Below, one piece after another: positions 1-64,000 of a stretch of DNA of 64,000 nt. The position numbers were made by a program, and so were the translations under genes. Source of the stretch: Natrialba asiatica DSM 12278 (GTDB lineage Archaea; Halobacteriota; Halobacteria; Halobacteriales; Natrialbaceae); contig NZ_AOIO01000040.1 of assembly GCF_000337555.1 (NCBI RefSeq), positions 124,001 through 188,000 of the forward strand, in the 5' to 3' direction. A model generated the notes under the pieces. That model did not search any database and had not been told where the DNA came from. It was given only the letters and a program-made list of their open reading frames with translations. The first letter of the stretch is position 1. Each line of letters opens with the position of its first letter.

Positions 1-122
1 CAACCCCAGAGCCAGCCGCCGAGGCCGGCCTCGGGGACGAAGACGACGGGGGCGGTGTCGCCCGCGGTATCGCCCTCGCGGTGGTAGTACAGCGAGACGC
101 TCCCGTTCGATGCGGTCGGCAT
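1..122 (-). CDS. alpha/beta hydrolase, N-terminal fragment (runs off window)
   Basis: The first 40 codons of a minus-strand gene whose remainder lies outside the window. The ATG is at 122 and the frame stays open to base 1. After a short polar start comes a hydrophobic beta strand followed by a Gly-rich turn, V-V-F-V-P-E-A-G-L-G-G-W-L-W-G, which looks like the first core strand and oxyanion loop (usually H-G-x-G-x-x-x-x-x-W) of alpha/beta hydrolases. The catalytic Ser, Asp and His would all lie outside. The substrate cannot be inferred. It is divergent from the lipoprotein gene at 224. Confidence 0.55.
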   Translation of the reverse strand, partial: MPTASNGSVSLYYHREGDTAGDTAPVVFVPEAGLGGWLWG

Positions 123-223
123 AGCTCCTGTAAGGAGACGCACGAGAGTGAAAGCGGCGATTTCGAGTGAAAGCGGCGGTGAAATAGAAACAGATTGATA
201 CGTGTCGTCGAGACGAATAGGGT

Positions 224-838
224 ATGGCCACCGACGACCGACCGCATCCGCTCTCGTCGCGCCGACAGTTGCTCACCGTCGGGAGCGTCGGGTTCGCTAG
301 CGCCTTCGCCGGCTGTGCCGGGATCCGATCGCAAACAGTCGCTCAACCGGAAACGCGCGATGAAGACACCGGAACGCATCTCCTCTACAGTGACGGGGAC
401 GATCGCCTCGCCGAGATTTCGCTACTCGAGCAGTGGGCGACGGAACCCGTCCGTTCTCCGTACACGATTCGATTCAACGCCTCCCACACCGACGACACGC
501 AGCTCAAGCAACTCCGATACGAACTCCACCCACTCGACGGCGGGCAACCGCCGGAGTTCGCGCTCGTACGACCCGACGGCATCCCCTGGAAACCGATCGA
601 GTTCAGCAGCGGCGACGACAGCGACACGACGGTCCTCAACATTCCAGATCTCGGCCGCCACGGTCGCGGCTCGGCGACGCTCGATTTCCTCGTCCAACCG
701 CGAACCGATGCGGCCTTCGACCTCCGCGTCAGCGTCGAGGCGACGCTCGAGTCAGCGGGTATCCTCGGCCTCGACCAAACGTCCCATCTCGAGGGTGAAC
801 TCGTTCGAACGCTGCCGGGGACCGATCGGGTCGAGTGA
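224..838 (+). CDS. Tat-exported lipoprotein, haloarchaeal hypothetical
   Basis: A 204-residue protein with a twin-arginine signal (S-R-R-Q-L-L, residues 12-17), a short hydrophobic stretch and a lipobox F-A-G-C with Cys31 as the predicted lipidation site. The mature part is acidic and looks like a beta-rich extracytoplasmic domain; no catalytic motif is recognisable. Export by Tat followed by lipid anchoring is usual for haloarchaeal secreted proteins. The overlapping frame starting at 195 is Arg/Ser-rich and is a shadow. It stands alone, divergent from the hydrolase and convergent with alaS. Function unknown. Confidence 0.75.
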   Translation: MATDDRPHPLSSRRQLLTVGSVGFASAFAGCAGIRSQTVAQPETRDEDTGTHLLYSDGDDRLAEISLLEQWATEPVRSPYTIRFNASHTDDTQLKQLRYELHPLDGGQPPEFALVRPDGIPWKPIEFSSGDDSDTTVLNIPDLGRHGRGSATLDFLVQPRTDAAFDLRVSVEATLESAGILGLDQTSHLEGELVRTLPGTDRVE

Positions 839-937
839 GGATTGATGCAGTCGACCGACCGCGAGGATCGTCACTAGCAGGTAGCAGTCGTTCGAGCGAA
901 GTCAATCGACGAACAGAGAAGATCCGAGTGATCTTCG

Positions 938-3718
938 TTACGCGTCCAGGACCTGCCGCAATACGTCCGGCGCATCCGCAAGCGCCGCGTCCAGATCCGC
1001 AACGTTCGGCCCGCCGCCCTGGGCGAAGTCTGCCGGGCCGCCGCCGCCACCGCCGACCTTCGCGGCGAGTTCGCCGACGACCTCGCCGGCGTTGACGGCG
1101 ACGTCGTCCGGCACCGCGACGACGAACTGAGCACCGCTCTCGCCGCTCCCGAGGACGGCGATACTGCCCTCCTCGGCGATGGCGTTCGCGGTCGCGCGCA
1201 GTTCGTCCACGTCGGTGTCGAGTCGATCGACGACGGCCGTCCGATCGCCGACCTCGAACTCGTCGCCGCCGCCACCGCCGCCGGCGCGGGCGGCCGCGAG
1301 CTGTTCCGTGAGGTCGGCGATCTGCTTGCCGCGATCCTTCCACTCCCGGAAGAACCGTGCCGCGGTCTCGGGAACGTCCGCAGGGGAGACGTCGAGCGTC
1401 TCGGCGGCCTCGTAGAGGGCGTCCTCGTTAGCCTGGGTCGCCTCGAGTGCGGCTTCGCCGGCCGCGAAGGTGATCCGCTCGACGCCGTCTTGTACGCGTT
1501 CGGTGGTCAGGATCTTGATCGCGCCGATGTCGCCGGTTCGGTCGACGTGCGTGCCGCCGCAGGCCTGCACGTCGTCGGCGACGTGGATGAGTCGGATCTG
1601 TTCGCCCGGCGGGATGCCGCCCTGGTAGAGGTCGAAGCCGTGTTCGGATTCGGCGTCGTGGCGGTCGGGCCACTCCTGTGAGACCGACGTGTTGTCCATC
1701 ACGAGTTCGTTCGCGACGCGTTCGATCGCCTTGACGTCGTCGCGGGAGATGCGGTCGTAGTGGCGCAGGTCGATCCGCGAGGAGTCGACGCCCTTCTGGG
1801 CGCCGGCCTGGCGGACGTGCTCGCCGAGGACCTCGCGCGCGGAGTGGATGATGATGTGCGTCGCCGTGTGGTGGCGCATGAGTTGGCGGCGACGGCCGGC
1901 GTCGAGTTGGCCGTTGACGAACTCGCCCTTGCCGAGTCGCTCGTCGGTGCGGTGGAGGATGACGCCGTCTTCGATCTGGACGTCGCGCACGTCGACGGTC
2001 GCGTCGTCGGTCGAGAGCGTCCCCTTGTCGGCGGGCTGACCGCCGCCTTCGGGATAGAACATCGTCTGGTCGAGGACGACGTCGTAGCCGTCCTCGCGTT
2101 CGAACACGTCGAGGACGACGGCCTCGAACTGGGTTCGCTGCTGGTCGTCGTAGTAGAGACGTTCCGTCTCGGGGAGGTCCGCGAAGCGCTCGTCCTCCTC
2201 GTCGGCCGCCTCCTCGACCGTCTCGGGGGTATCGTGGCGTTTGGCGACGAGACTGTAGAAGTCGTCGGGGACGGCGACCTCGGCACCGGACTCTTCGGCG
2301 ATCTCCTCGACCATGTCCGGCTGGATGCCGTGTGAATCGTAGAGTTCGATCAGTTCGTCGGTGGGAATCGGCTCGCCCTTCTTGGCGTACTCCTCGGCGA
2401 GGCTCTCGACGCGGCGGCCGCCGCGTTCTAAGGTCTCGCGGTACTTCTCGACCTCGGTGCGGACGATGTCGCGGATGGTGTCGCGGTTCTCGTACTCCAG
2501 GCGCTCGGCCTGCATGTCGACGAGTTCATCGAGCGGCGCGTCGACGCCGACGGTGTCACAGAGGCGCTTGGTGCGCCGGAGAACCATCCGGGTGAGGTAG
2601 CCGGTGCCGACGTTCGAGGGGACGATGCCGTCGCCGAGCATGTACGCGAGGGTGCGGGAGTGGTCGGCGATGGCGTAGATGTCCTCGAGGGGTTCCATCA
2701 GTTCCTCGAGTTCGCCGGCGTCGACGTCGAGTTCGGCCGCGATGTCGCCGCGGGCGGTTTCCATGTCCTCGGCCTCGTCGATGTCCATGTGGCCCGCGAG
2801 TTTGGCGGCGCGGTGGATGAGCGCCTCCTCGTCGTCGGAGTGGTCGATCCCCGCGTTGTCCTTGAGGAACTCGATCATGTCGGGGTAGACGGCTTCGTAG
2901 ACCGTCGGGGTTCCCTGGGACACCCAGGTCCACCGTTCCAGGCCGTAGCCGGTGTCGACGATGTAGGTGTCCATGTAGGAGTAGCGGTTCCCGTCTTTCA
3001 TCTCGAACTCGCCGTCGGGGTCTTGCTCCATGCACATGAAGACCAGCGTGGCGAGTTCGACGCCGCGGTAGATGACCTCGATCGCGGGTCCGGCGTTGCC
3101 GCCGCCGACCCACGGGTCCTCGATGTAGATGACCTCTTCTAAGTCGACGCCCATCGAGTCGAAGAACTCGTCGCAGAGTTCGACGGTGTGGTCCTTCCAG
3201 TAGACCTCGCCCTGGTAGGCGTACTGCTCGGGATCGTCCAGATCCTCGCGAGCGTTGAACGCGTGGTGGGCCATCATCTCGAAGGCCATGGTGTGGCGGC
3301 CGGTCTTCCCGACGTTGTCGATGTCCTGCATCCGGATGCAGGGCTGGGAGACGGTAAGCGGGTTCGCCGGCGGCGGCGTCTCGCCGCTCGTGACGAGGGG
3401 CTGGAAATCGTAGATCGACGCCTGGGTCAGCAAGACGTCGTCTCGCCAGCGGTTCGCCGCGACCGGATACGGGTCGATGCGTTCGTGGTCGTGGGTTTCG
3501 AAGAACGAGAGGAACGCCTCGCGCATTTCCGAGAGGTTGTAGGCCTCGTCGAAGCCGGGGTTATCGATGAAGTCGTACTCCTCGCAGGGCGGTTCCCCGC
3601 AGGTTTCCCGGTCGTGGTCGCGCGTCCAGAAGTGCGCACCACAGGAGGGACATTCCTTGCGGACGAATCCCTCCGTCTCGAAATACTCGAGACGATACTC
3701 CTCCTCAAGTGCACTCAT
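938..3718 (-). CDS. alaS: alanyl-tRNA synthetase, archaeal type
   Basis: A 926-residue enzyme charging tRNA-Ala with alanine in the cytoplasm. The archaeal N-terminal extension carries a Cys zinc module (C-P-S-C-G and C-G-E-P-P-C) before the class II catalytic core. The editing domain has the metal-binding H-T-A-T-H and C-G-G-T-H motifs, which clear mischarged Ser and Gly. Poly-Gly linkers (G-G-G-G-G) punctuate the C-terminal domain. An in-frame start 14 codons upstream exists, but M-S-A-L-E-E-E-Y-R at 3718 matches the usual haloarchaeal beginning. It is divergent from the kinase-like gene at 4018; the 299-bp gap between them is AT-rich and holds promoters. Length fits the archaeal family. 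Confidence 0.97.
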
Positions 3719-4017
3719 TATACACGTGTTGGCCATGCAGGGCGTAAAACAGTTCCGCAACGTTCATTGGACGAGAATCGCCTCGCCGTCTGCGAGTTCA
3801 TAAGAAGTCGCGACTGTTCAGTTATTAGTTATATAGAGTACAAATTAGTCGCAGGGAAATTAATTATCCGGGGAGAGCGCGTTTCTGAATAGTCGATCGT
3901 ACGCAGACCCATAGTGACAATAATACTAATAGTCAAGGAATGGAGATACTCAGCAGAATCTTTATCGTGGTGATACGGACAGTACGAATAGACGATCAGT
4001 CAGAGGGCACCACGACG

Positions 4018-6267
4018 ATGGGGAACGCGACATCACGACACCGACCGCAGACGATCCTCTACGTGGCCGCAACCGATGATGCGGCCCAGAACGGAGCGAC
4101 GGCGCTCGAGCAGGTCTCGACGGGACCCAAGCGAGCCGTCCACCCGACAACGTCCATCGAGCGCGTCCGAAACTGGGCTCCGAACGTCGATTGCGTGGTC
4201 TTCGCCGAAACGCCGACGACCCCGGCCGGCGCGCACCTCCTCGAGGTCGCCGACGCCTGCGGGCCGACTCCCCTCGTGCTCTTCAGCGAACCCGCTTACG
4301 GCGCGACCGCCGCCCGTTCGACCGACGGCATCGACGGCTACGTCCGCCGTGACACTGACAACGCCATCGCGCATCTCGCCGACGAAATCACTTGGCTGTG
4401 CTACGGCGACAACAACGCGGTCACGGCAGCCGAATCCACGACGCCGTCCACACAGGCGAGTTCGGCTCTCGCGGCCGCCGCCGACCTGATCGCACGCCGC
4501 GATCGGGATCGCTTGTTCGAGCGCCTCGTCGAGACGGCTGCCGAAACGATAGGCGTCGAGGCGTGCTGGATCGCGACCGTCAACTTCGGCGAACTCGTGC
4601 CCCAGACGACGGCTGCGGGCGTCGATGCGACGGCGATCGAGCCGGTGTCGACCGGCGGCCCGTTCGGGGAGGCGTTCCGGGCGGGCGAGTCGCTCCGACT
4701 GTCGGACCTCGAAGCGCGAAGCGAACTCGAGTCGCCGTGGTCGGGTGCACGATCGCTGTGTAGCGTCCCTATCGCCGATATCGGCGTCTTGCAGATTGCT
4801 GGCGATACCCCGGAGGCGTTCGACGACGCCGACGTGTCCCTCCTCGAGTCACTCTGTGCGATCACGGGTGCCGTTCTCGAGCGGAACCGAGCCGAGACGC
4901 GCCTCACCGCCGAACGGGATCGGTTACAGAACGAACTCGACGACCGGACGAGCGAGCGAAACCGACTCGCCGAAGAGCAGACGGTGATCGGGCGGGCTGC
5001 CGAACACCTTGCAGCCGAGCGCGATCACTTTCGAGCGGCGTTTTCGAGCGCGCCGATGCCGATGCTGCGGTACGAGCTCGATGGCCCCCACTCGAACGCA
5101 GACGCTACTCGAGAGGCACGCTCGGGCTCAATCTCAGAGACGGACACGGATTCCGAGCCGGACCGCGCTCCCAAAGCGGTTATTACGGACGTCAACACCG
5201 CCTTCGAGACGACGTTCGGCGAGGAGCGAGACACCGTTCTCGGCCAGCCGGTCAGCGACTACACCGTCCCCTCGGGGGTGCGCGACCGAGCAACCGCACT
5301 CACCGAGGCGCTCCGCGCGGGCGACCGACGCGAACTCGAGTGTCGCCGCGAAACCACCGACGGCATCCGCGAGTTCAGCGTGACGGTCGTGCCGCTCGAA
5401 CGGGCAGCGCGGGACCGGCGGGACGGTGGCGACGACGAGATCGATCCCGAATCCACGCCCGACAGCGCACCCGCCGCCCGTCCGACCGGCATTCTCTACT
5501 TCACCGACACCACCGATCGGACCCGCAAGCAGCGAGCGCTCACAGCCGCTACCCGACGGCTCGATACCATCGCAACCCTGCTCGAAGACGAGGTCCAGAC
5601 GCCGCTCAACGTCGCCCGCGGTTACCTCGAACTCGTCGAGAAAACCGGCGACAGCGACCACTTCGAGGTGATCGACGACGCGCACCTACAACTGACCGAC
5701 CACGTCGAATCGCTGTACGAACTCGCCGCTACCGACGATACCCTCGCCGATACCGAACCGGTCGCGATCCACGACGTCGCACGACGCGCCTGGCTCACCG
5801 TCGACACCGGCGACGCTGAACTCGTGGTCGACTCGACCCTGATGCTCGAAGCCGACAGAGTGCGGTTGCACGACCTGTTCGAGGGGGTCCTACAACTCGT
5901 CGTCGCTGAGGACGATCGCGAGACGGGCGCCGTCCCATCGTCGGTGACGGTCACCGTCGGGGCGACCGAGGACGGTTTCTACGTGGCACGCGACGGGCCG
6001 GTGGCCGACGATCCGCGGTTCGATCCCGCTTCTGAAGGCGGGGCCGAAGAGGGGACGGCAGACGCCGACGGCGACGGAACCGCACACCGATCTACAGTCA
6101 CCGCATCCGCAACCGACCCCAACCACAACCCCGACGACCGCGCGCCCGACGGCGCACGTGAACTCGTCGAACAGATCGCCGATGCGCACGGCTGGGATGT
6201 CGGAATCGCTGCAGATGAGGCCCGGACGGCGTTCGCGTTTCGGGGCGTCGATTCGGTCGATCTATAG
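4018..6267 (+). CDS. degenerate histidine-kinase-like sensor (receiver-like, GAF, PAS)
   Basis: A 749-residue cytoplasmic protein with no membrane segment. Residues ~10-125 look like a receiver fold without an obvious phospho-acceptor. Residues ~145-290 are a GAF domain, followed by a short coiled coil (~295-345) and a PAS-like domain (~345-500). The C-terminus aligns with a HisKA/HATPase region, but the phospho-accepting His is replaced (E-D-E-V-Q-T-P-L-N-V-A-R-G-Y) and the N-box Asn is absent (F-E-G-V-L-Q-L-V-V-A). The last part is an acidic low-complexity stretch. The start at 4018 is chosen over an upstream in-frame Met because M-G-N-A-T begins the conserved part. It probably acts as a sensor or scaffold rather than a kinase; the ligand is unknown. 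Confidence 0.75.
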   Translation: MGNATSRHRPQTILYVAATDDAAQNGATALEQVSTGPKRAVHPTTSIERVRNWAPNVDCVVFAETPTTPAGAHLLEVADACGPTPLVLFSEPAYGATAARSTDGIDGYVRRDTDNAIAHLADEITWLCYGDNNAVTAAESTTPSTQASSALAAAADLIARRDRDRLFERLVETAAETIGVEACWIATVNFGELVPQTTAAGVDATAIEPVSTGGPFGEAFRAGESLRLSDLEARSELESPWSGARSLCSVPIADIGVLQIAGDTPEAFDDADVSLLESLCAITGAVLERNRAETRLTAERDRLQNELDDRTSERNRLAEEQTVIGRAAEHLAAERDHFRAAFSSAPMPMLRYELDGPHSNADATREARSGSISETDTDSEPDRAPKAVITDVNTAFETTFGEERDTVLGQPVSDYTVPSGVRDRATALTEALRAGDRRELECRRETTDGIREFSVTVVPLERAARDRRDGGDDEIDPESTPDSAPAARPTGILYFTDTTDRTRKQRALTAATRRLDTIATLLEDEVQTPLNVARGYLELVEKTGDSDHFEVIDDAHLQLTDHVESLYELAATDDTLADTEPVAIHDVARRAWLTVDTGDAELVVDSTLMLEADRVRLHDLFEGVLQLVVAEDDRETGAVPSSVTVTVGATEDGFYVARDGPVADDPRFDPASEGGAEEGTADADGDGTAHRSTVTASATDPNHNPDDRAPDGARELVEQIADAHGWDVGIAADEARTAFAFRGVDSVDL

Positions 6268-6293
6268 CGACGACGGCGCACGTGAACTCGTCG

Positions 6294-7289
6294 CTACTCG
6301 TCTTCGAGTGCCAGGGATGCGAGCATCGCTTCGAGCTGCAGGCGCTCGTTTGCGCCCTCGGTGATCCGGAAGTCGACCTCGCCGAGTCGTTCGAGCAGTC
6401 GCACTGTCGCCTGTTCGGGGATGTCGAACGTCCAGGCCGAACGGTGCAACTGGTCGATAACGTCGCCGCCCGCGAGCCCGCGGTCGGTCAGGAGGTCCTC
6501 GAGCGCCGCGCGGGCGGCGGTGAAATCACCGGCGATGGCGTGGTCGACCATCTCCTCGACCTCTTCGGGTCGAGCCGTGGCGGTGATCGCGAAGACGGTC
6601 TCTTCATCGACCGTTTCGCCCATCACGGCCGCGGCCTGCAGGGCGTTGATCGCCTTTCGCATGTCGCCGTCGGCCGCGTAGACCAGGGCGTCGACGCCGT
6701 CGTCGGTGACCTCGATCCCCTCCGTCTCTGCGATTTCGCGGACCTGCGCTTCGATGGCGTCCTCCGTAAGTTCGGTAAAGCGGAAGACGGCGCAGCGGGA
6801 CTGGATCGGGTCGATGATCTGGCTCGAGTAGTTACACGAGAGGATAAAGCGGGTGTTGTTCGAGAACTGCTCCATCGTCCGGCGCAGAGCGGACTGGGCG
6901 TCGGAGGTCAGCGCGTCGGCCTCGTCTAAGAAGATGATGCGGTGGTCGTAGCCGCCGAAGGAGGCGCGCGCGAAGTCCTTGATTCGGTCGCGGACGACGT
7001 CGATCCCGCGCTGGTCGGAGGCGTTGAGTTCGAGGAAGTTCTCGCGCCAGTCGTCGCCGTAGACCTCGCGAGCGATGGCCTGCGCTGCCGTCGTCTTGCC
7101 AGTGCCGGCCGGCCCCGCAAACATGAGGTGGGGCAGGTCGTCTTGCTCGACGTACCGCTCGAGTCGCGGGACGATGTTCTCGTGGCCCTTGATCTCGTCG
7201 AGTCGCTCCGGGCGATACTTCTCGATCCAGACCTCGGTCTTGCCGGGAGTCGACTCGGCGACCTCGGTGTCCACGTCGGCGTCGCTCAT
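6294..7289 (-). CDS. rfcS: replication factor C small subunit
   Basis: A 331-residue AAA+ clamp-loader subunit that, with RFC large subunit, loads PCNA at primer-template junctions. Walker A G-P-A-G-T-G-K-T, Walker B with D-E-A-D (F-L-D-E-A-D-A-L) and the SRC arginine-finger motif (Q-S-R-C-A-V-F) are all present, so it should be an active ATPase. The C-terminal helical collar is complete. The start at 7289 (M-S-D-A-D-V-D) is preferred; 19 further codons upstream are unlike the family. It is convergent with the kinase-like gene, 26 bp apart. No RFC large subunit is in the window. Confidence 0.95.
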
Positions 7290-7429
7290 ACCGGACCAAG
7301 GAGTGGCCCGAAGATAAAACGACCGAACGATACCGTCGGCCGCCACTGCGACCGAGCCAGCGCGAAACCGACGTATCTAGCCATTGAACGACTGACAGAT
7401 TTTTCACACTCGTCGGGAAAGATATACTC

Positions 7430-8581
7430 ATGGTGACAAAACGGGCGGCCCGGACGAGTTCACGCCGCGGATCAGTACTCATCGTCCTGGTACTCGTCAT
7501 CCTCGTCGGCTGTGGCGCGCTTTCGACACCGGTCGCCGCACAGACCGACACGCGAACCGGGGGGACCATCACCGTCGAAGCGGACGAAACCGTCGATAGC
7601 CTCACCGCCGTCGGCGGCACCGTCATCGTCGAAGGGACCGTCACCGGCGATGTGAGCGCCGCAGCGGGCGAGGTTCGAATCGAGGGTGACGTCGGCGGCG
7701 ATCTCGAAGCGGGTGCTGGGAGCGTCACGATTACCGGCACCGTCGACGGCGATGTCGATACCGGCACCGGCGGTTTCGAACTCGCCGAGGGCGCAACCGT
7801 CGGCGGCGACCTCATGGCCGGCGCGGGTGGCGCAACGATTGACGGCACGATCGAGGGAGACGCCGAAATCGGGGCCGACACGACCCGCCTCGGCGACGAG
7901 GCTGCAATCGAGGGCGACCTGCGCTACGGCGGCGATCTCGAGGGCAACACCGACGCCGTCGGCGGGACTATCGAATACGACTCCACGTTGGGCAACGACT
8001 TCCTCCCCTCGTTCGACCCGATCGGCTCACTTCTCGTTTCAGCGTACGTCCTCGCGCTGAACCTGTTGTTCGGAGCCATATTACTGGCGCTCTTTCCGCT
8101 GTTCTCCGATCGCGTTGCGGGCCGCGTCGCGGAGACGCCCGCCCGTTCGGGACTGGCGGGCCTCGGCGTCCTTATCGCCGTTCCCATCCTGCTCGTCGCG
8201 CTCGCGATCACGATCATCGGGATTCCGCTCTCGATCGTCGGCGCGTTCGTCTTCGCGCTGCTCGTCTGGATCGCCGGCATCTACGGCTGGTTCGCCGTGG
8301 CAGCGTGGCTCCTCTCGCTTGCCGGCATCGGAAACCGGTGGATCGCACTCGTCGTCGGCCTCGTCGGCGGCGCACTCATCGCACAAATCCCCTGGGTCGG
8401 CGGTCTGCTCAACTTCATCGTCCTGCTGCTGGGACTCGGTGCGCTCGCGCTCGCGCTGTTCGGCCACCGGCGGGCGGTCCGCGAGCGAGAACGGCGGCGG
8501 GACCGAGAGCCGCGGACGGACACACGAACTGACCGTGGCACCCGCGATAGCTTCGATTCCGACGAACCGGCGGCCGAATGA
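7430..8581 (+). CDS. bactofilin-like polymer-forming membrane protein
   Basis: 383 residues. After an N-terminal signal-anchor (~17-38) comes a run of short Gly/Asp/Thr-rich repeats of the type V-x-G-D-V-x-A-x-x-G (~45-175), which would build a right-handed beta solenoid as in bactofilin/polymer-forming cytoskeletal proteins. Then come about four transmembrane helices (~205-345) and a basic Arg-rich tail. The combination suggests a membrane-anchored scaffold with the solenoid outside the cell. The role in haloarchaea is not established. It is single, with its own promoter, and is followed by the low-GC thioredoxin gene. Confidence 0.75.
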   Translation: MVTKRAARTSSRRGSVLIVLVLVILVGCGALSTPVAAQTDTRTGGTITVEADETVDSLTAVGGTVIVEGTVTGDVSAAAGEVRIEGDVGGDLEAGAGSVTITGTVDGDVDTGTGGFELAEGATVGGDLMAGAGGATIDGTIEGDAEIGADTTRLGDEAAIEGDLRYGGDLEGNTDAVGGTIEYDSTLGNDFLPSFDPIGSLLVSAYVLALNLLFGAILLALFPLFSDRVAGRVAETPARSGLAGLGVLIAVPILLVALAITIIGIPLSIVGAFVFALLVWIAGIYGWFAVAAWLLSLAGIGNRWIALVVGLVGGALIAQIPWVGGLLNFIVLLLGLGALALALFGHRRAVRERERRRDREPRTDTRTDRGTRDSFDSDEPAAE

Positions 8582-8622
8582 GACGGTCGTGTGCCCACGC
8601 TGAATGCGAGTATCAATGAGGA

Positions 8623-8640
8623 ACTGAGCAATTGTTCAGT
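8623..8640. promoter_or_regulatory. operator-like 18-bp dyad upstream of thioredoxin
   Basis: The sequence actgagcaattgttcagt is symmetric at 8 of 9 base pairs. It lies just upstream of a TATA-like ttataat at 8654-8660, which precedes the thioredoxin start at 8702. The position, adjoining the expected BRE/TATA region, suits an activator or repressor site. The regulator is unknown. Confidence 0.45.
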
Positions 8641-8701
8641 CGGTATACTAGTGTTATAATTGAAAAAGTACTTGCTATTCTCTGTCAACGGTACAAACTG
8701 G

Positions 8702-8965
8702 ATGTCTGTCGAAGTCATCGGTTTCCGTGCAGAGTGGTGTGGCCCGTGCAAACAACTGCGTCCAATTTTAGACGAACTCGATGAAGAATACGAGGACGTG
8801 GAGTTCTCGCACGTCGATATAGCAGAGGAAACTGAAACTGTAAACGAGTATAGTGTCCAGTCCGTTCCGACACTGGTCATTCTAAATGATGGTGAAATAC
8901 AGACACAGATGACCGGATTCCAGCAAAAAGAAACCATAGAGGAACAGTTGACCGCTCTCGTTTAA
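8702..8965 (+). CDS. thioredoxin-like protein
   Basis: An 87-residue single thioredoxin domain with the active site W-C-G-P-C at residues 13-17 and the cis-Pro loop (S-V-P-T-L) near residue 60. It should be a redox-active dithiol carrier in the cytoplasm. The ATG at 8702 gives the normal thioredoxin N-terminus; a TTG at 8660 would add 14 codons unlike the family. Codon use is distinctly AT-richer than in its neighbours (many A/T third positions), suggesting transfer or different constraints. A dyad and TATA box lie upstream. No reductase gene is adjacent. Confidence 0.88.
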   Translation: MSVEVIGFRAEWCGPCKQLRPILDELDEEYEDVEFSHVDIAEETETVNEYSVQSVPTLVILNDGEIQTQMTGFQQKETIEEQLTALV

Positions 8966-9170
8966 CGGACTACGGAGAACGCTACCTCCTGTCTGTAACG
9001 CCCGCCGGGATCAACACGATCGGTACGTAAACCGTTCTCTGACAGCCTCATACCGGTACTAACACCGACCGAACCCGAACCGCAACCCGATCCGCGCCGA
9101 TACCGCGCGAATACGAACCCGCGACAAACACGAACGACGCGCTCAAGTCCTACCCTCGATAACCCCACGT

Positions 9171-9431
9171 ATGCGCGTCACCGTCGATATTAAGGGTGAG
9201 GACACCTACGAAATCGAACTCGCAACGCGGAACGAGGAGCGCAGCGACGGCGACGCCACGAGTTCAGCGCAGCCGTCGGTCGCGACCGAGCCGACGTATG
9301 CGGATCTGCTTCGGGAGGTCGATCTCAGCCCGCACGAGGTGAGCGTGCTGGTCGACGGGCGGCCGGTGCCGGAGGACCAGCCGGTCGAGAGCGAGCACGT
9401 GACGGTGTTGCGGTTGATCAAGGGCGGCTGA
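9171..9431 (+). CDS. samp2: SAMP2-type ubiquitin-like modifier
   Basis: 86 residues with a beta-grasp fold ending in L-R-L-I-K-G-G; the terminal diglycine is what the E1-like UbaA adenylates for protein conjugation and tRNA thiolation. The segments L-S-P-H-E-V and V-L-V-D-G-R-P-V-P-E-D-Q match haloarchaeal SAMP2. Between strand 2 and helix 1 (residues ~20-41) there is an insertion of about 20 Ser/Asp/Glu/Ala residues not present in the ~66-residue Haloferax protein. Only Lys8 and Lys84 are available as self-linkage sites. The ATG at 9171 is the only sensible start. It is monocistronic, upstream of glyA. Confidence 0.85.
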   Translation: MRVTVDIKGEDTYEIELATRNEERSDGDATSSAQPSVATEPTYADLLREVDLSPHEVSVLVDGRPVPEDQPVESEHVTVLRLIKGG

Positions 9432-9577
9432 CGCTGACGCTGATGGTGTTGGGTGGAGCGGGTGGCGCGGATCGCGTGTATCGCACGGTGCGCGGATACC
9501 ACGGCTCGGAAGGGCCTTTTCAACGGGTCGATCACCTGCGATCAAGCTACTTAGAACGGAGCGCCGATGGCAGTGGT

Positions 9578-10822
9578 ATGCCAAACCCCATCAGAGATGT
9601 TGCGCCGACGGTCGCCGACGCCGTCGCGAACGAACGCGAGCGCCAGGAGTCGACGCTCGGGATGATCGCATCGGAAAACCACGTTTCCGAGGCCGTCCTC
9701 GCGGCCCAGGGGACGGCGCTAACGAACAAGTACGCCGAGGGCTATCCCGGCGCGCGCTACTACGGCGGCTGCGAGTTCGTCGACGAGGTCGAGCGACTGG
9801 CCGTCGAACGGGCGACCGACCTGTGGGGTGCGGATCACGTCAACGTCCAGCCCCACTCCGGCACGCAGGCGAACATGGGCGTCTATTTCGCGGCCCTCGA
9901 GCCGGGCGAGACGATCCTCTCGCTCGACCTGACCCACGGCGGGCACTTGAGCCACGGCCACCACGTCAATTTCTCCGGGCAACTCTACGACGTCACCCAG
10001 TACGAGGTCGACCCCGAAACCGGATACATCGACTACGACGAACTCGCCGCGCTGGCTCACGACGTCGAGCCCGAGCTAATCGTCAGCGGGTCCTCGGCGT
10101 ACCCCCGCGAGTTCGACTGGGAGCGCGTCGGCGAAATCGCGGACGAGGTCGGTGCCCACCAGCTCGCCGATATCGCGCACATCACGGGGCTCGTCGCGGC
10201 CGGCGTGCACTCGAGTCCCGTCGATCACGCGACGTTCGTCACCGGCAGCACGCACAAAACGATCCGGGCCGGCCGGGGCGGGATCATCATGTGCGACGCG
10301 GAGTACGCTGACGACGTGGACAGCGCGGTCTTTCCCGGCAGCCAGGGCGGGCCGCTCATGCACAACGTCGCCGGGAAGGCCGTCGGCTTCACGGAGGCGA
10401 CGACGCCGGCGTTCGAGGCGTACGCGGAACAGAGCGTCGCGAACGCGACAGTCCTCGCGGATGTCCTCCGTGACCGCGGCCTGTCGCTCGTCTCCGGCGG
10501 CACGGACAAGCACCTCGTGCTCGTCGATCTGCGGGACTCACACCCCGACCTCACCGGCGACGACGCCGAGGCCGCCCTCGCTGCCGTCGACATCGTCGTC
10601 AACAAAAACACCGTACCGGGCGAGACGCGGTCACCGTTCGTCACCAGCGGGATCCGGATCGGGACGCCCGCGCTGACGACGCGCGGATTCGGTGCGGACG
10701 AACTCGAAACGGTCGCTCACCACATCGCCGACGTTCTCGACGACCCCGACGACGAGGACGTTCGAAACCGCGTTCGCGAGGACGTACAACGGCTCTGCGA
10801 GACGCACCCGATCTACGACTGA
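9578..10822 (+). CDS. glyA: serine hydroxymethyltransferase
   Basis: A 414-residue PLP enzyme interconverting glycine plus 5,10-methylene-THF and serine. It has the N-terminal I-A-S-E-N-H motif, Y-P-G-A-R-Y-Y-G-G, and the PLP lysine in T-G-S-T-H-K-T. Length is normal for the family. The start at 9578 (M-P-N-P-I-R-D) removes 45 unlike-family upstream codons. It is a housekeeping enzyme, but its place at the edge of the betaine module is telling: betaine demethylation yields glycine and, through dimethylglycine dehydrogenase, methylene-THF, the two SHMT substrates for serine synthesis. Confidence 0.97.
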   Translation: MPNPIRDVAPTVADAVANERERQESTLGMIASENHVSEAVLAAQGTALTNKYAEGYPGARYYGGCEFVDEVERLAVERATDLWGADHVNVQPHSGTQANMGVYFAALEPGETILSLDLTHGGHLSHGHHVNFSGQLYDVTQYEVDPETGYIDYDELAALAHDVEPELIVSGSSAYPREFDWERVGEIADEVGAHQLADIAHITGLVAAGVHSSPVDHATFVTGSTHKTIRAGRGGIIMCDAEYADDVDSAVFPGSQGGPLMHNVAGKAVGFTEATTPAFEAYAEQSVANATVLADVLRDRGLSLVSGGTDKHLVLVDLRDSHPDLTGDDAEAALAAVDIVVNKNTVPGETRSPFVTSGIRIGTPALTTRGFGADELETVAHHIADVLDDPDDEDVRNRVREDVQRLCETHPIYD

Positions 10823-11005
10823 GGTGACCGCCGAACGGAACGCGGTCCGCGGATAGCACCTAGGGGCGGTGGTACTGGCGACGATCCGCCGTCGCGGTCG
10901 CCGTTCACCGCCGATACTCTAGAGTTCGACAGAACCGTTATGATGGATCGTGTTAAACAAGTACCAGTCTCGTCGAACGGGTGAACTCGGCGGGATTTGC
11001 ATTTC

Positions 11006-11356
11006 ATGACTACGACCGAAGACGTACTGAACCACCACCTCGAGGCGTTCGAGAGCCAGGATCTCGACGCCGTCGTGGAGGATTACACCGACGAGTCGAC
11101 CGTCGTCACGAACATGGGGACGTTTCGGGGACTCGCGGAGATCGAGGGACTGTTCGAGACGCTATTCGACGAGTTCGATGCGCCGGACGCGTCGATAACG
11201 ATTGACGAACAACTCGTGGAAGACGAGTTCGGCTACATCACGTGGACCGCCGAGACGCCGGAAAACGACTACGAGTTCGCGACCGATACGTTCCACGTTC
11301 CCGACGACGAAATCGCGTTCCAGACGTTTGCGGGGAAGATTAGCCCGAAGGAGTGA
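11006..11356 (+). CDS. NTF2-like/SnoaL-like small protein
   Basis: A 116-residue protein with the pattern of a cone-shaped NTF2-like fold: N-terminal helices (V-L-N-H-H-L-E-A-F), the typical L-D-A-V-V-E-D-Y-T-D-E-S segment, and beta strands ending with F-Q-T-F. Such proteins bind small ligands or act as polyketide-cyclase-like enzymes; no catalytic residues can be assigned. The start at 11006 is the first ATG, and an upstream TTG is unlikely. It follows glyA on the same strand but 183 bp away, so it is probably a separate transcript. Confidence 0.8.
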   Translation: MTTTEDVLNHHLEAFESQDLDAVVEDYTDESTVVTNMGTFRGLAEIEGLFETLFDEFDAPDASITIDEQLVEDEFGYITWTAETPENDYEFATDTFHVPDDEIAFQTFAGKISPKE

Positions 11357-11360
11357 TTGA

Positions 11361-11430
11361 GACGGGCCGCTGGCAGTCAGTGCCGTCGCAGCCGCGACCC
11401 GTCCGGGTGCGCCGGGCGATCGGTACGGCA
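11361..11430 (-). repeat. 70-bp dispersed element, copy C
   Basis: On the minus strand this reads like the elements at 17342-17414 and 21283-21357. The 17-mer gacgggtcgcggctgcg is identical to the copy at 21283, and gccgtaccg and gcactgactg are shared. It sits between the 3' ends of the NTF2-like gene and the BCCT gene, so here it cannot be a simple upstream promoter element. Similarity extends past 11430 to about 11448 (the ggcggactcggac segment on the minus strand). Confidence 0.7.
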
Positions 11431-11535
11431 GACCGTCCGAGTCCGCCGATCGATCCGACGATGTTGGGTCGGTCGGCTGAACTCGGCGGCGAGCGTGAGT
11501 GAGGTGCGGAATCGCGTGCTCGAAAAGCGGGCCGA

Positions 11536-13161
11536 TCAGTCGTCGTCTTGGGCGCTGCCGCTGACGACTTCGCTGGAGCCGGGCATTTCCACGCTGTCTT
11601 CCTCGCGGAGGAACAGCGGGCGTTCGGTGCCGAACGAGAACGCCATCGATGCAACGGCGAGGAGGGCGATGATCGAGAACGGGCCGCCGGTGATGATCGC
11701 GGCCGCCTGCAGTGCGTCGACGCCGCCGGTGACCATCAGCAGCGACGCGAGCGCGCCGATGAGGACGCCCCAGATGACGCGGTTGATCGTCGACGGTCGT
11801 TCGGCACCGCCGGTGGTGAGCATCCCGAGTGCCAACGTCGACGAATCGGCCGACGTGACGAGGAACGTCGTCACGAGCACGAGGAACAGGACCGTCAGCA
11901 GGCCGCCGAGCGGCAGGGCTTCGAACAGCGGGTAGCCCGAGCCGGCCTCGCCGAGTTCACCGATGACGGAGAGGATGTCGGCCCGCCCGGTCTGTTGCAT
12001 GAAGATTCCCGTGGCACCCATGGTGGCGAACCACGGGATCGTGACGCCGGTCGAGGCGACGACGCCGGTGACGGCGACCTGTCGAACCGTTCGACCGCGC
12101 GAAATCCGCGCGATGAACAGGCCGACGAACGGCATCCAGGAGAACCACCACGCCCAGTAGAAGATCGTCCAGTCGCCGACCCAGCCGGCGATAGCGCCGC
12201 CGGCAGTCTCCGCGGAGCCGGTGTAGAAGCTCATCGTGACGAACTGGTTGATGTACGCCCCGAGCGCCTCGGTGCCGACTGACATGATGTACGTCGTCGG
12301 GCCGAGAACGAACGTGACGACGGTCAACAGGGCGAACAGCGCCATATTGAAGTACGAAATTCGGCGGATCCCCTTTCGGACCCCGAGCGCGACCGAGATC
12401 GTGAACGCGACGGTGAGGCCGGTAATCACGAGGACGGTTCCGGCGTCGCCGACGCTCGCCCCCGTCATCCACTCGACGCCGACGAGGAATTGATTCCCGA
12501 CGAGTCCCAGCGTGGTCGCGACGCCGCCGATCGTCGCGAACACCGCGAGGATATCGATGACTTTTGCGAGCGGGCCGTCGAGGTTGTCGAGTCCGACCCA
12601 CGGAGCGATCACCGTCGAGATGCGCAACGGGGCATCGTAGCGGTACGCGTAGTACGCGATCGGGAGCGCCATAACCACGTAGGCCGTCCACGCGGAGACG
12701 CCCCAGTGGAAGAAGGTGTACTGGACGGCACCGACGGCAGCCGCGGACGATTGCGATTCGGCGGCGATAAACGGCGAAACGGTATCGTAGTGGAAGATCG
12801 CCTCGGCCGGCCCCCAGAACACGATCCCGGCGGCGATCCCCGCCGAGTACAGCATCGCGAAGTACGCGAGAAACGAGAACTCCGGTTCTTCGTCGTCGTC
12901 GCCGAGCGTAATGTTTCCCCAGGGACCGAAGATGAGGAACGCGACGAACGCGACGAGGATGAACATCGCGATCAAGTACCACCAGCCGAGCGCCGTCCAG
13001 AGGAACTCGTTCGCGTCGTTCATGTACTCCGACGCCCGGTCCGGTCTGAGGATGAACGCGAGCACTGCGATGGCCGCAACGACGAATCCGACGCCGAAGA
13101 CGACGGAATCGAGTTCATCGCGGAACCTGGTTACTGTACGCTGTGAGCCTGAGTCTGTCAT
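11536..13161 (-). CDS. BCCT-family betaine/carnitine/choline transporter
   Basis: A 541-residue membrane protein with about 12 transmembrane helices. It has the BCCT signature region F-H-W-G-V-S-A-W-T-A-Y and the Trp-rich segment F-Y-W-A-W-W-F-S-W-M-P-F-V-G-L-F that forms the substrate box in BetP-type carriers. BCCT carriers take up quaternary-amine osmolytes driven by Na+ or H+. The cytoplasmic tail is short and acidic, unlike the long osmosensing tail of BetP. It lies in the same direction as the ammonia-lyase and dimethylglycine-dehydrogenase-like genes, which supports betaine or a derivative as substrate. The promoter is in 13162-13320. Confidence 0.93.
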   Translation of the reverse strand: MTDSGSQRTVTRFRDELDSVVFGVGFVVAAIAVLAFILRPDRASEYMNDANEFLWTALGWWYLIAMFILVAFVAFLIFGPWGNITLGDDDEEPEFSFLAYFAMLYSAGIAAGIVFWGPAEAIFHYDTVSPFIAAESQSSAAAVGAVQYTFFHWGVSAWTAYVVMALPIAYYAYRYDAPLRISTVIAPWVGLDNLDGPLAKVIDILAVFATIGGVATTLGLVGNQFLVGVEWMTGASVGDAGTVLVITGLTVAFTISVALGVRKGIRRISYFNMALFALLTVVTFVLGPTTYIMSVGTEALGAYINQFVTMSFYTGSAETAGGAIAGWVGDWTIFYWAWWFSWMPFVGLFIARISRGRTVRQVAVTGVVASTGVTIPWFATMGATGIFMQQTGRADILSVIGELGEAGSGYPLFEALPLGGLLTVLFLVLVTTFLVTSADSSTLALGMLTTGGAERPSTINRVIWGVLIGALASLLMVTGGVDALQAAAIITGGPFSIIALLAVASMAFSFGTERPLFLREEDSVEMPGSSEVVSGSAQDDD

Positions 13162-13352
13162 GGGTTGTCACCGTATCACGCCGTGTCCGCCCGCCTCCGT
13201 GCTCTCGATCAGTCGACCGTCGATCGAGCGGCGCAGTCTCCGTGCTGCGGCCTATCGTGTGACGGACGGTCGTGGCAATAATTGACAAAGGGCGCTATCA
13301 GTGTTCATCTTAATCAATGGTGGGGCTTTTAACTGGCCGAAGAAGCGGGTCG

Positions 13353-14648
13353 TCAGGCGTTGACGTGCGTAACTTCGTAGCCGTGATCGCGGATCGAGCG
13401 GATGATCGCCCGCGCCTGCCCTGCGCCGCTGGTCTCGATCTGGAAGTCGAGGTGGGCCTCGCCGACGTCGAGTTCGGGTGCGGATCGATCGTGGCGGACG
13501 GTCTGGATGTTGGCGTTGTGATCGGCGATAAGTCCCGAGATTTCCTCCATCTTGCCGGACTGGTCGTCGATACGAACGCGCAATCGAAGCAGTTGTTCGC
13601 GGTCGCTCAGCGCGTGGACGAGGACCGTCTGGAGCATCGTCATGTCGAGGTTGCCGCCGCCGAGCAGCGCCACGACCGTCTCGCCCTCGACGTCGAGTTC
13701 GTCGCTGATGATCGCGGCAACTGCGGCCGCACCCGCGCCTTCGACGACCTGTTTGGCTCGCTCTAACAACAGCAAGATCGCGCGAGCGATTTCGCCGTCG
13801 GTCACCGTCACGACCTCGTCGACGTGGTTCTCGATGAGCGAGAGCGTCAGCTCAGACACGCCGCCCGTGGCGATGCCGTCGGCGATCGTGTCGACGGACT
13901 CGAGCGCGATCGGGGCCCCTTTTTGCAGGCTGTCGGAAACGGTCGCAGCACCCGTCGCCTGCACGCCGACGACGCGCGTCTCCGGCGACAGTTCCGCGAA
14001 TGCGGTCGCGATTCCCGAGATGAGGCCGCCGCCGCCGATCGGGACGACGATCGTGTCCACGGCCGGGACGTCCTCGTACATCTCGAGTCCGAGCGTTCCC
14101 TGCCCGGCGACGATCGCGGGGTCGTCGTAGGCGTGGACGAACTCGGCGTCGGTCTCGTCGACGAGGTCCCGAGCGTGAGCCATCGCGTCCTGGAAGTCGG
14201 TGCCGACGAGTTCGACGGTCGCGCCGTAGCCCCGCGTCGCGTCGACCTTGGCCTGGGGGGCGGTTCGCGGCATGACGATGGTCGAGTCGACGCCCAGTTT
14301 CGTCGCGGCGAGGGCGACGCCCTGTGCGTGGTTGCCGGCGCTCGCGGCGACGACTCGGTCCGTCTCTGTTCGGGGTACCGTTTCCGTTTCCGTTTCTGTT
14401 TCTGTCCCCGTTCCCGATTCTGATTCACCATCAGCAACGTACTGGGCGATCTTGTTGTACGCGCCGCGGGTTTTGAACGAGCCCGTCCACTGCAGGTGCT
14501 CCATCTTGAGAAAGACCTCGGCACCGGTTAGCTCGTCGAGGGACGTGCTTCGCTCGACGGGCGTGTGTTTGACGACCGAGTCGTCGTCGAGTCGGTCGCG
14601 GGCGGCCTCGATATCGCCGAAGGTGACGGGTTCGAAATCGTGAGTCAT
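13353..14648 (-). CDS. ilvA: threonine/serine ammonia-lyase with ACT domain
   Basis: A 431-residue PLP enzyme deaminating threonine to 2-oxobutyrate and serine to pyruvate. The PLP lysine is in G-S-F-K-T-R-G-A and the phosphate-binding loop is S-A-G-N-H-A-Q-G; a C-terminal ACT domain (~350-431) suggests allosteric control. A Glu/Thr/Ser low-complexity insert (T-E-T-E-T-E-T-E-T, residues ~75-95) interrupts the region before the loop. The start at 14648 is preferred over 84 upstream codons that overlap the next gene. Its start lies 5 bp after the stop of the dimethylglycine-dehydrogenase-like gene, so the two are very likely cotranscribed, and serine from betaine-derived glycine is a plausible substrate. 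Confidence 0.93.
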   Translation of the reverse strand: MTHDFEPVTFGDIEAARDRLDDDSVVKHTPVERSTSLDELTGAEVFLKMEHLQWTGSFKTRGAYNKIAQYVADGESESGTGTETETETETVPRTETDRVVAASAGNHAQGVALAATKLGVDSTIVMPRTAPQAKVDATRGYGATVELVGTDFQDAMAHARDLVDETDAEFVHAYDDPAIVAGQGTLGLEMYEDVPAVDTIVVPIGGGGLISGIATAFAELSPETRVVGVQATGAATVSDSLQKGAPIALESVDTIADGIATGGVSELTLSLIENHVDEVVTVTDGEIARAILLLLERAKQVVEGAGAAAVAAIISDELDVEGETVVALLGGGNLDMTMLQTVLVHALSDREQLLRLRVRIDDQSGKMEEISGLIADHNANIQTVRHDRSAPELDVGEAHLDFQIETSGAGQARAIIRSIRDHGYEVTHVNA

Positions 14649-14652
14649 CGTA

Positions 14653-17169
14653 TCAGCGCAACAGTTTCTTTCGGTCGGGGTCGAATAATGGTTCGTCTCG
14701 TACCGTCGCGGAACGGCGCTCGTTCTCGTACCCGATCTCGACTTCGCGACCCGCCTCGGCCGCAGTCGCCGGCAGGACGGCGTAGGCGATCCCCGCGTCG
14801 ATCGTGTAGCCGTAGTCGGCCCGGACGACGTCCCCGAGCACGTCGCCGCCGTCGGGATCGAACACCGGATGACCGGCGTCGACGAGTGAGCCCGGTTCAT
14901 CGAGCGTGATCGGGGTGATTTTTCGGTCGATTCCCGCGTCGCGCGACTCGAGAAGCGCCTCCTTTCCGACGAAATTCGTCTCGAGATCGACGGCGAAGCC
15001 GATGCCCGCCTCGTAGGGGTTGAACTCGGGGGTAAGGTCGGTTCCCCACAGCCGGAACCCCTTCTCCATGCTCGTCGAGTCGAGGGCCGCCCACCCCATC
15101 GGAACGATGCCGTGCGCCTCGCCGGCGTCTTCGATCCGTTCCCACAGCCGAGCGCCGTACTCCATCGGCGCGTAAACCTCCCAGCCTAACTCGCCCGCAT
15201 AGGAGAGTCGAAGCATGGTCACTGGCAGACTCTCGAGGTGCGTCTCGCGCGCCGTATAGAACGGGAACGCGTCGTTCGAGAGATCCGCCTCGACGAGCGG
15301 AGCCAACACGTTCCGCGCGTCGGGCCCGAAGACGCCGACCCCGCACAGACTCGAGTCGTGCGCGGTCACCGAGACGGAGCCGTCGTCGGGTGCGTGCTCG
15401 CGGACCCACCGCGAGTGCAGCGTCGCCGAGTTCCCGCCGCCCGTAAACACCATGTAGCGATCGTCCGCCAGCCGACTGACCGTCAGATCCGCGAGGACGC
15501 CGCCGTCCCTGTTGCACATCGCGGTGTAGCGCATCCGGCCCGGCGAGACATCGACATCGTTGGTCAACAGTCCCTGGAGGAACTCGCAGGCCCCCTCCCC
15601 CGTCACCTCGATCCCGGTGAACGCGGTCATATCGACCATCGCGACGCGGTCGCGGACCGCCTGGTGCTCGACGCCCTGGGCCTTCGACCAGCCGCGGTCG
15701 AGCCAGTCCGGTCTGTCCGGAACGTCGTACTCCTCCAGCAAGGCCTCGTTGGACTCGTACCACTGCGGCACCTCCCAGCCGCCCGAATCGTAGAACGCCG
15801 CGCCGAGTTCGGCCTGGCGCTCGTAGAACGGACTCCGGCGGAGTTCCCGCTGGTCCGCCGGCTGTTCGCGCGGGTGGATCAGCTGGTAGACCTCCCGGTA
15901 CTGCTGGGCACCGCGGCCTCGGGCGTACTCTCGCGAGCCGGCGTGGGGCTGGAAGCGAGAGACGTGTGCGGGCGTCGCATCGACGCGCTCGCCGTCGAGC
16001 CGCGGGACGCCGTCCTCCATCCAGTGGGCGACGATGTTCCCGGCACCCCCGGACTGTGTCACCCAGATGGCGAGCGCCCACCAGAGCCCGTCGATACCCT
16101 CAGCGGGCCCCAGGATCGGCATTCCGTCCGGAGTGAAGCAGAACATCCCGTTGATCGCCGACTCGAACGTCGCATCCCGCAGCGAGGGAACGAGTTCGGC
16201 CGCCGCATCGGCGGCCGACCGGTCGTGGTCCGGGTGCGTGTTCTCGACGAAGTGCTCCTCGGTGAACTCGCGCAAAGACGGGTACTCGAGGCCGAGATCC
16301 GCGAGTTTCTCGGGGCCGTAGATGTCTGCGGGATCGACGAGCAGGGGCTCGTGGTTGTACGAGCCGATGCCGTAGCGCTCGCCGTGCTGGCGGAAGTACA
16401 GCGACTGATCCTGGTGGCGAAGCAGCGGTTGCTCGATCTCTCGATTCGCCCCCGCGAGCGCGGCGAGTTCGTCGGAGACGAGGTACTGGTGAGCACAGGG
16501 GACCAGCGGAATATCCACGTCGACCATGTCGCCGAACAGCGGTCCCCAGATGTTCGTCGCGACGAGCACCTCGTCGGCCGCGATGTGCCCCCGGTCGGTG
16601 ACGACCGTCTGAATCTCGCCACCGGCCGTTTCGAGGTCGGTCACCGTCGTCTCGCCGTAGAACTCGGCACCGGCCGCCCGGGCGCGCTCGGCCATCGCGG
16701 CGGAGGCGTCGACGGCGTGGGCTTTGCCGTCCGTCGGGACGTGGTAGCCGCCGTAGATGGTATCCGCGTCGATCTGCGGGATCCGTTCGGCAACCTCAGT
16801 GGGCGAAAGGAGTTCGCCGCCCTCGACGCCGTACGACTGCCCCCGTTCTCGCTTTCGTTGCAGGTAGTTCCAGCGGTCCTCGGTGGCTGCGACCTCGATG
16901 CCGCCGCACGTTCGAAATCCGTCGAGCGCTTCGTACAGCTCGCGCGTGTACGACGCCATCCGCGTCATCAGCTTGGAGCCGCCGGTCTGGAACACCAGTC
17001 CGGGCGCGTGTGACGTGGAGCCGCCGGTCTCGAACAGCGGTCCCTGATCGAGCACGACGACGTCCTCGCGTCCGAGTTCAGTGAGGTGATAGGCGGCGCT
17101 ACAGCCCACGCAGCCGGCACCGACGACGACGGTTCCCGCGCTGTCGGGTATCGTGTTCCCTGTACTCAT
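14653..17169 (-). CDS. dimethylglycine/sarcosine dehydrogenase-like flavoprotein
   Basis: 838 residues in two parts: an N-terminal DAO-type FAD oxidoreductase (dinucleotide motif G-A-G-C-V-G, residues 17-22) and a C-terminal GcvT-like folate-binding half (~430-838). S-H-A-P-G-L at 53-58 lines up with the W-H-A-A-G-L of mitochondrial dimethylglycine dehydrogenase, whose His carries covalent FAD, so His54 is the candidate. Such enzymes remove a methyl group as methylene-THF, consistent with a nearby SHMT. It heads an operon with the ammonia-lyase. The 70-bp element copy A begins 173 bp upstream. Sarcosine dehydrogenase is an alternative, but a monomeric sarcosine oxidase is also present here, favouring dimethylglycine. 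Confidence 0.88.
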   Translation of the reverse strand: MSTGNTIPDSAGTVVVGAGCVGCSAAYHLTELGREDVVVLDQGPLFETGGSTSHAPGLVFQTGGSKLMTRMASYTRELYEALDGFRTCGGIEVAATEDRWNYLQRKRERGQSYGVEGGELLSPTEVAERIPQIDADTIYGGYHVPTDGKAHAVDASAAMAERARAAGAEFYGETTVTDLETAGGEIQTVVTDRGHIAADEVLVATNIWGPLFGDMVDVDIPLVPCAHQYLVSDELAALAGANREIEQPLLRHQDQSLYFRQHGERYGIGSYNHEPLLVDPADIYGPEKLADLGLEYPSLREFTEEHFVENTHPDHDRSAADAAAELVPSLRDATFESAINGMFCFTPDGMPILGPAEGIDGLWWALAIWVTQSGGAGNIVAHWMEDGVPRLDGERVDATPAHVSRFQPHAGSREYARGRGAQQYREVYQLIHPREQPADQRELRRSPFYERQAELGAAFYDSGGWEVPQWYESNEALLEEYDVPDRPDWLDRGWSKAQGVEHQAVRDRVAMVDMTAFTGIEVTGEGACEFLQGLLTNDVDVSPGRMRYTAMCNRDGGVLADLTVSRLADDRYMVFTGGGNSATLHSRWVREHAPDDGSVSVTAHDSSLCGVGVFGPDARNVLAPLVEADLSNDAFPFYTARETHLESLPVTMLRLSYAGELGWEVYAPMEYGARLWERIEDAGEAHGIVPMGWAALDSTSMEKGFRLWGTDLTPEFNPYEAGIGFAVDLETNFVGKEALLESRDAGIDRKITPITLDEPGSLVDAGHPVFDPDGGDVLGDVVRADYGYTIDAGIAYAVLPATAAEAGREVEIGYENERRSATVRDEPLFDPDRKKLLR

Positions 17170-17341
17170 ATGACACGGAATGTGCCATGCGATCGACCAT
17201 AGCTACCCGGGTGGATAATCTGGGGCGTATAACTGCCGTCGGGTGAGCGCGACGAACTCGGCGGCGAAACGGGCCGAACGGCGCAGTCGTCGGTAGTCGT
17301 GCTGGCGGATTCTACCAGCACCGTCGTCGACTGAAGCGGTC

Positions 17342-17414
17342 TCCCGTACCGATTTCCCGGCACACTCGCAGACGGCCGCGGGTGCGCCGGCACTGACTGA
17401 AAGCAGTCCATATG
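17342..17414 (+). repeat. 70-bp dispersed element, copy A
   Basis: It shares cccgtaccgattt, a run around gacggccgcgggtgcgcc, and gcactgactg with the copies at 11361 and 21283. It ends in gactgaaagcagtc, a 5-bp inverted repeat with a 4-nt loop, and the 21283 copy has the equivalent perfect palindrome gactgccggcagtc. A ggcggattc segment is conserved further upstream at about 17304. It is 173 bp upstream of the dimethylglycine-dehydrogenase-like start, on the opposite strand sense. Confidence 0.7.
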
Positions 17415-18081
17415 GGGCCGCTACGTGAATCGACGGTCGCTCTCGTCTCACGCACCCGGGCCCGGATTCGGTTTCGGTCGCACTATTCTCCCGTTTCGTT
17501 CGATGAGGATTAATTCGGGGCGGTAATGGTAATACCGTCTTACCGGCGCTCGCGACATCGCGGCGATCTCACGCTGCGTTCGGAAGCCGACTGTCACACC
17601 GCTCGTAGCCGACCGGCCGGTTGCCGTACCCGATCGCAGAGACGCTCGCGAGAGCAAACGAACTCGCGCCGGCGCGAGCCGGCGAGTCGCCGTCGGTCGA
17701 TGACGACCGAGAACGAGACGTCTCGTCGAGCCGCGTTCCGAATCGTATCCGGATCCGGATACTGAGCGAAAACTGAAACGTCCGCCGAATCGCCATCGGA
17801 TCACGACGCCGAACGCGAGCCGATCGCCGACAGCGCCAGTGCCGATCGCGGTCCAATCAACTGTTATAGGCGCCTCGTCCCACGGTTTCGGTGCTGTTCA
17901 TAGTCCGTCTTGCGTCGGCGAGACTTCCCGTTCGTCGTCGCTCAGAGACGACCCATATGTCGTATAATTCGCCGTAACGGATGCTTCATCCGTCGTATCG
18001 GTTGTGCTAGTGAACGGATTTTTACAGACTCTCGAATAGTTGGATAATTACAAAGAGTGGCGGAGCGCAAGCGCGACACGT
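17415..18081. other. intergenic region, no supported gene
   Basis: 667 bp after element copy A. The open frames here (for example 17448-17804 minus and 17526-17765 plus) are Arg/Ser-rich with no start context, no codon bias and no family resemblance. The last ~80 bp before 18082 are AT-richer and presumably hold the promoter of the MscS-like gene. Nothing else is recognisable. Confidence 0.6.
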
Positions 18082-18888
18082 ATGGTACAACTCCAACCCG
18101 CCCAACAGGTACAGGTACCGGAGTGGTTGCAGGATCCGGTCGCGGAACTAGTCGTGTTCCTTCCCCGGCTGATCGGAGCGCTAGTTATCCTCCTCATCGG
18201 CTGGGTCGTCGGTCGTTTCGCCGCGCGGCTCGTCCGACGAATCGCCGACGGCATCGAACTCGATCGGATGGTCCTCGAGACGCCGCTCGGGCGGATACTC
18301 GGGGGAACTGAACGGGCCGTCTCCAGCGCGTTCGGGAAGCTGGGGAAGTGGTTCGTCTACGCGCTCGCCATCCTTGCGGCCGCGAACGCGCTTGCGATCC
18401 CGACTCTCTCAGAGTGGATCGCGACGGCAGTCTCGTACTTGCCGGCGTTCATCGCGGGCCTGCTCGTCATCGTCCTCGGGTTCGTGGTCGCCGACTTCAT
18501 CGGCGACGTCATCGAACGAACGCGAGCGGCAGCGGAGACGGCGTACGCGAGCTGGTTCGCGAACGGGGCTCGCATGTTCCTCTATTTCACGGCGATCGTC
18601 ATCGGTCTCGACACGATGGGGATCGATGTCGGCATCCTGTACGTCTTCGCCCGAGCGCTCGCGTGGGGACTGGCGGCCGCCGTGGCCATCGGTGCTGGCG
18701 TCGCGTTCGGTTGGGGCGGTAAGGACTACGTCGCCGAAAACATCGACCACTGGATGGGACGGACGAGTTCAGTCGCGCCGACCGAGAGCGCCTCGGAGAG
18801 CGAACGTCCCCGCGGCAGCGAGTCGCGCGGTAGCGATCGAGAACCCGGAGCTGAGCCCGGTCCCGGAACGGGATCGGAAGACGACTGA
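18082..18888 (+). CDS. MscS-like transmembrane protein (conserved TM-helix repeats)
   Basis: 268 residues with about five hydrophobic helices (~18-45, ~85-115, ~125-150, ~175-200, ~205-225) containing the repeated L-P-x-x-x-G-A/L-V-I-L-x-x-G-x-V-V-x-x-F pattern of the 'conserved TM helix' found beside mechanosensitive channel families. The MscS beta domain that follows the pore helix in true channels is missing; the pore-like end G-W-G-G-K-D-Y-V-A-E-N is followed by a charged, low-complexity tail. It could be a channel or a membrane scaffold. The start at 18082 is the first ATG with a hydrophobic family N-terminus. It sits inside the betaine module, so osmotic release is an attractive but unproven role. 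Confidence 0.7.
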   Translation: MVQLQPAQQVQVPEWLQDPVAELVVFLPRLIGALVILLIGWVVGRFAARLVRRIADGIELDRMVLETPLGRILGGTERAVSSAFGKLGKWFVYALAILAAANALAIPTLSEWIATAVSYLPAFIAGLLVIVLGFVVADFIGDVIERTRAAAETAYASWFANGARMFLYFTAIVIGLDTMGIDVGILYVFARALAWGLAAAVAIGAGVAFGWGGKDYVAENIDHWMGRTSSVAPTESASESERPRGSESRGSDREPGAEPGPGTGSEDD

Positions 18889-18921
18889 GTCGCCTCGGCC
18901 GCCTCGGCCGTCTGAGTCGCC

Positions 18922-19335
18922 TCAGTCGGTCGGCGGTGCAACTTGTCCCGCCGACCGGTCGGCCGTGGAGCGCGGAAAGAGCGGCTTGACGGGCACGACG
19001 ACGTAGGACGTGACGAGACGGCCGTCGATCGATCGGCACTTCTCGAGCTGTGCGAGTCGGTGCGTCGTGGCGTAGGCGTCCTCGATTCGCTCGAGGATCG
19101 ACTCGAACGTGTCCACGTCGAACGCTTCCGCGGAAATGCGGTCCGTGACGACTGCGACGCCCTGTGACCGGGCGTAGATGTCGAGTCGGCCTTCGAAAGC
19201 GTACTCCAGTTCTTCGATTCGGTCGTGGACGTCGCCGACCGGTCGATCCGTCCGCGACGGGAAGGAGACGTACGCCTGGTACTGGTCGGGGCGGCCCGTA
19301 ACGTGGCGTTTCCAGAGGTGTCGTAGCAGCTTCAT
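18922..19335 (-). CDS. haloarchaeal hypothetical protein
   Basis: A 137-residue soluble protein with mixed alpha/beta character (Y-Q-A-Y-V-S-F-P-S-R, then R-I-E-E-L-E-Y-A-F-E-G-R-L-D-I-Y). It begins with a basic segment M-K-L-L-R-H-L-W-K-R and ends in a polar tail. No motif or family with a known function is recognised. Codon bias and acidity support a real gene. It is convergent with the MscS-like gene, 33 bp away, and divergent from the membrane protein at 19550. Confidence 0.65.
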   Translation of the reverse strand: MKLLRHLWKRHVTGRPDQYQAYVSFPSRTDRPVGDVHDRIEELEYAFEGRLDIYARSQGVAVVTDRISAEAFDVDTFESILERIEDAYATTHRLAQLEKCRSIDGRLVTSYVVVPVKPLFPRSTADRSAGQVAPPTD

Positions 19336-19549
19336 CTATCCGTGGTCGGTGTGCGGCACCCGGCGTTCGATCGTCCGGTGGCGGTCTCGTTCGGAACCCT
19401 GCCGCAACCGTTCTCACGTTCGCCTTGTTCGGACGGGTAATACGTTCTTTGTTGTGCGCTGACGGGCGTCAGCGAGTTGTTTTTTCACCGCAAGCGACGG
19501 TTCGAAGTTCGCGAAACCTTTGTACGATCCGCCGTAATCGGCGGGCAGT

Positions 19550-20002
19550 ATGCGCCGCACCCCTCCCGCATCGTCGACGCTGCTCCCGGCGGTTTCGGCC
19601 GGCACAGTCGCGATCGGCGTGATGATTAATACTGGCTTTCCCGCGGCCGTCCGAACGGTACCCGCAGTGCTCCTGATCGCCGCCGGTCTCTTCGGCGTGG
19701 TCAGGTCCGTCCGCGGCCGGTCCGTCGACTCCCTTCGGCGTGCCGCAAGGCGGTGGTGGGTACTCGCGTTCGCCGCCTTTCTCCCGTACGGGCTCGCAAC
19801 GGCACCGTCGAACGAGCAGGCCGCAGCGGTCGGCGAGGCGTTCTCCGGACCGATCGCAACGACCGCGCTCGAGGGAATTGCCGGAGCAACCATCCTGTGT
19901 GCGGTCGCGGTGACGGTACTCTACTGGTTCGCGAGATACGGCATTCATCCCGGGCGGCCGACGCCCGAAGAGCGCATCCTGGACGATCGGTGGAGTAAGT
20001 AG
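19550..20002 (+). CDS. small membrane protein, haloarchaeal hypothetical
   Basis: 150 residues with about four hydrophobic segments (~10-28, ~34-50, ~70-85, ~105-130). It ends in a polar tail P-G-R-P-T-P-E-E-R-I-L-D-D-R-W. No catalytic or transport motif is visible. It is convergent with the sarcosine oxidase gene, with 26 bp between them. Function unknown. Confidence 0.65.
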   Translation: MRRTPPASSTLLPAVSAGTVAIGVMINTGFPAAVRTVPAVLLIAAGLFGVVRSVRGRSVDSLRRAARRWWVLAFAAFLPYGLATAPSNEQAAAVGEAFSGPIATTALEGIAGATILCAVAVTVLYWFARYGIHPGRPTPEERILDDRWSK

Positions 20003-20028
20003 CGATTCGCGAGCGCTCGTTCTCGGGG

Positions 20029-21183
20029 CTACCCCGACTCGTCGTCAAACCGCTCGAGTCGGAACATATCGATCGGCTGGTCGGTTTCGCCGTCGACCGC
20101 GAGGTCGGCGAGGATTTCGCCGATCACGCTGGCGAACTTGAATCCGTGGCCCGAAAAACCCGCACCGACGGCCACCTGCGGATGGTCGGGGAGGGTATCG
20201 AGGATGAAGTGTTCATCCGGCGAGTTCGTAAACATACAGGTGGCGAGTCGCATCGTCGGCCCGTCGGCCTCGGGAAAGTAGTTCGCCACGACCTCCCGGA
20301 GCAGGCGCTCGTCGTCCCGGTCGGGGTCCGTCTCGTACGAATCCGGGTCGACCCGTTCGTCGCGATGGTGGTACTTGCCGATCTTGAATCCCGGGACGTC
20401 GTAGATCGGCAGTCCGTAGAAGCGGCCTTCGGGGACCTGTAGGTTCCAAACCGGGAAGGTGTCGGGTTCGAACGTCGATGGCCGCTCGGGCTGGAACCAG
20501 CCGAGGACCTGGCGTTCGGGAATTGCGAGTCCGTCGAGCGCGTCGGTGAACTTGTAGTTCCACGCGCCGGCAGCGAGGACCAGCGCCGACGCATCGTAGG
20601 TGCCGCGGTCGGTCTCGACGCGAACGCCGCCGGACGGTGTCGGCTCCCAGTCGTGAACTCGTTCGCGGGCGCGGACGTCAGCCCCGGCGGCTTGTGCGGT
20701 CTCGACGTGCCCGATGATCGACTGTTCGGGGACGACGAACCCGCCGTCGGGCTGGTACAGTGCCTTGTACCCCTCCGGAAGCCGGTAGCCGGGAAAGCGC
20801 TCGGTTACCTCCTCGCTCGTCAGGACCTCGTGCGGGATGTCGTGCTTCTCGCAGGACCGGAGCGAGCCCTCGAAGACGAGGGTATCCTCGGGGCCGGCGT
20901 CGATCGATCCCGTCCGGCGGATGATTTGGCGATCGGTCTCGGCTGCGAGTTCATCCCAGAGGTCGTACGCCCGCTCGATGAGCGGAATGTACGACGGGTG
21001 TTCGTAGTAAGCTCTGCGAATTATCCGCGTGATGCCGTGTGACGACCCCATCGTGTGCGGGATGTCGTATCGCTCGAGTCCGAGTACGTCGAGCCCGCGC
21101 TCGGCGAGGTGAGCCGTCGTCGCGCTGCCCATGCCGCCGACGCCGACGACCACGACGTCGTACCGGTCGCCTGGTGATTGCAT
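20029..21183 (-). CDS. monomeric sarcosine oxidase-type flavoprotein
   Basis: 384 residues, the usual length for monomeric sarcosine oxidase (MSOX). G-V-G-G-M-G-S-A-T is the FAD-binding turn. Cys316 in C-M-F-T-N-S-P-D-E-H-F corresponds to the covalently flavinylated Cys315 of bacterial MSOX; Lys349 in H-G-F-K-F matches the oxygen-activating lysine, and K-Y-H-H the active-site His loop. It should oxidise sarcosine to glycine, formaldehyde and H2O2. N-methyltryptophan oxidase is the closest alternative, but the context (Rieske oxygenase, dimethylglycine-dehydrogenase-like protein, BCCT) favours sarcosine. It is divergent from the Rieske gene across element copy B. Confidence 0.9.
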   Translation of the reverse strand: MQSPGDRYDVVVVGVGGMGSATTAHLAERGLDVLGLERYDIPHTMGSSHGITRIIRRAYYEHPSYIPLIERAYDLWDELAAETDRQIIRRTGSIDAGPEDTLVFEGSLRSCEKHDIPHEVLTSEEVTERFPGYRLPEGYKALYQPDGGFVVPEQSIIGHVETAQAAGADVRARERVHDWEPTPSGGVRVETDRGTYDASALVLAAGAWNYKFTDALDGLAIPERQVLGWFQPERPSTFEPDTFPVWNLQVPEGRFYGLPIYDVPGFKIGKYHHRDERVDPDSYETDPDRDDERLLREVVANYFPEADGPTMRLATCMFTNSPDEHFILDTLPDHPQVAVGAGFSGHGFKFASVIGEILADLAVDGETDQPIDMFRLERFDDESG

Positions 21184-21282
21184 ACTCCCGGTCGGTTCGA
21201 GGACACGCCCCTTGATAGTTAGTCTGTCTCACGCCATCCCTTTTTGCCGCGGCAACCGGCGGATTCGGACTGTGATACGGGC

Positions 21283-21357
21283 TGCCGTACCGGTTTTCCA
21301 GCGCAACCGCAGGACGGGTCGCGGCTGCGCCGAAACTGACTGCCGGCAGTCCGTATG
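21283..21357 (+). repeat. 70-bp dispersed element, copy B
   Basis: It lies in the 338-bp divergent gap between the sarcosine oxidase and Rieske genes, 100 bp from the former start and 165 bp from the latter. It contains tgccgtaccggtttt, gacgggtcgcggctgcg and aaactgactg in the same order and spacing as the other two copies, and ends in the 14-bp perfect palindrome gactgccggcagtc (21338-21351). Relative to the adjacent minus-strand demethylation gene it has the same orientation as copy A. Confidence 0.75.
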
Positions 21358-21468
21358 CGTCCGGAACGGTAACGGACGGTTCGCGCCCGCGCGACGACGA
21401 GAGATCGGAAAGGGAGCGGTCAGCGGTGCAGTCATTCTCGTCGCGATCGGAACTGAAGACGCCCATCA

Positions 21469-21476
21469 CTTATACG
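21469..21476 (+). promoter_or_regulatory. TATA box candidate for the Rieske oxygenase gene
   Basis: The sequence cttatacg lies about 46-53 bp upstream of the ATG at 21522 in an otherwise GC-rich gap. With initiation ~25 bp downstream, the transcript would have a short leader. Position downstream of element copy B suggests that the element, if a regulator site, acts from upstream of the TATA box. Confidence 0.4.
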
Positions 21477-21521
21477 TCCGAACTACCTGCGATCAACCCT
21501 TATTGAACGGTACGTCTTGGC

Positions 21522-22673
21522 ATGCCATACAGCATGACACGGTGGAACAACGGTCTCGACGAGGTAGAGCAAGTGAGCGCCGACATCACCGACGAGACGA
21601 ACGCGCTCCCGGCGCGGTACTTCACCGACCCTTCCGTCCACGAAATGGAGAAAGAGAAGGTGTTCGGGCGGTACTGGGTGTACGCCGGCCACGCAAACTG
21701 CATTCCGGAAGCGGGAGATTACTTCACCCGCACTATCGGTGACCGAGAGATCATCGTCCTCCGGAATCACGACGGCGACATACAGGCGTTCTACAACGTC
21801 TGCGCCCACCGCGGATCGGCGATCGTCGAGGAGACCCCGATGACCGATCCGGACAACGCACGACGGATACAGTGTCCGTACCACCTCTGGACCTACGACC
21901 TCGACGGCGACCTCGCGAGCACCCCGCGGAGTTTCGAGGAGGCGCGACTGAATCCCGACCTCGAAGACGAGGACGTTCCCGACCTGGACGCCGATTCGAA
22001 CTCCCTCATGGACGTCCACAGCGATCGCATCGGCCCCTTCGTCTTCGTCAACTTCGCCGCCGACCCGATGCCGCTCGCTGAACAGGCCGGAAAACTGAAA
22101 TCCGAACTCGAATCGCTGCCCTTGGCGGAGTACGAACTGGCCCAGCGAATCGTCTCGGAAGTCGAGTGTAACTGGAAAGTCTTCGGCGGCAACTACTCCG
22201 AATGCGACCACTGCCAGGCGAATCACCAGGACTGGGTCACGGACCTCGAACTCCTCGACTCCGAACTCGAGGTCAACGACTACCACTGGGTGCTCCACTA
22301 CAAGCACAGGGAGGATGTTGACGACGAGATGCGCATTCACGACGAACACGAAGCGCAGTTCCACTACTTCTGGCCCAACTTCACGGTCAACATGTACGGC
22401 ACCGCCGACGGCTACGGAACGTACATCATCGACCCGATCGACGAGGAGCGGTTCCAGCTCGTGGCGGACTACTACTTCAAGGACCCCGAGCTGACCGACG
22501 AAGAAGAGCAGTTCATCCGAACGAGCAGACAGCTCCAGGAAGAAGACTTCGAGCTGGTCGAACGACAGCAGCGCGGCCTCAAATCCGGCGCGATCGCACA
22601 GGCCCAGCTCGGCCCGAACGAACACACGGTACACAAGCTTCACCGCCTCGCACAGGCGGCGTACGAGGTCTAG
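21522..22673 (+). CDS. Rieske non-haem iron oxygenase (glycine-betaine demethylase type)
   Basis: 383 residues, the size of ring-hydroxylating-type alpha subunits such as GbcA. The Rieske [2Fe-2S] ligands are C-A-H-R-G and C-P-Y-H-L-W (residues ~90-125). The catalytic domain has N-Y-S-E-C-D-H-C-Q-A-N-H, giving the His/His/Asp-type mononuclear iron site and the bridging acidic residue. GbcA-type enzymes demethylate glycine betaine to dimethylglycine and formaldehyde. The ATG at 21522 is used; 21534 is also possible. No reductase partner (GbcB) is next to it, so electrons must come from elsewhere. Substrate is inferred from neighbours; stachydrine or carnitine demethylases are related alternatives. 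Confidence 0.88.
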   Translation: MPYSMTRWNNGLDEVEQVSADITDETNALPARYFTDPSVHEMEKEKVFGRYWVYAGHANCIPEAGDYFTRTIGDREIIVLRNHDGDIQAFYNVCAHRGSAIVEETPMTDPDNARRIQCPYHLWTYDLDGDLASTPRSFEEARLNPDLEDEDVPDLDADSNSLMDVHSDRIGPFVFVNFAADPMPLAEQAGKLKSELESLPLAEYELAQRIVSEVECNWKVFGGNYSECDHCQANHQDWVTDLELLDSELEVNDYHWVLHYKHREDVDDEMRIHDEHEAQFHYFWPNFTVNMYGTADGYGTYIIDPIDEERFQLVADYYFKDPELTDEEEQFIRTSRQLQEEDFELVERQQRGLKSGAIAQAQLGPNEHTVHKLHRLAQAAYEV

Positions 22674-22702
22674 TTGCTCGATATCTCCCGCCCCAAAGAC
22701 GT

Positions 22703-23122
22703 ATGCCCTATCGCACCCACCACTCACGCTCCGCACCGTTCGTCGCCACCTGTCCCGACTGTGAGATCGAACGATCCAGCGACTCGGCCACCGAACTCGT
22801 CGCGTTCTATCGGCGACACCACCGGCACACAGGACACGATATCGTCGTCACCCGTGCCGATCTCGAGTTCAGCGCTGCAGTCACCGCTGCGCTCGACGCG
22901 TCGGACGACGTCGCAGCAGTCGTCGACGGTCTCGACGCCCGGTACGGTGTCGACAAGCACGATAGTATCGAGAGCGGTACCGACGGGGTACCGATCGGTA
23001 TCGTCGTCGCAGCGATGAGCGAACGGGGATTCACCGTCGGTGAAACGCTCGAGGCGATCGCCGGCGTTCGGATGACCGGGGCCCTCTACGAGCCCCGCGA
23101 CGATCACCTCGCAGCCTTTTGA
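22703..23122 (+). CDS. haloarchaeal hypothetical with zinc-finger-like N-terminus
   Basis: 139 residues. The N-terminal 45 hold C-P-D-C-E followed by H-H-R-H-T-G-H, a plausible C2H2-like zinc site. The rest is alpha/beta with no recognised domain (V-V-D-G-L-D-A-R-Y and M-S-E-R-G-F-T-V-G-E-T-L-E-A-I). It starts 29 bp after the Rieske stop on the same strand, so it may be cotranscribed with the oxygenase. A link to betaine metabolism is only positional. Function unknown. Confidence 0.65.
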   Translation: MPYRTHHSRSAPFVATCPDCEIERSSDSATELVAFYRRHHRHTGHDIVVTRADLEFSAAVTAALDASDDVAAVVDGLDARYGVDKHDSIESGTDGVPIGIVVAAMSERGFTVGETLEAIAGVRMTGALYEPRDDHLAAF

Positions 23123-23189
23123 GCGGCACCGTGGGGTGCGCTGCGTCGTCGCGATAGCGCCCGATGCTCCCGTCTCCGACCCAGTGCGA

Positions 23190-23837
23190 TCACCGTTCTT
23201 CGAACAACGTTGCTTCGACGAGTTTGCCCATGCCACGCCGAATGCGGCCGCCGACCGCCGTCGGCGAGATGTCGAGGTTCGTCGCGAGTTCTTCGAGCGA
23301 CGTTTCGCGGGGTTCCTCGAAGTACCCCTCCTCGTAGGCGTTCACCAGGGCAGTCTGCTGTTCGTCGGTTACGTCGGTCGCCGGTCCGTCGACCCACTCG
23401 TCCTGGCGGAAGACGCGGTGCAGTTCGACGGAAATGTCCTCGGTCTCGCAGAACTCCCACAGCGTTGCAAGCGCGTCCCGATCCGGCAGGTGCAGCCGAA
23501 CGGTCCAGCCGCGATCGTTACTTTCCGCTTTGAGCATGAGCCCGCCGATTCCGGCGGTTTTCGGTGAGATGAGTTTCGTTCCCTCGGCGTGTTCCAGTCG
23601 GTAGACACGCGTCGAGCCGAAGTCGTCGATAAGCGTCCAGTCCGTGACCGTGTGATCGTCCTCGAGAGCCGACTCGAACGCCTCGTCCGCGCGTTCGACG
23701 AGGAAAAAGAACAGTCCGGTTTCGGGATCCGTCGTCGAGTGAGAGACGACCTGAATGGACGCCTCGGGACACTCGGCGATCGTCGGCGTCAGCGCAAGGT
23801 CCGAATGTGCGATATCGAGTATCGCGATCAGACTCAT
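23190..23837 (-). CDS. Bat-type HTH transcriptional regulator
   Basis: A 215-residue protein with an N-terminal ligand-sensing domain (~1-150) and a C-terminal HTH_10 helix-turn-helix (~155-210: T-D-E-Q-Q-T-A-L-V, Y-F-E-E-P-R-E, I-S-P-T-A-V) as in bacterio-opsin activator family proteins. Such regulators control metabolic and stress genes in haloarchaea. It is encoded at the edge of the betaine module, convergent with the small gene after the Rieske oxygenase, and so is a candidate regulator of that module. The start at 23837 (M-S-L-I-A-I-L-D) is chosen over a GTG two codons upstream. Confidence 0.85.
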   Translation of the reverse strand: MSLIAILDIAHSDLALTPTIAECPEASIQVVSHSTTDPETGLFFFLVERADEAFESALEDDHTVTDWTLIDDFGSTRVYRLEHAEGTKLISPKTAGIGGLMLKAESNDRGWTVRLHLPDRDALATLWEFCETEDISVELHRVFRQDEWVDGPATDVTDEQQTALVNAYEEGYFEEPRETSLEELATNLDISPTAVGGRIRRGMGKLVEATLFEER

Positions 23838-24087
23838 TGGCACTCACTTCCCAGTGCGGGATGAACCGGTCGCCCCCTCGGCCGTCCGCACGTCGCCCGT
23901 GCTGCGAGAGCAGATCGTTCGAAGACGGCCGTCCCTGCGACCCACATTGGTGTGTCTTACCACACCATCCGCCTTAACAATTACCACGATCGTACACGCG
24001 AGTTCGGGCAAGCGATCGAGCCGCATTCGCGCTCGAATCGATTCGAAAGCGACGCGCTGTTGACGACGCGAACCGAATTCCTGCCGA

Positions 24088-24540
24088 ATGCGCGTCCACG
24101 TTCGCACGGCCGGCCCCGACGACGAGCTCGACATCCGGCGGATCATCGACGCCGCCATGCTCGACCCCGGCGACGTCGAAGCCCGCATCGACAACGAAGA
24201 CGTGCTCGTCGCCGGCGACCGGCGCGGCGTGACCGACGAGTTCGCCGAGACGCCCGAGACGAGCGAGCGAGAACGCATCCTCGGCGCGATCGTTCTCGTC
24301 CCCCACACGGACGAACGCGGGGCCCACATCTCGGCCGTCGCCGTCCGCAACCGCCATCGAAACCGGGGTATCGGGCGAGAACTCGTGACCCGCGCACTCG
24401 AGCGCGAACGGCGGTTGACGGCGCGGTTCGATGCGGACGTGCGGCCCTTCTACGAGGCGCTCGAGTTCGCAATCGAACCGGTCGACGACCGCCGGTATCG
24501 TGGCGTCGTCGCGCGTTCGGACGCCGAGATCGACGGCTAA
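24088..24540 (+). CDS. GNAT family N-acetyltransferase
   Basis: 150 residues with the GNAT fold: an N-terminal strand-helix (V-R-T-A-G-P-D-D-E-L-D-I), the strand 4 segment A-H-I-S-A-V-A-V, and the acetyl-CoA pyrophosphate loop R-N-R-G-I-G-R-E-L (residues ~90-100). The substrate is not predictable. It is divergent from the Bat regulator and upstream of the SHOCT protein with its own promoter. Confidence 0.85.
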   Translation: MRVHVRTAGPDDELDIRRIIDAAMLDPGDVEARIDNEDVLVAGDRRGVTDEFAETPETSERERILGAIVLVPHTDERGAHISAVAVRNRHRNRGIGRELVTRALERERRLTARFDADVRPFYEALEFAIEPVDDRRYRGVVARSDAEIDG

Positions 24541-24599
24541 CCAAAAGCACCCGAACGCGAACAGTTGGAATTATTATATCGGGCCGCTGTCGTAATCCC

Positions 24600-25223
24600 A
24601 TGGGTTCTCGCCGCTCCGGGTCGAACTCGCGTCGCAAGTGGCACGCACGGATCGAACGGTACACGCCGGACGGAGCGCTCGGGCGATGGCTCCTCGGTGC
24701 CCCGCTCGGAATGACCGGCCTCTGGCTGCTCGCGCTTACCGTCTTCGAGATCCCGCGCTTGGGCCTTTCCATCGCAGCGTTGTTCTGGACGCCGGTCCTG
24801 CTCGGAGCGGGGATTCCAGCCCTGCTCCTGTCCGCGCTCGTCCTCTGGCCGGTCTACCTCTCGCTCATCGGGAACGTCTCGTCGCCGGCGGCGTACTCGG
24901 TCGCAGACACCGCAGGTGCGTCCGCGTCGAAACCGAACTCGTCGGAGGCGGTGGTAGGCGGGAACGCCGCCGAACACACCGCCGCCGAATCCCCACGCAG
25001 AGCGAAAACACCACCGTCGCCGGCGAGCGGCGACTCGCCATCGTCGACTCCCGACCCGGTCGAGGAACTCAAACGACAGTACGCGGCCGGAGAACTCGGC
25101 GAGGACGCGTTCGAACGACGGATCGAGGCACACTTTCAGGACGACAGCCGCGATCGGAACTCGGAGACGGAACGGGACGAGCTATCGTCCCCCGAGTCCG
25201 AGCGGCTCGGTGAGCACGAATAA
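24600..25223 (+). CDS. membrane protein with C-terminal SHOCT domain
   Basis: 207 residues. Two or three hydrophobic helices (~30-50, ~55-90) are followed by a Ser/Ala/Pro-rich linker and a SHOCT-like segment (~148-172: P-V-E-E-L-K-R-Q-Y-A-A-G-E-L-G-E-D-A-F-E-R-R-I split by variable ends). SHOCT modules are short C-terminal oligomerisation or regulatory helices common in haloarchaeal membrane proteins. A TATA-like ttattata at 24571-24578 lies ~25 bp upstream of the ATG, suggesting a leaderless transcript. The track frame is open further upstream, but this is read-through of the GNAT region. Exact role unknown. Confidence 0.78.
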   Translation: MGSRRSGSNSRRKWHARIERYTPDGALGRWLLGAPLGMTGLWLLALTVFEIPRLGLSIAALFWTPVLLGAGIPALLLSALVLWPVYLSLIGNVSSPAAYSVADTAGASASKPNSSEAVVGGNAAEHTAAESPRRAKTPPSPASGDSPSSTPDPVEELKRQYAAGELGEDAFERRIEAHFQDDSRDRNSETERDELSSPESERLGEHE

Positions 25224-25318
25224 CGACCCGAGCCGCTGTGAGCAGCAACCGCGAAACACATGCGAATCGCGAAACACGACGCAGCGAAACCAACGCGGCG
25301 GAACGGGGAACCACACCG

Positions 25319-27691
25319 TCACGAGAGCCGCGATCGAAACCGGTCTAGCCCGTACTCGAGCATGTCCGGACTCACGGCCTGAAACTCGTCGTCATCCGGC
25401 AGATACGGCACCACCGAATCCCAACTCTCGCGGGCGTAGCGCTCGTCTAACAGCACGCGAACGCCCACGTCCTCGGGCGAACGGATCACCCTGCCGGTCG
25501 CCTGGCGCGCCTTCCGGACCGCCGGAATCGTCAGCGCGTACGTGAAGCCGTCGCCGAACTCGTCGTCGTAGGCCCGTCGCACCGCCTTCGTGCGCGGGCT
25601 CGAGGTGTTGACGATCGGAACGCCGCAGACGACGGCCGCGGAGAGGCGGTCGCCGCTGTAGTCGACCCCCTCCGTTAGCGTCCCGCGAAGGCTCGTCACC
25701 AGCACCTTGCCGTCGCCCGCGAAGAACTCGCTTTTGAGCGACTCCGTCGTCTCGTCGTCGCTCGAGGCGTCGAGCAGGACGGGCTTCGAGAGGCGGTCCT
25801 CGAGAATCCCGGCGATCCACTCGGCCTCGGCGTAACTCGGCATCCCGACGAGGACGTTGCCCGGCAGTCGGCCGACCCGTTCGATCGTATCCGCGTAGTG
25901 AACTCGCGTCGGATTGTCGTCCCCCGTCCGTCCCCGATTGTCGTACGTGAACTTCGGCGCGGCGACCGCGAAGCTCTCGCGGTTCTCCGCGGGGAAGTGC
26001 AATCCGTACCGGCGTTCGACGACCGGCCGATCCTCCTCGCGCGCGAGGTACTGCAGTCCCGTCACCTCGGTGAAGGCGTCCATCGGCTCCAGGGTTGCGC
26101 TCATCAAAATCCCGCCGCCGAAGGCCGCGAGCCGATCGCCGATGGCGTCGCTCGGTACGCAATTGTGCAAGGCGAGTCGGGCGGTGTAGGCCCTGCGCCA
26201 GGAGTCCGCGGGCTCCGCGTCGTTCCACGTGCGCTCGAGTTCGATCTCGCGGAAGTAGTCGGTGTGCCCGCAGCGGTACCAGTCGCCGAGGACGCGGCCG
26301 ACGGCGGGCGCGGCCCGGGTCCGGTCTTCGTCCTCAGCTTCATTCAGAATTCGCGCGGCGACCGCGCCGACGGCCTCGGCGCGAACCCAGTCGGCGTCGC
26401 CGTAGCCCGCGTCGCGCGCCCACTCGGAGAATTCGTCTTCGGCGGGCTCGGCGGGGTCGCGAAGCGGAATTTCCTCGTCCGGGAGGTCGGTGAGATTCGA
26501 TTGCCATCCCCCGTGTTTCCGGTCGAGATGGGCGCGCACCCGGCGGTCGAGTTCGCTCCGCAGATCCTGGATGAACTCGCGCGTGCGGTTGAGTTCCTCG
26601 AAGGTAACGTCGCTGTCCTGCAGTTCGGCGCGGACGAGGTCGGCGTCGGCGGTCTGGGACCCGCCCTGTGCGCGGCGGCCCTCGCGTTCGAACTCGATCG
26701 GCTGGATGACCCGCGAGAGTTCGGTTTCGGCGTCTCGGAGGGTGGCGTCGGCGACGCCGTCGCTGACGAGATCGCGCACGCGCGGTTCGAGCATGTGGGC
26801 CTCGTCGCAGACGACGAACGTGGAGTCGTCGAGCAGCGCGCCGGTAAAGGAGCCGGTCGTCCGCGGGTCGAACGCGTGGTAGTAGTTGCCGATGACGACC
26901 TCGGTGTGGGCGAGCGCCGCGCCCATGATCGAGTGCGGGCAGGTGCCGTGGCGGACCGAGCGGGCGACCAGGTCCTCCGGCGTGATCATTCCCGCGTCGG
27001 TGAAGTCGTAGGGAACCGCTTCGACCGCGTCGCCGTCGCTGCCTTCGTCCGGGAGGTCGTCCAGGAACCGGGCGTAGAACGGACAGAACTCGGTTTCGGC
27101 GCTCACGGGACCGCCGTCGGAGTAGGTCGGCATCTCCGGTGGGTAGGCGGCCGTCTCGCCGGCGGTCTCGAGAAAGCGACCGGTCGGCCCGGACTGGCCG
27201 CTGTCGGCGAGTCCGGTCTGTTGCTGGCGCGCGCCCGCGGTGAGCGCCGCGGCGGTCGTCTCGCCGCCCTCGCCGGTCAGGTCCCGCGTTCGGTCGCGGA
27301 GCGTTTCACAGCGGTCGTAGACGTTGCCGTCGTCGATGTCGCCGGCACCCTCGCGGTTGTACGGGCAGACGTCGGCCTTACCGACGAGCGTGAGCCCCGA
27401 AATCGGGTTCCAGTCGTCGGGCAAGTTCTCGTTGATCGTCTCGAGGTCGGCTTCGAACTGGCGTAGTTGCTGTTTGACGCTCGTGAGAACGAAGACGCGC
27501 TCGTAGTCGGTGTCGGGATCGCGCACGAGTTCGATCCCGGCGGTGAGCGCGATCATCGTCTTCCCCGTTCCGCAGGCCCCCTCGATGACGGTGTAGCCGC
27601 CATCCTTCCCTGCGTCGATGGCGGTCTCGATGCCGTCTACCTGCGGGTCGTAGGGTTCGGCGTGGCCGAAGACCGAGCGCCAGTCCGTCAT
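25319..27691 (-). CDS. XPD/Rad3-like superfamily 2 DNA helicase
   Basis: A 790-residue helicase. Walker A is G-A-C-G-T-G-K-T near residue 40 and the DEAH box is V-C-D-E-A-H-M-L. Four spaced cysteines between them (V-C-P-Y-N, D-R-C-E-T, F-C-P-F-Y, T-C-P-H-S) match the iron-sulphur cluster of XPD/DinG/FancJ helicases. Motif VI appears as R-Q-A-T-G-R-V-I-R-S-P-E-D. It likely unwinds DNA 5' to 3' in repair or replication restart. The start at 27691 (M-T-D-W-R-S-V-F-G) is used; 95 codons upstream are low-complexity. Its long antisense frames are shadows. Confidence 0.93.
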   Translation of the reverse strand: MTDWRSVFGHAEPYDPQVDGIETAIDAGKDGGYTVIEGACGTGKTMIALTAGIELVRDPDTDYERVFVLTSVKQQLRQFEADLETINENLPDDWNPISGLTLVGKADVCPYNREGAGDIDDGNVYDRCETLRDRTRDLTGEGGETTAAALTAGARQQQTGLADSGQSGPTGRFLETAGETAAYPPEMPTYSDGGPVSAETEFCPFYARFLDDLPDEGSDGDAVEAVPYDFTDAGMITPEDLVARSVRHGTCPHSIMGAALAHTEVVIGNYYHAFDPRTTGSFTGALLDDSTFVVCDEAHMLEPRVRDLVSDGVADATLRDAETELSRVIQPIEFEREGRRAQGGSQTADADLVRAELQDSDVTFEELNRTREFIQDLRSELDRRVRAHLDRKHGGWQSNLTDLPDEEIPLRDPAEPAEDEFSEWARDAGYGDADWVRAEAVGAVAARILNEAEDEDRTRAAPAVGRVLGDWYRCGHTDYFREIELERTWNDAEPADSWRRAYTARLALHNCVPSDAIGDRLAAFGGGILMSATLEPMDAFTEVTGLQYLAREEDRPVVERRYGLHFPAENRESFAVAAPKFTYDNRGRTGDDNPTRVHYADTIERVGRLPGNVLVGMPSYAEAEWIAGILEDRLSKPVLLDASSDDETTESLKSEFFAGDGKVLVTSLRGTLTEGVDYSGDRLSAAVVCGVPIVNTSSPRTKAVRRAYDDEFGDGFTYALTIPAVRKARQATGRVIRSPEDVGVRVLLDERYARESWDSVVPYLPDDDEFQAVSPDMLEYGLDRFRSRLS

Positions 27692-28030
27692 GCTGCCCGA
27701 ACTCGTCGTCGGGTAGCCAAAGCGTTGACGGACCGGCCGCGCGAGAACTCGTCCCGGGAGGCCGCGAGTTCGGCTGGCGGCCGGCGGCTGGCAGTTGGCG
27801 GCCGGCGAATGGCGGGTAGGAATGACGGATGACGGACGACAGACGAGGATGAGGAACGGCGACTCGCGCGCGGAGTCACTCACAAGAGCGGGCGGCGACA
27901 TCGTGTAGCGACGGAAGCGACCGAACCGGTACGCGTGCGACGAGAGCGTCCGGGACGCGGATGTTAAGCAACCCACTCATTTTGCAAAGATAGCTTAACA
28001 TTTATGTGGTATCAGTAAGATGGTGAGAAT
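27692..28030. other. intergenic region with GC-rich microrepeats and operon promoter
   Basis: The helicase-proximal part (27750-27845) has reiterated ggcggccggc and gacggatgacgga-type motifs, probably slipped-strand repeats. The distal part (27960-28030) turns AT-rich and carries the inverted repeat and TATA region of the downstream operon. No gene was supported here. Confidence 0.5.
27962..28000. promoter_or_regulatory. perfect 8-bp inverted repeat, candidate operator
   Basis: The arms tgttaagc (27962-27969) and gcttaaca (27993-28000) are exact reverse complements separated by 23 nt, about two helical turns. The right arm runs directly into aacatttatg, the likely TATA region of the operon starting at 28031. 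The operon's last gene encodes a small Cro/CI-type HTH protein, so autoregulation is the simplest explanation. Confidence 0.6.
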
Positions 28031-28267
28031 ATGGTGCAGAACCCGCGACAGGCTTACGGTGCCCTTTTCGTCGTTATCGTTGCGGCCACCAGCGGCGTTA
28101 TCATCGCCGCCGGATTCGTCGCGCCCGAGTTCGTAATACGGGGAGCGACCTTCTGGCTCTTTATCGGGGCAGTCGGAGTAATGGTCGTCTGTGCGATCAT
28201 CAGTTGGCTCGCGGATCTCCCACGAATTCTCGCACGCGAGTTCGGCTCGAACGGGGGTGACCGGTAA
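28031..28267 (+). CDS. two-helix membrane protein, first gene of HTH operon
   Basis: 78 residues with two transmembrane helices (~12-32 and ~40-60) and a charged C-terminus R-E-F-G-S-N-G-G-D-R. No catalytic motif. Its stop overlaps the next start in TAATG (28265-28269), indicating translational coupling to the second membrane protein. The operon promoter with its inverted repeat lies just upstream. Function unknown. Confidence 0.75.
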   Translation: MVQNPRQAYGALFVVIVAATSGVIIAAGFVAPEFVIRGATFWLFIGAVGVMVVCAIISWLADLPRILAREFGSNGGDR

Positions 28268-28665
28268 TGGGGAAGTGGCTGCCAGCGACGTACAACCTCG
28301 TGCTGTTTCTCGTTTCGGCGCTCCTGTATCCGGTTCTGGGGCTTCTCATCGGCGAGCCGTTTACGGAGCCGACGATCGTGGAGTTGACCGTCGTGCCGGC
28401 TGTGATCGTCCTCGGCGGGAACGTTGCCTATGCGATCCGCGCCGAGCGCGGCGACTCCGGCGTCGTCGACGAGCGGGATCTGCGCAACATCCACACCGCG
28501 CTTGCGGGGGCTGGTATCGTTCTTCTCGGGTCGCTCGTCGCCGTCTACGTCGGCTACGCGACCGCAACCCGGACCGCACCGGCCGCCGTCAACTACCTCG
28601 CAGTGGCCGGGGTCGCGACGATCTTCGCTATCTTGGGCGGGACGGAACTCCAGCAACGACTGTAG
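28267..28665 (+). CDS. four-helix membrane protein, second gene of HTH operon
   Basis: 132 residues with four predicted transmembrane helices and a central charged loop (R-A-E-R-G-D-S-G-V-V-D-E-R-D-L). This resembles the DUF2178-type membrane proteins that are often encoded next to a small HTH repressor in archaea and bacteria; the family assignment is from memory of the gene pairing and is tentative. Overlaps its upstream neighbour by one base and precedes the HTH gene by 2 bp. Confidence 0.7.
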   Translation: MGKWLPATYNLVLFLVSALLYPVLGLLIGEPFTEPTIVELTVVPAVIVLGGNVAYAIRAERGDSGVVDERDLRNIHTALAGAGIVLLGSLVAVYVGYATATRTAPAAVNYLAVAGVATIFAILGGTELQQRL

Positions 28666-28667
28666 AC

Positions 28668-28865
28668 ATGGAAAACAGACTGCGGGTCAAACGTGCGGAG
28701 GCGGAGATCACGCAACAGGAACTCGCCGACGCGGTCGGTGTCAGCCGCCAGACGATCTACGCGATAGAGAAGTCGAAGTACGATCCCTCGCTCGAACTGG
28801 CGTTCAAACTCGCCGAGTACTTCGAGTGTTCGATCGAGGAACTGTTCGAGCCGGATTTCGTGTGA
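28668..28865 (+). CDS. small Cro/CI-type HTH transcriptional regulator
   Basis: A 65-residue single-domain regulator. The helix-turn-helix is T-Q-Q-E-L-A-D-A-V-G-V-S-R-Q-T-I-Y-A-I-E with the usual K-Y-D-P-S-L-E-L-A and F-E-C-S-I-E-E-L-F tail of XRE-family dimer repressors. The ATG at 28668 follows the upstream stop by 2 bp. It probably dimerises and binds the inverted repeat at 27962-28000, controlling its own operon. The signal is unknown; the membrane partners may be the regulated or sensing part. Confidence 0.9.
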   Translation: MENRLRVKRAEAEITQQELADAVGVSRQTIYAIEKSKYDPSLELAFKLAEYFECSIEELFEPDFV

Positions 28866-28896
28866 AGCCATTCAAACCGGAGGGCGAGTTGCGCCG

Positions 28897-29838
28897 TTAC
28901 GCGCCGTTTTCGAGTTCGGTACCGTCGACCTCGGTTCCGTAGTCGGCCGCATCCTCGTGTTCGGCTTCGAGCGCCCAGTCCCGCGTCAGCGTCGGCGCAC
29001 CGCGAACGGCGATTACAGCCGTCGCGAGACCGAAGACCACAATTCCGATCGCGCCGACGGGGTTGACCACGAGTTCGGATCCGCCCTGGGCGAAGACGAT
29101 CATCGTCGCGCTGAAGGCGTTGAACGTGCCGTGGAAGATCGACGGGGCGATGACCGACTCGGCGTTGAGCGTGATGTAGGTGTAGACCGGCGACATCGCG
29201 AGGCAGGCCGCGACCATGACCCCGACGCCGACGGCGGGATAGTTCGGGTAGTTGAGCCCTTCGAGGATCACCGGCGCGTGCCATAGGCCCCAAACCAGCC
29301 CGGTCGCGGCCGAGGCCGGCCAGAAGCCGTACGGAGCCAGTTCGGTCAGAAAGACGCCGCGCCAGCCGAACTCTTCGCCGAACGCGAGCACCGCGTTGAT
29401 CGTCACGCCGGACACGACCGCGGCGACGATCGTCACGAGGAGATTGAGCGGCCAGTCCGGCAGCGACGGCCCGGCGGGTTGCTCCGCGTCGGTCGGCGCG
29501 AACTCGGTCCCCTCGCCCGTCAACGGATTCGCGTCCGGGACGAACGAAACGTCGGGGAGGAGCAAGGCGATCCCGGTGCCGAGGAGGACGAGGACGAGCG
29601 GGACGGCAACGGCGATTGCGAGCCAGCGAAGCCGCCCCCAGGGCGCGCGAAGCCCGGCCTGCTCGAACGACGGCGACCCGGTTAGACACGTCACGATTCC
29701 GGCCACCATCGGCGTGAACATGTACACCGGCGTGAAGGCGATCACGCTCACGTCCGTTACGCTGGAGATGAGAACGAACGCGCCGGCGAGCACGATCAGC
29801 GAACTCAGAAAAACGACGATCGGGCGGCGGTCGGTCAT
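28897..29838 (-). CDS. CPBP family intramembrane glutamic endopeptidase
   Basis: 313 residues with about eight transmembrane helices. It has the CPBP/Abi motifs: G-E-E-F-G-W-R-G (motif 1, E-E-x-x-x-R), G-L-W-H-A-P (motif 2, His) and H-G-T-F-N-A (motif 3), the set shared with Rce1 CAAX proteases. It presumably cleaves within the membrane; the substrate is unknown, and bacterial relatives act in bacteriocin self-immunity. The C-terminus is a charged tail. It is convergent with the HTH operon. Confidence 0.92.
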   Translation of the reverse strand: MTDRRPIVVFLSSLIVLAGAFVLISSVTDVSVIAFTPVYMFTPMVAGIVTCLTGSPSFEQAGLRAPWGRLRWLAIAVAVPLVLVLLGTGIALLLPDVSFVPDANPLTGEGTEFAPTDAEQPAGPSLPDWPLNLLVTIVAAVVSGVTINAVLAFGEEFGWRGVFLTELAPYGFWPASAATGLVWGLWHAPVILEGLNYPNYPAVGVGVMVAACLAMSPVYTYITLNAESVIAPSIFHGTFNAFSATMIVFAQGGSELVVNPVGAIGIVVFGLATAVIAVRGAPTLTRDWALEAEHEDAADYGTEVDGTELENGA

Positions 29839-30041
29839 CGATTTACCACCCGAAACGAGGGGCCGTCGTACTGTAACATGTCTGAATTGTACGCAATGGA
29901 CAACTAAGTATCCTCCTTCTGATCCGGCGTCTGGGCCGGATTCTGAGTCCGGTTCCGGGGTGGGTCACTCCCGCACACGAAGCGGCTTCCAGCGGCCCGC
30001 AGAAACGCAACACACACGAGTCGCGACACCGAACAGGCCGT

Positions 30042-30665
30042 ATGAGCGACACCAACCGCGAGGAGAGCGATACGAAAGCCGGATCCGGTGCCGACGCTGA
30101 CATCGATACCGACCGGTGGCGCGACGAACTCGAGGCCAAACGCGCCGAGAAGGACGAGTTCTTCGCCGAGCATCCGCAGTCGCCGATCCCGCCGGAGGAA
30201 CGCGATGACTTCGACGGGCTCGACTACTTCAATCCCGATCCGGACTACCGCGTCACCGCGACCGTCGAGGCCCACGACGACCCCGAGGTCGTCCTGATGG
30301 ATACCACGGCGGGCCGGGAGATGCGGTACCTTCGAGTCGCCACCCTCACGTTCGGCCTCGACCGGGCAGATGCCGACCTCGAAGACACGACGGCCGAACT
30401 CGCGGCGTACCAGCTCGAGAGCCCCAACGAGGAAGCGTACTTCGTCCCCTTCCGCGACAAGACGACCGGCCAGCAGACCTACGACGGCGGACGCTACATG
30501 GAACTGGCTGCCGATCGAGATCTCGAGACCGACGATGAACTCGTCGTCGACTTCAACCTCGCATACTCGCCGTTCTGTGCGTTCAGCGAGACGTTCGACT
30601 GTCCGCTACCGCCGGAGGAGAACTGGCTCGACGTGGCGATTCCAGCGGGAGAGCGCCACAAGTAA
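30042..30665 (+). CDS. DUF1684 family protein
   Basis: 207 residues with an acidic N-terminus followed by the DUF1684 pattern: R-A-E-K-D-E-F-F, the central F-R-D-K-T-T-G-Q-Q-T-Y-D-G-G-R-Y, and the C-terminal D-F-N-L-A-Y-S-P-F-C, C-P-L-P-P-E-E-N-W-L and I-P-A-G-E. The family is widespread and of unknown biochemical function; the conserved Cys and Asn residues suggest a metal or flavin site but this is speculation. It is convergent with the methyltransferase gene. Confidence 0.88.
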   Translation: MSDTNREESDTKAGSGADADIDTDRWRDELEAKRAEKDEFFAEHPQSPIPPEERDDFDGLDYFNPDPDYRVTATVEAHDDPEVVLMDTTAGREMRYLRVATLTFGLDRADADLEDTTAELAAYQLESPNEEAYFVPFRDKTTGQQTYDGGRYMELAADRDLETDDELVVDFNLAYSPFCAFSETFDCPLPPEENWLDVAIPAGERHK

Positions 30666-30833
30666 CGCTCGGGAGCCGACTGACTCGTCGTCTGGCGTAC
30701 ACAGGCGTGTGTTTCAACTGGAAAGAGACGGATAGTAGACGGTCCGACACCATCGATAGAGCGAGTTCGAGTCGAAACAGAGGGGGAACGACAAGTAGCA
30801 GATGGGGCTATCGGCGACCCCCGACCGGCGACC

Positions 30834-31514
30834 TTACGGGGCGACGCCGACGGTAAGCAGCGTCCCGAACTCGCGATAGCGTTCGACCATCTCCTCGCGG
30901 GTCTCCCAGTTCTCCGTCGGGAACTCCGTCTCGGCAGGGATCGTAATCTCGCGGTCGGGAATGGTGTCCTGCTCGGCGACGTGGAGTCCCGCCGCCCGGA
31001 AGGCATCGCGGTACTGTTCGCGGTCCCAGCGGGTCATCTCGATCGAAATCTTCTCCTGCCACTGGTGGGAGTGGACGTTCTCCTCGTAGTAGTTGACGGC
31101 ACAGTAGAAGGTCCCACCAGGACGAAGTACGCGAGCGATCTCCGCGAGCGTTTCGTGTGGATCCGCGGCGTAGTAAAACGCCTCCATCGACCAGACGTGA
31201 TCGATCGTATCGGCGGCGAACGGGAGCGATCCGAAATCACCGACGACGTAGGAAACCTGCCCGTCGTCCGTATAGCTCGCCGCGTTGTGCGCCATCTCGG
31301 GCGACCCGTCGAGCCCGTAAATTCGACCCGCACCCTTGGTATCTCGAAGCGCCCGACCCGCATAGCCGCTCCCACACCCCAGATCGAGCACCGTGTCACC
31401 GGGTTCGACCGGGATGCGGGCGAGTGCGTGCTTTGCCGTCTGCCAGTGTCGTTCCTCCATTCCTCGATCGCGACCGCTCGTGGCCCAGTCGTCGAACTCC
31501 TCGCGTACGCTCAT
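30834..31514 (-). CDS. class I SAM-dependent methyltransferase
   Basis: 226 residues with the SAM-binding motif I V-L-D-L-G-C-G-S-G-Y-A-G near residue 43, the post-I acidic turn (Y-G-L-D-G-S-P-E-M) and motif IV-like W-S-M-E-A-F-Y-Y. Ubiquinone/menaquinone or small-molecule methyltransferases have this layout; the acceptor is not predictable. The start at 31514 (M-S-V-R-E-E-F-D-D-W) is chosen over 15 upstream codons. An iron-box-like dyad lies ~110 bp upstream. Confidence 0.88.
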   Translation of the reverse strand: MSVREEFDDWATSGRDRGMEERHWQTAKHALARIPVEPGDTVLDLGCGSGYAGRALRDTKGAGRIYGLDGSPEMAHNAASYTDDGQVSYVVGDFGSLPFAADTIDHVWSMEAFYYAADPHETLAEIARVLRPGGTFYCAVNYYEENVHSHQWQEKISIEMTRWDREQYRDAFRAAGLHVAEQDTIPDREITIPAETEFPTENWETREEMVERYREFGTLLTVGVAP

Positions 31515-31621
31515 GTCCGTTCTACGTCGCTCCGTGTGCAAAACGAGTTCGACTTGCACCGACGGTCGAGACCGGTGACTGGCGTGTCACAGTTGCCGTG
31601 TATTCTCGCAGCGACAGATTC

Positions 31622-31637
31622 TTTAGGGTAGCCTAAA
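31622..31637. promoter_or_regulatory. DtxR/iron-box-like operator dyad
   Basis: The sequence tttagggtagcctaaa is a perfect 6-bp inverted repeat (tttagg/cctaaa) around a 4-nt spacer, the form of DtxR/Idr-family metalloregulator sites (ttaggnnnncctaa). It abuts an AT-rich TATA-like stretch (aaaaatata, 31635-31643). It sits in the 340-bp divergent gap between the methyltransferase (start 31514) and the gene at 31855; which of the two it controls is not clear. No other iron-uptake gene is near. Nothing else is recognised in the gap. Confidence 0.55.
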
Positions 31638-31854
31638 AATATACGCGTGGAGAGAAACGGGCCGGCCGAACTACCGTGGGCATCGGTGGTGGCCGTCACT
31701 GACGGCGCGACTCTCCGAATGGCAATCTTTTAGCGAGTAGCCGGAAGCGCACGACAGCAAGAGCGATACGCGGGAACTCGACGGAGAAGCAGATGGCGGC
31801 GAGTTCACATCGATCCGCACTATTAAGTCGATCCCGGAAGTTGTTCACGCCAGT

Positions 31855-32433
31855 ATGGATTACACGCTCGAGATCGAGGAGACACCCACCACGGTACCGG
31901 GTGGGACAGGCATTCTCTTGCTCCATCCAAGTACCGGCGAAACCGACCGCATCGACACCGATTTTCTCAAAACCGATACGGATCATTTCCTCGTCGTCTC
32001 CACTCGAACAACTGCCCGCGAGGCCAAACAGAAACTCGAGTACTACGATGTCGACGAAGACCGCGCCGAAATCCTCGACACCCTCAGCATCGAACACGGC
32101 TATTCGCGCCGCCAGAGCGACAGCGTCCACTACGTCGCTGCCCCCGACGACGTCGACGGCATCGTCGACCATATCGACGGTTTTCTCGACGCCCACGACG
32201 GCAAACTCAGAATCAGCTTCGACTCCGTCACCGAACTCGCCTACTACGCCGGCGACGAAGAGGCACTCGACGCCGTCGACCGCATCCTCGAACTCCTCGC
32301 AGCGTACGACGCCGTCGGCCTCTTTCACGTCTCCGAAGACCCCCACGATCCCGAACTCGTCGAGCGATTCCGGGAGCGCTTCGATGGCGTGATCGACCTC
32401 GACGAGGACGGAAGCATCGACGTCGATTTCTGA
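31855..32433 (+). CDS. haloarchaeal hypothetical protein (DUF7090-like)
   Basis: 192 residues, acidic alpha/beta protein beginning M-D-Y-T-L-E-I-E-E-T and containing G-T-G-I-L-L-L-H-P-S and F-L-V-V-S-T-R-T-T-A-R-E-A, reminiscent of degenerate RecA/KaiC-like regulators but with no intact Walker motif. The DUF7090 label is from memory and tentative. Divergent from the methyltransferase, downstream of an iron-box-like dyad. Function unknown. Confidence 0.65.
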   Translation: MDYTLEIEETPTTVPGGTGILLLHPSTGETDRIDTDFLKTDTDHFLVVSTRTTAREAKQKLEYYDVDEDRAEILDTLSIEHGYSRRQSDSVHYVAAPDDVDGIVDHIDGFLDAHDGKLRISFDSVTELAYYAGDEEALDAVDRILELLAAYDAVGLFHVSEDPHDPELVERFRERFDGVIDLDEDGSIDVDF

Positions 32434-32498
32434 CGACGACCGCGGTGAGTTCCTGAAACGCACACGTATTTCTCCACCCGAAACTCGGGGCGTCGTTC

Positions 32499-33287
32499 TC
32501 ACTCCGCAAGCGCATCGAACGTCTTCTCCGCCCAGCTGATCGCGTACTCGGGCCCGTGATGACGGTACGCGTCCGTATCGAGCGCCCCGAACGGTGCCGG
32601 TAACTCGATTGCGTGTTTGATCGCCGCACACGCGAGTTCAGTCGCGTCCGCAAAGTCCGTGTCACCGCGTGCGACCGCCCGCGACAATTCCGCAACGCGG
32701 TCTTCGAGCCTCGTTCCCGCGTCCTGCCAGGAATCGCCGAGGACTGTGCGGTCGGCCTGGTCGTGCCACGTCGCGAACGTCTCGCGCGTCTGCAGCCCCA
32801 GCCAGCCGTCGTACAGCGCCGCAGCGATCTGGTAGGTGCTGTTGGGCCCGCGCTCGACCGCCCGGTCGAGGTCCACGTACCGCTCCTCGAAGAACCCGAG
32901 GAAGTGTTCGGGAGTCTCGAGTCCCAGTTCGACGAACGCCTCCGCGAGCAGGAACTCGATGAACGGCTGCGGCGACCCCTCGACGCGCGGTTTGACGAGC
33001 ACGATCGCCGGATCGGTCTGGCGCGTCCAGACGACGCTACCGTCGCCCGGCATCCCGATCGTCAGATCTGAACTCGCGTAGCGAGCGAGCAGCGTCGGGG
33101 CATCCGCAGGGAGCCACGTGTCGGGATAGCTCACCGGGTCGAGTCCGTCGACGAGTAGTCCGAGGTCTTCCGCCTGCGCGGGCGGCAGCGTCTCGAAGTC
33201 ACGCTCACAGTCAACAACGAGTGCATCCGGAGCGTGTTCGTCCCGAACGGCCTCGACCGGGGGTGAGAGGTCGCGGGTCTCGAACAT
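32499..33287 (-). CDS. haloarchaeal hypothetical protein, last gene of origin-linked operon
   Basis: 262 residues, acidic and largely helical, with a few aromatic-rich motifs (F-L-G-F-F-E-E-R-Y-V-D-L-D-R-A, Y-D-G-W-L-G-L-Q-T-R). No known domain is recognised. Its start ATG (33285-33287) overlaps the stop of the 29-aa membrane peptide by one base (TGATG), so the two are translationally coupled, and it forms the promoter-distal end of the operon running away from the origin. It is convergent with the gene at 31855. Confidence 0.7.
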   Translation of the reverse strand: MFETRDLSPPVEAVRDEHAPDALVVDCERDFETLPPAQAEDLGLLVDGLDPVSYPDTWLPADAPTLLARYASSDLTIGMPGDGSVVWTRQTDPAIVLVKPRVEGSPQPFIEFLLAEAFVELGLETPEHFLGFFEERYVDLDRAVERGPNSTYQIAAALYDGWLGLQTRETFATWHDQADRTVLGDSWQDAGTRLEDRVAELSRAVARGDTDFADATELACAAIKHAIELPAPFGALDTDAYRHHGPEYAISWAEKTFDALAE

Positions 33288-33376
33288 CAGGCAAAGACGC
33301 TCTGGAAGACCAGCAGGATCGACAGCAGCGCCGATACACCGACCGTTGCGACGACAATCTTGGTTGCAGTGCTCAT
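33287..33376 (-). CDS. 29-residue single-helix membrane peptide
   Basis: A microprotein M-S-T-A-T-K-I-V-V-A-T-V-G-V-S-A-L-L-S-I followed by L-L-V-F-Q-S-V-F-A. Almost the whole peptide is one transmembrane helix. The ATG at 33376 is preferred over 39 basic upstream codons that overlap intergenic DNA. The stop overlaps the next start by one base, strong evidence that it is translated. It lies 113 bp after the zinc-ribbon protein. Function unknown; small membrane peptides of this kind often bind a larger membrane complex. Confidence 0.65.
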   Translation of the reverse strand: MSTATKIVVATVGVSALLSILLVFQSVFA

Positions 33377-33489
33377 GGTCCGAACCTGTCGCCCGTCTCG
33401 CTTAAATCCATCTGTCCCGGCCGAACGGTCCGCGGTACGCGGTCTGCGATTCACGACGACGTGATCATGGCTACGGGAGAAAACAGCCG

Positions 33490-34599
33490 TCACTCGCCCT
33501 CATCGCGCCACGAATCCGGAACGTCAATCACGTATCGACCGTCCTCCTGCAACGAAATGATGTACTCCTCCCGGTTGTACAACTCCATTAGATTGAGTTC
33601 GTACTGCCCGGGCTGGACGATCTTGATACTCTCGAACTGCTTGTTGAGTTCTTCCCGCAGTTCCTCCATCGACGGGGTCTCTCCCGTCGGTTCACTGACG
33701 ACACGTCCGTGACCCGGTGACCCTTCGGCAGCCGCCTGTGCATCGCCGGAAGGCGAATCTGTCGCGGGAGCCGAACCCGGTCCCGGTCCCGGACCCGAAC
33801 CCGATGCCGGCGGCGATGTCGAATCGCTGGGCGAAGACGGGGACGGATCCGATTCGGACGGCGCTGTCGACCCGGTCGGCAACTCGTCCGTCGCAACCAC
33901 CTCGCTCCTGGCGTCCGACTGCGCCGTATTCTCGCTGTCCGCCATCGTCACCCGACTCGGACCTGCACTCGAAGTTGAACTCGAACCCGAACTCGTCTCC
34001 GTGTCTGCAGCCGCGGCCGAACGCGACTTCACATCCGAGCTCGAACTCGAGCTCGAACTCGAACTCGAGTCCGATTCATCACCGCGCTCGCCCTCCGGAC
34101 CCGTCGATCGGTCTTCAGGACGGCGAGCAGTATCGGGCCACTCCTCGAACGACCCGAGTTCACCCGACTCCGCTGTCTCCGCCGTCTCCGCTGACGAGTT
34201 CCCATCTGAACTCGCATCTGCAGCCGCTGTCTCGGATGCGGAAGGAGAGGAAGAGGAGGACCCGGTAGACGGCCACGCCGGCGACTCGTCGACCGACGCA
34301 TCCGCTTCGTCTCTCGAAACCCAATCACGGACGGTTTCTGCGGCGCGAGAGGTCATTCCGCTGGAATCGGATTCTGATTCCACCCCCGATTTCGACGCCG
34401 ACTTCGACTCCGATCCCGTCTTCACAGAGTCGGATGGCTGCTCCGCCGCCGAGTTCCGGCCGGCGCTCGAATCCGCGGACCCCATCGCCGACGACGGCGT
34501 AAACTGAAACTTGTTCCCGTTGCAGTCGGGACAACCCGAGAGCATCTCCTTGGAGCCATCGGGAAACGTCCGACCGCAGTTTGTGCATTCGTGTGGCAT
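33490..34599 (-). CDS. origin-associated zinc-ribbon protein with long acidic linker
   Basis: 369 residues. An N-terminal zinc ribbon (C-T-N-C-G, residues 4-8, and C-P-D-C-N, ~22-26) is followed by ~255 residues of Ser/Asp/Glu/Pro low-complexity sequence and a conserved C-terminal domain (~300-369: E-E-L-R-E-E-L-N-K-Q-F, G-Q-Y-E-L-N-L-M-E-L-Y, Y-V-I-D-V-P). It is the third gene of the operon facing away from oriC after the GTPase and DUF2073, the set called origin-associated proteins (oapA/B/C) in haloarchaea; letter assignment is not certain. The linker is presumably disordered. Its role in replication is unproven. Confidence 0.8.
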   Translation of the reverse strand: MPHECTNCGRTFPDGSKEMLSGCPDCNGNKFQFTPSSAMGSADSSAGRNSAAEQPSDSVKTGSESKSASKSGVESESDSSGMTSRAAETVRDWVSRDEADASVDESPAWPSTGSSSSSPSASETAAADASSDGNSSAETAETAESGELGSFEEWPDTARRPEDRSTGPEGERGDESDSSSSSSSSSSSDVKSRSAAAADTETSSGSSSTSSAGPSRVTMADSENTAQSDARSEVVATDELPTGSTAPSESDPSPSSPSDSTSPPASGSGPGPGPGSAPATDSPSGDAQAAAEGSPGHGRVVSEPTGETPSMEELREELNKQFESIKIVQPGQYELNLMELYNREEYIISLQEDGRYVIDVPDSWRDEGE

Positions 34600-34605
34600 G
34601 AGTTT

Positions 34606-35013
34606 CTAATCACGGGAGACGAGCGCGCTGATCAGCGTTTCGTCCTTGTGTAGGGTCTCGATCTGGTTTGCCGGTCCGATTACCGTCAACTTCGTCTCCG
34701 ACTCGTTGTTACCCATGATCCGGCCGAGCAACGACGAATCGCGCGTCTCCGATTTCGGATACGTCTCGATCTCGATTCCGTTGAACTCGTCCGGGCTGAT
34801 TTCCGACATCGTCACCTCGATGAGGCGACTCTCCTCGTCGGGCGTCAACCCTTCTTCCAGGATAACGATGTTGCCATCGTGAACGCCATCGAGGATCATC
34901 CGAATCTTCTCCATCGTCGCCATATTGTCCATTCGCTCGCCGCTGATGAGATCGATCTGGACACCGTCAGAGTCCGGGGAGTCCGAGTCGTCCGCGTTAG
35001 TAGCCTCTGGCAT
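34606..35013 (-). CDS. DUF2073 family origin-associated protein
   Basis: 135 residues: an acidic N-terminal ~17, then I-S-G-E-R-M-D-N-M-A-T-M-E-K-I-R-M-I and V-H-D-G-N-I-V-I-L-E-E-G-L, and a C-terminal beta strand run G-N-N-E-S-E-T-K-L-T-V-I-G. The family is archaeal and nearly always encoded between the Era-like GTPase and the zinc-ribbon protein. It starts 6 bp after the GTPase stop and ends 6 bp before the zinc-ribbon ATG, so the three are one transcription unit. Biochemical function unknown. Confidence 0.88.
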   Translation of the reverse strand: MPEATNADDSDSPDSDGVQIDLISGERMDNMATMEKIRMILDGVHDGNIVILEEGLTPDEESRLIEVTMSEISPDEFNGIEIETYPKSETRDSSLLGRIMGNNESETKLTVIGPANQIETLHKDETLISALVSRD

Positions 35014-35019
35014 AGGCGA

Positions 35020-35658
35020 TCACCCGAAGTACTCCGCGATCGAGTCGTACACTTCGTCCATGTTGTCGCCTTCCTTTGCCGACAGCGGGATCGTCTTGTG
35101 CTGTGGGAAGGCGTCTTCGATCCGTTTGATGCTCGACTCGTCGAGATCGATCTTGTTCGCGAAGATGAGCACCGGCAGATCGCGAGATTCGATGATACCA
35201 ATCAACATTGTGTTGACCTGGGTGATCGGATCCTCCGCGCTATCGAGCACGTAGATGACGCCGTCGACGTCCTCTCGAAGCCAATGCATCGCCTCGGCGA
35301 CGCCTTCGGTCGCCTCTCGCGAACGGCGGATGGCATCGTCTTCTTCCATCTCGTCGGTAAACTCCTCGTAATCGACCTTCGTCGTCACACCGGGCGTGTC
35401 GACGATATCGATTGTCACCGTCTTGCCGTCGCGTTCGATCTCGACGTTTTCTTTCCTTCGCGCGCGCCGCGTTTCGTGTGGAACGTGGCTTTCGGTCCCG
35501 ATCGCATCGCCAGTCCAGTCGCGGGCGATTCGATTCGCGAGCGTCGTCTTTCCAGCGTTCGGCGGACCATAGATACCGATTCGTTTGGGTTCCTGTTCGG
35601 AGAACAGGCGGTCCGTAACCCGAGAGATACTATCTTTGAGTTCTGTGAACAGTCCCAT
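35020..35658 (-). CDS. Era-like origin-associated GTPase
   Basis: A 212-residue small GTPase with all G motifs: G1 G-P-P-N-A-G-K-T (residues ~30-37), G3 D-T-P-G, G4 N-K-I-D and G5 S-A-K. The effector loop lacks a strong match to bacterial Era, and the KH domain of Era is absent, so it is not a ribosome-assembly Era. It is the first gene of the operon next to oriC. The start at 35658 (M-G-L-F-T-E-L-K-D) is preferred to 19 upstream codons. The promoter is in the origin region. A role linking replication to another signal is suggested only by position. Confidence 0.9.
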   Translation of the reverse strand: MGLFTELKDSISRVTDRLFSEQEPKRIGIYGPPNAGKTTLANRIARDWTGDAIGTESHVPHETRRARRKENVEIERDGKTVTIDIVDTPGVTTKVDYEEFTDEMEEDDAIRRSREATEGVAEAMHWLREDVDGVIYVLDSAEDPITQVNTMLIGIIESRDLPVLIFANKIDLDESSIKRIEDAFPQHKTIPLSAKEGDNMDEVYDSIAEYFG

Positions 35659-36003
35659 CTGTAGGGCCCTCCAGCACCGCGGGGTGCATCTGCGCGTACT
35701 ACTGACTGAACTCACTTAAGCCTACGTCAAACGTATTGAGATTCAGACAACACAGAACGGATATCTATCATGTTCGACATGGATAATCCGTGGGCGGCTG
35801 ATCAACGGCCCCGGTCAAAAACGAACCCCGGGTGGGACAGTCAGTAGAAGTACGATACACACACACGTGGTGTATGATACCAACATTTATACACGAGACA
35901 TCATTACGAGTTCGGATCCGAATCTGACAGCGGTGAAAAGGGATGCACGATTGTGTATTATGAGGTGGTATAGGATGTTTTACACCCTCAAATATGATGG
36001 ACT

Positions 36004-36038
36004 GTCCCCTCCCCCACCCCTCCGTTTCAACTGGAGAG
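36004..36038 (-). repeat. ORB box with C/G-string, left side of oriC
   Basis: The core cctccgtttcaactggagag (36019-36038) is preceded by a C-rich run ccctcccccacc, which on the minus strand is the ORB followed by its G-string. It is in inverted orientation to the box at 36339. ORBs are Orc1/Cdc6 binding sites in archaea. Confidence 0.8.
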
Positions 36039-36082
36039 TTCCGAGAGAAGACGGCGATCTCGATAGCTGAGAGCGAAGAGAG

Positions 36083-36101
36083 GCCTTCGTTTCACCTCGA
36101 A
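36083..36101 (-). repeat. mini-ORB in oriC
   Basis: The sequence gccttcgtttcacctcgaa keeps the central ttcgtttca and the closing ctcgaa half of the ORB but has no G-string. It has the same orientation as the box at 36004. Confidence 0.55.
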
Positions 36102-36149
36102 CGATAGTTTGAGCCGATCTTCGTGCGGAATAGCCGGAAACTGACTACT

Positions 36150-36306
36150 CTAGTAACAGAGAATGGTTCTCTAGTAGAGCAGGCCACTAGAGAACAGCAG
36201 TCTAGTTACATCTAGTAATATCCTCAGACTCCCTAGTAAAATGAAACTAGCTGCTAGTGGTACGGACCGTATTTCTCACCCACCAACATAAATCCCTGCC
36301 CTCTAG
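36150..36306. repeat. CTAG tetranucleotide cluster, candidate DUE
   Basis: Nine CTAG sites start at 36150, 36171, 36187, 36202, 36212, 36233, 36247, 36254 and 36303. Elsewhere in this window CTAG is sparse (about one per several kb by eye). The tract is AT-rich and bounded by inverted ORBs, so it is the likely unwinding core. Confidence 0.75.
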
Positions 36307-36338
36307 ATAACCCCCTCCCCACCCCACCCGTTGTAACA

Positions 36339-36370
36339 GTTCCACTTGAAACGAAGGGGTGGGGGGGGGA
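36339..36370 (+). repeat. ORB box with G-string, right side of oriC
   Basis: The core gttccacttgaaacgaagg continues into ggtggggggggat. It is the inverted partner of the box at 36004, enclosing the CTAG tract. The G-string directly follows the ORB, as in haloarchaeal origins. Confidence 0.85.
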
Positions 36371-36771
36371 TCGGTCCGAGTGATAACTCACAACTCACCG
36401 TTCGACGCTGTCCGGATCATTGCTTCCATCACCACTATCACGCTACTGGCAATGACATCCACCGACAACTCACGATCTCCAGCGAATCAGTTACAACTCC
36501 CTCGTTCGACCGCCTCCTCTCCCGAGTACGGTTGAACTCGAGTTCAATCGGAGTTCACCGGCCGGTTAGAAGCGGTATGCCGAGCCGAACGGCCCCTCAC
36601 CCGTTCCAGGCTTTGGACTCATCACCATCCGTGAACTGAAGGGAAGAATTTAATATCACGCTCTTCCTCTGTTTCGTTTGCATCAACTGGATCCGAATCG
36701 GGATACTGAAACAGTAGACTAGCCGCTCTGGCTCGTCTATCCTACGAAATCTTCGCTGTCGGGTTCGGATC

Positions 36772-36791
36772 TGCACCCGAAACGAGGGGGT
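36772..36791 (+). promoter_or_regulatory. ORB-like box at the orc1 promoter
   Basis: The sequence gcacccgaaacgagggggta ends 14 bp before the orc1 ATG. It has the gaaacgaggggg half of the ORB. The position suggests binding of Orc1 to its own promoter, either for autoregulation or as an additional origin site. Confidence 0.6.
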
Positions 36792-36804
36792 ACGTGTACG
36801 ACGA

Positions 36805-38796
36805 ATGTCAGACGACGAAATGGACCGAACGAGTTCGGAGACAGTTACAGAGCGGGATGGAACCGAGAACGACGAGTCCGCATCCAATTCGGGTTCTCAT
36901 GCCGATATCGATACCGATACCGCGTCCGAGGCCGATGCTGATCCCGATATCGATCCACACGCCGAATCCGACTCCGCGGTCGATTCCGATCCCGCTTCCA
37001 CTGCTGCTTCGGACCGGCGCGAGAGTCCGAGAACAAACGGAGAGCACTCAGACGTTGGTTCCGAGCACGGCCAGCGCTCACCGTCTGCGGATGCAGAAAC
37101 ACGCACGCAGGCACAATCACAGTCACAATCATCGCCACAGTCACGACCGGATACCACCGAACCCGATCGAACGCACGGATTTTCTAACTTGCCGGACACC
37201 GAACTCGGGGACGGCGAAGACGAGGGCGATTCGAACCAAGGGCTGTTCGACGATCTACTGAGTGGTGAACCCATCTTCGAGAACAAAGAGGTTCTGCGGC
37301 CGTCCTACACGCCCCACGAACTCCCGCATCGAAGCGACCAGATCAACAAGATGGCGACGATTCTGGTCGCCGCACTTCGCGGGGAAACGCCGTCGAACAT
37401 CCTCATATACGGCAAAACCGGGACAGGCAAGACCGCAAGCGCGAAATTCGTCAGCAAAGAACTCGAGAGCACGTCCCAGAAGTACAGCGTGCCCTGTGAT
37501 GTCGAGTACATCAACTGCGAGGTAACCGACACGCAGTATCGAGTTCTCGCCCAGCTCGCGAACAAGTTCATCGAAAAGAACAAAGCTCGGATCGACGACC
37601 GGATCGATTCACTCGATGCGTTGCTCGATCGTATCGAGGCGTACGAGAACGATGAACAGACCTCTATTTCAAATCGAACTAATTCTTCTGAAGCAGCCCC
37701 GCCCAGTGGGGATACTGGGTCACGTCCAGGTGAAGGAACGGGGTACGATTCGACGAATGATCCGGCGACGGATTCGATTGCTGGCTCGGCCTCTACAGCG
37801 GACGATCACCAGCCCCAGTCCACTGCCCACCCCCTCAATGGAACCGAATTCGACTCGGTCGACGCGGTCGAAACACGGATCGAATCCCTGGAAGCGGACA
37901 AGGAATCCTTCGAAGAGGTCCCGATGACTGGCTGGCCGACAGACCGCGTCTACAGCGTCTTTTTCGACGCCGTCGACTACGACGAACGGGTCGTCGTCAT
38001 CATGCTAGACGAGATCGACAAACTCGTCGAGAAAAGCGGTGACGATACCCTGTATAACCTCTCTCGGATGAACTCCGAACTCGAGAACTCACGCGTTTCG
38101 ATCATCGGCATTTCGAACGACCTCAAGTTCACGGACTTTCTCGATCCGCGCGTCAAATCCTCGCTCGGCGAGGAAGAGATCGTCTTTCCGCCCTACGACG
38201 CAAACCAGTTGCGAGACATCCTCCAGCACCGCTCCGAGGTCGCGTTCAAGGACAATGCGCTCTCTTCGGACGTGATTCCGCTGTGTGCCGCCTTCGCTGC
38301 ACAGGAACACGGGGATGCCCGCCGCGCCCTCGACTTGCTCCGGACCGCCGGTGAACTCGCAGAGCGCGCCCAGGCGGAGACGGTCGTCGAAGAACACGTC
38401 CGCAAGGCCCAGGACAAAATCGAACTCGACCGCGTCGTCGAGGTCGTGCGCACGTTACCGACGCAGAGCAAACTCGTCCTCTTTTCGATCATTCTGCTCG
38501 AGAAAAACGGCGTTCACAGCATCAACACGGGCGAGGTGTTCAACATCTACAAGCGCCTCTGCGAGGAGATCGACGCCGACGTGCTCACCCAACGGCGGGT
38601 GACCGATCTTATCAGTGAACTCGACATGCTCGGTATCGTCAATGCCGTCGTCGTCTCGAAGGGGCGATACGGGCGGACAAAGGAAATCAGTCTCTCGGTG
38701 CCGATCGACGAGACGGAAGCTGTCTTGCTCTCCGACTCCCGACTTTCCGACATCGACGACATTCAGCCGTTCGTTCAGGCGCGGTTCGAGAACTGA
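36805..38796 (+). CDS. orc1: Orc1/Cdc6 replication initiator
   Basis: 663 residues, long for the family (~400-550). An acidic N-terminal tail of ~145 residues (Asp/Glu/Ser/Thr-rich, D-I-D-T-D-T, D-A-D-P-D-I-D-P-H) is followed by the AAA+ domain with Walker A G-K-T-G-T-G-K-T (~residue 203) and Walker B M-L-D-E-I-D-K-L. An acidic/polar insertion sits at ~285-345. The C-terminal winged-helix domain that reads the ORB is intact to the end. It binds the adjacent ORBs and loads MCM. The divergent position to the GTPase operon across oriC marks this as the origin-linked copy. Confidence 0.96.
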   Translation: MSDDEMDRTSSETVTERDGTENDESASNSGSHADIDTDTASEADADPDIDPHAESDSAVDSDPASTAASDRRESPRTNGEHSDVGSEHGQRSPSADAETRTQAQSQSQSSPQSRPDTTEPDRTHGFSNLPDTELGDGEDEGDSNQGLFDDLLSGEPIFENKEVLRPSYTPHELPHRSDQINKMATILVAALRGETPSNILIYGKTGTGKTASAKFVSKELESTSQKYSVPCDVEYINCEVTDTQYRVLAQLANKFIEKNKARIDDRIDSLDALLDRIEAYENDEQTSISNRTNSSEAAPPSGDTGSRPGEGTGYDSTNDPATDSIAGSASTADDHQPQSTAHPLNGTEFDSVDAVETRIESLEADKESFEEVPMTGWPTDRVYSVFFDAVDYDERVVVIMLDEIDKLVEKSGDDTLYNLSRMNSELENSRVSIIGISNDLKFTDFLDPRVKSSLGEEEIVFPPYDANQLRDILQHRSEVAFKDNALSSDVIPLCAAFAAQEHGDARRALDLLRTAGELAERAQAETVVEEHVRKAQDKIELDRVVEVVRTLPTQSKLVLFSIILLEKNGVHSINTGEVFNIYKRLCEEIDADVLTQRRVTDLISELDMLGIVNAVVVSKGRYGRTKEISLSVPIDETEAVLLSDSRLSDIDDIQPFVQARFEN

Positions 38797-38879
38797 TAGC
38801 CTCCGGTCCGTCGACCGGTGGTTCTTGCTCGGATGTAACTGTCGAAGCATAGATACCGCTGGACTCGCTTCGACAGCAT

Positions 38880-39443
38880 ATGCAACGACGAACGGTGCTT
38901 TCGATGGCCGGTGCAACCGGTGGGATGCTCGCGCTGAGCGGTTGTCTCTCGAATAGCGGACTGTTCGGATCGAACGATCGGATCAATAAGAACGGCGAGA
39001 TCACGATCACGGTCGACGGCGAGTCGTTCGAGACGAAATCGCAGTTCCAGTCTGAAAACGTCGACAACGAGTCCGCCGCCTTCCACCTCCACGAATCGAA
39101 CGGCCGCTGGTACATGGAGGGCGAGGAACCGGTAACGGTTGCGGAAGGGATCGACTTGCTTCCCTCCTTCGAGTTCGAAACGGTATCCGGATCGCCCGTG
39201 GTGACAATCGAAGGGACGACGTACGATGCGGGCGAGTCGGGAACGGAGCTCACGTTTACTCTCGACGGGGAGGAGATCGATCCGACCGAGCACGAACCTG
39301 CCGATGGAGAGGAAATTATCGTCGAGATCACGACCGAGTCTGAGACCGAAACGGCGGACGACGATGCGGCAGCTGAAACGGATGCGGCGGACGAGTCTGG
39401 CTCTGCTAACGAAACGGGACCGACTTCGGACGGGGGCAACTGA
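38880..39443 (+). CDS. Tat-exported lipoprotein, haloarchaeal hypothetical
   Basis: 187 residues with a twin-arginine signal M-Q-R-R-T-V-L-S-M-A-G and a lipobox L-S-G-C (Cys at residue 22). The mature domain is beta-rich (I-T-I-T-V-D-G-E-S-F) and ends in an acidic Thr/Glu/Ala tail (E-T-E-T-A-D-D-D-A-A-A-E-T-D). No known enzyme motif. It lies downstream of orc1 on the same strand, 83 bp away, and is convergent with the signal peptidase gene. Confidence 0.75.
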   Translation: MQRRTVLSMAGATGGMLALSGCLSNSGLFGSNDRINKNGEITITVDGESFETKSQFQSENVDNESAAFHLHESNGRWYMEGEEPVTVAEGIDLLPSFEFETVSGSPVVTIEGTTYDAGESGTELTFTLDGEEIDPTEHEPADGEEIIVEITTESETETADDDAAAETDAADESGSANETGPTSDGGN

Positions 39444-39542
39444 AAACCTAAAAAACTGAAAAGCAAAGCGGACGGTCGACGTCCGGTCGCCTCGGAAGAA
39501 CGAATCGAACTGCAGTCGGTAACGAGGGTTGTCGCCGCCGTT

Positions 39543-40652
39543 TTACGATCGATACCGACCCGCCACAGCGACGAGGCTGGCGCTTGCTCCGACGCCCACG
39601 CCGGTCGGCGCCTCGACGCCAGCGAGACCGAACGGTACGACGCCGGGCACCGACGGCGCGAACATGCCGCCGAAGAAGCTATCGAAGAAAAGGCGAACGT
39701 GGCCGAGTAACGGAATTCGGTACATCGCTTTTCCGGTGACCCAGTCTGGTTGGACGACGGTCGTCCTGGCACCGCCCTGGTACTGGTCGTATCCGCTGTT
39801 ATCGTCGCCTTTTGTCACGAATCCGTCGTGTGGGGCTGGGCAGGTGCGAACCTGATTACAGGTCACATCGCCGACGATGTCCTCGTCTGCCTTCGTCTCG
39901 ATCCAGTTTTCGTCCTCCTCGACCCAGAAGTGGGCGCGGTGGATCACCGGCGTCTGCCGTGAATCGCCGTTCGGGAGGAAGACGATGACGTCACCGGAGC
40001 CACCGAACTTGTCATACCCGCTCTCCCGTGCATTTTCGCGCGTGACTATCCCGGTCCCGTCGATGGGATTGTCGCCGACGAACCGGTTGTCGTCGACGAC
40101 GAACACGAGATCGCCACGCTGCATATTCGGCTCCATACTCCCGCTCTCGACGGCGACCAGCGGCGGCCAGATACCACTGACAGCAAACAGGAGCAACCCG
40201 ACCGCCGCAACGATCGCAACGCTGCTCAATACGTCTCTGACGACGACGACACTGCCGTCGTCCGACCGCAGGAACCAGCGGATAATCCCGTCGTCCTCGA
40301 TCGTGGCTCCCCCGCCATTACCAGTACCATCTCTGTCGGCGGTTCTCCCGTTCGATCCGCTCCGTGCGCCCGATCGAGTGCTCGTGTGCCCGCCTTCAAT
40401 CTCCGTCTCCGTCTCAGTCTCAGTCTCAGTTTCGGTCTCGGTCGCTGAACTCGTCTCGGCCGAGTTCACCGGCGGACTTGTTGATTGATCGCGGTCGTGC
40501 TCGCGCTCGTCACCGCCGGTCGTGTGTGCGGGGGGGCCGGGAGTGTCAGAGCGGTCATTTGGCCCACGGTTGTCAGTATCGTCCCACGCGGAGCCATCAC
40601 CACTGCGGTCACCACCATCGTCATCGGTACCACCCGAATCAGGGCCGCTCAT
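39543..40652 (-). CDS. archaeal-type signal peptidase I, with acidic N-terminal extension
   Basis: 369 residues. A ~115-residue acidic, Ser/Thr-rich cytoplasmic extension with T-E-T-E-T-E-T-E-T-E repeats is followed by one transmembrane helix (~V-V-V-V-R-D-V to A-V-S-G-I-W) and the catalytic Ser in V-E-S-G-S-M-E-P-N. The archaeal His is in V-I-H-R-A-H-F. It would cleave Sec and Tat signal peptides outside the cytoplasm. A paralogue is at 51776. The start at 40652 is used; an upstream Met 9 codons earlier is also possible. It is divergent from polB1. Confidence 0.9.
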   Translation of the reverse strand: MSGPDSGGTDDDGGDRSGDGSAWDDTDNRGPNDRSDTPGPPAHTTGGDEREHDRDQSTSPPVNSAETSSATETETETETETETEIEGGHTSTRSGARSGSNGRTADRDGTGNGGGATIEDDGIIRWFLRSDDGSVVVVRDVLSSVAIVAAVGLLLFAVSGIWPPLVAVESGSMEPNMQRGDLVFVVDDNRFVGDNPIDGTGIVTRENARESGYDKFGGSGDVIVFLPNGDSRQTPVIHRAHFWVEEDENWIETKADEDIVGDVTCNQVRTCPAPHDGFVTKGDDNSGYDQYQGGARTTVVQPDWVTGKAMYRIPLLGHVRLFFDSFFGGMFAPSVPGVVPFGLAGVEAPTGVGVGASASLVAVAGRYRS

Positions 40653-40783
40653 CGTCCCTGGTTTTGCTGGGGTTCGCAATCAACCTTCTGCTCGTGGTCC
40701 CCGGACTGTCCGAACTCGAACGCGTCGCCGGGAACGATAACTGATCCGCTACGCTTTTCTCTCCGGTCACGAATGCGAATCGT

Positions 40784-42370
40784 GTGCCACTCGAAGGGGC
40801 AGCCAGGATCGTCAGCGAACTCACGAGCCGCGGGTACAACGCCGAGCGGGAGGCCGTTACGAAGATCGCATCGGCTGAGAATCCGCCCGCGGTGCTCGAC
40901 CGCGTCGTCGACGAACTGCCGGCAGACGCGCTCGTCGTTCGAACTGCCCACGTCGATGCGGTCCTGACGGCCGCGACACACCCCTCGACGGCGAACGAAC
41001 GGGGTCGTCCGTCCGAACCGCTCGACTCGAAACAGGGGCCCACTCGGAACGGAACACAACCCTCCGCTTCAACTGGAGTAAATACAGCCGATATACACGA
41101 TTCTGCGGGCGTTTCTCCAGTTGAAACAGGGGGGTCTCAAGTCGAGCGAGAGGTCGACCTCTCGAAGCGGTCGCTCGAAATCGCCGGTGACATGACCGGC
41201 CAGAGCACGGGGACCGGCGCGTACGAGGATTTCGTGTCCGTCTTTCGGGATCGACTCGACCGACTCGGCGGCAAGCTCCGCGGCCGGGTCAATCACCGCC
41301 CCGCGACGGCCATCCAGAGCATGCCGGGCGGGAGCGAGGCCGGGATGGTCGGACTGGTCAACGATATCCGCTCGACCGCAAGCGGCCACTGGCTGATCGA
41401 ACTCGAAGACGCGACGGGGACCTTTCCGTGGCTCGTGATGAAGGATCGAGAGTTCGCCGATCTGGTCGATCAGTTGCTCTGCGACGAGGTGCTGGCGATG
41501 GAGGGAACGCTCTCGGACGACGCGGGCATCGCGTTCGTCGATTCGCTGTATTTCCCCGACGTACCCCGCACGCACGAGCCGTCGACGGCTGATCGCCACG
41601 TCCAAGCGGCGTTGATCAGCGACGTCCACGTCGGCAGCCAGGAGTTCATGACCGACGCCTGGAACGCCTTCGCCGACTGGCTGCATACGGAACAGGCCCA
41701 GCACGTCGAGTACCTGTTACTTGCGGGCGACATGGTCGAAGGGGTCGGGGTCTATCCGGATCAGGACGATGAACTCGATATCGTCGACATCTACGAGCAG
41801 TACGAGGCGTTCAACGAGCACCTCAAGCGGGTGCCCGGCGATCTGGATATCGTGATGATTCCGGGCAACCACGACGCGGTTCGGCTGGCGGAACCGCAGC
41901 CGGGCTTCGATGAGAAACTCCGAGACACTATGTCGGCACACGATCCGCAGATCGTGAGCAATCCGTCGATGGTGACGGTCGAGGGCGTCTCCATCCTGAT
42001 GTATCACGGCGTCTCGCTGGACGAGGTAATCGCTGAACTCCCGGAGGAGAAAGCGAGTTACGAGGAACCGCACAAGGCGATGTACCAGTTGCTCAAGAAA
42101 CGCCACGTCGCGCCGCAGTTCGGGGGGCATACGAGACTCGCCCCCGAGGAGAAAGATTACCTCGTCATGGACGAGGTACCCGACATCTTCCACACCGGCC
42201 ACGTCCACAAGCTCGGCTTCGGGAAGTATCACAACGTGCTCGCGATCAACTCGGGCTGTTGGCAGGCCCAGACCGAGTTCCAGAAGAGCGTCAACATCGA
42301 TCCCGACTCCGGCTACGCGCCGATCGTCGACCTCGATACGCTCGACGTGACGGTTCAGAAGTTCAGTTGA
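40784..42370 (+). CDS. polD1: DNA polymerase D small subunit (DP1, exonuclease)
   Basis: 528 residues with a calcineurin-like phosphoesterase core: S-D-V-H-V-G-S, A-G-D-M-V-E-G, P-G-N-H-D-A, M-Y-H-G-V and H-T-G-H-V-H are the metal ligands of the 3'-5' proofreading nuclease. The N-terminal OB-like region and a ~60-residue linker (~75-130) precede it. The GTG at 40784 gives the family N-terminus P-L-E-G-A-A-R-I-V-S-E-L. It works with the large catalytic subunit DP2, which is not in the window. The linker DNA carries an inverted ORB pair at 41060-41135. Closeness to oriC fits a replication gene cluster. Confidence 0.95.
   Translation: MPLEGAARIVSELTSRGYNAEREAVTKIASAENPPAVLDRVVDELPADALVVRTAHVDAVLTAATHPSTANERGRPSEPLDSKQGPTRNGTQPSASTGVNTADIHDSAGVSPVETGGSQVEREVDLSKRSLEIAGDMTGQSTGTGAYEDFVSVFRDRLDRLGGKLRGRVNHRPATAIQSMPGGSEAGMVGLVNDIRSTASGHWLIELEDATGTFPWLVMKDREFADLVDQLLCDEVLAMEGTLSDDAGIAFVDSLYFPDVPRTHEPSTADRHVQAALISDVHVGSQEFMTDAWNAFADWLHTEQAQHVEYLLLAGDMVEGVGVYPDQDDELDIVDIYEQYEAFNEHLKRVPGDLDIVMIPGNHDAVRLAEPQPGFDEKLRDTMSAHDPQIVSNPSMVTVEGVSILMYHGVSLDEVIAELPEEKASYEEPHKAMYQLLKKRHVAPQFGGHTRLAPEEKDYLVMDEVPDIFHTGHVHKLGFGKYHNVLAINSGCWQAQTEFQKSVNIDPDSGYAPIVDLDTLDVTVQKFS
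41060..41135. repeat. inverted ORB-like pair inside the polD1 coding sequence
   Basis: The left box ccctccgcttcaactggagt (41060-41079) and the right box tctccagttgaaacaggggg (41114-41133) are inverted copies with matching G-strings facing outward, 34 bp apart. Both match the oriC core. The intervening bases are AT-richer (atatacacga). The encoded protein region is a non-conserved linker. Confidence 0.75.
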
Positions 42371-42441
42371 TCCCTCCCGCCGTTTGCAGTCACGTCGCCG
42401 GTGATGGCCTGAAACCACCGCGCTTCCGGCCGACGATGCAG

Positions 42442-43053
42442 CTATTGGTCTTCGACGACCAATTGCGTTCGGATGTAGTCGACGAGTTCGTCTCGTGCGG
42501 CGCGAATCGGGTCGTCGCTCCCTGTCGTGACGCGCTGTGTCTGTGCGCCGTTGATCGTCGCGAGTAGGAACGCGGCAGTCCGTTCCGGATTGACCGGTCG
42601 AAAGACGCCCTGCTCGACACCGGTGCGAACGATGTCGGCGAGGTGCTCGCGGAAGAAGTCGTCCGCATCGGCGAACTGGTTTCGATAGGCGTCGTCGTAC
42701 GGTGCCTGTCCGCGAAGGGCGGTGAGCGCGCCGAGGAAGTCGGCGTGATCCGCGTCGAAACTCCCCAGGGAATACTCGACGATCATCCGTAGCTGCTCGC
42801 GAGCGTCGTCGGCACCGTCGGTCGGCACGTCGGCTTTGAACCGCTCGAGAAGGAACTCGAGAAAGGCGACGAGCAGCTCGTCTTTCCCGTCGTAGTGCTG
42901 GTAGATGAGCGATTTACTCTTCGGGAACTCGTCGCCGATGCGCTGGATCGTCAGGTCCGAATAGCCGTGTTTCTGGAGCGCATCGTAGGTCGCTTTCATC
43001 ATTTCGGTACGCGTCTCGTCGGGTGACGATTCGAACGGATCAGGTGCATCCAT
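42442..43053 (-). CDS. TetR/AcrR family transcriptional repressor
   Basis: 203 residues with an N-terminal HTH (Y-S-D-L-T-I-Q-R-I-G-D-E-F-P-K-S-K-S-L-I, then Y-Q-H-Y-D-G-K-D-E-L) and a helical ligand/dimer domain (residues ~65-203). The start at 43053 (M-D-A-P-D-P-F) is chosen; an ATG 4 codons upstream overlaps the operator dyad. It is divergent from the ABC ATPase remnant at 43058, across a perfect dyad. Likely repressor of that (now broken) export system and of itself; ligand unknown. Confidence 0.9.
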   Translation of the reverse strand: MDAPDPFESSPDETRTEMMKATYDALQKHGYSDLTIQRIGDEFPKSKSLIYQHYDGKDELLVAFLEFLLERFKADVPTDGADDAREQLRMIVEYSLGSFDADHADFLGALTALRGQAPYDDAYRNQFADADDFFREHLADIVRTGVEQGVFRPVNPERTAAFLLATINGAQTQRVTTGSDDPIRAARDELVDYIRTQLVVEDQ

Positions 43054-43069
43054 ATGAATGAACATTCAT
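43054..43069. promoter_or_regulatory. TetR operator dyad
   Basis: The sequence atgaatgaacattcat has a perfect tgaatg/cattca inverted repeat around a 2-nt centre, directly abutting the TetR start at 43053. This is the usual size and position for an AcrR/TetR operator in haloarchaea, controlling the TetR gene and the divergent ABC-type remnant. Confidence 0.75.
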
Positions 43070-43138
43070 TTACTATCTATATACCTTGTTACTTCCCTCG
43101 GCTACCCGTGCGCGAGACGAACAGCGATCGATACGACC

Positions 43139-43354
43139 CGCATCGAACTGACATACGCCGGCGGGACGGCGGGTATCACCGACACCACGCTTGGAATCTT
43201 GGAGGCCGTCGGGTTTTTCGGTGCGAACAGGACCGGAAAGACGACGACCATCACGGTTCTCGTGATCCCGCTCAAACCGACCGACGGCACCGTCACGGTC
43301 AACGGGGTCGATGTCGTGACCGAGCCGGCGAGCGGTTTCGACGGCGGGATGTAA
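43139..43354 (+). pseudogene. ABC transporter ATPase, N-terminal remnant
   Basis: The frame shows only the N-terminal third of an ABC ATPase: a damaged Walker A (G-A-N-R-T-G-K-T-T-T-I instead of G-x-N-G-A-G-K-T-T), K-P-T-D-G-T-V-T-V-N-G and V-D-V-V-T-E-P-A, then a stop. Signature and Walker B motifs are missing. The typical partner of a divergent TetR regulator is an ABC exporter, so this is probably the decayed end of one. Nothing more of the transporter is recognised in 43355-43559. Confidence 0.75.
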
Positions 43355-43559
43355 AACGCCGGGACGCCGCAACGGCGCCGTCGTCGTGTCCGTTTAGCCA
43401 CCGCCTCGAGTTCAGACGTGCAGTAACGAATCGGTCGGGGCGAACGCGGTTTCTGGGTCGTGATCCGCGTTCGTGATCCGTGGATCGTGGGCGGTCTGTC
43501 GTCCGCAGATCCGCTCACGAGCGCGCGAGTTCGACGGTGGACTGTCGTTCGTGGCACCC

Positions 43560-44003
43560 CTACGGTTCGAGTCGAAACCGAACCGTCGGCGAGCCGTCGA
43601 ACTGCGGTCCTTGACCCTGTTTCTTGAAGCCGAGTTCTTCGGCGGCGGTCTCGATCGAGTTCGTCTCGGGGGCGACGAGCACTTCGACGGCCATCGACTC
43701 GCCCTCGGCGAATCGGACCGGTTCCGCGAGGAGGCGTTTGCAGGCGTCGCTCGTCCCGTCGAGTTGTGTGACGTGGACGGTGTTCTCGCGCGCGTCGAAG
43801 CTGATGAATCCGAGCAGGTCCTCGGGATTGGAGCCGCTGTACTGTGACTCCGAACTCGAGATGTCCGCGTTCGGGTCGCGGCTGCTGTCTTCTGCGACGC
43901 GGACAGTGCGGTCGTGGACGAGATTCTGCATCACGTCGGTCGGGGAGTCGGCGATTGCCGCCAGCGCGTCCGCGTCGGCTTCGAGTGCATCCCGTACGTT
44001 CAT
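43560..44003 (-). CDS. GNAT-like N-acetyltransferase
   Basis: 147 residues. The N-terminus M-N-V-R-D-A-L-E-A-D-A-D-A-L-A-A-I resembles GNAT strand 1/helix 1, and V-E-V-L-V-A-P-E-T-N with A-A-E-E-L-G-F-K resembles the GNAT C-terminal half; the pyrophosphate-loop (Q/R-x-x-G-x-G/A) is not clear, so the family call is tentative. The frame is open upstream to 44879, but that part reads across lysC antisense and is a shadow. The start at 44003 is used because the next upstream sequence is an AT-rich promoter. Confidence 0.65.
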   Translation of the reverse strand: MNVRDALEADADALAAIADSPTDVMQNLVHDRTVRVAEDSSRDPNADISSSESQYSGSNPEDLLGFISFDARENTVHVTQLDGTSDACKRLLAEPVRFAEGESMAVEVLVAPETNSIETAAEELGFKKQGQGPQFDGSPTVRFRLEP

Positions 44004-44167
44004 CAGTGTGTGGTAATGGCATGCACAAATATAAATCCAAGCCGCGACGCGGTCCGGTACTAGAACGATCGAAAATGGAGGTTTTCGGCGACCACAGGGC
44101 GATAGAACACCGGAAAAATACGTGAAAGGGGACACAGTTATCTGCCCGCTCTGGTAACGGGGGGAGT

Positions 44168-44242
44168 ATGAGCCACGCCACCAGTATTCGCTCGCAGCCG
44201 CGTATCGAGAACGAGGATGAGGTGTCGGTATGCGCGTTGTAG
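44168..44242 (+). CDS. possible 24-aa leader peptide overlapping lysC start
   Basis: The ATG at 44168 opens a 24-codon frame M-S-H-A-T-S-I-R-S-Q-P-R-I-E-N-E-D-E-V-S that stops at 44240-44242, after the lysC ATG at 44230. A TATA-like ggaaaaatacg at about 44111 would make a short leader. It has few Lys or Thr, so a classical attenuation leader is not supported; translational coupling is an alternative. Confidence 0.3.
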   Translation: MSHATSIRSQPRIENEDEVSVCAL

Positions 44243-45408
44243 CCAAGTTCGGCGGGACGAGTTTGGGAAGCGGCGATCGAATCAACCGCGCCGCAGACTC
44301 AGTCGCCGCCGCCGTCGAGAACGACCACGAAATCGCCGTCGTCGCAAGCGCGATGGGATCGACGACCGACGAGTTGTTAGACGAGATTTCCTTCGAGACC
44401 GACGAGGCAGACCGCGCCCAGATCGTCAGCATGGGCGAGCGGACCTCCGTTCGTATGCTCAAGGCCGCGCTTTCGGCCCGCGACATCGACGCCAAATTCT
44501 TAGAGCCCGGCAGTGACGGCTGGCCGGTCGTCACGGATGAATACGGCGAGGTGGACGTTCCGGAGACCCGTCGGCGCGCGCGGATCCTTGCCGAGGGGAT
44601 GGACGGGACGGTCCCGGTCATCACCGGTTTCCTTGCCGAAGGACCCGACGGATCGATTACGACGCTCGGCCGCGGCGGCAGCGACACCACCGCGGTCATG
44701 ATGGGTAAGTACATGGACGCCGACGAGGTCGTCATCGTCACCGACGTGGAGGGCGTCATGACCGGCGATCCGCGGGTCGTCGAAGGCGCGCGAAACGTCG
44801 GCGAAATCTCCGTCGACGAACTGCGCAACCTCTCGTTCCGCGGGGCCGAGGTCGTCGCCCCCTCCGCGCTGTCGTACAAGGAAGGCGGCCTCGACGTTCG
44901 CGTCGTCCACTACCAACACGGCGACCTCCTCTCGGGCGGCACGAGCATCGAAGGCGAGTTCGAAAATCTCGTCGACCTGCGCGAGCGCCCCCTCGCCTGT
45001 CTGACCGTCGCCGGCCGCGCGATCCGCAACGAGCCGGGTATCTTCCATCACCTCTCGGCCGCTCTCAGCGAGAGCGACGTTAACATCGACGCCGTCGCGA
45101 GCGGCATGGACACCGTCACGTTCTACATCGACGAAGCGGAGGCCGAACGCGCCGAGAACATCCTCCACCGCGAGGTCATCGCCCGGGACGAACTCTCGAG
45201 CGTGACCGTCGACTCGCCCGTCGCCGTCGTCCGCGTCACCGGCGGCGAACTGCCCAATCAGCCGGGGATCGTAAGCGACATCGTCACCCCGCTCGCCGAG
45301 GAACGGATCTTCCTGCAGGACGTTATTACGAGCGCGACCAGCGTCGCCCTCTTCGTCGACTGGGACGACCGCGAAAAGACCCTCGAGTTGACGCAGGACC
45401 TCTTCTAA
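44230..45408 (+). CDS. lysC: aspartate kinase
   Basis: 392 residues. The N-terminal kinase domain has K-F-G-G-T-S (residues 6-11) and the ATP/aspartate sites R-G-G-S-D-T-T and V-T-D-V-E-G-V. Two ACT domains (~270-330 and ~335-392) form the regulatory part as in feedback-inhibited aspartokinases. It phosphorylates aspartate for threonine, methionine and lysine synthesis. No other gene of this pathway is adjacent. A 24-codon upstream frame overlaps its start. Confidence 0.96.
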   Translation: MRVVAKFGGTSLGSGDRINRAADSVAAAVENDHEIAVVASAMGSTTDELLDEISFETDEADRAQIVSMGERTSVRMLKAALSARDIDAKFLEPGSDGWPVVTDEYGEVDVPETRRRARILAEGMDGTVPVITGFLAEGPDGSITTLGRGGSDTTAVMMGKYMDADEVVIVTDVEGVMTGDPRVVEGARNVGEISVDELRNLSFRGAEVVAPSALSYKEGGLDVRVVHYQHGDLLSGGTSIEGEFENLVDLRERPLACLTVAGRAIRNEPGIFHHLSAALSESDVNIDAVASGMDTVTFYIDEAEAERAENILHREVIARDELSSVTVDSPVAVVRVTGGELPNQPGIVSDIVTPLAEERIFLQDVITSATSVALFVDWDDREKTLELTQDLF

Positions 45409-45694
45409 CACGCGCTTTCGTCACTACTCGTCTCCGCATTCGTTCTGTTCCAGCACCGGCGTCGCCGCTTTGCCGTCCGCTCTCCCGTACTTCCCGCGTT
45501 TGCGCTTTGCCGTTTGTACGCCTGCGTTCTTCCGCTGCTCTTTCGCCGTTCGGGCCTCTGCTCTCCGTTCAGCGGCCGTTTCGATCCGGTTTGCGAACCC
45601 GTGCACCACTGTCCTGACCTGTACCCTGGTTGCCGTCTCGACCCGTCGGCATCCAGGTCCCGTCAATCGATTTGATCACAGTCGCGGCCGTAAT
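45409..45694. other. lysC-tnaA intergenic region, no supported gene
   Basis: 286 bp. A minus-strand frame at 45424-45666 is Lys/Arg-rich (R-T-A-K-E-Q-R-K-N-A-G), unlike the acidic proteome, and is not accepted. The last ~50 bp before tnaA are AT-richer (gatttgatcaca, ggccgtaatatgg) and probably contain its promoter. Confidence 0.5.
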
Positions 45695-47053
45695 ATGGCG
45701 ATACTTATGGTCGCATACAAATCGAAGATGGTCGAGCGGATTCGACTTCCCGCACGAGACCAGCGCGAACGCAATCTCGAAGCCGCCGGCTACAACCTCT
45801 TCAATCTCTCCTCGGACGACGTCTTCGTCGATCTGCTCACCGACAGCGGTACCGGGGCAATGAGCGACGCCCAATGGGCCGCCCTGATCCGCGGCGACGA
45901 ATCCTACGCCGGCTCTCGAAGCTTTGCCGAACTCGAAGATGCGGTCATGGACGTGATGGGCTTTTCCAACGTCGTGCCGACCCACCAGGGCCGAGGCGCG
46001 GAGAACGTCCTCTACGGCGCGCTCCTCTCGGCGGACGACGTTGCGCTCAACAACACCCACTTCGACACGACACGCGCGCACGTCTCCAATCAGGGCGCTG
46101 ACCCGGTCGATTGCCCCGTTTCGGCCGCTCACGATCCGGACTCTGAAGAACCGTTCAAGGGCAATTTCTCGCTCGAGCGCGCCCGCGCAGTCGTCGACGA
46201 AGTCGGTGCCGATCAGATCCCCCTCGTCATCCAGACCATCACGAACAACTCCGCTGCGGGCCAGGCCGTTAGCGTCGAAAACACCCGCCGAGTCCGCGAG
46301 TTCGCGAACGAAATCGACGCGACGTTCGTCATCGACGCCTGCCGGTTTGCGGAGAACGCTTACTTCGTCCGCCAGCGCGAGGACGAGTTCACCGAGGCGG
46401 CCATCGCGGATATCGCCCGCGAACAACTCGGCTACGCCGACGCGCTCGTGATGAGCGGGAAGAAAGACGGCCTGGTGAACGCCGGCGGCTTCGTCGCGAC
46501 GGACGACGGAGCGCTGTTCGACCGCTGTAAGCAGCGTGCGATCCTCTACGAGGGCTTTCCGACGTACGGCGGCATGGCCGGCCGGGACGTTGCCGCCATG
46601 GCCGTCGGCCTCCGCGAGGCCGTCGAGGATGCCTACCTCGAAGACCGAATCGAGCAGGTCCGCGAGTTCGGCGCGCGACTCGCGGCGGCCGGCCTCCCGG
46701 TGTACACGCCGACCAGCGGGCACGCCGTCTACCTCGATGCCGGCGCTCTCTTCCCGCACCTCGACCCCGGGGAATTCCCGGGTCAGGCGCTCGTCTGCGA
46801 ACTCTACCGGGAGGGCGGCGTCCGCGGCGTCGAACTCGGCAGTTTCGCGTTCCCGGACACCGACCGCCCCGAACTGGTTCGCCTCGCCGTCCCGCGTCGG
46901 ACCTACCACCGCGAACACTTCGAGCACGTCGTCGAGACCGCCGAAACAGTCCTCGAGAAGCGCGAGACGGTCTCCGGACTCGAACTCGCGAGCGATCCCG
47001 AGATGCCCGAGATCAGACACTTCACGGCTGAACTCGAGCCGCGCTCGTCGTAG
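45695..47053 (+). CDS. tnaA: tryptophanase
   Basis: 452 residues, a PLP beta-eliminating lyase. Alignment to E. coli TnaA is clear: D-L-L-T-D-S-G-T-G-A, G-D-E-S-Y-A-G-S-R-S, P-T-H-Q-G-R-G-A-E, R-F-A-E-N-A-Y-F, the PLP lysine in S-G-K-K-D-G-L, and E-G-F-P-T-Y-G-G. It should cleave tryptophan to indole, pyruvate and ammonia; tyrosine phenol-lyase is the close alternative but the N-terminal half favours TnaA. The ATG at 45695 (M-A-I-L-M-V-A-Y) or 45707 are both plausible. No tnaB-like transporter is next to it. Confidence 0.92.
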   Translation: MAILMVAYKSKMVERIRLPARDQRERNLEAAGYNLFNLSSDDVFVDLLTDSGTGAMSDAQWAALIRGDESYAGSRSFAELEDAVMDVMGFSNVVPTHQGRGAENVLYGALLSADDVALNNTHFDTTRAHVSNQGADPVDCPVSAAHDPDSEEPFKGNFSLERARAVVDEVGADQIPLVIQTITNNSAAGQAVSVENTRRVREFANEIDATFVIDACRFAENAYFVRQREDEFTEAAIADIAREQLGYADALVMSGKKDGLVNAGGFVATDDGALFDRCKQRAILYEGFPTYGGMAGRDVAAMAVGLREAVEDAYLEDRIEQVREFGARLAAAGLPVYTPTSGHAVYLDAGALFPHLDPGEFPGQALVCELYREGGVRGVELGSFAFPDTDRPELVRLAVPRRTYHREHFEHVVETAETVLEKRETVSGLELASDPEMPEIRHFTAELEPRSS

Positions 47054-47152
47054 CGACGCCGTTCCCGCACGGCGTGCATTCGTCTGCGGGTAGTCGCGAT
47101 GTCGAGTCTCGAGTCTGAAATATCGAGGAGAGTCTCCGCAAGATCGGGACCA

Positions 47153-47521
47153 CTATCGATTCGGCAGGAGCCCCCGCGCTCGGTCGCGGACGGTCGGCTC
47201 CGGTTCCGATTGCGAGCGTCGGAGTCCGCGCTTTGCAGCCGTTCGAACCGCCTCTTTCGCCGCTGCTGATTCCGCAGCGTCGAGCGCCCAGTCGGGAACC
47301 TGCGACTCGATTTCCGATCGTTTCTCCGCTTTTAGCTGACTGTATTTCCGGAGTGCGAGACCGATACCGATGAACAGGCCGGCATCGGTGAGTTCCTGTC
47401 GAAATCGATTCCTGTCGTCACGGACCGCGATCGCCTTGATCAGCGAGATCACGCCGATCACGAGGTAGAGCTTCGATGTCCGTGACGGATCGCCGCTGAG
47501 TACCCGTTGTGCGATAGCCAT
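47153..47521 (-). CDS. haloarchaeal hypothetical protein
   Basis: 122 residues with a hydrophobic stretch (L-Y-L-V-I-G-V-I-S-L-I-K-A-I-A-V, ~17-32), a second one (G-L-F-I-G-I-G-L-A-L-R) and a basic C-terminal tail. It is probably a small membrane-associated protein. The start at 47521 (M-A-I-A-Q-R-V) is preferred to 22 upstream codons. It lies 62 bp downstream of the thiamine-type binding-protein gene on the same strand. Function unknown. Confidence 0.65.
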   Translation of the reverse strand: MAIAQRVLSGDPSRTSKLYLVIGVISLIKAIAVRDDRNRFRQELTDAGLFIGIGLALRKYSQLKAEKRSEIESQVPDWALDAAESAAAKEAVRTAAKRGLRRSQSEPEPTVRDRARGLLPNR

Positions 47522-47583
47522 GCGCAACGTCGTACCACACTCGTCGTCATAAAACTGCACCGAGTTCTCACGCACGCGAGAGG

Positions 47584-48678
47584 TCACTCCGGTAACTCGT
47601 CCGCCACGGCTGCCAGCCAGCCGTCGAGTTCACCGCGCAGGTCGTCGTACCCGAGCGTTACCGTTTCCGGCGGTTCCTGTGCATACCTGGGGAATCGATC
47701 GTCGAGGTCGACGAATTGGGGGTCGACGGCCGGGAACTGGACGTTTCGGGTCGCGAGTTCGGCCTGGGCTGCCGACGAGAGCAGGAGATCGACGAACTCG
47801 TAGGCGAGGTCGGTTCGCGTGGCGTCCGCGAAGAGGGCGACACCTTCGGTCTGTCGGTAGCCCGTCCCGTTCAGCGGGGCAATCCGATGGCGTCGCAGGT
47901 CCCTGTCGGCGGCGCTGGCGGCGACGCGATCGGTCGAGTAGGAGACGACGAGCGGCCGGTCGCCGTCGAGATAGCTGTCCCTGTAAGCCTCGGTCCAGTG
48001 CTCGCAGAGCCGAACGCCGTTGTCCCGCAGGTCCTGCCAGTACGCCGTGAAGTCAGACCCGAACTCGGCGACGGTCCACAGCAGAAACGCCCGCCCCGGA
48101 TCGGACGTTCGAGGATCCTGGGCCAACAACTCGTTTCGGAGTCGGCCTGCGAGCAGGTCGTCGAACGTCTCCGGTGGCCGTTCGAGTTCGACGGCGTCGT
48201 AAACGAGCGTGAGGTAGCCAGTATCGACCGGGAGGGCTCTGTCGCGCGGCTCCTCGAACTCGAGGGTGGCCCGCACGCGATCCGCGTGTTCGAGTCGGCT
48301 TCGATCGAGGGACGCGAACAGCTGGGTATCGCCGTCGAGTGCAGCATCGACCAGCGCGAGTTCGGCTGCGGTGAGCCCGAGAACCACGTCGGCGCCGATA
48401 TCGGCACCGAGCTGGGCTCGCCGGATGTAGTGGTCGATACCCGATCCTGGAACGTGCCACTCGACTTCTTCGCTGAACTCGTCCGCGACGGTTTCCCGCA
48501 GCCACTCGCCGGCGGGTGTCGGGCCAGTTGCCAGCGAGGAGTAGGTGACGACCCGGAGCGGTCCCTCGTCCACGGCCGGGTCGTCGGTCTCGCCGGTGCG
48601 GGTGAGACAGCCGGCGAGACCAGCGAGGCCGGCAACTGCCCCACTGCCGGCGCCGCGAACGAAGGCCCGTCGGTCCAT
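47584..48678 (-). CDS. ABC-type substrate-binding lipoprotein, thiamine/iron type
   Basis: 364 residues with a Tat signal (M-D-R-R-A-F-V-R-G-A-G) and lipobox A-G-L-A-G-C. The mature part is a cluster D binding protein like ThiB/AfuA: L-R-V-V-T-Y-S-S-L-A, G-A-D-V-V-L-G-L, and A-P-L-N-G-T-G-Y-R-Q-T-E-G-V-A-L. A thiamine ligand is the likely call. Permease and ATPase genes are not adjacent; downstream lies only a hypothetical gene. The start at 48678 is the Tat Met; the long upstream frame is a shadow. Confidence 0.85.
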   Translation of the reverse strand: MDRRAFVRGAGSGAVAGLAGLAGCLTRTGETDDPAVDEGPLRVVTYSSLATGPTPAGEWLRETVADEFSEEVEWHVPGSGIDHYIRRAQLGADIGADVVLGLTAAELALVDAALDGDTQLFASLDRSRLEHADRVRATLEFEEPRDRALPVDTGYLTLVYDAVELERPPETFDDLLAGRLRNELLAQDPRTSDPGRAFLLWTVAEFGSDFTAYWQDLRDNGVRLCEHWTEAYRDSYLDGDRPLVVSYSTDRVAASAADRDLRRHRIAPLNGTGYRQTEGVALFADATRTDLAYEFVDLLLSSAAQAELATRNVQFPAVDPQFVDLDDRFPRYAQEPPETVTLGYDDLRGELDGWLAAVADELPE

Positions 48679-48796
48679 CGGTGTTCTTCTATGACGGGTG
48701 GGGTTAAGGACCTGTCCCGATTCGGAACGGTTCCGCTCGGCGGTATCGACCCTTTCGACCACCGACATTTTTCTCGTTTCACGTCGTCCGTCCGGT

Positions 48797-49552
48797 ATGG
48801 TTAGTGGTCGAACCGTCATCCACGCGCTCATCGGTGCCGTTGCCGCCGTCATCTTCTCGTTCATCCCCTTTTCGACTATTCTCGGGGGTGTGATCGCCGG
48901 GTTCCTCGAGGGGCCGGACAGTCGAGACGGGGCGATTGCCGGTGCGTTCGCGGGTGCCATCACGTTCGTTCCGTTCGCCGGGATCGCCCTCTTCGTCCTG
49001 GGATTTATCGGACTCGGAATCGGCGCTGCCGTCCCGGCCGAAGGCTTCGCGATCGTGTTTCTCGCGTTCGCGATGATCTCGATGGTCGCCCTGCTCTATA
49101 CGGTCGGCCTCTCGCTGCTCGGCGGGATGCTCGGTTCGTATCTTGCACGCGAATATCCCGAGAAACGAGCGAGCACCCACCGGACGATCGGCACGGACCG
49201 TCGTGGTCGCCGACACCGCGATCGACATTCGCGCCGCTCGGCGGACACTCGCACCCGTTCCGACTCACGGCACGCAGCCGATTCCTCGCTATCCCGTCCC
49301 GACGATGCCGACGGCGGCGAGTTCACCCGCGCCCGACCCCGCGATCGATCCCGGTCTCGGTCCGAAGAGCCGCGCGAGCGCCGCTCGGACGCGGAGCGAA
49401 CGCGAACGCGCGATCGGTCCGAATCGGGTGTGCGCTGGCACGAATCCCGCGACGAACAGTCGGAGCGGAAGTCAGAAGCAGATCCGGATTCCGATTCCGA
49501 TTCGGAATCGACCTCAGGTGCGGTCGATGACCGTGATGCCGAACGCAAGTGA
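48797..49552 (+). CDS. DUF5518 membrane protein with charged tail
   Basis: 251 residues. About four transmembrane helices in the first 120 residues show the glycine-rich DUF5518 pattern (I-P-F-S-T-I-L-G-G-V-I-A-G-F-L-E-G and I-A-G-A-F-A-G-A-I). The rest is an Arg/Asp/Ser-rich cytoplasmic tail of ~130 residues (R-D-R-S-R-S-R-S-E-E-P-R) with an unusual excess of arginine for this proteome. Function unknown. The start at 48797 fits the family; upstream codons overlap the binding-protein promoter. Confidence 0.8.
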   Translation: MVSGRTVIHALIGAVAAVIFSFIPFSTILGGVIAGFLEGPDSRDGAIAGAFAGAITFVPFAGIALFVLGFIGLGIGAAVPAEGFAIVFLAFAMISMVALLYTVGLSLLGGMLGSYLAREYPEKRASTHRTIGTDRRGRRHRDRHSRRSADTRTRSDSRHAADSSLSRPDDADGGEFTRARPRDRSRSRSEEPRERRSDAERTRTRDRSESGVRWHESRDEQSERKSEADPDSDSDSESTSGAVDDRDAERK

Positions 49553-49567
49553 CCGTTCGATGGCGGC

Positions 49568-50878
49568 TCACTCGTAGCGAAGCGCGTCGATCGGATCGGT
49601 TCGCGCCGCCCGCCAGGCCGGATAGAGCCCCGAGAGAACGCCGACGAGGATGCCGACGGCGATCGCGAGGGCGACGTAGCCGTAGGGGTAGACCAGCGGA
49701 ATGTCGATGTACCAGGTTCCGGCGTACCCGACGAGGAGTCCGAGGGCGGTTCCGAGTATCGCGCCGATGATACCGAGCACGACGGCTTCCGTCAGGAACA
49801 GCCCCAGTACGTCTCGGTTCTGTGCGCCGACGGCTTTCATGATCCCGATTTCGCGCGTCCGTTCGGTGACGCTGACCAACATGATATTCGCGATGCCGAT
49901 CGAACCGACGACGAGCGAGATGGCGGCGATGCCGACGATGAAGCTCTGGAGCAGGTCGAGTACGTCCTGTAATTGCTGCAGTAACTCGGTGCTCGTCTGC
50001 ATTGTCACCGCGAGTTCGTCGCCGAGCAGTTCGCTCGTATCGGAATCTTCGCTCTCGAGGTACGCGAGTGCGCTTTCGCGGGCGCGGTCGACGTCGGCGT
50101 CGTCGGCCGATTCGGCCTGGACGACGATCGCGAGGAAGAGCGCGTCCTCGCCGACGACGGTGCCGTTTCCGGCGCTCGAACCGTTCTCCGAGGCGTTCTC
50201 GCCGCCGACCCCTCCCGTCGCGCTCTCGACCTCCTCGGTGTAGTAGGGATCGGTCGGCACGTAGACTCGCGGCGACGGTTCGAACCCCTCGAACGGGCTC
50301 AAGCCCTCGGAGGTCTCGGTGATGCCGACGACGGTGACGGTCGTCTGCTGGCCGCCCTGTAACGCGATCGTCAACTCGTCGCCGACGGAGACGTTTTCCT
50401 CGAACTGGCCCGCGACGGCGGGGTTGATCACCGCTTCGCGCTCGCCCATCTCGAACTGCCGCCCCTCCTCCAGCGTGTCCGGTCTAATGTATGGCGGCCC
50501 GGCGGCCACGAGCGCGTCGCTCTGGGGCGAGAGTTCACCCCCGTACACCAGCGCCTGCGTCGAGATCGGCATGTAGCCGTAGGCGGCGTCGACGCCGTCG
50601 CGCTCGCTGACCGCGTCGAGGTCGTCCTGACTGAACACCGGCTGGGCCCCGGCGAGCGGCCCGCCCTCGGTGTCGGGATCGGCGGCCCAGCCGTAGAGGT
50701 TCCGCTGATCGTCCGGGCTGATATCGCCGACGAGTCCGGCCTGCAGGCTCGCCCCGAGCGTGACGAACGCGATGACCGCCGCGATCCCGATGACGATTCC
50801 GAGCGTCGTCAGCGCCGACCGGAGCCGGTGACTGCGAATCGCCCGCCAGGCGAGTCGACCGAACTCGAGCGGGCGCAT
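49568..50878 (-). CDS. MacB/FtsX-type ABC transporter permease
   Basis: 436 residues with one N-terminal helix (~20-40), a ~230-residue extracytoplasmic domain (T-R-V-Y... P-V-F-S-Q-D-D-L-D-A-V) and three C-terminal helices (~310-420) of the FtsX superfamily, including L-V-G-S-I-G-I-A-N-I-M and E-R-T-R-E-I-G-I-M-K-A-V-G-A. MacB-type permeases move lipoproteins or small molecules by mechanotransmission. It overlaps the ATPase gene by one base (TGATG). No membrane-fusion partner is needed in archaea. Confidence 0.9.
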   Translation of the reverse strand: MRPLEFGRLAWRAIRSHRLRSALTTLGIVIGIAAVIAFVTLGASLQAGLVGDISPDDQRNLYGWAADPDTEGGPLAGAQPVFSQDDLDAVSERDGVDAAYGYMPISTQALVYGGELSPQSDALVAAGPPYIRPDTLEEGRQFEMGEREAVINPAVAGQFEENVSVGDELTIALQGGQQTTVTVVGITETSEGLSPFEGFEPSPRVYVPTDPYYTEEVESATGGVGGENASENGSSAGNGTVVGEDALFLAIVVQAESADDADVDRARESALAYLESEDSDTSELLGDELAVTMQTSTELLQQLQDVLDLLQSFIVGIAAISLVVGSIGIANIMLVSVTERTREIGIMKAVGAQNRDVLGLFLTEAVVLGIIGAILGTALGLLVGYAGTWYIDIPLVYPYGYVALAIAVGILVGVLSGLYPAWRAARTDPIDALRYE

Positions 50879-51648
50879 CAGCGATCGGCTCCGGACGCCG
50901 CTCCCGTCCCGTCGACGCCGTCCCGTCGGTTCTGGGTCGCGTTCGACTCGCGGCCGGCGTCCTCGAGTTCTTCGACGCGCTCGATCCGTCCGTCTAACAG
51001 GTGGACGATCCGCTCGGCGCGCTCGGCGACGTGGCGCTCGTGGGTGACAACGAGCATCGTCGTTCCCGCGTCGTAGAACTCGTCGAAGAGGTCGAGTACG
51101 TCGGATTCCGTGTCGGTATCCAGGTTTCCGGAGGGTTCGTCGGCCAGGACGATCGTGGGGTCGTTCACCAGCGCGCGGGCGAGGGCGACGCGCTGGCGCT
51201 GGCCGCCGGAGAGTTCGTTCGGCATGTGGTCGGTTCGGTCGCTGAGGCCCACGCGTTCTAGCAACTCACGCGCGCGATCGCGGCGTGTGCTACGGCCGAC
51301 GCTCTGGAAGAGTTGGGGGAGCGCGACGTTTTCGAGGGCGGACAGGCGCGGCATCAGGTTGAACGTCTGGAAGACGAAGCCGACGGTGGTGCCGCGGAGG
51401 GTCGTTCGCTCGCGGTCGTCGAGCGTCGTCACGTCCTCGCCGCCGACGACGACGGTGCCGTCGGTCGGCGTGTCGAGACAGCCGACGAGGTTCATCAGGG
51501 TCGATTTCCCGGAGCCGCTCGGTCCCATGATCGCGGTGTATGTCCCTTGCGGAATCTCGAGCGTGACGCCGTCGAGTGCGTGAACCGGTTCGCCCAGGTG
51601 GTAGGTCTTCCGGACGTTCTGAAGGCTGACTGCGGTCCCCGTCGCCAT
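50878..51648 (-). CDS. MacB-type ABC transporter ATP-binding protein
   Basis: 256 residues: Walker A G-P-S-G-S-G-K-S-T, signature L-S-G-G-Q-R-Q-R-V, Walker B I-V-L-A-D-E-P-S-G-N-L-D and the switch His (V-T-H-E). The sequence G-T-Y-T-A-I-M-G and R-L-S-A-L-E-N-V-A-L-P are typical of LolD/MacB ATPases. It drives the adjacent permease, overlapping it by one base. The start at 51648 (M-A-T-G-T-A-V-S-L) is used; 168 codons upstream read across the divergent signal peptidase gene and are shadow. Confidence 0.93.
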   Translation of the reverse strand: MATGTAVSLQNVRKTYHLGEPVHALDGVTLEIPQGTYTAIMGPSGSGKSTLMNLVGCLDTPTDGTVVVGGEDVTTLDDRERTTLRGTTVGFVFQTFNLMPRLSALENVALPQLFQSVGRSTRRDRARELLERVGLSDRTDHMPNELSGGQRQRVALARALVNDPTIVLADEPSGNLDTDTESDVLDLFDEFYDAGTTMLVVTHERHVAERAERIVHLLDGRIERVEELEDAGRESNATQNRRDGVDGTGAASGADR

Positions 51649-51775
51649 GGGCGTTCGACGACAGGAGCGATGAAAAAGCTTCGCCGCTCCGTGGCGTTCG
51701 TCGCCGCCTGTGACCGGGAAAACCGATCTAATAGCAACAAAACGTTGATAGTCAGTCTTGGCAGAATGCGAACGA

Positions 51776-52531
51776 ATGAGCGATCGCCGCCCCGAGGACC
51801 CTCCTGCGACCGATTCGGATACTTCGAGCGTCAGTATCGAGGACGATGGTCTGCTCCGCTGGTTGCTGCGGTCGGAGGAGGGTGCCGTTGTCGTCGTCCG
51901 GGATGTCGCGAGTACCGTTACAATCGTCGCGCTGATCGGACTGGTGTTGTTCGCCGCAAGCGGCGTCTGGCCGCCGCTAGTCGCCGTCGAGAGCGGGAGT
52001 ATGGAACCCAACATACACACCGGGGATCTCGTTTTCGTCGTCGACGACGACCGATTCGCTGGCGAAAACGCTGTCGATGGAACTGGCGTCGTCACACTTG
52101 AAGACGGGCAAAACGGCGGGGGTAAGCACTTCGGTCGGCCCGGCGACGTCATCGTCTTCGCCCCCGACGGCGACGCGAGCGAGACGCCGGTAATCCACCG
52201 CGCTCGCTTCTGGGTCGAAGCGGGCGAAAACTGGGTCGAGACGAAAGCCGACGCGGACGCGCTCGCCGGGAGAACGTGCGCCGACCTGTCTTCCTGTCCC
52301 GCTCCCCACGACGGGTTCGTGACGAAGGGTGACGCGAACGACCTGTACGATCAGGTCGACGGACGGTACGCCGAGACGACCGTCGTCAAATCGGACTGGA
52401 TCTCCAGCAAGGCCGGGTTTCGGATTCCCCGGCTCGGCCAGGTTCGACTCGCGTTCGATTCCCTGCTTGCCGTTGCGCCCCCTCAGCCGCTCTCCGGACC
52501 GATCTCGTCGGCGATACTACCGTGGCCGTAA
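51776..52531 (+). CDS. archaeal-type signal peptidase I, second paralogue
   Basis: 251 residues. It shares the segment after the N-terminal tail with the 39543 enzyme (D-D-G-L-L-R-W-L-L-R-S, one transmembrane helix, V-A-V-E-S-G-S-M-E-P-N, G-D-L-V-F-V-V-D-D-D-R-F) including the catalytic Ser and the His in V-I-H-R-A-R-F-W-V. It lacks the long acidic repeat extension. The start at 51776 is used; an ATG 6 codons upstream also exists. It is divergent from the ABC operon. Two signal peptidases of this type are usual in haloarchaea. Confidence 0.9.
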   Translation: MSDRRPEDPPATDSDTSSVSIEDDGLLRWLLRSEEGAVVVVRDVASTVTIVALIGLVLFAASGVWPPLVAVESGSMEPNIHTGDLVFVVDDDRFAGENAVDGTGVVTLEDGQNGGGKHFGRPGDVIVFAPDGDASETPVIHRARFWVEAGENWVETKADADALAGRTCADLSSCPAPHDGFVTKGDANDLYDQVDGRYAETTVVKSDWISSKAGFRIPRLGQVRLAFDSLLAVAPPQPLSGPISSAILPWP

Positions 52532-52619
52532 CGACCGCGAACCACAGTGGCTCACGCCGGACGCTTGACGCGAGATGTACAACGTTTTTCCCCTCTCCGC
52601 CCGCCTGAGAAACCAGAGC

Positions 52620-53354
52620 ATGAAGACGGAGGGCGGCAGCGAGACGGCGAAACGAAACGCGGGCGAACGGGCGGCCGAGGAGGTGACGGACGGTTTCGTC
52701 GTCGGTCTCGGCACCGGCTCGACGGCCGCCTACGCCATCGAAGCCATCGGCCGGGCCGTCGACGACGGCCTCGACGTGCGCGGCATCCCCACCTCGTTTC
52801 AGTCCCGGCAACTGGCACTCGAGGTCGGCATTCCGTTGACCAGCCTCGACGCCGTCGACGGCGTCGACCTCGCGATCGATGGAGCGGATCAGGTCCGCGA
52901 TAACCCCTCTCCGAACGCGGAGACGGACGCGAACGCAACCGCCGACAACGGCACGCTCATCAAAGGTGGCGGCGGCGCACACGCCCGCGAGAAACTCGTC
53001 GCCGCCGCCGCCGACCGATACCTCGTCGTCGCCGACCCCTCGAAACTCATCCCCGAACTCGATCGATCCGTTCCAGTCGAAATCCTCCCCGCCGCTCACA
53101 CGACCGTCGCCGAGCGCGTCCGTGAACTCGGCGGCGAGCCGACGCTTCGCGACGCCGAACACAAGGACGGCCCGGTCGTCACCGACAACGGCAACCTGGT
53201 ACTCGACGTCGCCTTCGGCCCGATCGAATCGCCGGCCGAACTCGCGACGACGCTCGCTGGGATTCCCGGCGTCGTCGAACACGGACTGTTCATCGAGCTA
53301 GCCGATGCGACCTACGTTGGCACTGACGACGGCGTCGAGAAGCGGACCTACTGA
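52620..53354 (+). CDS. rpiA: ribose-5-phosphate isomerase A
   Basis: 244 residues, type A isomerase interconverting ribose-5-P and ribulose-5-P in pentose phosphate supply. It shows G-L-G-T-G-S-T-A, D-G-A-D-Q-V-R, K-G-G-G-G-A-H and the G-N-L-V-L-D-V loop with the active-site Asp/Glu pattern. An Asp/Asn-rich insert (residues ~100-120) is a haloarchaeal acid feature. The start at 52620 (M-K-T-E-G-G) is the second ATG of the frame and gives the family length. Confidence 0.96.
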   Translation: MKTEGGSETAKRNAGERAAEEVTDGFVVGLGTGSTAAYAIEAIGRAVDDGLDVRGIPTSFQSRQLALEVGIPLTSLDAVDGVDLAIDGADQVRDNPSPNAETDANATADNGTLIKGGGGAHAREKLVAAAADRYLVVADPSKLIPELDRSVPVEILPAAHTTVAERVRELGGEPTLRDAEHKDGPVVTDNGNLVLDVAFGPIESPAELATTLAGIPGVVEHGLFIELADATYVGTDDGVEKRTY

Positions 53355-53361
53355 ACGCGCG

Positions 53362-53787
53362 TTAGTCGTCTCCCGACGCGTTCTCTTCCGGCGTCGGCGT
53401 CGCCACTCGTCTCGCACCCAGCGCCGCGACGAGATAGCACGCCCCCAGCACCCGGGTCAGCGGAACGACCCACGAGTTCACCTCGAGTTCGGCGGCGTTC
53501 TCGTAGGAAATCGCGAGCCCGAACTCGAGGGCTGATCGCGGGAACAGGGCCATCGCCGCGCCGAGCGCGGCGGCCAGCGGGCGAGCGATTGCCGGCGGGC
53601 CCTCCGCACGCGCGGCGAGCCAGACGAAGAGGGTCCCTTCGAGTCGAGCGATCGGTACTGTCCACCGTCGAAGCCGGCCCGTCTCGGGATTCTCGAACGC
53701 GAGGCGTTCGGCCGAAGCGATGATCCGGTTCGGTGCGACGACCTCGAGCAGTCCGAGTGTGATCGCGAACGCCCGGGTTCGGTTCAT
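53362..53787 (-). CDS. small membrane protein, first of tandem paralogues
   Basis: 141 residues with two or three hydrophobic segments and the pattern A-P-N-R-I-I-A-S-A-E-R-L-A-F-E-N-P, R-L-E-G-T-L-F-V-W-L and E-L-E-V-N-S-W-V-V-P-L-T-R-V-L-G. It pairs with the gene at 53943, which has the same layout. Function unknown. It overlaps nothing and is convergent with rpiA (7-bp gap). Confidence 0.75.
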   Translation of the reverse strand: MNRTRAFAITLGLLEVVAPNRIIASAERLAFENPETGRLRRWTVPIARLEGTLFVWLAARAEGPPAIARPLAAALGAAMALFPRSALEFGLAISYENAAELEVNSWVVPLTRVLGACYLVAALGARRVATPTPEENASGDD

Positions 53788-53870
53788 ACGCGTCTCTCGA
53801 CGACGGAAGCTAAAAAGATCACGCGAGTTCGAGGGTTGACGCGGTGGTGGGGAACTCGAAACGGCGGGGG

Positions 53871-53942
53871 TAGCTGGTAGTTGGTGGTTGCTGGTTGGTG
53901 CTTGATAGGTAGCGGTTGGTAGTAGTGATCAGTGGTTGATCG
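53871..53942 (+). repeat. degenerate T/G-rich short repeats between tandem paralogues
   Basis: About 70 bp of ggtt/tggt-based words (tagttggtggttgctggttg and similar) with no coding potential, between the two paralogous membrane-protein genes. It is strikingly low in C on this strand compared with its neighbourhood. Slippage product or leftover of the duplication. Confidence 0.6.
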
Positions 53943-54359
53943 TTACGCGCCCGTGCCGTCTGTCGGCGACGAATCACCGCTTGCAGGGCGCGAAAGGGCA
54001 ACGACGAGCAAGTAGAGCGCACCCAACAGTCGCGCCGCGCGAACCACCCACGGTTTCAACTCGAGTTCGGCCGTATTCTCGTCGACCAGCGACTGACTGA
54101 GTTCGATGATCGGGCGCGGGAGCACGACGAGGATCGTGCCGGCCAGGCCCAGCAGCGCGGTGATGACGGTTGATCCGTCCCGTTCGCGGAGAAGCGTCCA
54201 GACGAAGACCAGTCCTTCGAGTCTGGCACCCCGGAGCGCCTGCGGACGGCGCTCGGTTGCGGATGGATTCTCGAGACCGATCCGCTCGCACGCGTCGATG
54301 ATCGGTCGTGGCTTGGCGAGTTCGGCGAACCCGAAGCCGAGCAGCAGTTTGCGCAGCAC
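53943..54359 (-). CDS. small membrane protein, second of tandem paralogues
   Basis: 138 residues, clearly homologous to the upstream-direction neighbour at 53362: [26 protein letters not shown], and [16 protein letters not shown]. Two or three transmembrane segments. Same strand and size, so a tandem duplication. Function unknown; divergent from fni. Confidence 0.78.
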
Positions 54360-54498
54360 GTACGCGGGCTACATCGACCAGCCACAAAAACGCGGCTCCG
54401 GCCCTCGCTGGGGACCGGCCGCCCGTGACTCGTGCGGCGTGCGCTCGAATGGACACCTTTTCAACACCGTCCTCCCACCTTCCGGTGGAGACGATTCG

Positions 54499-55560
54499 AT
54501 GCCCGAGACATCCGACAGGAAAGACGACCACATCCGTATCATCGAGGAAGAAGACGTCGAGACGGCCGGCACGGGATTCGCCGACGTTGACCTCGTCCAC
54601 GAAGCACTGCCGGAGATCCACCGCGACGAAATCGACACGACGACGACGCTGTTCGGGCACGAGTTAGCGGCCCCGATCGTCATCGAGAGCATGACCGGCG
54701 GCCACGCGAACACGACGAAACTCAACCGGGCGCTCGCCGAAGCGGCCCAGGAGACGAACGTCGCCATGGGCGTCGGCAGCCAGCGCGCCGGACTCGAACT
54801 CGACGACGAGGGCGTTCTCGAATCCTACACCGTGGTTCGCGAGGTCGCCCCCGACGCCCTCCTGTACGGCAACGTCGGGGCGGCACAGCTGCTCGAGTAC
54901 GACGTCGCCGACGTCGAGGCGGCCGTCGAGATGATCGACGCCGACGCGATGGCCGTCCACCTGAACTTCCTTCAGGAGGCCGTCCAGCCGGAAGGCGACG
55001 TCGACGCACGCGGCTGTCTCGCCGAAATCGAACGCGTCGCGAGCGAACTCTCGGTGCCGGTCGTCGTCAAGGAGACGGGCAACGGTATCTCGCGGGCGAC
55101 TGCAACGCGACTCGCTGACGCCGGCGTCGACGCCATCGACGTTGCCGGGCAGGGCGGGACGACGTGGTCCGGCATCGAATCTTACCGTGCGGCTGCAGTC
55201 GGTGCCTCCCGACAGGAACAGGTCGGCCAACTCTTTCGCGCGTGGGGCGTTCCGACCGCGGTCAGCACGATCGAGTCCGCGACAGTCCACGACCGCGTGA
55301 TCACAAGCGGCGGCGTTCGCTCCGGGCTTGACATCGCCAAGGCGATCGCCCTCGGCGCTCACGCCGCCGGGCTCGCAAAACCGTTCCTCGGGCCGGCAGG
55401 ACGGGGAACCGACGCCGTCGTCGATCTGATCGAGACGCTCACACTCGAACTGACCACGGCGATGTTCGTCACCGGCTCGGCGTCGATCGCTGAACTCCGG
55501 GAGACCGACTACGTCGTCTGCGGCCGGACGAAGGAGTACCTCGACGAACGGTCCCGGTAA
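54499..55560 (+). CDS. fni: type 2 isopentenyl-diphosphate isomerase (FMN)
   Basis: 353 residues. FMN-dependent IDI-2: [27 protein letters not shown] (with the catalytic Gln and Glu), and [11 protein letters not shown] for the FMN phosphate. It interconverts IPP and DMAPP for archaeal isoprenoid lipids. The ATG at 54499 ([12 protein letters not shown]) matches the family; the frame open from 54106 is antisense to the membrane paralogue. Length is typical. Confidence 0.96.
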
Positions 55561-55720
55561 CGAGGCTGCTGTCTCTCCTGTTTTGGTTCCCGAACGCTGC
55601 TACTGTTCCTATTATTGCTACTGCTACGGTCGCTCTTGTGCTTCTGTCAACCGCCTCCGTTCAACCCAGAGCTATCGCTTGTCGACGTAGCGCTCGAAAA
55701 AAATTGTTTGGACGGTACCC
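55561..55720. other. fni downstream region, no gene
   Basis: 160 bp with T/C-rich microrepeats (tgttcctattattgctactg, ctacggtcgctc). This may be a transcription termination region between two converging genes, with runs of T around 55585 and 55695. No coding potential. Confidence 0.35.
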
Positions 55721-55888
55721 TTACAGGTCGCGCGGCTGGACCGTCTTCCGGTCGTTGGCCTCTGCGCGTCGGGCAGCGTCGTCGAGCAGTTCGTCGACTT
55801 CCTCGTCGAGTGCGTCGTAGAAGTCGGAGGCGACGTTCTTGTCATCGAGCGCTTCCTTCACAGCAGCTTTGACGATAAGGTCTGCCAT
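55721..55888 (-). CDS. DUF1931 histone-fold small protein
   Basis: 55 residues, M-A-D-L-I-V-K-A-A-V-K-E-A-L and later D-F-Y-D-A-L-D-E-E-V-D-E-L-L, ending A-N-D-R-K-T-V-Q-P-R-D-L. The helix-strand-helix layout and the terminal R-K-T-V-Q-P-R-D-L resemble histone-fold proteins of the DUF1931 type; haloarchaeal members of about 55 residues are common. A strong TATA-like tract (cattataaat-type, 55911-55925 on the minus strand) lies ~30 bp upstream of the start, so transcription may be leaderless. Very acidic helices. Function uncertain; DNA binding is not proven. Confidence 0.82.
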   Translation of the reverse strand: MADLIVKAAVKEALDDKNVASDFYDALDEEVDELLDDAARRAEANDRKTVQPRDL

Positions 55889-55910
55889 ACGATGTAGCGG
55901 TTCCTTCTTC

Positions 55911-55925
55911 CATATTATAAATGCT
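55911..55925 (-). promoter_or_regulatory. TATA box of the DUF1931 gene
   Basis: On the minus strand the sequence agcatttataatatg contains a consensus-like TATA element ending about 23-25 bp before the start codon, in a GC-rich neighbourhood. The spacing predicts a leaderless or near-leaderless mRNA, common in haloarchaea. Confidence 0.55.
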
Positions 55926-56146
55926 TTGGTTGTTCACGGAAATACCGGGGCTGGAGCGGTTGCGACGGCCGTTTCGACACCCGTATCCACCGGAAAGTAT
56001 ATGACTTATGAATCTACGAACTGGGATTCGTCCCGCTCGAGTTCACGATTCCCGCTCGCGCGCGCCGCTGGGCGCTCTCGCGCGCACTTTCGAAATCCCA
56101 TCTCGCAGGTCGACGGATTCGAGTAGCGTGGCGACCCAGTAGCGAT

Positions 56147-56905
56147 ATGCGCGAACTCCTCGAAGCCGTCGCAGACGGCTCGATTTCGCCGGCAGCGGCG
56201 GAAGCCGAACTCAACGGCTACGTGACCAGCGAAGCGGGGCGTTTCGACGCGGCGCGCCAGCAACGGCGGGGGATCCCCGAAGCGATCTTCGCCGAGGGCA
56301 AATCCGCGGCACAGGTCGTCGCACTCGCCGAAACCGCGCTCGAGACGACCGGACGAGCGCTGCTCACCCGCGTCGACGACGAGCAGGCGACGGCGCTTCG
56401 GACGGCGCTTGCCGATAGCGACCCCGAGGCGGCCATCGAGCGCCGACATTCGACCGTCCGCGTGCTCGCCCCGACGTACGAACCACCCGAACTCGATGCG
56501 ACCGTCGGAATCGTCACTGGCGGGACGGTCGACGAACCGGTGGCTGACGAGGCAGAAGTCGTCTGTTTGGACGCGGGCGCGACGGTCGATAGAGTCGACG
56601 ATATCGGCGTGGCGTCGCTCGCCCGGACGCTCGATCAGGTCGATCGCTTCCGTGCGGCTGACGTGCTGATCGTCGCTGCCGGACGCGAGGGAGCGCTCCC
56701 GACCGTCGTTGCCGGACTCGTCGATACGCCGGTTATCGCCGTTCCGGTCGATAGCGGGTACGGCTACGGCGGTGATGGAGGCGCGGCCCTCGCCGGCATG
56801 CTCCAGTCCTGTACGGTTCTGTCCGTCGTCAACATCGACGCTGGATTCGTCGCTGGTGCCCAGGCGGTTTTGATTTCACGCGCGATTGATCGCGCTCGTC
56901 GCTAA
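56147..56905 (+). CDS. larB: nickel-pincer cofactor biosynthesis protein LarB
   Basis: 252 residues of the AIR-carboxylase-like LarB family. An N-terminal helical part (~1-90) precedes the PurE-like core: A-T-V-G-I-V-T-G-G-T-V-D, V-L-I-V-A-A-G-R-E-G-A-L-P-T-V-V, and G-Y-G-Y-G-G-D-G-G. LarB carboxylates nicotinic acid adenine dinucleotide to start the nickel pincer (lactate racemase) cofactor. No larC or larE is in the window, so the pathway would rely on remote genes or the protein has another role. Confidence 0.88.
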   Translation: MRELLEAVADGSISPAAAEAELNGYVTSEAGRFDAARQQRRGIPEAIFAEGKSAAQVVALAETALETTGRALLTRVDDEQATALRTALADSDPEAAIERRHSTVRVLAPTYEPPELDATVGIVTGGTVDEPVADEAEVVCLDAGATVDRVDDIGVASLARTLDQVDRFRAADVLIVAAGREGALPTVVAGLVDTPVIAVPVDSGYGYGGDGGAALAGMLQSCTVLSVVNIDAGFVAGAQAVLISRAIDRARR

Positions 56906-57000
56906 TATTGTTCCCGAGTAGGAAAATCATTCTCGGCTGTTCCAAACTCTTGGACCTGATCTAGGAAGGATTTTTATCCACTCTACGAATAGTACTACCT

Positions 57001-57016
57001 ACCGGCGTTCGCCGGT
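57001..57016 (+). promoter_or_regulatory. 7-bp hairpin in the leader of the zinc-finger gene
   Basis: The sequence accggcgttcgccggt is a perfect 7-bp inverted repeat with a 2-nt loop, ending 7 bp before the ATG at 57024. It overlaps the ribosome entry region; it could be an operator or an mRNA hairpin. A TATA-like tttttatcc is at 56971-56979. Confidence 0.4.
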
Positions 57017-57023
57017 GTGACCA

Positions 57024-57182
57024 ATGCCCACGTGTGATCACTGCGATGCGCACGTTTCCGAACGGTTCGCTCGCGTGTTCGCCGACGAGCACGGAGAGAT
57101 CCTCGCGTGCACTAGCTGTTCAGCTAACGCGGGAATCGCCGAAGCCGCGCGCGAACGTGCGAATCGACCCTCCCACGACTGA
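57024..57182 (+). CDS. 52-residue zinc-finger microprotein
   Basis: A short protein with two C-x-x-C knuckles: C-D-H-C (residues 4-7) and C-T-S-C (~33-36), i.e. a rubredoxin-like zinc ribbon of about 30 residues, followed by a helix A-G-I-A-E-A-A-R-E-R-A. Many haloarchaea encode this type (DUF7563-like), function unknown. The start is ATG at 57024 and the stop TGA at 57180-57182; too short for a 60-codon filter. Upstream: a TATA box and a hairpin. Confidence 0.78.
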   Translation: MPTCDHCDAHVSERFARVFADEHGEILACTSCSANAGIAEAARERANRPSHD

Positions 57183-57275
57183 CGCGATCCGCTGAGAACC
57201 GCCCGTCCCGACCGACGAGTTCGTCTTCGGACGAGTTCGAGTTCCTTTTTGGATCTCCCGCCGTACGGTCGATCG

Positions 57276-57587
57276 ATGTCGGATCGCGATTCCCGAGGTG
57301 ACTCTGCAGTCGGACCCGATCCTCGTCCAGCCAGCGGCAGTCACATCGTCTACGTCCTCGAATGCGCGGACAGCTCGCTGTACACCGGCTACACGACGGA
57401 CCTCGAACGGCGCATCGACGAACACAATGCGGGCGACGGCGCGAAGTATACTCGCGGCCGTACGCCCGTCGAACTACGCCATCACGAGCGGTATGAAACG
57501 CGTTCTTCGGCCCTGTCTCGCGAGTACGAAATCAAGCAACTTTCGCGCGCACAGAAAGAACGACTCGTCGGACTCGACGGCGAGTGA
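57276..57587 (+). CDS. GIY-YIG nuclease-like protein
   Basis: 103 residues with the GIY-YIG fold: H-I-V-Y-V-L-E-C and Y-T-G-Y-T-T-D-L (the two Tyr segments), R-R-I-D-E-H-N (catalytic Arg) and a later Y-E-I-K-Q-L conserved Lys. This matches the YhbQ/UPF0213 small nuclease family, probably a DNA-repair-like endonuclease. The start at 57276 is the first ATG giving family spacing; it is convergent with the flavin reductase gene and ends 2 bp from it. Confidence 0.9.
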   Translation: MSDRDSRGDSAVGPDPRPASGSHIVYVLECADSSLYTGYTTDLERRIDEHNAGDGAKYTRGRTPVELRHHERYETRSSALSREYEIKQLSRAQKERLVGLDGE

Positions 57588-57588
57588 T

Positions 57589-58188
57589 TCAGCCGTCCGT
57601 CTCCGTACGCGGGGAACTCACGTCCGGGTCGATGAACGCGTACTCGACGAGCATTCGGCCGAGTTTCTCGACGCGTTCCTGTAACGTCTCCTCGTCGAAT
57701 ACCCGTCCGTCGATCGCATCGGGGCCCGTGCCGTCGACGAACCGACTCGAAGCGTTGCGGATGCCGACCTGATGGGGCAATACCCACCCGTGAACTCCTC
57801 GAACGGTGATTCGGAGGTGATCGAGCGTCGAGCCGTAACTCCCGCCGCCGGCGGTCGCGAGCAGTCCGACGGTCGTGTCCTCGTACTCGTCCCAGCCGCA
57901 GTAGTCGTGAAAGTTCTTCAACGCCCCCGAGTACGAACCGTGATACACCGGCGTTCCGAGCGCGACGGCATCGGCTTCCCGCATGAGTGCGGTGACCTCG
58001 CGACTATCGCCTTGATCGCCGATATCGGGATCGTACAGCGGGAGATCGGTCTCACGAAGATCGAGGAGCGTCGTCTCGGCACCCGCCTCGGCGGCGGCTC
58101 GAAGGACGTACTGGAGTGCGGTTCGGGTGTAGCTTCTCTCGCGGAGGCTGCCGCTGACTGCGAGAACTGACGGTGTGGGGCGGCTCAT
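57589..58188 (-). CDS. NADPH-dependent FMN reductase
   Basis: 199 residues, flavodoxin-like fold: V-L-A-V-S-G-S-L-R-E-R-S (FMN phosphate loop), P-V-Y-H-G-S-Y-S-G-A-L-K-N (isoalloxazine loop) and G-G-S-Y-G-S. It resembles chromate/azo/quinone reductases. Possibly antioxidative quinone reduction; physiological substrate unknown. The start at 58188 (M-S-R-P-T-P-S-V) is used. Confidence 0.9.
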   Translation of the reverse strand: MSRPTPSVLAVSGSLRERSYTRTALQYVLRAAAEAGAETTLLDLRETDLPLYDPDIGDQGDSREVTALMREADAVALGTPVYHGSYSGALKNFHDYCGWDEYEDTTVGLLATAGGGSYGSTLDHLRITVRGVHGWVLPHQVGIRNASSRFVDGTGPDAIDGRVFDEETLQERVEKLGRMLVEYAFIDPDVSSPRTETDG

Positions 58189-58323
58189 ACGTTCGTCTTG
58201 GAGCGGCATCCGGAAAATATCGTTGTTACTCGTCGGTTTTGCCCATTGCTCGTCTCACGGCCCGCGATCTCTCGGGAAAGTCAGCAGCGTCGCTTTTTTC
58301 GCACCCGACGGTGAGGAACGCGT

Positions 58324-59766
58324 ATGGACACGGACGCCATCACCTTCGGCACCGACGGCTGGCGGGCGACGCTCGAGGAGTTCACGACGCCGCGCGTCCG
58401 AACCGTCGGCCAGGCGGTTGCGACGTATCTCACCGACGAGGGTCGGACCGCCCCCGTCGCGATCGGCTACGACGCTCGCGAGAGTTCTCGCGGCTTCGCG
58501 GAAGAACTCGCGCGGGTCCTCTGTGCGAACGGATTCGACGTCCTGTTGCCCGAGCGGGACCGGCCGACGCCGCTCGTCGCACACGCGATCGTCGAGCGCG
58601 ATCTTGCGGGCGGGTTCGCCGTCACGGCGTCGCACAATCCGCCGGAGTACAACGGCGTGAAGTTCATTCCACACACCGGCGCGCCGGCGCTACCCGCCGT
58701 CACGGACGCAATCGCGGATCGACTCGCGGAACCCCGCTCGCTGCCAGAAAGCGATCACGGCACCGTCCGCGAGGTCGACCTCGCAACACCCCACGCCGAT
58801 GCCGCGTTCGAACTCGTCTCGTCGATCACCCGCGGCGGCGACAGCAACGGCGACGACGAGGACGCGGACGACCTCGATCTTTCCGATACCGATCTGACCG
58901 TCGCTTACGACGCCATGCACGGCAGCGGCCGCGGGACGACGGACGCCGCGCTCGAACGGGCCGGTCTCACCGTCGACCGCCTGCGCTGCGAGCGCGACCC
59001 CACCTTCGGCGGCGGCGCACCCGAACCGGCCGCCGAGAACCTCGCCGAACTGATCGAACTCGTCACCGATCCCGACAGCGCTCCCGAACTCGGCCTGGCG
59101 AACGACGGCGACGCGGACCGGCTCGCCGTCGTCACACCGGACCGGGGCTACCTCGACGAAAACCTCTTTTTCGCCGCGCTGTACGACTACCTACTCGAAT
59201 CCGACGCGGGCTCGGCCGTCCGCTCGGTCTCGACGACGTACCTGATCGACCGCGTCGCCGAGGCCCACGGGGAACCCGTCCACGAGGTCCCCGTCGGCTT
59301 CAAGTGGGTCGCCCAGGCGATGGCCGACCACGACGCCCTCGTCGGCGGCGAGGAATCGGGCGGTTTCACCGTCCGCGGCCACGTCCGCGAGAAGGACGGC
59401 GTCCTCACGGCCCTGCTCGCAGCCGCGATGCACGCCGCCGAGCCGATCGACGACCGAGTCGACCGACTGCTCGCCGAACACGGCACCGTCGTCCAGGACA
59501 AGACCAGCGTCGCCTGCCCCGACGACGAGAAAGCGCGCGTGCTCTCCGACCTCGAAACCGAGATTCCGGACACCGTCGCCGAAACACCCGTCGCGGACGT
59601 CAACACCGCAGACGGATTCAAACTCCTGCTCGAAGACGGCTCCTGGTTGCTCGTCCGTCCGAGCGGCACGGAGCCCGTGCTGCGAGTCTACGCCGAGGCC
59701 GAAACGGATGACCGAGTGCAGACCCTGCTCGTGGCCGGCACGGAACTCGTCGAGCCGCTCGTCTAA
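58324..59766 (+). CDS. phosphohexomutase (phosphoglucomutase/phosphomannomutase)
   Basis: 480 residues of the alpha-D-phosphohexomutase superfamily. Catalytic phosphoserine in T-A-S-H-N-P-P-E-Y-N-G-V-K, metal loop D-G-D-A-D-R-L-A, sugar loop G-E-E-S-G-G-F and phosphate-binding R-P-S-G-T-E-P-V-L-R. The substrate (glucose, mannose or glucosamine phosphate) cannot be chosen by sequence alone. Its nucleotide-sugar products would feed cell-surface glycan synthesis. The start at 58324 gives the full N-terminus F-G-T-D-G-W-R. Confidence 0.95.
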   Translation: MDTDAITFGTDGWRATLEEFTTPRVRTVGQAVATYLTDEGRTAPVAIGYDARESSRGFAEELARVLCANGFDVLLPERDRPTPLVAHAIVERDLAGGFAVTASHNPPEYNGVKFIPHTGAPALPAVTDAIADRLAEPRSLPESDHGTVREVDLATPHADAAFELVSSITRGGDSNGDDEDADDLDLSDTDLTVAYDAMHGSGRGTTDAALERAGLTVDRLRCERDPTFGGGAPEPAAENLAELIELVTDPDSAPELGLANDGDADRLAVVTPDRGYLDENLFFAALYDYLLESDAGSAVRSVSTTYLIDRVAEAHGEPVHEVPVGFKWVAQAMADHDALVGGEESGGFTVRGHVREKDGVLTALLAAAMHAAEPIDDRVDRLLAEHGTVVQDKTSVACPDDEKARVLSDLETEIPDTVAETPVADVNTADGFKLLLEDGSWLLVRPSGTEPVLRVYAEAETDDRVQTLLVAGTELVEPLV

Positions 59767-59860
59767 CGCCCCGCGGTCGGTGACCCGATCGATCGACACG
59801 CCGGCTGGTTGCGAGTTCCGGGCCTGCACTTACCGGCTTCCTTACCGATAGCATACGCAT

Positions 59861-60238
59861 ATGCCCCACCAAAACGAGGACGCGGCCTACACCGAACTCA
59901 CACCCGACACCTGGCACCAGAACGACGAGGGCAACTACTACATCGACTGTCCGGAATGCGGCTCGGCGGCCACGCTGATGAACGTCGTCCAACACGGCCG
60001 CTGTAACGGCTACCTCGACCAACGGGAAGGCGAAACTGAACTCGACGAAGAGGACATGGGCTGTACGGCGAAGCTCTGGTTCGAACTGGGGTACGTTTCC
60101 GATCCGGACTCCGATTCCGACCCCACCGCCGACGCCGCAACTGACGAGCCGACATCCGAACTCGACGTGGAATCCGACGACGGCGTCCCGGCCGAGGGCG
60201 AACCCGCAGGCACCGACGGAGCCGTCGACGACGAGTAA
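59861..60238 (+). CDS. haloarchaeal zinc-ribbon hypothetical protein
   Basis: 125 residues. The first ~75 include C-P-E-C-G and C-N-G-Y-L... M-G-C-T-A-K, i.e. four cysteines that could bind zinc, in a pattern N-Y-Y-I-D-C-P-E-C-G-S-A-A. The last ~45 are an Asp/Glu/Pro-rich tail (D-S-D-S-D-P-T-A-D). No known family with a function. Convergent with cysE. Confidence 0.75.
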   Translation: MPHQNEDAAYTELTPDTWHQNDEGNYYIDCPECGSAATLMNVVQHGRCNGYLDQREGETELDEEDMGCTAKLWFELGYVSDPDSDSDPTADAATDEPTSELDVESDDGVPAEGEPAGTDGAVDDE

Positions 60239-60351
60239 CGGCCGCTCGACCGCTTTTTGATTCCGCAGTGGTGGTCTCCATCGCCGTCGCTCCGCCGTCG
60301 CAGTCGACCGCTCTCCCCCTCCACCCTCTCCCGTCGCCCGTCGTCTCTCTC

Positions 60352-60864
60352 TCAGTCGTCGATGCGCCGTGCGGGAACCCCCGCAACCGTCACATCGGGC
60401 TCAACGTCGTCGGTAACGACCGACCCAGCGCCGACGGCCGCGTTTTCTCCGATCGTAATGTCGCCGAGAAGCGTCGCTCGTGCGCCGATTTTCACCCCGT
60501 CTTCGACCGTTGGATGGCGCTTGACGCGCTCGTTCGTGTCTCCACCGAGGGTGACGCCGTGGTACATATGTACGTCGTCGCCGATCTCGGCCGTTTCGCC
60601 GATAACGACGCCCATCCCGTGATCGATCGTTACCCGTCGGCCGATCGTCGCCGCGGGGTGGATCTCGACACCCGTCAGGTGTCGCACGATATGGGATAGC
60701 AACCGGGCGAGGAGTCGAAACCCACCGTTCCAGAGCCGGTGTGTGATCCTGTAGCCCCAGATGGCGTGCACACCGGGGTAGGTGAGTGCGACCTCGAAAC
60801 ACCGGCGAGCGGCCGGATCGCGGTCACACATCGCCCGCGTGTCCTCACGAAGCCGGTCGAACAT
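60352..60864 (-). CDS. cysE: serine O-acetyltransferase
   Basis: 170 residues, the short archaeal/bacterial CysE form: a helical N-terminus ([14 protein letters not shown]) and a left-handed beta-helix with hexapeptide repeats ([35 protein letters not shown]). The catalytic His-Asp pairs are present (I-D-H-G and Y-H-G-V). It makes O-acetylserine for cysteine synthesis. cysK/cysM is not next to it. Confidence 0.95.
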
Positions 60865-61065
60865 CTGCCTCCGTTTTCGCGTTCAGCGCAACCGCCTGCT
60901 CGGCGCGACGGTACTGTCGGGCCCGAGTCTGGCACCGGGTGGACCGACAACACCGGACCTCGACGTGAGTCGGTTGCGTCCTGTCAATACACGCGAGGTC
61001 GCCGGTAACAACCATACTCGCAACTTTACCCGTGGCCCGCCTAAAGGATTCGATTCGCCCATTCT

Positions 61066-61200
61066 CCGTGATACCGCTCTCGTCAGCCGACATCTCACAC
61101 GCCCCGTGACACCGCTTCCGTCAGCCGACATCCTCATCCGCTCCGTGACACTGCTGACGCCCCGTGCCATTGCTGACGCCCTTGTGACACCGATGAGCCG
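61066..61200 (+). repeat. 19/38-bp degenerate tandem repeat upstream of cysE
   Basis: The word ccgtg (or a near variant) recurs at 61066, 61104, 61143, 61162 and 61181, giving spacings of 38, 39, 19 and 19 bp. The longer units share gtcagccgacatc and gataccgct/gacaccgct; the shorter ones share gctgacgcc. No protein is encoded here. The rest of the 61225-60865 gap contains nothing else recognised. Confidence 0.65.
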
Positions 61201-61225
61201 AACGAACACCAACACGCTCTGTCGC

Positions 61226-61894
61226 TTACTTCCCGCGAGTGAGTCGCGTCCCGATTCGCTCCGGGAGCCCCGCCTCCGTAACGGCCCGCTGGACGGCCTC
61301 GATATCGTACTCGATGCGGTACGTGTCGACGGTCAGCGCCGCCAGATCGACCACCGCGTAGCCCGCTCGCGGGTCCCCATCCCGCGGTTGCCCGACGCTC
61401 CCCGGATTGACGACGATGCCATCCCCGTACTGCTCGGTCCCCTGCACGTGTGTATGGCCGAGCACCAACACGTCCGCATCGCCGAGCAGATCCGCACTGA
61501 ACTCGTCTGGATACGTATACCGGGCATAGCGATGCGGATCGTCGGGATGGCCGTGCACCAATTTCACACGTCCGCTACACTCGGTTCGTTCCGTCGGTAA
61601 ATCGGCGAGCCACGCCAGTTGTTCCACCGTGAGCTCTGATTTCGCGTACTCGACCCCCGCGCGGGCCATCCCGTTGAACCGAAACGGTGTCTCCCCGACG
61701 ACAGCGGCATCGTGGTTCCCGAGTACGGTTGGCACGTCTCGTCTCCGCAACTCGTCGATACAGTCACCCGGCCAGGGGTTGTACCCGACGACGTCGCCCG
61801 CACAGACGAGTTCATCGACCGGCGGCATATCCTCGAGTACGGTTTCGAGTGCGACCCGATTGCCGTGGATATCCGAGACGAGCCCGACCTTCAT
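61226..61894 (-). CDS. YfcE/MJ0936-type metallophosphoesterase
   Basis: 222 residues with the calcineurin-like set V-S-D-I-H-G-N, C-A-G-D-V-V-G-Y, G-N-H-D-A, V-H-G-H-P-D and G-H-T-H-V-Q. Length matches YfcE-family phosphodiesterases. Substrate not predictable (cyclic nucleotide or phosphodiester). It ends in R-G-K, and 61895-61961 separate it from purO. Confidence 0.92.
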   Translation of the reverse strand: MKVGLVSDIHGNRVALETVLEDMPPVDELVCAGDVVGYNPWPGDCIDELRRRDVPTVLGNHDAAVVGETPFRFNGMARAGVEYAKSELTVEQLAWLADLPTERTECSGRVKLVHGHPDDPHRYARYTYPDEFSADLLGDADVLVLGHTHVQGTEQYGDGIVVNPGSVGQPRDGDPRAGYAVVDLAALTVDTYRIEYDIEAVQRAVTEAGLPERIGTRLTRGK

Positions 61895-61961
61895 GTGCCA
61901 GTATAGCTATCCGAAGCCGTTTGTAGGTTGGCCGTGATCCGTAGCACGGCAGCGGGAAGCG

Positions 61962-62555
61962 TTACTCCCCGTTCTCGATCGCCGTCTCGAACCCGTCACC
62001 AGTCCGTTCCACACCCGCCGCACAGACCGCGTGTTCGAATTCGAGGTCGTAACTCTCGCTCGCCGCCGCCGCGGCGGTGTCGGCGGTGAACTCGATCGAT
62101 TCGGGCGAGTTCTTCTCGTAGGTCGCGACGAGCGTCGGTTCGTCGACGGGTTCGACGAGCAGCGCATCCTTGCGCACGATGCCGATCAGGGCCTCGTCGT
62201 CGCCGATCGTCGCCGCGATCCGGGGAGTGTCGTAGTCGTCTTTCTCGTAATCGAGCGCGAGCAGGCTCTCGGCGAGCGCGTCGCGGGCCGGGTAGCCGAG
62301 TTCGAGTTTTTCCGCGATCGGATCGACGTGCGAGCCGTTGCCGAACGCGGCCGTCTGGCCGGTCGGCGTGTCGACGACGCGCAGGCAGTTGTAGGAGACG
62401 TATGGATTGTCCGTTTCCGGGGCATCTGCCGTGGGGCCGACGGTGAGCGCGTCTTCTCTGGCGGTGATCTCGCGGTTCGGGAACGAGCGCGAGGAGACGC
62501 GGTACGCGCCGACCTCGGGCCCGACGACGACGAATCGTCCGACGTACGTACTCAT
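61962..62555 (-). CDS. purO: archaeal IMP cyclohydrolase PurO
   Basis: 197 residues closing FAICAR to IMP in the last step of purine synthesis. The conserved start [11 protein letters not shown], then [12 protein letters not shown] and Y-N-C-L-R-V-V are PurO hallmarks. The start at 62555 (M-S-T-Y-V-G-R-F) is used; the longer frame upstream is a shadow. Monocistronic; the next gene upstream is the low-GC HNH protein, divergent. Confidence 0.95.
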
Positions 62556-62662
62556 ACCCGAATGTGAACCGGTGGGCGGAATAGTGGTATCGGTTCGAAC
62601 TCGCGCTGAACGATTGCCGGAGCGATGCTGACGTTTATATACAAATCCGCAGCAAACTGGGT

Positions 62663-63448
62663 GTGACGACCGAAGCGGAGTGTCTCGACTCGTTACGACG
62701 AGCCGCCGAGCAACTGGGTGAATCCCCGACGAAAGCGCAGTACGAAGCACTCGGGTTGCGGCCGGCGTCTGCGACGATCATTCGAACGTGCGGTGGCTGG
62801 AACGATGCGAAAGAACGCGCCGGTCTGGAAACCTCGTATTCGCGCGGAACTCGCGTCGATCCGAAGCCGGCTGCTGTCGACCTTCCCTCGGGAACGTCGT
62901 GGGATGAACTCTCTGCGGATCAGCGGTGGCACTATCGAAACGTCGACTGGAACGCGGAACGGACGTTGCGCCGCCGCTCCCGATTGCGATCCTGGCTCAC
63001 CGAACGGAAGCGAGAACGCGGCTGTTCACGGTGTGATGTAGATACTCCCGCGTGTCTCGACTTCCATCACATCGATGCAATGACGAAGGAGATGGCCGTT
63101 GGACGGATGGTTACGTTCGGGTACGGGAAGGACGCACTTCGTGACGAAATTAAGAAATGTGAGGTCCTATGCGCGAATTGTCACCGCAAAATACATTACA
63201 CGCCACCAAAACGGGAACTCCGAAAATGGACTGACGATCAAAAACGTGCCGCCGGATGTAATCGCTGCGGAGAGACAGATCCCGCTTGTTTGGACTTTCA
63301 TCACACCAGTGATGAGAAGGAAGCGACTGTCGCACAACTGGTCTCAAACAATCGGTCGAAAGAGCGAGTCCGGTCTGAAATCGAACGGTGTTGCGTTCTC
63401 TGTTCAAACTGTCAGCGGATGGAACGCTACGATCAAACGATGTGCTAA
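62663..63448 (+). CDS. HNH-type protein with homing-endonuclease-associated repeat and doubled Zn modules
   Basis: 261 residues. The N-terminal ~50 match a homing-endonuclease-associated repeat ([22 protein letters not shown]). Two Zn modules follow: C-S-R-C... P-A-C-L-D-F-H-H... C-A-N-C-H-R-K-I-H (~120-180) and C-N-R-C... P-A-C-L-D-F-H-H... C-S-N-C-Q-R (~200-258). The second lacks the last His. GTG at 62663 is the likely start. The 3' half is clearly lower in GC than its neighbours. Predicted DNA-binding or nicking protein; no intron or intein was seen. It is next to tRNA-Gln. Confidence 0.82.
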
Positions 63449-63580
63449 TATCACCAAATCGGGCCACGGCAACCGTGTCTATTCGATACACTGGTTCGCG
63501 ATTGAGTTCGTAACACTCTAATATGAACACCAACTACAAATCGATAGGTCGTTGGTAATCGAGGCCGACGAAAACATGTC

Positions 63581-63653
63581 AGTCCATTAGGGTAGTGGCC
63601 AATCCTCCGAGCTTCTGGGGCTCGGGACGCTGGTTCGAATCCAGCATGGACTA
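63581..63653 (+). tRNA. tRNA-Gln (anticodon CTG)
   Basis: The 73-nt cloverleaf starts AGTCCAT and ends ATGGACT plus A. D arm GGGT/ATCC, anticodon stem CGAGC/GCTCG around loop TTCTGGG (anticodon CTG, with T33), T arm GCTGG/CCAGC around TTCGAAT. CCA is not encoded. It reads CAG codons for glutamine. It lies 132 bp downstream of the HNH gene and 47 bp upstream of an ORB-like box. No integrase or direct repeat of the tRNA end was seen. Confidence 0.95.
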
Positions 63654-63699
63654 CTTCTCTCGCATTTCACTTCGAGTTCTCCGACAGTACCGTCTCCGG

Positions 63700-63723
63700 A
63701 TCTCCAGTTGAAACGAAGGGGTA
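63700..63723 (+). repeat. ORB-like box far from oriC
   Basis: The sequence tctccagttgaaacgaaggg continues as gta. It is the best match to the oriC-type ORB outside the origin (only the G-string is shortened). It lies between tRNA-Gln and a lipoprotein gene, 27 kb from oriC, upstream of that gene's TATA region (catattt, 63748-63754). Confidence 0.7.
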
Positions 63724-63780
63724 CGCACTACGGTGCTGTTACCAGAAGTCATATTTCTCCGTCGCCACTACGTACCGAGT

Positions 63781-64000
63781 ATGAATCGACGGACCGTCCT
63801 CGCTGTTGGTGGGACAGCGACCCTCGGGGTCGTCGCCGGCTGTCTCGGTGGCGACAATGGTACACCGAACAACGAGTACGAATACGAGACGACGACCACC
63901 GATGGGACTGACGTTCCGCTCGCGCCCGTCGACGACGTTTACCAGTGGTACGAAAACAACGAGGCTCGATTCGCCGACGCTCGCGGTCGCGATCAATACG
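63781..64000 (+). CDS. Tat lipoprotein, N-terminal fragment (possible rhodanese-like domain)
   Basis: The gene continues beyond the window; 73 residues are seen. A twin-arginine signal M-N-R-R-T-V-L-A-V-G-G and lipobox V-A-G-C predict export and lipid anchoring. The mature start is Gly/Asn/Thr-rich, then P-L-A-P-V-D-D-V-Y-Q-W-Y-E-N-N-E and R-F-A-D-A-R-G-R-D-Q-Y, similar to the A-x-x-R-D-x-x-E-Y/H approach to a rhodanese domain. The active-site Cys would lie outside. Promoter region ~63748-63780. Confidence 0.65.
   Translation, partial: MNRRTVLAVGGTATLGVVAGCLGGDNGTPNNEYEYETTTTDGTDVPLAPVDDVYQWYENNEARFADARGRDQY

Follow-up and report, generated by a model that had tools for sequence, protein, structure and literature searches.

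CTAG clusters upstream of haloarchaeal orc1/cdc6 genes were described by Blow et al. (2016) and correlated with a conserved orphan m4C methyltransferase, for which a role in replication was proposed (PMC4752239, Fig. 6D; the motif is printed as CATG in the main text and as CTAG in the legend). Ouellette et al. (2018) assigned the m4C at CTAG in H. volcanii to HVO_0794 and reported high CTAG density near oriC2 only; cells without methylation showed no growth defect, and this species tolerates loss of its origins (PMC5867850). For Haloarcula marismortui and Haloferax mediterranei, m4C at CTAG was measured by DasSarma et al. (2019), who called its function unknown (PMC6606915), and Fullmer et al. 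(2019) left the function of CTAG methylation open (PMC6471742). In Haloferax lucertense, unmethylated CTAG sites concentrate in low-GC regions (PMC11001535). Both the CTAG density at haloarchaeal oriC and the hypothesis of a methyltransferase role are thus already known.

Two other origins offer close comparisons. In the oriC of E. coli, the GATC/Dam/SeqA system combines an orphan methyltransferase with dense sites within or beside the unwinding region. In Sulfolobus, the protein UBP binds an essential motif (ucm) inside the DNA unwinding element of oriC1 (PMC12141716). The canonical haloarchaeal oriC1 consists of an ORB-flanked core in an oapA-B-C/orc1 setting (PMC3528665, PMC3936714), and origin plasmid assays exist for Haloarcula and Natrinema (PMC3936714, PMC5350488).

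Here we analyse a 64,000-nucleotide stretch of the Natrialba asiatica DSM 12278 genome (the window), together with the oriC1 regions of its relatives. Relative to the literature covered, several features appear to be new: the confinement of the CTAG sites to the origin core, their specificity against neighbouring tetranucleotides, a phased, oriented array that keeps register with the ORBs on either side, a natural separation of orc1 from the array, and a phylogenetic qualification of the methyltransferase correlation.

Results

A CTAG cluster in the core of oriC1

The cluster sits in a 1.1-kb intergenic region with oapA, oapB and oapC on one side and orc1/cdc6 on the other, a noncoding position upstream of the initiator gene that matches the clusters described in 2016. 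On the minus strand lie oapC (33490-34599, Pfam OapC), oapB (34606-35013, Pfam OapB) and oapA, which encodes a GTPase (35020-35658, the likely start being an internal ATG, as judged from the sequence). The oriC1-linked orc1/cdc6 gene is on the plus strand (36805-38796, Pfam Cdc6_C and Cdc6_lid). Pattern matching located a left ORB with an outward G-string (36006-36034, minus strand; CCCCTCCCCCACCCCTCCGTTTCAACTGG on the plus strand) and a right ORB with a G-string (GTTCCACTTGAAACGAAGGGGTGGGGGGGGG, 36339-36369, plus strand), which delimit an inter-ORB core at 36035-36341; an inner ORB-like element without a G-string was recognised by eye (CCTTCGTTTCACCTCGAAC, 36084-36102, minus strand). Inverted G-string ORBs flanking a weak core that adjoins orc1/cdc6 and the oap genes identify the locus as oriC1, and the oapA-B-C/orc1 synteny is that of the minimal oriC1 of Haloarcula hispanica (PMC3936714).

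Eight CTAG sites fall within 108 bp (36150-36257) and nine within 157 bp (to 36306), with starts at 36150, 36171, 36187, 36202, 36212, 36233, 36247, 36254 and 36303. The preliminary description had given these counts and this range, had placed the cluster between inverted ORBs and had called CTAG rare elsewhere in the window; all three statements hold. The two G-string ORBs bracket all nine sites, and the 64 kb contain only 28 CTAG where dinucleotide shuffles predict 81.6, with 19 of the 28 spread across the 63.8 kb outside the cluster. Shuffling the 108-bp stretch 5000 times with its dinucleotides preserved gave a maximum of seven CTAG (mean 3.0), below the eight observed, and composition shuffles reached at most four (mean 0.4). 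When strand-merged 4-mers of the window were compared for local clustering, CTAG was the strongest, at 169-fold over its own mean density, and the runner-up reached 66-fold. A pattern search of the whole 4.4 Mb genome found at least three CTAG inside 72 bp at a handful of loci only, the two densest being the window cluster and C25:28645-28706, both near orc genes.

The eight CTAG of the latter locus (G000:C25:28645-28706) span 62 bp and show partial inverted symmetry; they lie some 0.7 kb upstream of another orc gene, whose product has 427 aa. A G-string ORB was looked for at this cluster and none was found. Another CTAG cluster (G000:C23:114063-114109) is located away from orc genes, between a sugar-nucleotide transferase-like gene and an HTH-protein gene.

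Comparison of oriC1 cores also revealed a conserved block with the order-wide consensus TRCGGATAYTGTTT, present here as TACGGACCGTATTTCT (36260-36276, plus strand). Its usual distance from the right ORB is about 80-97 bp across most families, in many with 0-2 mismatches, and a degenerate form is seen in a number of genera of Haloferacaceae (Halorubrum, g42, g43 and g52). It is a core element without description in the literature covered. Elsewhere in the window, 2 kb downstream of orc1, a plus-strand gene (40784-42370) encodes a DNA polymerase alpha/epsilon subunit B domain and a calcineurin-like phosphoesterase domain, and its product is likely the PolD small subunit. Relatives of the window Orc1 were sought on viral contigs and none were found.

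CTAG enrichment in oriC1 cores across the order

Sampling of 213 genomes of the order yielded about 180 oriC1 regions, and the inter-ORB core was obtained in 171; 4-mer enrichment was computed with equal weight per genus. CTAG was the top over-represented core 4-mer in eight of the nine methyltransferase-positive family groups (f1, which is Natrialbaceae, f2, the methyltransferase-positive part of f3, f4, f5, f7, f9 and f11) and third in the ninth. Pooled cores contained 209.6 CTAG against 66.9 expected, about 3.1x, and core CTAG exceeded expectation in 51 of 55 methyltransferase-positive genera. None of the one-base neighbours was enriched (CAAG/CTTG 0.40, CTAA/TTAG 0.55, CCAG/CTGG 0.56, CTAC/GTAG 0.74, ATAG/CTAT 0.82, CGAG/CTCG 1.06). 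The preliminary description had held that an absence of this density from close relatives would count against it; instead, the cluster is found in most families of the order. Dense clusters occur in Haloarcula and Natrinema, and the sampled Haloferax relatives carry just 1-3 CTAG in the oriC1 core. Outside Natrialbaceae, the families have CTAG alone in common, their flanks show little consensus and phasing is absent; in f2, taken as Haloarculaceae and compared here with the H. hispanica origin, the clusters are dense yet unphased. This sharing of CTAG across families without its flank favours the recognition unit of the methyltransferase as what is selected.

Could the cluster simply be where a shunned word collects? 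CTAG purged from coding DNA might gather, without function, in AT-richer noncoding DNA, and the depletion within orc1 coding DNA (0.20x, or 0.22 sites per kb) is what such passive accumulation would leave behind. The flanking intergenic controls led us to reject this explanation: flanking noncoding DNA stands at 0.77x and 1.03x (1.5-1.6 per kb), whereas the core stands at 3.15x (16.2 per kb). We consider accumulation of this kind scarcely credible.

A second alternative, raised in the preliminary description, is that the CTAG steps are merely weak, so that the cluster amounts to a low-stability segment between the ORBs, a plain DNA unwinding element. Its location agrees: in a nearest-neighbour profile of the intergenic region between oapA and orc1, the 100 bp of lowest stability, a putative unwinding element, are 36150-36249, on the cluster itself. 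CTAG is moreover the least stable of eight four-letter palindromes (-3.14 kcal/mol), and the least stable 40-bp core windows of 78 genomes hold 126 CTAG against 69 expected. What weakness leaves unexplained is the choice of CTAG over other weak 4-mers, for sequences equally weak or weaker are not enriched (TTAA 0.44x, CTAA/TTAG 0.55x, GTAA 0.83x, TATA 1.03x). If any weak sequence served, CTAG would not stand at 3.1x beside weak neighbours at 0.4-1.06x; a word so rare in the genome would be an unlikely choice for weakness alone, and fixed spacing (see below) is not predicted. The absence of enrichment among one-base neighbours thus speaks against an unwinding element defined by AT-richness alone, an explanation that we regard as improbable. 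Since the least stable windows are CTAG-rich and the cluster lies on the least stable DNA, unwinding and CTAG recognition appear to be superposed. The same superposition of unwinding and methylation-motif recognition is seen in E. coli oriC. Taken together, the genome comparisons give good support to the cluster being a cis-element under selection, specific for CTAG, in the unwinding region of haloarchaeal oriC1.

A phased and oriented array in Natrialbaceae

In 34 array-bearing Natrialbaceae genomes, the CTAG sites form oriented TCTAGTAA repeats with a spacing of 31-10-21-21 bp, that is, at -31, 0, +10, +31 and +52, where 0 and +10 are the anchor by definition and phases are counted from there. 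Extra sites occur at -51, +73 or +101. In the window genome, seven of the nine CTAG occupy array positions (plus strand). Site A (TCTAGTA, 36171-36174) has phase -31, exactly so in 31 of the 34 genomes; sites B (TCTAGTTAC, 36202-36205) and C (TCTAGTAAT, 36212-36215) form the anchor at 0 and +10; site D (CCTAGTAAA, 36233-36236) has phase +31, a position held at +30 to +32 in all 34; and site E (GCTAGTGGTACGG, 36254-36257), at +52, abuts the conserved block and is found at +51/52 in 30 of 34. They are preceded by a site at -52 (TCTAGTAAC, 36150-36153), whose position is common to Natrinema (-51), and followed by the ninth CTAG at +101 (36303-36306), directly before a C-rich stretch; 16 of the 34 genomes have a site at +100 to +102. 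The two remaining CTAG, at -15 (36187-36190) and +45 (36247-36250), are out of phase and hold positions peculiar to the window genome among sampled Natrialbaceae. The same spacings recur in named Natrialba, Natrinema and Natronolimnohabitans records.

Column identity across Natrialbaceae was 0.91 for CTAG, 0.78 for the 3-base 3′ flank and 0.62 for the DNA between sites (0.91 versus 0.62, p 8e-9). Retention of site positions while the intervening DNA diverged is a further point against passive accumulation. The information in the TAA flank of TCTAGTAA is one-sided, at 0.65, 0.65 and 0.41 bits.

The array also keeps register with both ORBs. The distance from the anchor to the right ORB is 138-143 bp (SD 1.3), and the distance to the left ORB takes values of about 146, 157, 168, 178 or 199 bp, which are steps of 10.5 bp (R 0.85, less than 1/4000 under uniform spacing, although the genus-by-distance values are not wholly independent). 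This left-ORB distance class changed 13 times on the Orc1 tree, with every residual within 2 bp. Displacement of the left ORB in 10.5-bp steps indicates that the ORBs stay on the same face of the helix as the array. We rejected helical phasing as a general haloarchaeal trait: the mean cosine at 10.4 bp was 0.53 in Natrialbaceae and about zero elsewhere, and a periodicity of inter-ORB length, sought in each of the other families singly, was found in none. Iteron-like organisation, with oriented direct repeats at helical spacing, is accordingly found in Natrialbaceae only.

The oriented flank and the helical register suggest a binding protein besides the methyltransferase. In its strong form, this becomes an account that does without methylation: a protein recognises phased CTAG (TCTAGTAA in Natrialbaceae) and helps to bend or open the origin or to recruit the helicase, and the methyltransferase has an identical target by coincidence or for protection. 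Along with the one-sided TAA flank and the strict register with both ORBs, such an array would have a precedent in Sulfolobus, where UBP acts on an essential motif inside the unwinding element (PMC12141716). Families without flank consensus or phasing nevertheless show equally strong CTAG enrichment, and we judge a methylation-independent array rather unlikely, although it ranks second among the functions considered, behind methylation-sensitive gating of opening. Selection of the methyltransferase target and an additional binding protein may both be true together.

Natural rearrangements of oriC1

One genome of the Natrinema genus (G016) separates the array from the initiator gene. Its orc1 is 158 kb from oapB, and the array, with the 20-31-10-21-21 spacing typical of its genus, is still at oapA-B together with the paired ORBs; upstream of the translocated orc1 there is no CTAG array. 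This arrangement rules out that the cluster goes with orc1 or with the orc1 promoter, and it assigns the array to the ORB-flanked origin rather than to the gene.

The oriC1 neighbourhood is broken up in some Natrialbaceae, with orc1 and oapB 131-190 kb apart or more (G016 and genus g6); in Halovivax (g5), the orc1/oapB neighbourhood is rearranged within about 7 kb. Halovivax and g6 are apparent exceptions within the family, having no ORB pair upstream of orc1. At oapB both have almost no CTAG; Halovivax shows ORB-like elements there and g6 no clear ORB pair. The oriC1 of g6 may have been lost or moved.

The CTAG methyltransferase and its possible link to the cluster

The METHYLTRANSFERASE of this genome is a 359-residue protein (L025:1246-2325:-), so that a CTAG methyltransferase is encoded here. 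It shares 47% identity, across 96% of its length, with the methyltransferase of pFZ1, the source of M.MthZI. On pFZ1 the methyltransferase gene adjoins a MjaI-family restriction enzyme gene, and no restriction enzyme of the MjaI type occurs in this genome or in 59 of 61 family members. The enzyme is therefore an orphan with respect to MjaI-type enzymes, which bears out the conserved orphan CTAG methyltransferase of the preliminary description.

At least three core CTAG were present in 94 of 148 methyltransferase-positive genomes and in none of 18 methyltransferase-less genomes. Failure of the cluster to persist in any genome without the enzyme is a second point against the methylation-independent protein array. 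Fewer than three core CTAG were counted in the other 54 of the 148, including methyltransferase-positive Halorubrum, and methyltransferase-positive Halovivax has no CTAG cluster upstream of orc1. Within Haloferacaceae, the means of methyltransferase-positive and methyltransferase-less genera differ (p 0.014, not corrected for phylogeny). Independent contrasts between enzyme and cluster numbered three when restricted to supported branches and six on all branches; at a threshold of three CTAG none ran in the opposite direction, and none was significant.

The enzyme has been lost in 40 of 391 genomes, apparently all Haloferacaceae (half of the 40 were assigned from numbering), and one Halococcaceae draft also lacks it. 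With loss almost confined to Haloferacaceae, methyltransferase loss makes a weak natural experiment. In this family the core (CTAG and the TRCGGATAYTGTTT block) is often remodelled, even in methyltransferase-positive genera such as g43. In the genomes compared here, the published correlation of cluster and methyltransferase is consistent, yet weaker than it looks, because independent losses are few and several methyltransferase-positive genera have no cluster.

Three Halorubrum genomes (G153, G203 and G208) have the CTAG methyltransferase and lack the origin cluster. Their enzyme scores nearer to the Natrialbaceae enzyme than several other Haloferacaceae methyltransferases do, and it was possibly re-acquired horizontally.

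Discussion

The cluster described here shares motif, place, methyltransferase family and hypothesis with those of Blow et al. (PMC4752239). Whereas that study considered how dense CTAG is over 50 kb and how this correlates with the methyltransferase, the present comparison adds core confinement, the array, its register with the ORBs and the translocation of orc1.

We regard methylation-sensitive gating of origin opening as the most likely function of the CTAG cis-element, a tentative preference that falls just short of evenly balanced. Methylation of the oriC1 CTAG sites, a reader protein and an effect on initiation are steps that we infer. The m4C methyltransferase of this genome (M.MthZI/Zim/HVO_0794 type) would most likely methylate the oriC1 CTAG sites. 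Passage of a fork would leave several close-packed sites of the array hemimethylated at once, and in Natrialbaceae these would share one helix face with the ORBs. A methylation-dependent array-binding protein would then hinder or permit opening driven by Orc1/Cdc6, such that a fired origin would not be re-opened at once.

Several observations argue for this reading: the CTAG-specific enrichment and its confinement to the core, the sharing of CTAG between families without its flank, the conservation of CTAG columns in Natrialbaceae, the fixed spacing and the quantised left-ORB distance, the array left behind in the Natrinema rearrangement, the orphan methyltransferase, the distribution of clusters (0/18 versus 94/148), the uncorrected difference between genus means in Haloferacaceae, and the m4C measured at CTAG in Haloarcula and Haloferax (PMC6606915, PMC5867850). 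Against it stand the methyltransferase-positive genomes without a cluster (54/148, and Halovivax) together with the non-significant contrasts, the absence of a growth defect in methyltransferase-less H. volcanii (PMC5867850), and the TAA flank and phasing, which are superfluous for a methyltransferase with a 4-bp target. Undermethylation of low-GC CTAG in Haloferax lucertense (PMC11001535) suggests that the oriC1 sites might likewise be undermethylated. As a test of gating, the H. volcanii knockout is weak, since Haloferax relatives have 1-3 core CTAG and the origins are dispensable (PMC5867850).

The preliminary description had suggested a GATC/Dam/SeqA-like role. An orphan methyltransferase whose motif is enriched at the origin is what such a system would have, and the proposal is plausible insofar as the cluster is conserved and CTAG-specific; the few independent losses, the cluster-less methyltransferase-positive genomes and the TAA flank weigh against it. 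Neighbouring sites in Natrialbaceae lie 1-3 helical turns apart on one face, which resembles the site spacing used by SeqA. We know of no SeqA-like reader protein. The two systems differ in the modified base, m4C here and m6A in E. coli, in the global rarity of CTAG as opposed to the abundance of GATC, and in the lack of a growth defect when the methyltransferase is deleted in H. volcanii (PMC5867850).

The Sulfolobus ucm/UBP system resembles the present locus in having a sequence-specific element between inverted ORBs and separate from them, but it consists of a single element and involves no methylation (PMC12141716). By position, the TRCGGATAYTGTTT block beside the CTAG array would be the better analogue of ucm.

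In its most specific form, the model would make oriC1 the seat of an epigenetic clock, in which m4C on a phased CTAG array in the unwinding element is read by a predicted protein that lies on the helical face of ORB-bound Orc1/Cdc6 and delays re-initiation. Such a clock would have arisen independently of Dam/SeqA as its archaeal counterpart, with a different modified base; we consider it possible, if well short of probable.

The register between array and ORBs in Natrialbaceae is a structural constraint on the architecture of an archaeal origin complex. More broadly, the element bears on what keeps an archaeal origin from firing twice in a cycle, and the comparative data join this control and the function of haloarchaeal CTAG methylation into one concrete test, for which Haloarcula or Natrinema, with their dense clusters and plasmid origin assays (PMC3936714, PMC5350488), would be the right organisms.
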